Part shown: positions 1 to 33,483 of the stretch, in pieces
How positions within the stretch are numbered: the first letter of the stretch is position 1
Layout of the letters: each line of letters starts with the position of its first letter
Assembly (NCBI GenBank): GCA_947471505.1
Contig: CANIWM010000068.1
Span: forward strand, 1-33,483
DNA length: 33,483 nt
Direction: 5' to 3'
From: Chthoniobacteraceae bacterium
GTDB taxonomy: Bacteria; Verrucomicrobiota; Verrucomicrobiia; Chthoniobacterales; Chthoniobacteraceae
The notes under the pieces: model-generated
What the model was told of the DNA's origin: nothing
What the model saw: only the letters and a program-made list of their open reading frames with translations
The model's database searches: none
Translations under genes and position numbers: made by a program

Positions 1-143
1 CTAAAAACGGCAGTTGACCCCGTTTTTGAGGCCGAAAAATAGGGTATTTTACTCTGGAAATTGCCAACTGCGGAGCAGTTGAAAATCACTCACCCGTCCA
101 AGGCTCATTTTTCTCTGAAAATCCGTTCAACTGCCGTTTTTAG
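1..143. repeat. Short element with 17-bp terminal inverted repeats (MITE-like)
   Basis: The first 17 bases, CTAAAAACGGCAGTTGA, recur as an exact reverse complement at 127-143. The same core appears again inside as a small hairpin at 65-81 (CAACTGC, 3-nt loop, GCAGTTG), so the core occurs four times in alternating orientation within 143 bp. No reading frame of note is present. This is the architecture of a non-autonomous palindromic element or an IS end, but the left copy sits exactly at the window edge, so the true boundary cannot be seen. No target duplication can be assessed. The family is not recognised. Confidence 0.45.
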
Positions 144-397
144 GTTAATAGGGAGCCTGGACATATTGCGTGCGATTTTAGACATACGTTTTGTTTTCTT
201 GTGGGGACCGACCGTGTCGCCGTACCGCGCCCCGGAGTTATAAAACACCGGTGGATTAGCGTTGTATGTAGGCATGGGAGTCTCCGGTTTTTTGTGTTTG
301 TTTGTTCTTTAGTTTAAGGAGTGCCCGGCGAAGCGCCGGACGGAAAACCGCTACCTGAGCGAAAAACTCGCTGCAACAAAAATTTCATCAATTTCTC
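144..397. other. Non-coding stretch with terminator-like and hairpin sequences
   Basis: No convincing gene. CCGGAG at 232-237 pairs with CTCCGG at 282-287, which is followed at once by six T (288-293). CACCGGTG (246-253) is a palindrome inside that interval. This could be an intrinsic terminator with a long loop for something to the left, but the stem is short and the loop is 44 nt, so the call is weak. A tighter hairpin lies at 325-339 (CCGGCG, loop AAG, CGCCGG), and a third has AGCGA at 358-362 and TCGCT at 368-372. No promoter was identified with confidence. Confidence 0.3.
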
Positions 398-649
398 GCA
401 AAGCCGCGACCTCCCCCTTCACCGCGAAGCCCTCCCCCTTCCCAGCAACGGCCATTGCTTTCAAGGAAACGGCCATTTCCGTACGGAAATGCCCTCCGCT
501 ATGAGAGCAGAACCCTCTGCTGTGAAAACAGCGCCCGCTGCCGTGAACGAAACACCCTCCGCCGTGAAAGCAGAGCCCTCTGCCGTGAAAACAAAGGCCA
601 TTGTTTTCAGAACAAAGGCCTTTGTTGTGGAACATCCCGCCCCCGCCCG
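398..649. repeat. Degenerate 21-nt tandem array of phased dyads
   Basis: About eleven to twelve units of 21 nt run head to tail with no spacers; the best-conserved are at 503-523, 524-544, 566-586, 587-607 and 608-628. A typical unit is a purine run, a six-base arm, a central GCCC or GGCC, the complementary arm, then a (C/T)GT-type end. Dyad centres fall at 451.5, 472.5, 513.5, 534.5, 576.5, 597.5 and 618.5, which is exact 21-nt phasing. The arms differ between units but still pair: GCAGAG/CTCTGC, AGCAGA/TCTGCT, CAGCG/CGCTG, AACAAAGG/CCTTTGTT, GGAAA/TTTCC and GCAA/TTGC. An 18-bp perfect palindrome, CATTTCCGTACGGAAATG, bridges two units at 474-491. The units at 482-502 and 545-565 have lost most pairing. 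Because 21 is a multiple of three, both strands also show 7-residue pseudo-repeats in translation; the pairing argues that selection, if any, is on nucleic acid. Confidence 0.7.
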
Positions 650-793
650 CAGGCTTTTAAGCAGCTCTATCAGAGAAAACCCCGCATCCGACCGAGAAAC
701 AGGCGCCCCTCGATGTTCCACAAGCCTTTCGCCTGCGTCACTGCCTTCGGCAATTGCTTGAGGGAATACCGAAGCTCTGTCTAGGGTGGAACG

Positions 794-2299
794 ATGAAGG
801 AACTTATATCGAAGTTTTGGAACGATGCGAAGGCAAGTCATCTCGTGTTCCAAGAAGATGGCGTGAGAGCGGTTGCTGCCTCGTTGCTCTCGAAGAGATT
901 CCTAATTGCGTCAGGACTGGCGGGGGCCGGTAAGACTAAACTCGCGCAAGCGTTTTCGCTGTGGGTGAGCCCTGCAACGGGCGCAAAAGATCCATTCACT
1001 CCGAATACACGATTTGAATCAGACCGTGTTACATACGTGGTGAAGAACTCTGATTCTATTGCTGTCGAGTTTTGGAATGAAGAGGGCGCGGACGGCCCCA
1101 CAAAAAACATGGTGCCTCGCGAGGTTATCGCCGAGTGGGCAGACTACATTGAGTCGAACGGAATACCTCAAACTACAATTACCCAAGTTATTTCCGACGC
1201 CATTGAGGCAAAAAGCCGATTCAGCGCATACCTTCATCGGTTTCGTCCGTTTCTGAAACTCGCAGCATTTGCGCTGATTAAAGCACGCCAGAATCCAAAC
1301 CCAGGTCGATGTTGCGAAGTCATCCCCGTGGGCGCAGATTGGACAGGAAATGATGCGATCCTCGGGTATCCCGATGGCATTGACCCAAAGCGCTATGTCA
1401 CACGGCCTGCGCTGGAGTTGATTCGCCGTGCGAACGACACTCCGGGCATTCCCCATTTCTTGATTCTGGATGAGATGAACCTCTCGCATGTGGAGCGGTA
1501 TTTTGCGGACATCCTTTCGGCGATTGAGTCGGGAGAGCCGATTCCGCTGTATGAGGGCGAGGACCGCTTGGCGAACGGAACGAAGGTGCCGCAACAACTC
1601 CCATTGCCGCCCAACCTTTTCATAATCGGGACGGTGAACGTGGATGAGACGACGTATATGTTTTCGCCGAAGGTGCTGGACCGAGCAAACGTCATCGAGT
1701 TTCGCATGGACGCGGACGAGATGAAGACTTACCTCGCGGAGCCGAATGCAGTGGACCTCGGTGACCTCGCGGGAGGCGGTGAGTCATTTGCAAAGTCATT
1801 TGCAGAAGCTGCGGCAAACAAGGACTGCGCGGTGCCGGAGTCGGTGAGCGGTGTCTTCAAGGATGAGATGATGCTGTTTTTCAACATTCTGAAGGAGCAT
1901 CACGCCGAGTTTGGGTTTCGCACGGGCTATGAGGCGGGGCGGTTCAAGCACTTTTACGAAAAGCTCGGCGCAGAGGGTGATTGGTTTCCCAAGGCGATGG
2001 ATGCTGTCATCGTGCAAAAGTTGCTGCCAAAGCTGCATGGCTCGCGGACGAAGCTGGAAGGGCTGCTGTGGGCGCTGGCGTATGCGTGCGGGGCGGAACG
2101 TGGTGAGCAGAAAGCGGAAGATTTCCTGAAAAGCTGTCAGGAGGCAGGCAAGGCGCAGAACGAGAGCACGCATTCGCCGGATGCTGTGGCAAAGGCGCTG
2201 AATGGCACCGAGGCTCGCTATCCGATGAGCTTTGAGAAGATTTTGCGGATGTATCGGAAGCTGATGCGGGATCAGTTTGTAACGTTTGCGGAGGCGTGA
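794..2299 (+). CDS. McrB-like AAA+ NTPase, motor subunit of a type IV (McrBC-like) defence system
   Basis: A 501-residue AAA+ protein related to McrB (COG1401). Visible motifs are a Walker A GLAGAGKT at 41-48, a Walker B LILDE at 223-227 within a segment that continues EMNLSHVERYFAD, and a sensor-1 region GTVNVDETT followed by SPKVLDRANVIEF, the usual McrB-type order. McrB proteins form NTP-driven hexamers that move or activate a partner nuclease on modified DNA. Whether this one uses GTP or ATP cannot be decided by eye. There is no obvious N-terminal DNA-reading domain before the AAA+ core, so target recognition may lie in the partner. The next gene, on the same strand about 180 nt away, encodes a DUF2357/PD-(D/E)XK protein, the expected partner. 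The first half looks poorer in GC than the housekeeping genes, consistent with transfer. ATG 794 follows AGGGTGG, a modest ribosome binding site. Confidence 0.82.
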   Translation: MKELISKFWNDAKASHLVFQEDGVRAVAASLLSKRFLIASGLAGAGKTKLAQAFSLWVSPATGAKDPFTPNTRFESDRVTYVVKNSDSIAVEFWNEEGADGPTKNMVPREVIAEWADYIESNGIPQTTITQVISDAIEAKSRFSAYLHRFRPFLKLAAFALIKARQNPNPGRCCEVIPVGADWTGNDAILGYPDGIDPKRYVTRPALELIRRANDTPGIPHFLILDEMNLSHVERYFADILSAIESGEPIPLYEGEDRLANGTKVPQQLPLPPNLFIIGTVNVDETTYMFSPKVLDRANVIEFRMDADEMKTYLAEPNAVDLGDLAGGGESFAKSFAEAAANKDCAVPESVSGVFKDEMMLFFNILKEHHAEFGFRTGYEAGRFKHFYEKLGAEGDWFPKAMDAVIVQKLLPKLHGSRTKLEGLLWALAYACGAERGEQKAEDFLKSCQEAGKAQNESTHSPDAVAKALNGTEARYPMSFEKILRMYRKLMRDQFVTFAEA

Positions 2300-2350
2300 G
2301 GATGAGGGCTCGATTTTGCAATGAGGCTGTGGAGGGCCGCGAAGCGGATA

Positions 2351-2455
2351 GTAGCTCGCGAGTCCCTTCGCGGCATTCCGTCACTCGCGAAGCGACACTT
2401 TTTGATTTTGCGGCTTCGCCGGTGGTGGGACGCCGCGAAGGGACTCGCGGGCTAC
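2351..2455. repeat. Inverted repeat with 24-nt arms between the two defence genes
   Basis: The arm at 2351-2374 (starting GTAGCTCGCGAGTCCC) is the reverse complement of 2432-2455 (starting GCCGCGAAGGGACTCG) with a single mismatch, separated by 57 nt. A smaller copy of the same GCGAAG/CTTCGC theme lies in the loop. It fills most of the gap between the McrB-like gene (stop 2299) and the DUF2357 gene (ATG 2481). In RNA it would form a very stable stem upstream of the nuclease start. There is no U-tract, so it is not a classical terminator. It may be a REP-like palindrome or an attenuating structure. Confidence 0.7.
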
Positions 2456-2480
2456 TTTGTCTCGCACTGCTTCGCTGAGT

Positions 2481-4895
2481 ATGCTCCCGGAATATCCCAA
2501 TCCCGCAAAGGTGCCCTGCCGAAATGAGCAGGGGCGGGCGGTGGCGGAGATACAGATATGGCGTGCGCGCACCGAGGGCGCGGCGGATGACTTGATCCAA
2601 TGGAGCGCGAAGGATGCGGAGGCGCGAGGGGAAGAGCCGGTGCAGCTCCGCGAGCGGGGGCGGTATATTTATCGAATCGAGGGCGGCGGTGACGGCTGGC
2701 GGCTGGATGGCGTGGGAATTTCGCAAAGTCCGGCAGATGGGCGGAGCGGGTCTATCGAGCCGGGGGACCAGTGCGGGGTGTTGTCGCTCACTTTGCTAAA
2801 GGGCGATGCGGTGGTGGGGCGCGGTGCGGTGGAGGTGCGCTCGGTGAAGCTGACGTATCGCGAGGATTACCGGGGGATGCTGAATTTTATCGGCGAGAAG
2901 TGCGCGGGGCTGCTGCTGGATAGCAGGACGGCGACGCGGCTGCGGCTCTCGTCTGCATGGCGGGAGAACCCAGGGCTGATGGAGCAGCAACTGGAGTTTT
3001 TGCGGCATACGCTGGAGTCGGCGGCGTTTCGCGGGGCGGTGGATGAGGTGTTGCGAAATCCGCATCGGCTGCTGGAGGACGAACGGCGGGAGCAGTCGAT
3101 CTCGCGTCCGTTCAAAGCGGGGAAGGAGTTTGCGCGTCAAGTGGGGCGGGCGGGAGAACGCGTGGCGCTGCCGGAGGGGCATCCGCTACGGGCGGTGCTG
3201 CCGAGCCTGCCCGCGAAGATCACGGTGACGCGGCGGACGGACTTTCTGGATACTGTGGAGAACCGCTTTGTGAAAATGGTGCTGGTGGAGTTCCGGGATT
3301 TTCTCGCGGAGGTGGCGGGGTCCCTCGGGCGCGCTGCGGAGACGGGAAATAACGCGCGCCTTTTGCGAGAGGTGGCGCGGCTGCGGGGGCGGCTGGATGC
3401 GCTGCTGAGCCGTGGCTTTTTGCCGGATGTCTCGCGCCCGGAACTGCTGCCGCTGGGGAGCCCGGTGCTGCAACGGAAAGCGGGGTATCGCGAACTGCTG
3501 CACGCGTGGCTGCAATTTCACGCCGGAGCGCAATTGGCGTGGGACGGCGGCGCGGAGGTGTGGCAGGGCGGTGCGAGGAATGTGGCGACGCTTTACGAGT
3601 ATTGGTTGTTCTTTCAACTGGAGGCGCTTTTCCGGGAGAAGTTCGCATGCACGCAGCCGCTGCACGCGGTGCTGGTGGAGACGGATGCGGGGCTGCCTCG
3701 GCTGAAATTGCAACGGGGAGTAGAGCTGAAGACGCCGGTGGGCGGTGCGTGGTCGGCAATCGCGAAGCGTCCGTTGAAGGCAGAGTTTCAGTTCAACAAA
3801 AAGTTTCTGCGGAACACGGACCACAAGGTAGGCGGGAGTTGGACGCGGGGTGTTCAGCCGGACTACACACTGAGCATCTGGCCTGCGGAGTTTTCGAAGG
3901 AAAAGGCGGAGGAGTGCGATGCGCTGGCGCATGTCCACTTTGACGCGAAGTATCGCGTGGAAAAAATCGCTGCGATGTTTGGCGCGGCGGACGACGACGA
4001 GGTAATCCAAGACCACGCGGAGTCGGCCACGGCGAAACCGACCGCTGCGAAATACGCAGACCTTCTCAAGATGCACGCGTATCGAGATGCGATCCGGCGC
4101 TCGGCAGGCGCGTATGTGCTGTATCCGGGGAATGCAGGCGATGGGCGAAAGTTTGAGCAGTTTCACGAATTGCTGCCGGGGCTGGGGGCATTTGCGATTC
4201 ACCCAAAGGCGGATGGGAGCGCGGAGGGGATGGGCGAACTGAGGAAGTTTCTCGACGATGTGATCGGGCATTTATCCAACCGAACCACGTCGCGGGAGCG
4301 GGCGAGCTTCCACACAGCGGAGTCTTACACGCTGCGTGAGGATACCGTGCAATACGGCTCGCTGGTGCTGAACGAGCGGGATGTGATGAGCGATACGGGC
4401 CGAGCGATCCCGCCTGCGGAGCATCATGTGGTGGTGGCGTGGTATGATTCGGAGGCGCAGCTCGCGTGGACGTTGGAGAAAGGCATCGCGAATGTGAGGC
4501 TGGGCAAGCGCCGAGGGACTTGGCATGTGCCGCCGGAGTTTGCATCGGCGCGGCATTTGTTGCTGCGGTCGTATGTTGGGGAAGAAAAGCCGGTGTTGCT
4601 GAAGCTCAAAGACGATGTGCCGGGATACAAAATCTACAGCGCGGCAGACCTGCTGAAAGCGGGCTATCCGGGGAATGCGAAAGGGGAAATCTACGCCGTC
4701 TTTGAAGTGGAGCGTGACGATGCGTATGCCGGGCGGGAGTGGGATGGCGCGAAATTGATGGAGCTAATCGAGGAGTTTGAAAAACGCCGAAACTACCGGG
4801 GAAGCGGCTTGGGTAGAACGTCGCCATTTCCTCGGGTGATGAGTCTGCGCGAGCTGCTGCAAGCGATGAAGGGCTTCACGCAGGGGGCCGCGTGA
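2481..4895 (+). CDS. DUF2357 / PD-(D/E)XK nuclease protein, partner of the McrB-like ATPase
   Basis: An 804-residue protein of the COG1700-like type (DUF2357 plus a DUF524-type nuclease), a family found beside McrB-like ATPases in defence loci. The N-terminal half is the DUF2357-like region. The C-terminal part holds a nuclease core with LYEYW upstream, a PD in QPDYTL at 460-461, and D488-A-K490 in FDAKYR, the expected PD...DxK spacing. The inferred role is DNA cleavage driven by the preceding ATPase. I chose ATG 2481; an in-frame TTG at 2457 would add eight residues but lies against the inverted repeat, and no good ribosome binding site decides between them. The gene ends 43 nt before a convergent gene. 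It could equally act on RNA or only bind nucleic acid; the catalytic motif is seen, the activity is inferred. Confidence 0.8.
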   Translation: MLPEYPNPAKVPCRNEQGRAVAEIQIWRARTEGAADDLIQWSAKDAEARGEEPVQLRERGRYIYRIEGGGDGWRLDGVGISQSPADGRSGSIEPGDQCGVLSLTLLKGDAVVGRGAVEVRSVKLTYREDYRGMLNFIGEKCAGLLLDSRTATRLRLSSAWRENPGLMEQQLEFLRHTLESAAFRGAVDEVLRNPHRLLEDERREQSISRPFKAGKEFARQVGRAGERVALPEGHPLRAVLPSLPAKITVTRRTDFLDTVENRFVKMVLVEFRDFLAEVAGSLGRAAETGNNARLLREVARLRGRLDALLSRGFLPDVSRPELLPLGSPVLQRKAGYRELLHAWLQFHAGAQLAWDGGAEVWQGGARNVATLYEYWLFFQLEALFREKFACTQPLHAVLVETDAGLPRLKLQRGVELKTPVGGAWSAIAKRPLKAEFQFNKKFLRNTDHKVGGSWTRGVQPDYTLSIWPAEFSKEKAEECDALAHVHFDAKYRVEKIAAMFGAADDDEVIQDHAESATAKPTAAKYADLLKMHAYRDAIRRSAGAYVLYPGNAGDGRKFEQFHELLPGLGAFAIHPKADGSAEGMGELRKFLDDVIGHLSNRTTSRERASFHTAESYTLREDTVQYGSLVLNERDVMSDTGRAIPPAEHHVVVAWYDSEAQLAWTLEKGIANVRLGKRRGTWHVPPEFASARHLLLRSYVGEEKPVLLKLKDDVPGYKIYSAADLLKAGYPGNAKGEIYAVFEVERDDAYAGREWDGAKLMELIEEFEKRRNYRGSGLGRTSPFPRVMSLRELLQAMKGFTQGAA

Positions 4896-4938
4896 GCCAC
4901 GACTCCGGCGGTCGCGCTCCCAATCGCGGCGTCCGGGT

Positions 4939-7773
4939 TTAATCCACGAATGCGAACTCGTTGGACTGGAGGAGGACGTGGGCGAGTTTGGCCCAGCGGG
5001 AGAGGGCGCGCGTTTCTTTTTCCGGGCCGTGGAATTGTTCCTTGGCAGAGTAGATGGTGCCGTCGGCGGCGGTGAGGACGGTGCGCCATTCGAAGGTGTC
5101 TGAGTTTTCGTCGCCTCGGCTCTCGACGACGAAATCAATCGTCTCGCCCGCTTTGACATCGAGGGTGCCGATGGGGGGGGCGACGGCTCCTTTGGGCTCG
5201 ATGATCCATTCGGCGAGTTGGCCTTTTTTGTTGCTGATGATGCGGGCGAGGATGCCGTTGCCGGGTTCGCTTTTGCGATGCACGCGGCCTGCGACGGTGA
5301 GGACCATGTCGCGGGGGGCGGTGAAGCGGCGGATGACGGCGAGTTCGCGGTCGGGGTGGCCGCTGTCGGCGGTGAGGTGGGCGAAGCCGGTCTTGGGGTC
5401 GGGGAGTTTGTCGCTGGTCTGCCAGGCGGTGCCCGTCCAGCGGGGGAAGGCGGTGAAGGTCATGCGCTGGGTCGCGCCGTCGTAGCGCCCGTAGCCGTAT
5501 TGCCAGAGCGGCGGGGCGGGGAGCGGGGCGGCATCACCGGTGGCGTTCACGAAGTCGAGGGTGCCAGTGACTTCGGCGGGGGTGGGCTGGCGACCGAGGA
5601 CGCGCTCGAATAGCTGCACGACGCGCGGCAGGTCGGGCGTGCCGCTCTCGAACTCGGAGCCGGTGGCGAGGGACGCGGCGCGCTCCATGACGAACGGGCT
5701 GTTGAGCATGTAGAGGGCTTGCTGTGGGACGTTGGTGACGGCGCGCTGCGGGGTCATCATGTCGGGGCTGGCGAAGTCGAACGTGCGGAGGGTGGCGGGG
5801 AGATTCTGGCGGTCGATGTAGCCGTAGATGGCGCGGCGTTTGGGGTAGGGTTGTTCGAAGATTTTCACGGGGCGACCGAACATGGTTTCGTCCAGCTCGT
5901 CGGATGCGGCGAGGAGGGAATCATGGAGAGATTCCCAGTCGAGGCGGCGGCGGTTTTGGTGGGAAAGGAAACGGTTTTCCGGGTCGCGGAGCTGCACGTC
6001 GGGGCGTGTGTCGCTGGTCTGCATCCATGTGGCAGAGAGGAGGATGGTGCGGTGGAGTTTTTTGAGGCTCCAGCCGTCGGCGACGAATTTGCCGGCGAGG
6101 TAATCGAGGAGCGGTTGGTGAATGGGCTGCTCGCATTTGGTGCCGAAGTCGCCCGGCGTGCGGACGAGGCCCGCGCCGAAGTGGTGGGACCAGACGCGGT
6201 TCACGATCACGCGGGCGGTGAGCGGGTTGGCGGGGTTCACGATGGCTTGCGCGAGTTCGAGTCGCCCGCTGCCGTTCTTAAAGGGCGCGGCGTCTCCGCC
6301 GAGGAACGATGGGAAGCGGCGGGGCACTTCCTCGCCCTGCCGTCCGGGGTTGCCCCGGATGAAGACGCGCGAATTCGTCGGCTGTGGGCGATCTGTGAGG
6401 GTATGGGCGCGTGGAGGGGCGCCGTCGCTCATCTCGACTTGGGAGAGCTTTTTCTCCAGCCGCTTCCGTTCGTCGCGATACTTACGGGTGAAAAAGGGCG
6501 CTTTCTCCAGTTCGGCGACGGCGGTGGCGTTGACGCCGGGAGGCACGCCGACGAGGGCGAGCATCACATTCACATGGTCCGCCGTGGTCTGCTGGTAGGC
6601 GCGGATTTCCGCCTCTCGCTGCTGGCGGAGTTTTTGGTAAGCCGCGGTCGCTTTCCCGCCGGAAAGCTCGGGGAGTTTACCGGGGTCTTTCTCCTCGTTG
6701 CACGACGCGAAGACGCCGTAGAGCGCGTAGTAATCCTTCGCCGTCACGGGGTCAAATTTGTGGTCGTGGCAGCGCGCACAGCCGACAGTGAGCGCCATCG
6801 TCCCGCGCATCACGACATCGATTCGGTCGTCAATGATCAGGTTCCCATCGTTCAAAAACCGCCGCCCGAGCGTGAGGAATCCGAGCGCCGCTAAGTCATC
6901 GCGGTCCGCGCCCGAGCCCGCGATGTCTGCGGCGAGCTGGCGGGTGAGGAACTGATCATACGGGAGGTCGTCGTTGAGCGAACGGACAACCCAATCGCGA
7001 TACGTCCACGCGAAGGGATACTCGCGGCTGTCGTTCCCCGCGAGATAGCCGCGATGGTCCGCATACCGCGCGACATCCAGCCAGTAGCGGCCCCAGCGCT
7101 CGCCGTAGCGAGGCGATGCGAGCAGGCGGTCCACGGCGTGCGCCCACGCATCGGGGGCGGTGTCTTTTTGAAAAGCGTCCTCCTCATGCTCCGACGGCGG
7201 CAACCCGGTGAGCACGAATGCCGCGCGGCGCAGGAGCGTCTGCTTGTCGGCGATAGGTGATGGCTGGAGCTTCTCGGCGTTGAGCCTGTCTAAAACAAAC
7301 GCATCAATCGGGCCCTTCACCCACGCCGCGTTTGCCTGCGGCACGGCGACAGGCTTCACGGGCTGGAAGGCCCAATGCGTCTTCGCGGCATCGGCCTTCG
7401 CCGTGGAAGCGTCGCCCTCCGGCCAAGGCATCCCCATTTTCACCCACTCGGTGAGCGCGGCAATCTGCGGCTCGGGCAGCTTCGGCGCTTTCTCCGGCAT
7501 CTTGAGCTCGCCCTCGTGGCGGATGCTCTTAATAAGCGAGCTCTTCTCCGGCTGCCCGGCAATCGCCACGGGCCCAGTGTCCGCGCCCTTCAGCACTGCC
7601 GCGAGAGAATCTAGCCGCAGCTCCGCCTTTTGCTTTTCCGGCCCGTGACATTTCACGCACTGGTCCACCAAGACAGGACGCACCTGTTTCTCAAAAAACT
7701 CCACCTGCTCCGGCGAAGGAGCTGCCATCGCAGCCCCGCACACGAACGCCAGACTGACTCGTAGTAAGATCAT
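4939..7773 (-). CDS. PSD1 protein: secreted CxxCH cytochrome-type with DUF1549 and DUF1553
   Basis: A 944-residue exported protein of the PSD1/DUF1549-DUF1553 family, greatly expanded in planctomycetes and verrucomicrobia and often near sulfatases or other secreted enzymes; its biochemical role is not established. A signal peptide starts at ATG 7773 (MILLRVSLAFVCGAAMAA). A planctomycete-type cytochrome c motif CVKCH follows at 39-43. The DUF1549 region covers roughly 150-360 and holds a second CxxCH, CARCH, at 332-336. The DUF1553 region begins near 500. An apparent beta-sandwich insertion at roughly 790-910 comes before the family's usual C-terminal end (ALSRWAKLAHVLLQSNEFAF). The frame stays open upstream to 8025, but that extension is palindromic repeat sequence and the signal peptide fixes the start. 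The gene is divergent from the SUMF1 fusion and is likely exported to the periplasm as a haem protein. Confidence 0.88.
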   Translation of the reverse strand: MILLRVSLAFVCGAAMAAPSPEQVEFFEKQVRPVLVDQCVKCHGPEKQKAELRLDSLAAVLKGADTGPVAIAGQPEKSSLIKSIRHEGELKMPEKAPKLPEPQIAALTEWVKMGMPWPEGDASTAKADAAKTHWAFQPVKPVAVPQANAAWVKGPIDAFVLDRLNAEKLQPSPIADKQTLLRRAAFVLTGLPPSEHEEDAFQKDTAPDAWAHAVDRLLASPRYGERWGRYWLDVARYADHRGYLAGNDSREYPFAWTYRDWVVRSLNDDLPYDQFLTRQLAADIAGSGADRDDLAALGFLTLGRRFLNDGNLIIDDRIDVVMRGTMALTVGCARCHDHKFDPVTAKDYYALYGVFASCNEEKDPGKLPELSGGKATAAYQKLRQQREAEIRAYQQTTADHVNVMLALVGVPPGVNATAVAELEKAPFFTRKYRDERKRLEKKLSQVEMSDGAPPRAHTLTDRPQPTNSRVFIRGNPGRQGEEVPRRFPSFLGGDAAPFKNGSGRLELAQAIVNPANPLTARVIVNRVWSHHFGAGLVRTPGDFGTKCEQPIHQPLLDYLAGKFVADGWSLKKLHRTILLSATWMQTSDTRPDVQLRDPENRFLSHQNRRRLDWESLHDSLLAASDELDETMFGRPVKIFEQPYPKRRAIYGYIDRQNLPATLRTFDFASPDMMTPQRAVTNVPQQALYMLNSPFVMERAASLATGSEFESGTPDLPRVVQLFERVLGRQPTPAEVTGTLDFVNATGDAAPLPAPPLWQYGYGRYDGATQRMTFTAFPRWTGTAWQTSDKLPDPKTGFAHLTADSGHPDRELAVIRRFTAPRDMVLTVAGRVHRKSEPGNGILARIISNKKGQLAEWIIEPKGAVAPPIGTLDVKAGETIDFVVESRGDENSDTFEWRTVLTAADGTIYSAKEQFHGPEKETRALSRWAKLAHVLLQSNEFAFVD

Positions 7774-7807
7774 TCGCCGAACCAATCCCCTGCCCCGCCC
7801 GCGCTTA

Positions 7808-8009
7808 GGGGTGTGATTGAAAGTGGAATTGTAATACTCATCCCGCTGATTGCTGATTGATGAACTCCGATTGTTGATTGTTGAAGTTTTCCGCCTCTCG
7901 CGAGCCGCGTCACCATCCGACACTTCAACAATCAACAATCGCCATTCATCAATCGATATTTCCACGCGTGACCATCGCCCTGACTCGATTCCACTTTTCA
8001 TCACGCCCC
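7808..8009. repeat. Imperfect long palindrome, about 200 bp, between divergent genes
   Basis: There are two nested pairs of arms. The outer pair, 7808-7829 with 7988-8009, matches at 19 of 22 positions and shares the core AAAGTGGAAT. The inner pair, 7855-7887 with 7922-7954, matches at 30 of 33 and contains GATTGTTGATTGTTGAAG. The central loop (7888-7921) has its own CTCGCGAG palindrome. Both strands therefore translate to similar nonsense peptides (STINNR...). The structure resembles a degenerating MITE-like element lodged in the intergenic region between the PSD1 gene (start 7773) and the SUMF1 fusion (start 8097). Promoters of both genes must lie in or beside it. No target duplication is evident. 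Confidence 0.65.
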
Positions 8010-8096
8010 GCACTGCGGCGATCACTTACCCGCGCTTGACGAAACGGCGCGGGCCACCGACAAAACGCGCCCCCGAGCACTATACTTCTTACCGAT

Positions 8097-9542
8097 ATGA
8101 AAAAGCATTCCATTCTCACCGCGTCGATTGCAGGCGCATCACTTCTCAGCATCAGCGGCGCGCAGGCCGTGGATTTCGTCAAGGACGTGCAGCCGATTCT
8201 CGAGCTAAACTGCATCCGCTGCCACAACCCGAAGGCGACCGCTGTGGACAAAGGCGACACCGACTACATCCTCGATACAAAAGCCGCTGCGGTGCGTGGA
8301 AAATACATCATCCCCGGCAAAGGCGCGGACTCCAAGGTGTTCAAAACGACAATCCTCCCGGATGACGACGAGCATCTCATGCCGCCGCCAGACGAGATCA
8401 AAAAGAAGTCCAGCCGCAAGCTCACGAAGGACGAATCCGAGACGCTCAAAAAGTGGATCGACGACGGAGCAGCGTGGCCCGATGGAGTGACGCTCATCGC
8501 GCGCAAGCAAACCATCGGCGGCTCAAAGGAAGACCTCGCGGCGGTAGCAACGGCGGTCCACAAGCGCATCACCGCAAACAGCCCGGAGAAGACCGCGGCC
8601 GACATGAAGCCCTACACCGCAACCATCGCCGGAACGGATGTGACGTTCGACATGGTGCCGATCAAAGGCGGCAAATTTATGATGGGCTCGCCCGCGAACG
8701 AAAAGGGCCGCAACGCCGACGAGGGGCCGCAGAAAGAAGTCACCGTGGAGCCTTTCTGGATGGAGAAGACGGAACTGACTTGGAATGAGTTCCAGCTCTT
8801 TATGTATCCCGAGGAGGAAAAGAAAACGCGCGCCACGAAAAACCTCCCGACAGACCTGAACTCGCTCACCGACTCCATCTCCCACCCGACGCAGCCTTAC
8901 GTGGAGATGAGCTTCGGCATGGGCACCGACGGCTTCCCCGCCATCTCGATGACGCAGCACGCAGCGAACAAATACTGCCAATGGCTGAGCGCGAAGACGG
9001 GCCACTTTTACCGTCTGCCGACCGAGGCGGAATGGGAGTTCGCCGCCCGTGCCGGGACCACGACGGCTTATTACTGGGGCGACGATGCGTCGCAACTCGG
9101 GCAGTATGAATGGTACGGGAAGAACGCCGATTTCAAATACCAGAAGGTCGGTAAAAAGAAGCCGAACCCTTGGGGACTCTACGACATCCTCGGCAACGTC
9201 GCCGAGTGGACCATTGATCAATACGACGCAGGCTACTACGCGAAGATGCCCGCCGCGAATCCTTGGAACAAAGCCACAACGCCTTACCCACATTCCGTGC
9301 GTGGCGGCTCGTGGGACGACGACGAGCCCGCGAAACTCCGCGCCGCCGTTCGCCGCGCAAGTGGGCCCAACTGGAAGCGCCAAGACCCGCAGCTCCCGAA
9401 GAGCATCTGGTACCACACGGATGCACAATTTCTCGGGATGCGCGTCATCCGCCCGCTGAAAGTCGCGACGGCGGAAGAGATGCAGGCTTACTGGAACAAC
9501 GGCGTGGAGAAAGATGACCCACGGCTGAGCAAGGCGGAATAA
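8097..9542 (+). CDS. Secreted cytochrome c-SUMF1 (formylglycine-generating enzyme-like) fusion
   Basis: A 481-residue exported protein. A signal peptide (MKKHSILTASIAGASLLSIS...AQA) is followed by a planctomycete-type cytochrome domain with CIRCH at 39-43 and a MPPP segment that could hold the distal Met ligand. From about residue 180 comes a SUMF1/FGE-sulfatase domain: GGKFMMGSP near 191-199, LPTEAEWEFAAR from 307 and RGGSW at 402-406. In true formylglycine-generating enzymes the stretch after RGGSW carries the catalytic cysteine; here it reads DDD, so catalysis of the FGE type is unlikely and a binding or structural role is more plausible. The neighbour across the palindrome is a PSD1 protein, also a haem-type secreted protein. 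A terminator follows at 9566. The start is fixed by the signal peptide; the ribosome binding site is weak. Confidence 0.85.
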   Translation: MKKHSILTASIAGASLLSISGAQAVDFVKDVQPILELNCIRCHNPKATAVDKGDTDYILDTKAAAVRGKYIIPGKGADSKVFKTTILPDDDEHLMPPPDEIKKKSSRKLTKDESETLKKWIDDGAAWPDGVTLIARKQTIGGSKEDLAAVATAVHKRITANSPEKTAADMKPYTATIAGTDVTFDMVPIKGGKFMMGSPANEKGRNADEGPQKEVTVEPFWMEKTELTWNEFQLFMYPEEEKKTRATKNLPTDLNSLTDSISHPTQPYVEMSFGMGTDGFPAISMTQHAANKYCQWLSAKTGHFYRLPTEAEWEFAARAGTTTAYYWGDDASQLGQYEWYGKNADFKYQKVGKKKPNPWGLYDILGNVAEWTIDQYDAGYYAKMPAANPWNKATTPYPHSVRGGSWDDDEPAKLRAAVRRASGPNWKRQDPQLPKSIWYHTDAQFLGMRVIRPLKVATAEEMQAYWNNGVEKDDPRLSKAE

Positions 9543-9565
9543 CTCCGAGCAGGGATTTTCGCAGA

Positions 9566-9590
9566 GCCTCCGCAGCAATGCGGAGGCTTT
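9566..9590 (+). terminator. Intrinsic terminator after the SUMF1 fusion
   Basis: A perfect 9-bp stem, GCCTCCGCA / TGCGGAGGC, with a GCAA tetraloop is followed by TTTGTG. It starts 24 nt after the stop at 9542 and comes before the MoxR gene. The U-tract is short (three T, then GTG), so termination may be partial. Confidence 0.65.
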
Positions 9591-9644
9591 GTGCTGTCCG
9601 GAGGGGACGAATGGCTCGACACAGCGCCGCCTTCGCATCTACCC

Positions 9645-10703
9645 ATGCGGGATATGAGCGATGATTCGGAGACACCTCCGCCACCACCGGTAATGGAGAC
9701 TGCGACCTTCAAGGAGGATGACGTGCAGGCGATTGAGTATTTCAAGAAGGCGTATGAGACGCTGCGGTATCAGATCGGGAAAGTGATCGTCGGTCAGGAT
9801 GGCGTGATTGATGAACTGTTGATCGCGATTTTCACCCGCTCGCACGCGCTGCTCGTGGGCGTGCCGGGGCTGGCGAAGACGCTGCTCATTTCCACGCTGG
9901 CGCAGGCGCTGAATCTTCAGTTTAAGCGCATCCAGTTTACGCCGGACTTGATGCCGAGCGACATCACGGGGACGGAGGTGATTTATCAGGACCCGGAGAG
10001 CGGTGCGCGGGAGTTCAAGTTTTTGCCGGGGCCGATTTTTGCGAACGTGATCCTTGCGGATGAAATCAACCGCACTCCGCCGAAGACGCAGGCGGCGATG
10101 CTGGAGGCGATGCAGGAGCGGAAGATCACGGTGGGCGGGATGGACCATGTTTTGCCGAATCCGTTCTTCGTGCTCGCGACGCAAAACCCGGTGGAGCAAG
10201 AGGGCACGTATCCGCTGCCCGAGGCGCAGCTCGACCGCTTTATGTTCATGATTTACGTGGACTATCCGAGCGCGGACGAGGAGCTGGAAATCATGCGGCG
10301 CGGGACGGGCGGCAAGCAGGCGCAGCCGAGGCAGGTGCTGGGGCTGGAGCACATCATGTATCTGCAAGGCACGGTGCGGCGGATGCCCGTGGCCGAGCAC
10401 GTCTTGCGATACGCGCAGAGCATCGCCGCCGCGACGCGCGCGAAGAGCCCGCAGGCGCTGGACTTTTGCAAGAAGTGGCTGAGCTGGGGCGCTGGCCCGC
10501 GTGCTTCGCTGAACCTCATCATGGCGGCGAAAGCGCACGCGATTTTGCGCGGGCACATTTACGTGAGCTGCGATGATGTGGCGGCAGTCGCGCCGAGCAT
10601 CATGCGGCACCGCATCATCCCGAATTTTGCGGCGCAGTCGGAGGGCATCAATAGCGACGACATCACGCGGATGATTCTGGAGAAGATACCGAAGGCGGAG
10701 TGA
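9645..10703 (+). CDS. MoxR-family AAA+ ATPase
   Basis: A MoxR-type AAA+ ATPase (352 residues from this start). Walker A is GVPGLAKT at 72-79 and Walker B is VILADE at 135-140 followed by INRTPPKTQAAMLEAMQE, the family signature. A sensor segment ATQNPVEQEGTYPLPEAQLD follows, with a C-terminal lid domain. MoxR proteins act as chaperone-like ATPases that mature or insert metal-dependent and extracytoplasmic complexes, usually with DUF58 and VWA-domain partners; none of these is visible here. Instead the stop overlaps the start of a secreted DUF6807 protein. I chose ATG 9645. ATG 9654 is equally possible, and GTG 9591 has a GGAGG before it but lies directly on the terminator. Confidence 0.88.
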   Translation: MRDMSDDSETPPPPPVMETATFKEDDVQAIEYFKKAYETLRYQIGKVIVGQDGVIDELLIAIFTRSHALLVGVPGLAKTLLISTLAQALNLQFKRIQFTPDLMPSDITGTEVIYQDPESGAREFKFLPGPIFANVILADEINRTPPKTQAAMLEAMQERKITVGGMDHVLPNPFFVLATQNPVEQEGTYPLPEAQLDRFMFMIYVDYPSADEELEIMRRGTGGKQAQPRQVLGLEHIMYLQGTVRRMPVAEHVLRYAQSIAAATRAKSPQALDFCKKWLSWGAGPRASLNLIMAAKAHAILRGHIYVSCDDVAAVAPSIMRHRIIPNFAAQSEGINSDDITRMILEKIPKAE

Positions 10704-11626
10704 AGACATTTCTTTTTCTCGTCGCCGCCATCGCGCTGCACGCAGCCGAGCCAAAACCCGTGCCGGCGATGCAGGCGATTCCCCTGCCCCACGATGAAGT
10801 GTCGCTGCAACACAATGGTGCCGAGCTTTGCAGGCTGCACTTCTCGAAGGATCAACGGCGGCCTTTTATCTTCCCAGTGAATGGTCCCTCGGGCCGCTCG
10901 CTCACTCGCATGGGGCATCCGCGCGACCCGGTGACGCACAGCCATCACAACAGCGTGTGGTTTTCTCACGAGTCGGTCGCCGGGGTAAACTTCTGGGGTG
11001 ACCAAGGCGGGACGATCCAGCATGTGCGGGTGCTTCGGCTGGAGGACTCGGATGCGGAGGCTTTCGTGGAGACGGAAAATGCGTGGCTGGATAAAGCAGG
11101 CGTCGCGGTGATGCACGACCGCCGCCGAATCACTGCGCGCACTCTCCCGAACGACGAGTGGCTCCTTTTACTCGACCTCGAACTCGACGCACGCACTGCC
11201 GATGTGCCACTCGGACAAACGGCGTTCGGTTTCCTCGGCGTGCGCATGGCCAAGACGATCGGCGTGACGGATGGCGGCGGGAGGATTCGCAACAGCGAAG
11301 GTGGCGAGGACGAGGAGGGGTGCTTTCGCAAGCCTGCGCGGTGGATGGATTACAGCGGCCCGATCACGACCGAAGCTCTTGAGGGAATCACCCTGCTCGA
11401 CCACCCGCAAAACCCGGCGCACCCAGTCACGTTCCATTGCCGGAACGACGGCTGGATGGGAGCCGCGCCGACTTTTTCCGCACCGCTGGTGGTGAAAAAG
11501 GGTGAGCCACTCCGGCTGCGATACGCGCTCTTTATTCACCTCGGCTGGGTGCCAAGAGAGAAAGTAGAAGAGCACTGGAAAGAGTTCGCCGCTTCGCCGT
11601 GGAAAGACTTCCCTGCGAAAAAATAG
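10700..11626 (+). CDS. Secreted DUF6807 (PmoA-like) family protein
   Basis: A 308-residue exported protein of the DUF6807 family, often labelled 'PmoA' in databases although unrelated in function to particulate methane monooxygenase. The signal peptide is MKTFLFLVAAIALHA, cut near residue 15. The family's His-rich segment THSHHNSVWF lies at 79-88, and GPITTEALEGITLLDHPQN and ALFIHLG come later, all typical. The family is common in planctomycetes and verrucomicrobia near sugar-metabolism genes; its activity is not established. The start is GTG 10700, overlapping the MoxR stop as GTGA, so translation of the two is probably coupled. That physical link to an AAA+ ATPase is the only functional clue here. 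Its 3' end lies 17 nt from a convergent lactonase-like gene. Confidence 0.82.
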   Translation: MKTFLFLVAAIALHAAEPKPVPAMQAIPLPHDEVSLQHNGAELCRLHFSKDQRRPFIFPVNGPSGRSLTRMGHPRDPVTHSHHNSVWFSHESVAGVNFWGDQGGTIQHVRVLRLEDSDAEAFVETENAWLDKAGVAVMHDRRRITARTLPNDEWLLLLDLELDARTADVPLGQTAFGFLGVRMAKTIGVTDGGGRIRNSEGGEDEEGCFRKPARWMDYSGPITTEALEGITLLDHPQNPAHPVTFHCRNDGWMGAAPTFSAPLVVKKGEPLRLRYALFIHLGWVPREKVEEHWKEFAASPWKDFPAKK

Positions 11627-11643
11627 CCCCGACGATGCGGCCG

Positions 11644-12894
11644 TTACCCGCCTTTCGCGAGGTCGAGGAAGACGATGATGGATGGGTTTCCGACGGGCGT
11701 GTAGTGGCCGGTGAAGGTCAGGCTGCCGCTCTTTTTATCCACACGAAACGTGGTCACGTTGTCGGCCCGCTGGTTGCATGAATAGAGGAAGTCGCCGCTC
11801 GGGTCGAAGTTGAAGCTGCGCGGGTAATCCCCACGGGTCCACTCTTCGGCGACGAAGGTCAGAGCGCCATTTTCCCCCACGGAAAAGCACGCGATGCCGT
11901 CGTGGAGCCGGTTGCCCGCATAGACGAACCTGCCGTCGGCGGATACCATCAACTCGGAGGAGAAACTGCTCCCGGCGAATCCCGGCGGAAGGCTGGAGAC
12001 GGTCTGCCGCGAGGCCAGCCGTCCATTTTCTGCATCGTAGTCGAACAGCACGATGTTCGAGCCCTCCTCCTGCAAGGAGTAGAACCAACGCCCGTTGGGG
12101 TGAAAGGAGAAGTGCCTCGGTCCGTCGCCCGCTGGGAGCGAGATGGCGGCGGGCTGGTTCGGCGAGAGAGTCCCGGCGCGGTCGTCGAACCTCCAGGAGA
12201 GGATTTGATCGAACGCCAAGTCGGTAGAAAAGACAAAGCGCGCCGTGGGGTCCGCCAGAATCATGTGCGCGTGCGGGATGTCGTGCCCGCTGATGGCGAA
12301 GCTGCCTGCCGGGGCGTTCGTGGCCTTTTTTGGCCCGACGGTGCCGGTGTCCTTTTTGATGTCGCTCGCTGCGCCCAGGCTGCCGTCGGGCAAAATGGGG
12401 AGCACCGCCACGGAGCCGCCAAAGTAATTTGCCACGAGCACAAATCGCCCCGACGGATGCACGCTCACATAGGTCGGCCCAGCGCCGCCGGAGCTGACGG
12501 TGTTCAGGAGCGTCAACTGCCCATCGGCACGATTGATGGCAAATGCGCTGACGGACCCGGATTCGCCGCCGTCCACTTTATCCGTCTCGTTCGCTGAATA
12601 CATGCGGGTTCCGGCGGCGTTGAGCGCGAGGCAACTCGGGCTCGTGGGCTGCTCGAATACTCCGAGCGGCGACAGCGCGCCGGTAGTGCGGTTCACCTGA
12701 AACAAGTGAATGCCGCGCCCATTTCCGGGAGGCAAATCCACTTGCGTAGGCCGGACATTGCGAAGCGGCGAACTAAACGTGCCCACAAAAGCGATGAGCG
12801 GCCCCTTGGGCGCTTCGGCCCGCGTATTCAGCACGCCTGCGAGAAGAGTGGTGGTTTTCAGAAATGAGCGCCGCGAGATCGTGGAAGAAATCAT
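11644..12894 (-). CDS. Tat-exported lactonase-family beta-propeller (6-phosphogluconolactonase-like)
   Basis: A 416-residue seven-bladed beta-propeller of the lactonase family (Pgl/YbhE-like). From ATG 12894 a twin-arginine signal SRRSFLKTTTLLAG sits at 7-20, so the protein is exported folded. Propeller repeats follow, with family-typical phrases such as GPRHFSFHPNGRWFYSL, YSANE, GNRLHDGIA and GDYPRSFNFDPSGDFL. Cytoplasmic relatives hydrolyse 6-phosphogluconolactone; an exported version more likely acts on other lactones, or binds, and no substrate can be assigned. An in-frame ATG at 12912 would add six residues, and a longer open frame upstream lacks export features. The gene is divergent from smc across about 150 nt. 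Confidence 0.85.
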   Translation of the reverse strand: MISSTISRRSFLKTTTLLAGVLNTRAEAPKGPLIAFVGTFSSPLRNVRPTQVDLPPGNGRGIHLFQVNRTTGALSPLGVFEQPTSPSCLALNAAGTRMYSANETDKVDGGESGSVSAFAINRADGQLTLLNTVSSGGAGPTYVSVHPSGRFVLVANYFGGSVAVLPILPDGSLGAASDIKKDTGTVGPKKATNAPAGSFAISGHDIPHAHMILADPTARFVFSTDLAFDQILSWRFDDRAGTLSPNQPAAISLPAGDGPRHFSFHPNGRWFYSLQEEGSNIVLFDYDAENGRLASRQTVSSLPPGFAGSSFSSELMVSADGRFVYAGNRLHDGIACFSVGENGALTFVAEEWTRGDYPRSFNFDPSGDFLYSCNQRADNVTTFRVDKKSGSLTFTGHYTPVGNPSIIVFLDLAKGG

Positions 12895-13042
12895 GGCCGG
12901 AGCGTGCGGCATGGGCTTCTCGAACGAAAGGAGAAATAACAAAGGCACTCCATAGAGGGGGTTCGCCCAGCGGAAACCACCACTAATTGTGCTTGCGCCC
13001 AATTTGCCGACATTTCAGAATCCGGACAACTGAACCTCGCCC

Positions 13043-16000
13043 ATGTATCTCAAATCGCTAGAAATCTTCGGCTTTAAGTCGTTTGCACCAAAGACCATCC
13101 TCAATTTCGACCGGGGCGTGACTTGCGTCGTCGGGCCGAATGGCTGCGGCAAATCCAACGTACTCGACAGCATCCGCTGGGTGCTCGGCGAGCAGTCGGC
13201 GAAGGCGCTGCGCGGCGGGGAAATGACCGACGTTATTTTCTCCGGCACGGACTCCCGCAAGGCGCTGGGAATGGCGGAAGTATCGATGACTTTCACCGAG
13301 TGCGAGGAGCAGCTCGGGCTCGATTGGCACGAGGTGAAAATCACCCGCCGCGTGTTCCGCGAGGGCGGCTCGGAGTATTTGCTGAACGGGACGCCGTGCC
13401 GACTGAAGGACATCCATCAACTCTTCATGGATACGGGTATCGGGCGCTCGGCTTACTCCATCATGGAGCAGGGGAAAATTGACCAGATTCTCTCCAGCCG
13501 CCCCGAGGACCGGCGGGCGATTTTTGAAGAGGCGGCGGGCATCACCAAATACAAGTTCCAGCGCAAGGAAGCGCTGCGGAAGCTGGAGGCGACGGAGGCG
13601 AATTTGCTCCGGCTCGCCGACATCATCAAAGAGGTGAAGCGGCAGATCGGCAGCGTGCAGCGGCAGGCCAACAAAGCGCGGCGCTACCAAGGAATGCTCG
13701 ACGATCTGAAGACGCTGGAGCTTCACCACGCACAGCGCCAATGGGCGGAGCTGGACGGCTCACGGTCCACATCGCGCGAGGAACTCGATTCGCTCGCGGC
13801 GCAAGCGTACGAGATGGAAATCGCGGTCTCCGCCGCCGAGGAAGAAGCCATGGCCCAGCGCGCTGCGCTGGAGGATATGGAGCAGCGGCTCAACGGTGCG
13901 CGGCAGACCGTGCAGGACATCCGGCAGCGCATCGGCAATCACGAAAACCGCCTCGCTTTTAACGCCGAGCGCGTGCTGGAATTTGAACAGCTCCAGCAGC
14001 GGTATCGCGGCGAAGTCGCGGCGGCGGAAGAGCGCTTCCAAATGGCCGAAACGCAATTGCGCGATACGGAAAGCGAGCTGACGCAAATCACCGACATGCT
14101 GGCTGCTGAGCTTCGCCGGATGGAGGAAGTGCAAGCTCGTGCCGCAGGCTTCACAGCGCAGCGCAGCGAGGCCGATGCGCTCATCTCGTCAATCGCGAAT
14201 GAGGCGGGTCGCGTGGAGAGCAAGCTCAGCAGCCTCCGCGCAACGAGCAGCACGATCGGGCAGCAACGCGACGGTGCGGAAGCCCGCCTCGCCATCCTCG
14301 CGCAAGACGCCGCCAGCGCCGAAGAATCCCTCACACGACTGCGCGAACAATTCTCAACCACTGGCGCAGACATCGAGATCGTCGGACGCGAACTCGAAGA
14401 CCGCACTGCCGCGATGGGCGCCGCCGAATCGAGGCTCCGCGAGGCTCGCGAGGCGATGGCCGTGCTGGAAAAAGAACTCCGCGACACCCAGCGCGTGTTC
14501 AGCGAAAAGGACGGACGCCTCGGCGTTCTCCTCCAGCTCAACACGGCGGGCGAAGGTCTGAGCGAAGGCACTCAAGCCGTCATCGCGGGACTCGATAACC
14601 CGGAGTTTTTCGGCCCAGCGATCCACGGCGCGCTCGCACAGTCCATCCAAGTCGCGCCGGAGTTTGTCGTCGCCGTCGAGGCACTTCTCGGCGCGAATTT
14701 GCAGGCCATCATCATGAAGGACACGACGATGGCCGAGCACGTCATGAAGACGCTCACCTCGCAAAAGATGGGCAAGGCGTCGCTGCTCTTAAAGGACATG
14801 GACCGCATGTTCACGCACGAGACAAACGAGCTGATGCTTCTCCCGCACGGCGCGATTGATTGGGTCATCAACAAGATCAACCCCGAGCCCGAAGTCACCC
14901 GCGCAATCGAGCGCCTCGTGAACCACAGCGTCCTCGTCCCCGACCTGGAAACCGCGATGAAGGTGTTCCCCCAAATGCGCGGCTCCGCCATCGTCACGCT
15001 CGCTGGCGAAGTCATCTCCGGCGACGGCGTGCTGCGCGGCGGCGCGAGTAAAAAGGACGAGGAAAACTCCATACTGCATCGCAAGAATCAGATCATCGAA
15101 TTGCAGGCGGAAGTCGCCATTTTCAGCGAGCAACTCGCCGTGCTCAACCAGCACCACGAAGACTGCGTCACGGCCATAGATACCGCCAGCGCCATCATCG
15201 AAGAAGCGCGCAATGAAAAGCAAAACGCAACGATGCAGCTCTCCACGCTGCGCGGGCAGCAATCATTGCTGGAGAGCCAGGTCCGCGACGCAGAGAAACG
15301 GCAGCAGACGCTCGATTGGGAGAAGCAAAACGCCGAAGCCCGCCGTGCCGAAGCCGCCACGCGGATGGACCAAATGGAACTCGAAGTCCTCGCCGCTATG
15401 GAGCAATTCGATGCCCTCATCGCACGTCGCAGCGAAGCGCAAAACGAACTCGAAATGCTCCGTGCCCAGGAGTCCGAAGTGAGCGCCGAACTCAACGAAC
15501 TGAAAATCAAAGTCGCCACCGAGCGGCAGCGACATTCATCCCTCCATCACCAGCGCCAGCCGATGGAGGCCCGCATCGAAGAACTACGCGGGCTCATGGA
15601 AGAACGCCGCCGAGACATCTCCACCTACGACGATCGCGCAGCATCTCTCCACATCGAGAACGCCGAAATCGAAGGCAACATGGAGCGCCTCCGCGCCAGC
15701 ATCGGCGACGCCGAAGAAACTGTCTCCCGACTCCAAGAAGAGCGCCGCGCATTTGTCGCCGGAGCGGAGGAAGTCGCCGAGCGCCTGCGCATGTTGCGCC
15801 GCGAACAAAGCGTCTATGTCGAGAAGCGTGGCGGGCTCGAAGTGCGTGTCACCCAACTCGAACTCAAAGCCGACTCCATCGCAGACCACATCCAAAAACG
15901 CTACAACGTCGCGCTCAGCGAATTCACCCCCGACAGCTACGCCCTCGCCGCATGTCTCCGGGACATCGGCAAGCGTGGCCGCAAAGTGGAAGCAGCCACC

Positions 16001-16858
16001 GACGACGACGAAGCACCCGCCCCAGAAGTGCTCGAGGAAGCCGAAGAAGCGCCCGTTTTTACCAACGAAGGAATGGACTGGGGCCGCGTGGAAACCCTCG
16101 TCCGCGAACTCGACACGCGCCTCGCTTCAATGGGGCCGGTGAACATGGACGCCATCGCCGAATACGAGGAACTCGAACAGCGCAACACCTTCCTCGAAAC
16201 GCAAATCAACGACACCGAAGCCGCGAAAAACGAACTCCTCGATGTCATCAACAAAATCAACGCCACGACGCGCACTTTGTTCGCCGAGACGTTCGAGAAA
16301 ATCCGCACGAACTTCCAAGAGATGTTCAAAGAACTGTTCGGCGGCGGCACTGCGAATTTGATCATGACCGATGAAGCCGACCCGCTCGAATGCGGCATCG
16401 AAATCATCGCCAAACCGCCCGGCAAACAACTCAGCAGCATCACCCTCCTTTCCGGCGGCGAGAAAACGATGACGGCAGTCTCCCTCCTCTTCTCCATCTA
16501 CATGGTGAAGCCGTCGCCCTTCTGCGTACTCGATGAAATGGACGCCCCGCTCGACGAATCGAACATCAACCGCTTCATCAAAATCCTCGACCGGTTCGTG
16601 GGCCAGAGCCAGTTCGTCGTCATCAGCCACAACAAGAAAACCATCGCCCGCGCCGACGCGCTCTACGGCGTCACGATGGAAGAACACGGCGTCTCCAAAC
16701 TTGTCGGAGTCAAATTCCGCAACCGCGAAGAGAGCAACCAAACCACCGACGTGCTCGGCAACAGCAACCCAACGCCCATCCCGAGCGTCGCCGAGAGCTT
16801 TGGCAAATCGCCAAACCTCCATAGCGACAACGTCTCCAGCGCAAACGGCGCAGCGTAA
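13043..16858 (+). CDS. smc: Chromosome segregation protein SMC
   Basis: A 1271-residue structural maintenance of chromosomes ATPase, of normal full length. The N-terminal head begins [15 protein letters not shown] with Walker A GPNGCGKS at 31-38. Two long coiled-coil arms flank a hinge at about 495-680, with [10 protein letters not shown] and [19 protein letters not shown] inside. The C-terminal head has the ABC signature LSGGE at 1136-1140 and Walker B CVLDE at 1161-1165 followed by [12 protein letters not shown] dimers work with ScpA and ScpB to compact and segregate the nucleoid; neither partner gene is visible here. An acidic, Pro/Glu-rich insert ([19 protein letters not shown]) interrupts the distal coil near residue 990. 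About 53 nt separate it from argG on the same strand, so co-transcription is possible. Confidence 0.97.
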
Positions 16859-16911
16859 AGCGAACCCACGCTTGCACTCTGCGCGCGAGTCTGTTTCATC
16901 CGCGCCGCATT

Positions 16912-18204
16912 ATGAAAATCGTCCTCGCATACTCCGGTGGTCTCGACACAAGCGTCCTGCTCACTTGGCTCAAAGAAACATACTCCGCTGAAATCATCGC
17001 CTACTGCGCCGACGTCGGCCAGGAGGAAGAGCTCGACGGGCTCGACGCCAAGGCCTTCAAGACCGGCGCGAGCAAGTGTTTCATCGAAGACTTACGCGAG
17101 GAATTCGCGCGGGATTTCATTTTCCCGATGATGCAAGCGGGCGCGATTTACGAGGGACAGTATTTCCTCGGCACGAGCATCGCGCGCCCGTGCATCGCGA
17201 AGAAAATGGTGGAGATCGCACAGGCCGAAGGAGCACACGCGGTGGCCCACGGTGCGACGGGAAAAGGGAACGACCAAGTGCGCTTCGAGCTCGCAGCAGC
17301 GGCCCTCGCGCCGTCGCTGGAAGTCATCGCTCCGTGGCGACAGGATCGATTCCGCGAAGAGTTCCCCGGTCGCGCGGAGATGATCGCCTACGCGGAGAAG
17401 CACAACATCCCCGTCCACGCCTCGGTAAAAAAGCCTTACTCGATGGACCGCAATCTTCTGCACATCTCGTTCGAGGCCGGCATCCTTGAAGACCCGTGGT
17501 TCGACGCCTCCGCCGAAAAAGCACGCGACATGTATATCCTCTCTGTCTCGCCGGAAGAAGCGCCGGACAAGGCCGAGCACGTCGAGCTGACGTTCGAGAA
17601 GGGCAACTGCACCGCCATCGGCTACCACGAAATCGCCGCGCTGCTGGCGACGCTCGGGCACAAAGGCGACGTGAAATTTAACGCCCACAACCACGCCGAG
17701 CTGTCGCCTTTCTGGGTGATGAAAGTGCTCAACGCCCTCGGCGGTCGCCACGGCTGCGGACGCGTGGACATGGTGGAAAATCGCTTCGTCGGCATGAAGT
17801 CGCGCGGCGTGTATGAGACGCCCGGCGGCAGCATCCTGCACTTCGCCCACCGGCAGATGGAGTCGCTCACGATGGACCGCGAAGTGATGCACCTGCGCGA
17901 CACGCTCGTGCCGAAATACGCGGAGCTGGTCTATTACGGCTTCTGGTTTGCCCCCGAGCGCGAAGCGCTCCAGGCGTTCATCACCGAGTCGCAGAAGAGC
18001 GTCACCGGCGTCGTCCGTGTGAAGCTCTACAAAGGCAACATCATCGCCGCAGGCCGCAAGTCCCCGCTCTCGCTCTACAACCCCGAGATCGCCACGATGG
18101 AGGCCGACCCGACCAAGGCTTACAACCAAAACGACGCCACCGGCTTCATCGCCCTCAACGCCCTAAGGCTCAAAGTCGCCTCGCGGGTGCATGGGGTGAA
18201 GTAG
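16912..18204 (+). CDS. argG: Argininosuccinate synthase
   Basis: A 430-residue argininosuccinate synthase, which joins citrulline and aspartate with ATP to give argininosuccinate in arginine biosynthesis; cytoplasmic. The PP-loop AYSGGLDTS opens the protein at 7-14. Further family motifs are [28 protein letters not shown], a substrate-binding [11 protein letters not shown], and [23 protein letters not shown]. The length is a little above the usual 400-410 but intact. No other arginine gene is adjacent; the nearest neighbour on the same strand is smc, 53 nt upstream. Confidence 0.97.
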
Positions 18205-18463
18205 CTTCCTGCTCTGGAGAGAATTCATCGTCGTGGGCGCGGTTGCAGAACTTCGCAATCGGAGTTGCTTCGCTCTCCCCTTCTGAGCTGCAGGGTGCAG
18301 GCTACCGTCGCGCGCTGCACTACGGTTCACGGTGCTCGGCTCTGCATTCGCACTTCGTGAAAGGCAAACGCCAGAACCCAATGACGGACGAGCTCATCTC
18401 CAAGATCATCGCCACTGACCAATTCCGGTGTGCGTTGCTGCCCGCACGGCTCGGCTGCGGGCG
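18205..18463. other. Convergent intergenic region with weak hairpins
   Basis: No gene seen. A GCCCGCA/TGCGGGC stem with a 9-nt loop (18440-18462) lies just beyond the minus-strand stop at 18464 and could end that transcript, but no U-tract follows in that direction. A second small stem has GTGCAG at 18295-18300 and CTGCAC at 18315-18320. The stretch looks like decayed or repeat-derived DNA. Confidence 0.35.
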
Positions 18464-20224
18464 CTACCGCGGGCGGGGTGGGCGGAGTTCTTCGTCGGAG
18501 AGTTTTCCGTCGCCGTTGGTGTCGAGTTTCTTGAGCGATTGCGTGGCGTTGCGCAGTTCTTCGGCGTCGATGGTTCCGTCGTTGTTTGCATCCAGCGCGG
18601 CGACTTCCGGGCGCGGCGGACGGGCGCTTTGCGGTCCTTCGCGCTCCGGTGGCGCATCGTTCGCGGATTCTCCGCTGCGCGTGTAGGTGACGTTCAGATC
18701 GGTGCTGCCGAGCGTGATGTCTTTGATGGCGGCGAGCAGGTTCTCGCGATTCACTTGCGCGGGCGGCGCGCTGAGCTTCGGCGAGTCGGACAGCGCGTAG
18801 AGCGTGAGCGTGTAGATTTTCTTGCCGGGGCCTTTGGAATGCGGCGGCTCGTAGCCGACTTGTCCTTTGAATCCCGTGCCGACTTTGCCCACGCCGGTCG
18901 CGGCTTTGGCGAGACTCGAGGTCGTCGCGGGGATGTCGTAGAGCGTCCAGTACCACTTCATGTCTCCCGGCCCCGGGACGTGGCTCATGATGAGCGCGAA
19001 GCTCTTCGTCCCCGCTGGCGCACCGGTCCATTCCAGCGGCGGAGTGACGCCTGCGCCGTCGCCGGTGAACTCCTTCGGCAGCTCGCCGCCTTCCTTCACG
19101 ACCGGGCTGCGCAAAATAAATCCGCCCGTGCGCGGGGCGGCGATGGGTGGTGCTTTGGGGGCGCTCTCGTTTGCGCCGGTGCCGTTTGGCCCGGGCCGTC
19201 GTCCTTGCCCGCCGCCGCCGCGCTGGCGCTGCGTGTAGGTTTCCTTCGATGTCCCGGCTGAACCGTTTTGGTATTCAAAAGGGAACGTCCCGTCTGCATT
19301 CACTGCGTAGAGAATTGCGCGCTTATCGCCGTTCACTTCGTAGCTCAGTTTGTAGTGGTTCGACGCGGCGCTCTCAAACGCAGTAACCTTCGCACCACGC
19401 AACGGCGCTCCGGCTCCGCGCACGCCGCCGGAAGCGCTGGGCTGCGGGTCCACCTGGCCGCCCGCTTCCACGACCTCGCCGTGGAATCCGCCGTTCACAA
19501 ACGGATACTTTTTCGAAGCGTGGTAGTGGTAGCCGAGCTTCGCATCGTCGTGACCGTTGAGCGCATCGAGCTTCGCGATCGGCGAGCCATCGGGCTCCGT
19601 GAGCCCGTAAATCGGGTAGCCGTCGAGCGCGTAGGCGATGGGCAGTTTCGGCCCGAGCACGGTCTGCAAATGAAGCGGCGCGGCGTGGTAGTGGTAATCA
19701 TCCGCGCGTCCGCAGTGGCCGCCCCATTCGTCGAGTTCGCCGATGTCTTGCGAGATTTCGCCGCGATTGTTCTGCGGATTGAAAATCGGGATGCCATTCG
19801 CAGCCAACGCAATCGCTCCGCGAAGAAAGCGGTTCTGGATCGAAGCCGGCTCGCGCGCCACGACGGGGTGCAGCGGAATACGCCACGCGTTTTCACCCGT
19901 GTAAGAATGCGGCAGCGGCACCTGCTGCTGCCACGCGGTGATGCCCACCATCATATTGTGCGACGGCATTCCGTTGCTCTCGATGAAAAGGAAGCGCTCA
20001 TCCCAACGCAGCGCGACCTTCGGAGCAAAAGCAGCAAACGCCGCCGCCTGCGCAGGACGCTTTGCAATCTCGATTGCGGTCGGAGCCGCCGTCCGTTGCG
20101 GAGCATTATTCTGGGCGAGAAAGAAAGCCGGCGTTGTCGCGGCAACATCGTGCGGACCGTTGTGGGCGCACACAGCGCGGGAAAGCGCGACAAGCGACGC
20201 TGCAATGAGTGGATTCGTTTTCAT
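18464..20224 (-). CDS. Secreted YHYH-PEBP-EF-hand fusion protein
   Basis: A 586-residue exported protein with three recognisable parts. From ATG 20224 a signal peptide (MKTNPLIAASLVALSRAVCA) is followed by a YHYH domain with the diagnostic YHYH at 177-180, GYPIYG, and a second GYHYHAS later. A Gly/Pro/Gln-rich linker (around 335-365) leads to a PEBP-like (YbhB/YbcL) domain from about 368, recognised by FTGDGAGVTPPLEWTGAP and MKWYWTLYDIP. The C-terminus carries two EF-hand-like calcium loops, LDANNDGTIDAEEL and LDTNGDGKLSDEEL. YHYH domains are of unknown function, PEBP domains bind small phospho-ligands, and EF-hands bind calcium. The combination suggests a calcium-responsive extracytoplasmic binding protein, which is inference. 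ATG 20236 is an alternative start four residues upstream. Divergent from the ThuA-like gene. Confidence 0.85.
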   Translation of the reverse strand: MKTNPLIAASLVALSRAVCAHNGPHDVAATTPAFFLAQNNAPQRTAAPTAIEIAKRPAQAAAFAAFAPKVALRWDERFLFIESNGMPSHNMMVGITAWQQQVPLPHSYTGENAWRIPLHPVVAREPASIQNRFLRGAIALAANGIPIFNPQNNRGEISQDIGELDEWGGHCGRADDYHYHAAPLHLQTVLGPKLPIAYALDGYPIYGLTEPDGSPIAKLDALNGHDDAKLGYHYHASKKYPFVNGGFHGEVVEAGGQVDPQPSASGGVRGAGAPLRGAKVTAFESAASNHYKLSYEVNGDKRAILYAVNADGTFPFEYQNGSAGTSKETYTQRQRGGGGQGRRPGPNGTGANESAPKAPPIAAPRTGGFILRSPVVKEGGELPKEFTGDGAGVTPPLEWTGAPAGTKSFALIMSHVPGPGDMKWYWTLYDIPATTSSLAKAATGVGKVGTGFKGQVGYEPPHSKGPGKKIYTLTLYALSDSPKLSAPPAQVNRENLLAAIKDITLGSTDLNVTYTRSGESANDAPPEREGPQSARPPRPEVAALDANNDGTIDAEELRNATQSLKKLDTNGDGKLSDEELRPPRPR

Positions 20225-20329
20225 CGCTGCCACCATGTCGCGGCGAACCTTTAGGAGCAATGAAGACGCAAATCCAGATTGAGTCTTTCGCACAGACCGC
20301 CCAGCGTCTCCCGTGAAAACCAACTCCAC

Positions 20330-21223
20330 ATGAACCGCCTTTTTCAAATCTCGCTCGCCTGTCTATTCACCACGTCACTCGCCTCGGCGGGCGATATCCG
20401 CGTCCTCATTTGGGACGAGCAGCAGCCGCAGCAGAAGGCGGGATATGGAGAAAAGTTTCTCGGCGAAACCATCGCCGCGCATCTCGCGAAACAACCCGGC
20501 ATCGTCGTAAAGACAACGAACCTCGAAGCGCCGGAGCAGGGCGTCGATGAAGCCACGCTCGACGCAACCGACGTGATCATTTGGTGGGGTCACGTGAAGC
20601 ATGCGCAACTCACCAATGCGAACGCCGAGCGTGTCGCACAGCGCGTCCGTGAAGGCCGGCTTTCGCTCGTCGCGCTGCACTCCGCGCATTGGGCGAAGCC
20701 GTTTGTCCGGCTCATGCAGGACCGCGCGAAATCCGACGCCGTCCTGCAATTACCGGAAGCGGAACGCGCCACGGCAAAGTGGGAGTTCACGAACGAAGCG
20801 CCGTTTGGGAAAGGCGTGAAAGCAGACGCAAAGCTCACGCCTTTTGTGGAAAAGACCGACGCCGGATACCGACTCACACTGCCCGCATGTGTCTTCCCCG
20901 CATGGAGGGCGGACGCCGCGCCGAGCCACGTCACTACACTCCTTCCCACGCACCCGATTGCAGAAGGGCTCCCAGCAAAATGGGACGTGACCCAGACGGA
21001 GATGTATTCCGAGCCGTTCCACGTCCCACCGCCGGACGAGGTTGTCTTTGAAGAGCGCTGGGACAAAGGCGAGCACTTCCGCAGCGGTTGCGTGTGGAAG
21101 GTCGGCAAAGGCCGCGTCTTTTACTTCCGCCCCGGACACGAAACGTACGGCGTGTATCAGCAAGCTGAGCCGTTGCGTGTGATGACGAATGCCGTCCGCT
21201 GGCTCGGCGTGCCTGCGAAGTAG
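20330..21223 (+). CDS. Secreted ThuA-like domain protein
   Basis: A 297-residue exported ThuA-like protein with a class I glutamine amidotransferase-like fold. ATG 20330 gives a signal peptide MNRLFQISLACLFTTSLASA cut near residue 20; an open frame upstream to 20279 lacks this. Family segments are IIWWGHVKH at 83-91, ALHSAHWAKPF at 115-125, and GRVFYFRPGHETYGVY near the C-terminus. ThuA was described in trehalose utilisation, but secreted ThuA-like proteins of the PVC group have no settled activity. It faces the YHYH fusion across a 105-nt divergent region and is followed 54 nt later by deoC on the same strand, so the two may share a transcript. Confidence 0.86.
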   Translation: MNRLFQISLACLFTTSLASAGDIRVLIWDEQQPQQKAGYGEKFLGETIAAHLAKQPGIVVKTTNLEAPEQGVDEATLDATDVIIWWGHVKHAQLTNANAERVAQRVREGRLSLVALHSAHWAKPFVRLMQDRAKSDAVLQLPEAERATAKWEFTNEAPFGKGVKADAKLTPFVEKTDAGYRLTLPACVFPAWRADAAPSHVTTLLPTHPIAEGLPAKWDVTQTEMYSEPFHVPPPDEVVFEERWDKGEHFRSGCVWKVGKGRVFYFRPGHETYGVYQQAEPLRVMTNAVRWLGVPAK

Positions 21224-21277
21224 AGTCGCTCGCGCTGGCGGGTGGACGAACTCTGCGGAAGCCCCTAAAAGGTCGCC

Positions 21278-22060
21278 ATGAAATACACGTACTCCGATCT
21301 CGCGAAGATGATCGACCACTCGCTCCTTCACCCCACGATGACCGACGCCGACCTCGAAGCGGGCTGCAAACTTGCCGCGAAATACCAGGTCGCATCCGTC
21401 TGCATCAAACCCTACGCCGTGAAGCAAGCCGTCGAGTGGCTCGCAGGCTCGGGCGTCCTCGTCGGCTGCGTCATCGGCTTCCCCCACGGCAACAGCGCGA
21501 CGGAATCCAAGCGGTACGAAACCCGCCTCGCATGCAAAGATGGCGCGGCGGAAATCGACATGGTCGTCAATCTCGGCAAAGCACTCAGCGGCGATTGGGG
21601 CTACGTCGAAGCCGACGTCAAAGCCGTGTGCGACGAAGCCCACAGCCACGGCGCGAAAGTAAAAGTCATCTTTGAAAACGACTACCTCACCGTCGGCGGC
21701 GCGGGACTCAGCAGTGATGATTTCAAGCGCAAGCTCTGCGAACTCTGCGAGCGCGCGGGAGCCGATTGGGTCAAGACCAGCACCGGCTACGGCTTCGTCA
21801 AACAGCCCGACGGCAGCTACAATTACAAAGGCGCAACCGAGCACGACCTCGCCCTCATGCGCGCCAGTTGCAGCGAGAAAGTGCAGGTAAAAGCCGCGGG
21901 CGGCGTGCGCGATTTGGACGGCCTCATCAAAGTCCGCGACCTCGGCGGCAGTCGCTGCGGAGCCACCGCCACCGCCGCAATGATGGACGACTACCGCAAG
22001 CGCGAAGCCGCAGGCACGCTCGATTCCGCCGCCGGAAAAATCGGCGCGGGCGGATACTGA
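21278..22060 (+). CDS. deoC: Deoxyribose-phosphate aldolase
   Basis: A 260-residue DeoC, which cleaves 2-deoxyribose-5-phosphate to acetaldehyde and glyceraldehyde-3-phosphate in deoxynucleoside breakdown; cytoplasmic TIM barrel. Catalytic residues are visible: the Schiff-base lysine K166 in DWVKTSTGYG, the second lysine K205 in VKAAGGVR, and D94 in AEIDMVVNLG. A Shine-Dalgarno-like AAAAGG lies five nt before the ATG. Length and motifs are complete. No other deo genes are adjacent; the gene upstream is ThuA-like. Confidence 0.95.
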   Translation: MKYTYSDLAKMIDHSLLHPTMTDADLEAGCKLAAKYQVASVCIKPYAVKQAVEWLAGSGVLVGCVIGFPHGNSATESKRYETRLACKDGAAEIDMVVNLGKALSGDWGYVEADVKAVCDEAHSHGAKVKVIFENDYLTVGGAGLSSDDFKRKLCELCERAGADWVKTSTGYGFVKQPDGSYNYKGATEHDLALMRASCSEKVQVKAAGGVRDLDGLIKVRDLGGSRCGATATAAMMDDYRKREAAGTLDSAAGKIGAGGY

Positions 22061-22171
22061 GTTTCAACGCGATGCGATGACTCGCCTTCGCAGTCCCGTG
22101 ATTCTCAAACGGACCACGAACGAAAGCGCCCCTCGAAGTAAATCAACTCGGACTCAATACGACGCCACCGA

Positions 22172-25100
22172 TCACTTCGCGGACAATTGATGAATCGTCC
22201 CGTGGATGGATCGTTCAACGGCAGTCCCGCTGGGCGACGTGAGTTTTGTGTTCAACTCGTAGCATTGCGTCGGGGCGAGGTCGGGGATTTCGAGCGTTAT
22301 GGTGCGTCCGTCTGCGCTGAACCTCACAGCGCGGATGGAAAGCGCGCGTTCATCGTAGTGTTTCGAGCCGTATTTGGCGCTGCGCTGGAGGGACCACACC
22401 TTCATCGCGCAGTCCCTCACGTCCACACGGTCAAACGGGTCACTAAAAGTCACGGTCAGCTCGCCCTTCGCTGCGTGGATGGCGACGGGGACGTGCGCGG
22501 GTTTTTCGCTGCGGCGGATGCGATGGAAGCCGCCGGGTGCGGTGGCGTTACCGGCCCAAGCAAACATGCCGCATGTGTAGAGAGAACCATCCGCGGCAAA
22601 GCGTCCGCGCATGATGCCGGTGGCGAAGGCTGGCATCGGCAGTTCACACACACCGCCCTGCCACTGGTCGGCGACTGCTTCATTCGGAACGATGAAGGCG
22701 CGACCTGTACCATAGCTGAGATTCAGCAGCGAACCGCCGAGTGAACCCCACGCATTCTTCGGCACCCACAGCAGTTCCGCGGGGCTGCGGTCCTTGTTGT
22801 TTGTGATCCACACCATCGGCTGCTCCATCGCGGAGTCGGCGGTATCGGTGACGCTCGTGTAGCCAAACATGTTGCCGTAGAAGCCGCCCACTTTCACGCG
22901 GTTAATGCGGTTCTTCGGCGTCCAGAATCCTTCCTGGTCCGTGACGAAAAAAGTGCCGTCGTCATTGAGACACACGCCATTCGCGGCGCGGAATCCCGTG
23001 GCGAGGATGTCCGTGCGCGCACCGTCCGCACTCACGCGCAGCAGCGTGCCGTGATGAGGCACGACAGAGTCGAGCGCGTGGCGTCCGGACTTCGCGTAGT
23101 AAAAATTACCCGCGGCATCGGTCTGCAGGCCCATCGCGAATTCGTGGAAATGCTCGGTGACTTGCGCGTCGTCGTTGAAGCACTCGATGAAGTCGATCTC
23201 GCCGTCACTATTGAGATCGCGCAGTCGCGCGATCTGGTCGCGGCACGTGATGAAAAGATCCTCGCCGCGAAACTTCACGCCGAGCGGCTGGAAGAGTCCG
23301 CTCGCGATGCGCCGCCACGTCAACTTCGCGGGAGCCTTCTCCATCACGCCATCCACGCGCCACACGTCGCCATTCCACATTGCGACGATGGCCGCCTTTC
23401 CATCCGGCGTGAAATCGAAGCCGCCGGGGCGCAGCCAGCTTTGCCACGGATTGTCGATTGGAAGCGGGAAGGTGTCGGCGATGAATGCGCCGTCGGTCTT
23501 GCCCGCTTCGGAAGTCGTGGTCACTTCCTGCGTCCACTGCCGCGGCCCGCCGTGCGTGAGCGGTTCGAGATCGAGCGGTGCGGTGAATGTTTTCGCGAGC
23601 GCGTCGAGCGAAGCGGGATCGGCTTTGGAGATGAAGAGGCGGGTCTTCGCTCCGTAGGGCAGGCTGGCGACCCAGAAGCCGCCTTCTTTTTTTAATTCAC
23701 CGTCACCGCGCAGAGTGACGTTCACGCTGTCGGGAGCGACGCGGAGAAGAGGCGGTATGTAAACTGACGTCAAAAACGGCACGATGTTTATGGTGCGCGT
23801 GAATACCGGCGTCGCTCCGTAATCAATCCATCCCGGCGATTCCAACACAGGTATGAAATCGTAAATTTTCCAGGCAAGCACCACGCGGTTTCCATTTTCA
23901 TACACGCCCTCGAACTTCGCCCACTCGCGCGGCAGCGGGCCATAGCGTTTGCCGTCCTTGCCGAGGACGCGCGCGTCGTCATCCCATTTCCCCTGCGGCG
24001 AAGCCCAGCCGGGGCCGACGGGATTGATGAAATTCTTCTCGCCTGTGAGCGAGGTGTGCGAGCCGTGGCTGCCGTCGAATGCGATCCCTTTCCAATCCAC
24101 AAAATCTCCCGTGGTCGCCGTCGCCACGCGCATCGTGTCGTGATCGTAGATCATCCACGCGCGCCCCTTGCTCACGCCGCCGGGTCCGTCGTCGAGGCGG
24201 ATGGCGATGCCCTTTTGCGCGATGTTTCCGGGCGCGACTTGATACGTCCAAAACAGCGCCGGCCCGAGGTCCATGCGTTTGTATGGCGGCAACGAGCGAT
24301 CCTCTTTTTCCGCCTCCACGCGCACGAGCCCGCGCGGCAGCGAGGCGAGGTCGAACTTCACGTACTGCGAAGGATTGTGCGGCTTCAGGAACGTCTCGCG
24401 GATGTATTGGATCACCGCGTATTTCTGCGCCGTCGTGTATTGCGGCTGCGGAACCATCTGGCCGAAACCCTTCGTCAAAGTCGTGTGCATCGAGAGCGGG
24501 TCCGCGCCGTTTTTGAACGCGCCCTCCGCGAACCGCAGCGCCGTCGGCAGCGAGCCGGGCTGCTCCTTCGTGCCGTGGCAAACCACGCACAGCGTCTTGT
24601 AAATCTCCGCGCCCTCCGCGAGCGTCTTGTCGTTCCAGCCTCCCACGATCTCCGCGTGGTCGCTGCGTTCGAGCGCCTGCATCCATGCAGCCTTCACGGT
24701 CACGCCAGCCGCAGGTTCGATCACCGGCCTGCTACCACCGGCCCCCGGTGTGTGGGTAAAGTCCGGCGTGTTCGCGCCTACGCCGTCCGCTTTGAAAAGC
24801 AACGCGACCTCCGCGTCCGGCAGCGCCCGCGACCACACGCGCACGCTGGCGATTTTCCCTTTCGCAAAATCCCCCGCGAAGTCCGACGCGGCGCGTCCCA
24901 CTTTGAAAACATGCCCCGCCACATCCGGCTTCGAGAACGTCGCCTCCTCTGCGATGACCTTCCCATCCAGCCACAGCTTCGCCGCGCCACCGCGCACCGT
25001 GAGCACGGCAGTGTGCGGCTTGCCATCGCTCACTTTCCCGCCGCCGGACATCTCGCCGAGCCAGCCAATGTCATACACGAGCCGCCCGTCGCGGATGAAA

Positions 25101-25546
25101 AACGCTTTCGCGTTCGCCTCCCATTTCCCCTTCGGCGCGCATTTGGAAAACAAAGTCCCTTCCCCGCGTGTCTCGAATTTCGCCACCGCCGTGAAGTCCG
25201 TGCCGAGGTCCAGCTTCGCATCGGGGAACTCCGCCGCGCCACTCGCCGAAAGCCCCGCGATTTCCTCCGGCCCGCGCACGAGCTTCCCGCCCGACCACAC
25301 GCGCAGCACCGGCACGCCCTTCGCCGGTTGCTCGACCGCGATGTCGTGTTCCGCGCCCGTCGTCAGGGGCACAGCGAAGTCTTTTCCGAGCCGCACCGTT
25401 CCTCCGCCCGGCGACGAAAACTCGACATGCAGCCGGAAGTTCACCGGCAACTCTGCCGCATCCAGCGACATGGCATCGCGCGGCGGCGCGGCGAAAGAAA
25501 GCGAGGCTGCAAGGGCAAACACGTGTGCGGTAAAGCGTTTCATCAT
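22172..25546 (-). CDS. Secreted LamG-cytochrome c-DUF6797 propeller protein
   Basis: A 1124-residue exported haem-type protein, third gene of a minus-strand operon. A signal peptide begins MMKRFTAHVFALAASLSFAA. A LamG/concanavalin-like domain at about 85-255 has SVRVWSRALPDAEVALLF near its end. A c-type cytochrome domain carries CVVCH at 320-324. A DUF6797-type segment follows, with DHDTMRVATATTGDFVDW and GIAFDGSHGSHTS. A large propeller-like region in the C-terminal half contains LNSDGEIDFIECFNDD and NGVCLNDDGTFFVTDQEGFW. These proteins are common in the PVC group and are thought to act in extracytoplasmic oxidation, with no defined substrate. It starts 25 nt after the stop of the upstream cytochrome protein, so co-expression is likely. 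Confidence 0.85.
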   Translation of the reverse strand: MMKRFTAHVFALAASLSFAAPPRDAMSLDAAELPVNFRLHVEFSSPGGGTVRLGKDFAVPLTTGAEHDIAVEQPAKGVPVLRVWSGGKLVRGPEEIAGLSASGAAEFPDAKLDLGTDFTAVAKFETRGEGTLFSKCAPKGKWEANAKAFFIRDGRLVYDIGWLGEMSGGGKVSDGKPHTAVLTVRGGAAKLWLDGKVIAEEATFSKPDVAGHVFKVGRAASDFAGDFAKGKIASVRVWSRALPDAEVALLFKADGVGANTPDFTHTPGAGGSRPVIEPAAGVTVKAAWMQALERSDHAEIVGGWNDKTLAEGAEIYKTLCVVCHGTKEQPGSLPTALRFAEGAFKNGADPLSMHTTLTKGFGQMVPQPQYTTAQKYAVIQYIRETFLKPHNPSQYVKFDLASLPRGLVRVEAEKEDRSLPPYKRMDLGPALFWTYQVAPGNIAQKGIAIRLDDGPGGVSKGRAWMIYDHDTMRVATATTGDFVDWKGIAFDGSHGSHTSLTGEKNFINPVGPGWASPQGKWDDDARVLGKDGKRYGPLPREWAKFEGVYENGNRVVLAWKIYDFIPVLESPGWIDYGATPVFTRTINIVPFLTSVYIPPLLRVAPDSVNVTLRGDGELKKEGGFWVASLPYGAKTRLFISKADPASLDALAKTFTAPLDLEPLTHGGPRQWTQEVTTTSEAGKTDGAFIADTFPLPIDNPWQSWLRPGGFDFTPDGKAAIVAMWNGDVWRVDGVMEKAPAKLTWRRIASGLFQPLGVKFRGEDLFITCRDQIARLRDLNSDGEIDFIECFNDDAQVTEHFHEFAMGLQTDAAGNFYYAKSGRHALDSVVPHHGTLLRVSADGARTDILATGFRAANGVCLNDDGTFFVTDQEGFWTPKNRINRVKVGGFYGNMFGYTSVTDTADSAMEQPMVWITNNKDRSPAELLWVPKNAWGSLGGSLLNLSYGTGRAFIVPNEAVADQWQGGVCELPMPAFATGIMRGRFAADGSLYTCGMFAWAGNATAPGGFHRIRRSEKPAHVPVAIHAAKGELTVTFSDPFDRVDVRDCAMKVWSLQRSAKYGSKHYDERALSIRAVRFSADGRTITLEIPDLAPTQCYELNTKLTSPSGTAVERSIHGTIHQLSAK

Positions 25547-25571
25547 AATGGCAAATTTCCAAAACTGCGTC

Positions 25572-27743
25572 TCACTTGCCCAGTTTCTGTTTGCTGAGCG
25601 CCTTTAGTTCTTCGTGCGTCCACGGAGTTTTCCGGTCGGCGGATTCCTTGCGGGCGAGGGCGATCTCAGCGGCAGCCACCGGTTGTTTCCAAGAGTGCCA
25701 GCGCTGGCCGATGAAGTTTAGGACGCTAGCGAGTTGGTCGTCATTGTATGCTCCTTCCAAGGGAAGCATCAGACCTTCACCGTAGGCCACGCCGTCGATG
25801 GGGCCGGTCTGTCCTTTGAGTAGGATACGCGCGAGGATGTCCGTATTGCCCCCGCGCTTGAACCACTCAGATTTCGCGAGTGGCGGCGCGAGAAGCTTGT
25901 CCGCCGCCAACACGCCTTTGCCATCGGGCCCGTGGCAAGTGGTGCAGAGCGTTTCGTAGATTTGTTTTCCTTGTTTTCCCGACTCACTCAGCACCGTGAG
26001 CTGTGTGTCGGCTGCTTCTTTTTCCAGCAGGGCGAGGATGATGGGAGCAGGCTTCGCGGTCAGCTCCGACGGTGGGCTCTGTCCTGCGGCGCGGTATGCG
26101 AGAAATATCTGGGTTCGGACTTGGGCGTCGGCGTCACCGAGCATGGCCGCGAGGGTTTTAGCGATGTCGGCGTCCTTGTTGACGAGCAGCGACTCGGCGA
26201 GTTGGACGGCAGCGCGGCGGACTCGTGGGCTCTCGTGTTTCGTCGCGGCGATGATGGTTTCCTTGGGCAACGCGTCCAGTCCTCGAAGTGTCCACATGGC
26301 GTGGATGCGAGCGTTCACCTCCGCGTGGCTCGCAGCCATCGCCGTGAGCGCAGGAACGACGGCTTTATCGGCGCGTGAGACGAGGAGCATCTGCGCAGTG
26401 TCACGCCACCAACCGCTGGCGTGCGCGAGGTGGGGGACGAGTTGCGCGGGGGTCTCATCGAGCATGTGAGGCTGCGGGCCGGGCTGTTTTCCATCGGGCA
26501 CCATGCGGTAGATGCGGCCGTGCCGGAATACTTTGAGCATCCCCCATTTTTTTACGCGGTGATAGCGGGCAACCCACTCCACATTATTCCCCTCGGTAGG
26601 AAACCACGCCTTTTCCTGAATGATTCCGCGATACAGATCGGAGAAGACGAGCGAGCCATCCGGCGCAGTCTCGCTCCACACCGGGCGAAAATAGGCGTCG
26701 GTGCTGCGGATGAATTCGCTCTTCGGAAACGCGTTGTCGGCCACGCCGAGTCCGTCTTTCCAGTCTATCGTACTCATCCGCATCAAGCGCCCGACAGGCT
26801 CGCAAGTCACCACTCGCCCGTAAAACTCCGGCATGAGTGGACTGCGCAAAACTGTCTGCCCGCAGCACGCGGAGAAATCCTTCAGCACCCGCTGCGCGTC
26901 GGTCTTGTAGCCGCCGGAAGACTGGTCCCAAACTTTACACGCCGCATACGGAATCTCGTAGCCCGGCGCGTGCTCGTTCAGTTTCAAAATGGGGTAGCCA
27001 GCAGGGAGCTGGAACGAGTGCGCGGGATTCGCGCCGCCCGCCCAAGTGCAGAAAAGCCGGCCATCGTCATCGCGAGCGAGACCCCACTGGCTGATGCGCC
27101 CGATGGAATGTTTGCCGTCGCTCAGCTTCCCGTCGGCGTAGCGAAAGCGGTGGTCGTTTGTGCAAATCGTGTTGTCGAGGTTCCACACCATGCCGGAGTT
27201 TTGGTGCTCGATGTTGCCACCGTTCGCGCCGCCTTCGTAAGCCAGTTCTCGGCGGTCGGAAACGCCGTCCTTGTTATCGTCAAAGTAAGCCCACACCGAG
27301 TTCGAGCCCGTGAAATTCACAAGCACACGGTCGTGCAGCGGGAGCACGTTGCGAGGGAGAACGACGTTATCAATGAACACCGTGCGCTTATCCATGACGC
27401 CGTCGCCGTCGGTATCCACGAGCTTCACCACGCGACTCACCGGGTCGAGCTGCTTCGTCGCGTGCTCGTCCTGCATGTAAGTGCGCCACTCGCACACGTA
27501 GAGAGCGCCATTTCCATCGAACGCAAAGCTCGCGGGCTCCTCGACCATCGGCTCGCTCGCGATGCACTCCAACCGGTAGCCCTTGGGGATTTCGATAGTC
27601 TTGATCGCCTCGGCGGGAGATAGCGGCGGAAAGGTGCTGTCGGGATTCCAGCCTTCTTCCTTCTGCGCAAATAGAGCGCCGCCAGTGGTGAGCAAGACTA
27701 GGGCAAGGACTGAGGTGAATGGATTCATCGGCTTACGGTTCAT
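25572..27743 (-). CDS. Secreted propeller-HEAT-cytochrome c (PVC-type CxxCH) protein
   Basis: A 723-residue exported protein of the PVC-type haem-binding CxxCH family. The chosen start, ATG 27743, overlaps the upstream gene's stop as ATGA and gives MNRKPMNPFTSVLALVLLTT, a signal peptide with cleavage after FAQ or nearby. A beta-propeller region (about 45-420) opens with IPKGYRLECIASEPMVEEP and includes VKLVDTDGDGVMDKRTVF, a calcium-loop-like segment. HEAT-like repeats at about 440-570 (SPRVRRAAVQLAESLL, DADAQVRTQIFLAYRAAG) lead to a C-terminal cytochrome c domain with CTTCH at 600-604. The architecture suggests sugar- or alcohol-type oxidation with electron transfer to the haem; the substrate is unknown. 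An open frame continues 17 codons upstream but runs into the preceding gene. Confidence 0.87.
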   Translation of the reverse strand: MNRKPMNPFTSVLALVLLTTGGALFAQKEEGWNPDSTFPPLSPAEAIKTIEIPKGYRLECIASEPMVEEPASFAFDGNGALYVCEWRTYMQDEHATKQLDPVSRVVKLVDTDGDGVMDKRTVFIDNVVLPRNVLPLHDRVLVNFTGSNSVWAYFDDNKDGVSDRRELAYEGGANGGNIEHQNSGMVWNLDNTICTNDHRFRYADGKLSDGKHSIGRISQWGLARDDDGRLFCTWAGGANPAHSFQLPAGYPILKLNEHAPGYEIPYAACKVWDQSSGGYKTDAQRVLKDFSACCGQTVLRSPLMPEFYGRVVTCEPVGRLMRMSTIDWKDGLGVADNAFPKSEFIRSTDAYFRPVWSETAPDGSLVFSDLYRGIIQEKAWFPTEGNNVEWVARYHRVKKWGMLKVFRHGRIYRMVPDGKQPGPQPHMLDETPAQLVPHLAHASGWWRDTAQMLLVSRADKAVVPALTAMAASHAEVNARIHAMWTLRGLDALPKETIIAATKHESPRVRRAAVQLAESLLVNKDADIAKTLAAMLGDADAQVRTQIFLAYRAAGQSPPSELTAKPAPIILALLEKEAADTQLTVLSESGKQGKQIYETLCTTCHGPDGKGVLAADKLLAPPLAKSEWFKRGGNTDILARILLKGQTGPIDGVAYGEGLMLPLEGAYNDDQLASVLNFIGQRWHSWKQPVAAAEIALARKESADRKTPWTHEELKALSKQKLGK

Positions 27744-29851
27744 TTTGAGATTGTCGGGACGTTTAGCAGCGGGCGACGTAGTTGTATCCCCCAAGTGCCG
27801 TCGAGCTTTCTCTGCGCAATGATGAGTTCCTTCTCCGTCACTCGCACGACGAGAAAGTCGCCCGTGTCGCCATCGCCGCGCGCGGTGGAGCCATCATGAA
27901 CGGTGAGCAGGTCGTGCCACGGCGCAAAGGACGCGCCGTGCGAGTGGCCGTTGATGAGGCACGCGACGCGGTAGGGCTTCACCACATCGTAAAAACGTTC
28001 CTTTGCTTCGAGCTGCCACCAATCCGCCATGCCGCCGACCCACGCGAAATGCTGGAAGACGATAACGGGCCGCCCGCTCGTGCCGACGTGCTTGGCGAGA
28101 TCGTCGCGCAGGAAATCGAGCGCGCCTTCCGGGTCGTGCTCGGGACCGTTCACGCCTTTCACATCGAGCGGGCTGGAGCCGCCAAAAAGATTGAGCTGCA
28201 CGAGATGCACATGATCCCAGTCCCACGAGTAGTGCAGGCCGCTCGGCGAGATTGCAGTGAGGCCGACGCGCTTTGGGTTGCGCTCACGGATGCCCGCGCG
28301 GACGAAGCTCTTCGTCGGCCCTCCGTCGTGATTTCCAAAGCCCTCGTAGAGCGGGAAGCACAGCCGGCCGTCGCTCCCGGTGAGGCCGTAGTCGCGGCAA
28401 AACTCCGCCCAGTTTTGCGGCGCGGTTTCCTTGTCAAAGCCCTCGTCGAGCAAGTCGCCATTGAGCACGACGCCGCGTGGCGTGCGCACGAATCCGCCGC
28501 CAAGTGAGGCGGGCAGCGGCGCGCCGGGCAGCGCGTTCATCGCGTCAATCACACGGCGGTTGATGGCAGCGTTATTCTCGCGGCCATAGTGTGAGTCGGA
28601 GCTTGTGAAAAACGTAATATCGTCCCGAACCGGCGCGTCCGCCGTGCGGAAGCTCCACACCGCGCCGAGCGACTTCGGCTGCGCGCCGTTGTCGCTCTCG
28701 ACACGCCAAAAGTAGCGCGTGCCCGGCGCGAGCGCGAAAGGCAGCGCACAGCTTGTTTCCGTCGCGCCCAGTTCGGCGGCGAGTTTCATCTCCTCGCGGC
28801 TCGTGCCGACGAACACACGTTGCGCCGTCGCGTATTTACCCGGACGCCATGCGAGACGTGCGAGCGTGGGCGGCGTGTTGCTCGTCGCATCGGGCGGCAG
28901 CGGCTCGGCGGCGAGGCCCGCATCGGCGACAAAAGTCCACACGGGGCTGGAAAGTTCCCCCTCCACAACGCGCCAGAAATACGTCGCACCCAGTCGCAGT
29001 GGTAGCGGGCCTAGCGGCTTGCTCGCAGACGCATCGCCGCGCTCGACTGCCGCGCGATCCATACCCGCGAAAACCTTGGCATCCTTCGCTCCCGTCCACC
29101 GCAGCGTCACGCTCAGTGCGTCCGTCGTCGCGCCGTTGCGCGGCTCCGGCGCGTAGGGCGCGGTGAAGCCGCCGCTCGCGCGCAACTCCTCCTGCGTGAG
29201 CGCAGCGTTATGGAGCTTCACCTTCGCGATCGCACCGCTGAACGCTTTCTTCGGCCCCTTGTTGTCCACCTCGCCCGACGCGCCGACGTGGATTTTCATC
29301 GGCACTGGCAGCGTCACGCGTAGCGGACGCTCCAACTCGCTCTCTCCATCCACGAACACCCGCAGCACACCGCCGCCATAGCTCCACGCGAGGTGATGCC
29401 ATGTGCCCGTCGCCGGCAGCACGGCAAACGGCGTCGTCGCTTTGAACCCCGAGCGAAACGCGCCCGCGCTTGCGCTGCTGGAAAAATTGAACTCCGTCCC
29501 CATGCCACCCTTCACGCTGCAAATCGCGGCCACCGTCTCCAGCCGCTCGATGGATGGATTCATCACCCACGCCTCGACCGTGAACGCATTCCATTTCTCC
29601 GCCGGTAGCAGCGCGGAGATGAGCGTCTGCGTCCCATCGAACACAAACGCCTGCCGCCCCGCGACGCTCTCCACGCGGAGCGCGACATTGGGCTGCCAGC
29701 GCCCGCCGGGGATGGCGTTCTGCGTCTCGCTCACCTCGCCGATTGGCGACGCCGCAGCGTCGAGTTCCAACACCACAGCGGCTTGCGCGTATGTGGTAAA
29801 CAGGAAAGCGGCGGCGACGAATTGGACGGCGTTGTTTTTGAGAAAGGTCAT
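27740..29851 (-). CDS. Secreted LamG and calcineurin-like metallophosphoesterase
   Basis: A 703-residue exported protein, first of the three-gene operon. The signal peptide is MTFLKNNAVQFVAAAFLFTTYAQA. A LamG domain at about 27-225 contains TWHHLAWSYGGGVLRVFVDG and AFSGAIAKVKLHNAALTQEEL. A fibronectin-III-like region of about 200 residues follows. A calcineurin-like phosphoesterase domain begins near 412, with all metal-binding motifs present: D419 and H421 (SDSHYG), D466 (NGDLLD), N507-H508-D509 (GNHD), H601 (FQHFAW), and H636 and H638 (GHSHG). It should be a two-metal phosphoesterase in the periplasm or on the surface, with LamG for glycan or protein attachment; the substrate is unknown. 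Its stop overlaps the next gene's start (ATGA), so translation is probably coupled. Confidence 0.88.
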   Translation of the reverse strand: MTFLKNNAVQFVAAAFLFTTYAQAAVVLELDAAASPIGEVSETQNAIPGGRWQPNVALRVESVAGRQAFVFDGTQTLISALLPAEKWNAFTVEAWVMNPSIERLETVAAICSVKGGMGTEFNFSSSASAGAFRSGFKATTPFAVLPATGTWHHLAWSYGGGVLRVFVDGESELERPLRVTLPVPMKIHVGASGEVDNKGPKKAFSGAIAKVKLHNAALTQEELRASGGFTAPYAPEPRNGATTDALSVTLRWTGAKDAKVFAGMDRAAVERGDASASKPLGPLPLRLGATYFWRVVEGELSSPVWTFVADAGLAAEPLPPDATSNTPPTLARLAWRPGKYATAQRVFVGTSREEMKLAAELGATETSCALPFALAPGTRYFWRVESDNGAQPKSLGAVWSFRTADAPVRDDITFFTSSDSHYGRENNAAINRRVIDAMNALPGAPLPASLGGGFVRTPRGVVLNGDLLDEGFDKETAPQNWAEFCRDYGLTGSDGRLCFPLYEGFGNHDGGPTKSFVRAGIRERNPKRVGLTAISPSGLHYSWDWDHVHLVQLNLFGGSSPLDVKGVNGPEHDPEGALDFLRDDLAKHVGTSGRPVIVFQHFAWVGGMADWWQLEAKERFYDVVKPYRVACLINGHSHGASFAPWHDLLTVHDGSTARGDGDTGDFLVVRVTEKELIIAQRKLDGTWGIQLRRPLLNVPTISK

Positions 29852-30033
29852 GGTTGCGCGGATACGGGGACAATGAGCACCCCTTCACGGCGTTTGTTAG
29901 CCCAAGTTCCGCACTTCGCGGAGGCCGGTTCTGCATTGATGCGGATCTCCGGGCAACGCGCGCCGATGAACAGCCGCACCGGCGCAGTCTCGAAGGCGCT
30001 GAAGGAAGGGCTGGTGTAGGGCTGGGGAAACAT
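29848..30033 (-). CDS. Possible small upstream ORF, 61 residues, unrecognised
   Basis: An open frame of 61 residues starts at ATG 30033 and ends with a stop that overlaps the start of the phosphoesterase gene as ATGA. The first 40 or so codons end mostly in G or C, as in the real genes around it; the rest do not. The product (MFPQPYTSPSFSAFETAPVR...) has no signal peptide, membrane segment or family I recognise, and no ribosome binding site is visible. It may be a small coupled leader gene, the remnant of a decayed gene, or chance. Confidence 0.22.
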   Translation of the reverse strand: MFPQPYTSPSFSAFETAPVRLFIGARCPEIRINAEPASAKCGTWANKRREGVLIVPVSAQP

Positions 30034-30185
30034 GGTCAGGCGAGAAAAACGAAATGAAGAGCCAACAAGGAGTCAGAAGTTTTCCATTTCATCGCCTGCC
30101 CCGCTTTCCCCTCACGTATTTCGACCGTCCGCCTTGCTATCGTGTTCCCTGCCCCCTACACCCCTCGCCGCACTGATTTCCCAAT
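29852..30185. other. Divergent intergenic region before the type ISP gene
   Basis: This 334-nt stretch separates the minus-strand operon from the plus-strand restriction gene and must hold both promoters. Apart from the possible small ORF, I see no gene, no clear -35/-10 pair and no strong repeat. The ATG at 30186 lacks an obvious ribosome binding site. Confidence 0.4.
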
Positions 30186-33100
30186 ATGACCGCACTTCAA
30201 ACCATCCTCACCGACTACCGCGCCACCTCCCAATCCGAGCGCGAAAAAGGCACCTACTTCGAGGAACTCATCCGCACCTTCTTCCGCTTCGAGGCCAGCT
30301 TTGCCGACCTCTACTCCGACGTGTGGCTCTTTGCCGATTGGGCGAAAGAACACGGCTTCTCCGCAAAGGACACCGGCATTGATCTCGTCGCCAAGACTCA
30401 CGGCACCGAAGAGTTCCACGCCATCCAGTGCAAATGCTACGCCCCCGAATACCGCGTGCGGAAGGCCGACATAGACAGCTTCTTCACCGCCTCCGGGCAA
30501 AAGCCCTTCACCCAGCGCATCATCGTCACCACCACGAACGACTGGAGCGAAAACGCCGAGGCCGCCCTCAGCAACCAGCAGCCGCCTGTCTATAAAATCG
30601 ACCTCCTCGATCTGGAAAACTCGCAGATTGATTGGGCGAAGTATCAGCCCAGGAAACCGCCCGAGCTGAAGCCGAAATACGACATCAACGCGCCGCGCTC
30701 CAGGCATCAAAAAAGCGCTCTGAACAATGTCGCCCTCGGCCTCAAAAACGCCGACCGTGGCAAGCTCATCATGGCGTGCGGCACCGGCAAGACATTCACC
30801 AGCCTCAAGATTGCCGAAGAGCTGGCGGGCAAAGGCAAGCGCGTGCTCTTCCTCGTCCCGTCGCTGAATCTTCTTTCGCAGACTCTCAGCGAATGGACCC
30901 AGCAGAGCCAGACACCGCTGCACAGCTTCGCCGTCTGCTCCGATGCCGAGGTCGGCAAAAAGCGCGACGCCAGCGACGAAGACATCGTCCAGACTTTCGC
31001 CCACGAACTACGCTACCCCGCCACCACCGATGCCAAGCGCCTCGCCTACGAGATCGCCAAGCGCCACGACGCCCAGCACATGAGCGTCGTCTTCTCCACG
31101 TATCACTCGCTCGACGTCATCAGCCGCGCACAGCATCTCCACGGGCTGGCACCGTTCGACTTCGTCATCTGCGACGAAGCCCACCGCACCACCGGCGCGA
31201 CGTTTGGCGACGACGACGAGAGCAACTTCGTCAAAATCCACGACGCCGAGTTCATCAGAGCCGCCAAGCGCCTGTACATGACCGCCACCCCGCGCATCTA
31301 TGCAGACAGCGCAAAGGCCGTGGCCGAGCGCGATAGCATCGCCCTCGCCTCCATGGACGACGAGACGATCTACGGCAAACAACTCCACGTCATCACCTTC
31401 TCCGAAGCCGTCGAACTAAAGCTCCTCACCGACTACAAAGTCCTCGTCCTCACCATCGACGAAGCCCACGTCTCCGCCCGCCTGCAAGACTTGCTCAAGG
31501 ACGACAACAACCAGCTCAAAGTGGACGACGCCGCCCGCATCATCGGTTGCTGGAAAGCCCTCGCAAAACAGGGTCTCGCCCAAGACCTCAGCTTCGACCC
31601 CGAGCCGATGCGCCGCGCCGTCGCGTTCTGTCAGGTCATCGAGCGGCAAAAGGGCAGCGGCAGACACAAAGTCAGCTCCAAGCAAATCGCCGGCATGTTC
31701 CAGAAAGTGGTCGATGCCTACGTCGCGCAGGAGGAAAGCGACGTCTCCCTGCAATGCGAAGCCGCCCATGTGGACGGCACCATGAACGCCTCCCAAAAAG
31801 AGGAAAAGCTCGCGTGGCTCAAAGCCGATGCCCCGGAGAACACCTGCCGCATCCTCAGCAACGTCCGCTGCCTTTCCGAAGGCGTCGATGTCCCCGCGCT
31901 CGATGCCGTCCTGTTCCTCACCCCGCGCAACTCGCAGGTGGATGTCGTCCAGTCCGTCGGGCGCGTCATGCGCCGCACGGCGGATGGCAAAAAGAAGCTC
32001 GGCTACGTCATCCTCCCCGTCGTCATCCCCGCTGGCATGGAGCCGCACGAAGCCCTCAACGACAACAAAGTCTATAAAGTCGTCTGGGATGTCTTGCAGG
32101 CCCTCCGCTCCCACGACGACCGGTTCGACGCCTTCATCAACAAGCTCGACCTCATCGGCAAAGACCCCCGCAAGATGGAAGTCATCTGCATCACCGACAA
32201 GATCAGCAAAAAGAGCGATAAGCCCAAAGGCGGCACCAGCAAAGAGAAGACCGGGCAGGGCCAGCACTCCATCGGCGAGCCCGAGGGGAAATACGAGGCC
32301 GAGGTCCAGGGCGAGCTCCCATTCCAAGTCGGCGAACTCGAAAAAGCCCTCTACGCAAAAGTCGTCAAAAAGTGCGGCAACCGGAACCACTGGGAAGAAT
32401 GGTCCAATGAGATCGCCAAGATTGCCCAGACACACATCGCCCGCATCACCGCCATCGTCTCCGACCCAAAGAACACCAAGGAAGTCGCCGCCTTCAAAGG
32501 CTTCGCCAACGAACTCCGCGACGACCTCAACGACTCCATCACCGACCCCGAAGTCATCGAGATGCTCGCCCAGCACCTCATCACCAAGCCCGTCTTCGAT
32601 GCCCTCTTTGAGGACTACTCCTTTGCCAGCCACAACCCCGTCTCCGTAGCCATGCAGCAAGTGCTCGACGTATTGCAGCAGCACCGGCTGGAGAAAGAAG
32701 CCGACACCCTGGAGAAATTCTACGCCAGCGTGAAGATGAAGGCCTCCGGCATCGACAACGCCGAGGCCAAGCAAAAGATCGTCGTCGAGCTCTACGACAA
32801 ATTCTTCCGCAACGCCTTCCCGAAAATGACCGAGCGGCTCGGCATCGTCTATACCCCCGTGGAGGTCGTGGACTTCATCATCCACAGCATCAATGACCTC
32901 TTGCAGTCCGAGTTTGGCCTGACGCTCGGCAGCAAAGACGTCCACATCATCGACCCCTTCACCGGCACCGGGACCTTCGTCACGCGCCTGCTCCAGAGTG
33001 GCCTCATCAAAAAGGAGGAACTCCCCCACAAATACCGGCACGAAATCCACGCCAACGAAATCGTCCTCCTCGCCTACTACATCGCCGCCATCAATATCGA

Positions 33101-33350
33101 GGCCGTCTATCACGCCCTCGTCGGCGGCAAATACGAGCCGTTCCAAGGCATCTGCCTCACCGACACCTTCCAGCTCTACGAAAAGGGCGACATGATCAGC
33201 GACCTCCTCGTTAACAACAGCGCCCGCCGCAAACGCCAGAAGGCTCTCCCCGTCCGCGTCATCATGGGGAACCCGCCGTATTCCGTCGGGCAAAAGAGCG
33301 ATAACGACGAAGCTGCAAACGTAAAATATCCCCACTTAGGGAATGCCTGA
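30186..33350 (+). CDS. Type ISP restriction-modification enzyme, 3' end lost to an insertion
   Basis: The first 1054 residues or so of a single-chain restriction-modification translocase (LlaGI/LlaBIII-like type ISP). An Mrr-like PD-(D/E)XK nuclease opens the protein, with D66 in DTGID and Q81-C-K83. A superfamily 2 helicase follows, with Walker A ACGTGKT at 197-203, DEAH at 330-333, TATPR, and QSVGRVMRR. After a helical coupler comes the N6-adenine methyltransferase, with motif I DPFTGTGTF from 923 and motif IV NPPY at 1029-1032. Homologues go on for about 500 residues with the rest of the methyltransferase and the target-recognition domain. Here the frame runs YPHL, then GNA and a stop, where sequence unlike the family begins (about 33337). 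Without target recognition the product cannot be a working restriction system; loss of methylation with an intact nuclease part would be harmful unless it is inactive or not expressed. Confidence 0.88.
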   Translation: MTALQTILTDYRATSQSEREKGTYFEELIRTFFRFEASFADLYSDVWLFADWAKEHGFSAKDTGIDLVAKTHGTEEFHAIQCKCYAPEYRVRKADIDSFFTASGQKPFTQRIIVTTTNDWSENAEAALSNQQPPVYKIDLLDLENSQIDWAKYQPRKPPELKPKYDINAPRSRHQKSALNNVALGLKNADRGKLIMACGTGKTFTSLKIAEELAGKGKRVLFLVPSLNLLSQTLSEWTQQSQTPLHSFAVCSDAEVGKKRDASDEDIVQTFAHELRYPATTDAKRLAYEIAKRHDAQHMSVVFSTYHSLDVISRAQHLHGLAPFDFVICDEAHRTTGATFGDDDESNFVKIHDAEFIRAAKRLYMTATPRIYADSAKAVAERDSIALASMDDETIYGKQLHVITFSEAVELKLLTDYKVLVLTIDEAHVSARLQDLLKDDNNQLKVDDAARIIGCWKALAKQGLAQDLSFDPEPMRRAVAFCQVIERQKGSGRHKVSSKQIAGMFQKVVDAYVAQEESDVSLQCEAAHVDGTMNASQKEEKLAWLKADAPENTCRILSNVRCLSEGVDVPALDAVLFLTPRNSQVDVVQSVGRVMRRTADGKKKLGYVILPVVIPAGMEPHEALNDNKVYKVVWDVLQALRSHDDRFDAFINKLDLIGKDPRKMEVICITDKISKKSDKPKGGTSKEKTGQGQHSIGEPEGKYEAEVQGELPFQVGELEKALYAKVVKKCGNRNHWEEWSNEIAKIAQTHIARITAIVSDPKNTKEVAAFKGFANELRDDLNDSITDPEVIEMLAQHLITKPVFDALFEDYSFASHNPVSVAMQQVLDVLQQHRLEKEADTLEKFYASVKMKASGIDNAEAKQKIVVELYDKFFRNAFPKMTERLGIVYTPVEVVDFIIHSINDLLQSEFGLTLGSKDVHIIDPFTGTGTFVTRLLQSGLIKKEELPHKYRHEIHANEIVLLAYYIAAINIEAVYHALVGGKYEPFQGICLTDTFQLYEKGDMISDLLVNNSARRKRQKALPVRVIMGNPPYSVGQKSDNDEAANVKYPHLGNA

Positions 33351-33483
33351 ATAAAGCGGCGTGATTCTGGCGCGATTGCGATGAGACGCCTCGTTGAGCG
33401 TTCCGGGTGGTGTTTTTTGGGCGAAATCGGGTTAAAGCCGTCGTTTTTGGTGAGTTCCGTACAGGGTCAAGCCTTTGGCAGCA
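33339..33483. mobile_element. Probable end of an insertion sequence inside the type ISP gene
   Basis: Sequence unlike the restriction gene begins at about 33339 with GGGAATGCCTGAATAAAG, preceded by TTAG overlapping the junction. A GGG start with a CTGAA..AA core and a YTAR-like target (TTAG) resembles IS5-type element ends; this is pattern memory, not a search. Frames stay open to the window end on both strands (for example ATG 33381 on plus), but no transposase motif is visible in 145 nt. The other end and the target duplication lie outside the window. Confidence 0.5.

Follow-up and report, generated by a model that had tools for sequence, protein, structure and literature searches.

The 21-nt tandem array in the window (the whole 33,483-nt stretch of DNA analysed here, from genome G000) is one member of a class of non-coding, lineage-restricted minisatellites that are quantised in steps of 21 bp and mostly palindromic, and for which no prior description was found in the literature searched, which excluded most subscription papers. 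Arrays of this class are found on the promoter side of genes, share an exact period and an inverted symmetry, carry sequences that mostly differ from locus to locus, and are nearly restricted to one genus. The explanation we favour, with a probability of about 40%, is that they are intergenic DNA minisatellites locked to 21 bp or its multiples, mostly built of inverted-repeat units, that grew by duplication and persist in a lineage devoid of SbcCD.

The window array is real and can be recognised by several independent measures. Identity within 398-649 amounts to 0.58 at a lag of 21, 0.49 at 42 and 0.47 at 63, with the other tested lags at or below about 0.36, and a 21-nt unit at 513-593 was recovered independently by TRF. 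Weaker unit-like sequence begins at about 396, ahead of the array proper at 409-632. Dyads are centred at 451.5, 472.5, 513.5, 534.5, 576.5, 597.5 and 618.5, and five to seven of the seven arm positions are complementary in each. The original prediction had placed dyads at exact 21-nt intervals. Seven phased dyads are indeed present beyond chance, but the step from 472.5 to 513.5 measures 41 nt, so that the phase falls short by one base (a 1-nt slip), and the units at 492.5 and 555.5 within the run form just 2/7 and 1/7 pairs and hence are not dyads. With the slip disallowed, the best-phase dyad count is 5, a value reached by 0 of 1000 dinucleotide shuffles (p = 0.001). Under a stricter null, in which the unit columns are permuted and the tandem repeat is kept, the phased dyads retain a p value of 0.004. 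Shuffles of the same composition therefore do not match the phased dyads. The correspondence of the 21-nt unit to two helical turns is supported, as is the view that this is no CRISPR array, the units abutting directly with no spacers between them. The array end, previously put about 145 nt before the McrB-like gene, is corrected to about 632, where the repetitive sequence stops 161 nt before the start codon. Two adjacent palindromic units (590-605 with 611-626) could pair into a 16-bp hairpin. Overall, the original prediction had the right pattern and the wrong neighbour, and overstated both the exactness of the phase and the covariation.

Table 1. Coordinates of the array, its flanking repeats and the adjacent genes in the window.
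Feature	Position	Strand	Basis or remark
Tandem array, about 10 diverged 21-nt units, consensus near GTGAAAGCAGAGCCCTCTGCC	409..632	.	Lag-21 scan, TRF, orthologous array in G032
Seven dyads and one 1-nt slip	444..626	.	Dyad count
Final ~77 nt of array and edge, nearly identical in G032	564..640	.	Comparison with G032
Left arm TTGTGGAACATC of 12-nt inverted repeat	625..636	+	GTGGAACAT found after the G032 array too
Right arm GATGTTCCACAA of 12-nt inverted repeat	712..723	+	ATGTTCCAC also present in G032
McrB-like AAA protein, next gene	794..2299	+	No Pfam match; PADLOC PDC-M26A, 136 bits
DUF2357 and PDDEXK_7 nuclease protein, McrC-like partner, incidental	2457..4895	+	Domain search

Further features are found around the array and at the ends of the window. 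The inverted repeat formed by 625-636 and 712-723 encloses a 75-nt stretch and is also present in G032, a genome of the same genus; the GTGGAACAT/ATGTTCCAC motif recurs near three arrays (L012 4010-4110, L026 17018 and L032 15959). Upstream of the McrB-like gene, a 72-nt segment at 702-771 is 81% identical to G000:C25:30906-30977, which lies on another contig upstream of an unrelated gene and near another 21-nt array. A MITE-like element of 143 bp occupies positions 1-143 of the window; its terminal inverted repeats are 26 nt long and 85% complementary. The genome contains at least 40 base-identical copies of it, each at the end of a contig; the element evidently interrupts the assembly, and its activity looks recent. 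A large restriction-modification protein is encoded at 30186-33350 and combines an Mrr_cat_2 nuclease, a ResIII helicase, an ISP coupler and an N6_Mtase (PADLOC type IIG, 1653 bits); its C-terminal portion is apparently lost at the end of the contig, given that the matched profile is longer.

The array has no special tie to the defence locus in front of which it was first noticed. G032 carries an orthologous array that is 76% identical to the window array and contains one additional 21-nt unit. This array is located not beside McrB but 65 nt after a gene for a putative endonuclease-I-type secreted nuclease, and none of the nine genus mates, G032 included, has the McrB-like gene of the window. 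The defence link is incidental, given that a genus mate keeps the array without the McrB gene. A role as an operator array controlling the McrBC-like genes of the window, which the position of the array upstream of the McrB-like start codon would favour, is thus very improbable and already largely refuted by the G032 orthologue and by sister arrays that precede many unrelated genes. In the alignment of the two genomes, the sole gap inside the orthologous array is 21 nt long, and the surroundings of the array contain many gaps. As in a VNTR, unit number differs between relatives, here by one unit between the two genomes compared. Over its final ~77 nt the array is near-identical in G000 and G032, more so than in its remaining part, which suggests sequence constraint or recent transfer and is not predicted by pure duplication. 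No match to the window array that would indicate a plasmid or viral origin was found in plasmids or IMG/VR.

Arrays with periods of 21 nt or its multiples recur throughout this genome. We scanned 1.62 Mb of G000 (27% of the genome) at every lag from 10 to 90 and obtained 20 segments at a lag of 21, 24 at 42 and 18 at 63, with 1 at 20 and 0 at both 22 and 24. In the same 1.62 Mb, 28 of 35 intergenic TRF repeats with a period of at least 10 (80%) are exactly 21n, namely sixteen of period 21, nine of 42, two of 63 and one of 84. Extrapolation from this sample gives about 100 such arrays in the whole genome. TRF and lag scans both confirm head-to-tail tandem copies of one unit, the defining organization of a prokaryotic minisatellite. 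Arrays of the same kind are found in genus mates G025, G028, G029, G032 and G033, and at least one is present in G039, which belongs to another genus of the family. In the small samples on which the distribution outside the genus is based, a 21n period was seen in 0 of 14 intergenic TRF repeats from four other genera of the family (0.55 Mb) and in 4 of 25 from wider relatives (1.21 Mb). Unit sequences are locus-specific, for example GAGAAGGTCTTCTCAGCCACG, GACAGAATCATTCTGCGACGG, CGTCAGCCAGAGATTCTGGCT or ACCTT-loop-AAGGT, a few duplicated families excepted; a second 21-nt array on another contig is unrelated in sequence to that of the window. The arrays are not all independent because some are paralogues (L023/L034 and L042/L155). 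The originally proposed search for arrays elsewhere did yield 21-nt arrays at other loci; their neighbours are genes of many unrelated kinds. An operator- or iteron-like motif common to the loci finds no support, as the other arrays are unrelated in unit sequence. The longest array seen (L209 9043-9777, in G033) spans 735 nt; its 21-nt units alternate, which gives a period of 42 nt. One further 21-nt array (L189 19272-19570) lies inside a called gene, reads as a heptapeptide repeat of the SGNANVK type and may be a coding relative of the arrays found between genes.

The arrays show inverted symmetry beyond what their repetition and composition provide. As a null we permuted the 21 columns of each array, which keeps both properties. 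Against this null, inverted symmetry over 26 arrays reaches a Stouffer score of 7.8 with arms of 7 and 9.7 with arms of 9, while the mirror-symmetry control yields -0.6 and -0.9 in the same test and synthetic arrays assembled from genomic 21-mers picked at random have an average z of 0.0. Single-strand DNA folding compared with column-permuted arrays likewise results in a Stouffer score of -10.1. Dyads are lacking in about one third of the arrays. The idea that an array forms a single long rod around a fixed axis was rejected, the excess being found mainly in alternating 42-nt-unit arrays, where permutation of unit order is itself disruptive.

Covariation of the dyad arms, part of the original prediction, is not established. 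In the window array, own arms form 48 pairs against 39 ± 2.9 for swapped arms (p = 0.003), a comparison in which the slip was fitted to the dyads and the units share a common ancestry. Class-wide, little remains over ancestry controls: in 26 arrays the own-arm excess is hardly separable from them, an unbiased choice of phase abolishes the effect across arrays, and a split-half test gives a mean z of 0.5-0.8, near the mirror control of 0.4-0.5. A class-wide covariation score of Stouffer 9.7 was discarded as biased because the phase had been picked on the same data; unbiased versions show little or nothing. Against the orthologous array in G032, changed pairs are mostly broken: 36 of the 53 paired positions are unchanged, 2 are compensatory and 15 are broken; 10 pairs are gained. 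A symmetric consensus without covariation would be easier to reconcile with DNA half-sites, or with duplication that favours palindromes, than with RNA helices.

These results bear on the possibility that the arrays are transcribed and act as hairpin-rich leaders or small RNAs, which we regard as quite unlikely. Predicted folds of the window array are strong (z of -4.9 for the plus and -7.2 for the minus strand, with similar values in G032) and would be compatible with such a role, but tandem palindromic units fold well regardless of role. The string of mini-hairpins that had been envisaged does not appear in the models, in which both strands fold by long-range pairing between units and the best fold belongs to the minus strand, antisense to McrB, the next gene. 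There is little class-wide covariation, and broken pairs far outnumber compensatory ones between the orthologues. The arrays have no Rfam match, and a known RNA family was rejected on this ground. The balance of G-U against A-C mismatches was also considered as a marker of which strand is transcribed and rejected, since the wobble asymmetry mostly follows composition.

The intergenic arrays are located on the promoter side of genes. The 18 arrays between called genes comprise 11 in divergent, 7 in codirectional and 0 in convergent arrangement, and the background of intergenic regions of at least 250 bp contains 58 divergent, 108 codirectional and 33 convergent cases. Distances between arrays and genes are approximate because genes were called with a simple codon-usage script. 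Neighbours are of many unrelated kinds, with no recurrent neighbour gene; the L042/L155 family occupies several loci with differing neighbours, and the family of L166 with L179/L180 keeps its neighbour between species. Such a location could indicate a functional DNA platform, on which a DNA-binding protein that oligomerises, covers two helical turns and is not strict about sequence (of nucleoid type or a regulator) would bind dyads lying on one face of the helix upstream of promoters; the arrays would be retained for this purpose. The exact quantum of 21 bp, a symmetry that lacks arm covariation, as half-sites would, the promoter-side location and the one family with a retained gene neighbour all argue for this reading. 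We nevertheless judge it rather unlikely, as there is no motif common to the loci, neighbours are of unrelated kinds, no candidate protein is at hand and some arrays have no dyads.

The arrays are not degenerate coding sequence. A heptapeptide repeat would account for a unit of 21 = 3 x 7 nt and for the one open frame that crosses the array in G000 as well as in G032, but substitutions between the two arrays show no bias by codon position (15/75, 13/75 and 19/74), the open frame diverges downstream, and sister arrays contain stops in all frames (six of six in L023 and L030). Protein-coding heptad repeats were rejected on these grounds, and this origin is extremely improbable, being refuted on present evidence.

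In the minisatellite model that we favour, arrays would be enlarged by local tandem duplication in 21-bp steps, and hairpins of palindromic units formed in single-stranded DNA during replication may aid this duplication. Upstream of genes, whole two-turn steps would survive because they leave the helical phase unchanged. No single dedicated regulator would then read the array sequence, and the McrBC-like neighbour would be incidental. Persistence of the arrays would be due to the lineage lacking SbcCD, a nuclease acting on hairpins and cruciforms. In E. coli, hairpins and palindromes are established targets of SbcCD cleavage. Because arrays of palindromic units can fold back over much of their length, we asked whether the nuclease is missing from this lineage. 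No SbcD scores above the cut-off in any of the ten genus genomes or in G039, and the protein is present in most of g2, g3 and g8. SbcC follows the SbcD pattern, though every family member falls below a stricter SbcC cut-off. G001 and G016 lack SbcCD as well, with no array in the 189 and 80 kb sampled. The evidence that SbcCD loss permits the arrays is thus suggestive only and may come down to one or two loss events. Hairpins are not the whole cause, given the third of arrays that is not dyadic.

The minisatellite model gives no reason for a step that is 21 and never 20, 22, 10 or 11. Two helical turns are the natural candidate for the reason behind this length. An active ruler, in which 21-nt units are inserted or copied by some enzyme akin to a polymerase, integrase or reverse transcriptase, would explain the single exact length over sequence-unrelated arrays and the restriction of longer periods to the multiples 42, 63 and 84. 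It is nonetheless unlikely: neither Y1/RAYT transposases nor reverse transcriptases follow the arrays, a recurrent neighbour gene is lacking, and the units in one array are related by descent. A broader possibility, doubtful at present, is that the lineage keeps its ~100 promoter-side arrays for shared geometry only (exact two-turn spacing, mostly short dyads, free sequence), either as a structure-read element bound by some nucleoid or transcription protein or as the product of a process with a 21-nt ruler.

Periods of bacterial tandem repeats are normally scattered, and one base-exact period despite mostly unrelated sequences points to either a molecular ruler or strong selection on helical phase, both of which are directly testable. 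If SbcCD loss allows the arrays, the lineage would offer a natural experiment on how other genomes exclude hairpin-forming DNA. Palindromic amphipathic repeat coding elements (PARCEL) are coding units of 75 nt; they likewise consist of tandem dyad-symmetric units, whereas the arrays described here have 21-nt units and are non-coding. Iterons and operator arrays share direct repeats of about two helical turns and dyads on one helix face, but there one protein binds a common sequence, while in the present class each locus has a sequence of its own. CRISPR arrays are similar in their regular spacing and partly palindromic unit, but combine a constant repeat with unique spacers; here units abut and the whole unit drifts, and with no spacers and no cas gene among the neighbours seen this assignment was rejected. 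REP and BIME elements (GTAG and CGTC tagged, PMC3733652) are also short intergenic palindromes in many copies. REPs have a conserved sequence and follow the RAYT transposase, in contrast to the present arrays, which have no common sequence and do not follow Y1 transposases. A REP/RAYT system was accordingly rejected, Y1 proteins occurring both with and without arrays and a common tag sequence being absent. Prokaryotic satellites and minisatellites, as surveyed by Subirana and Messeguer (2019; PMC6749651), are likewise tandem repeats scattered in the bacterial genome, partly intergenic and mostly locus-specific. In that survey repeat lengths vary and many of the repeats are coding; the sections consulted describe neither a 21-bp quantum nor palindromic units, whereas here 80% of intergenic repeats have a period of 21n.
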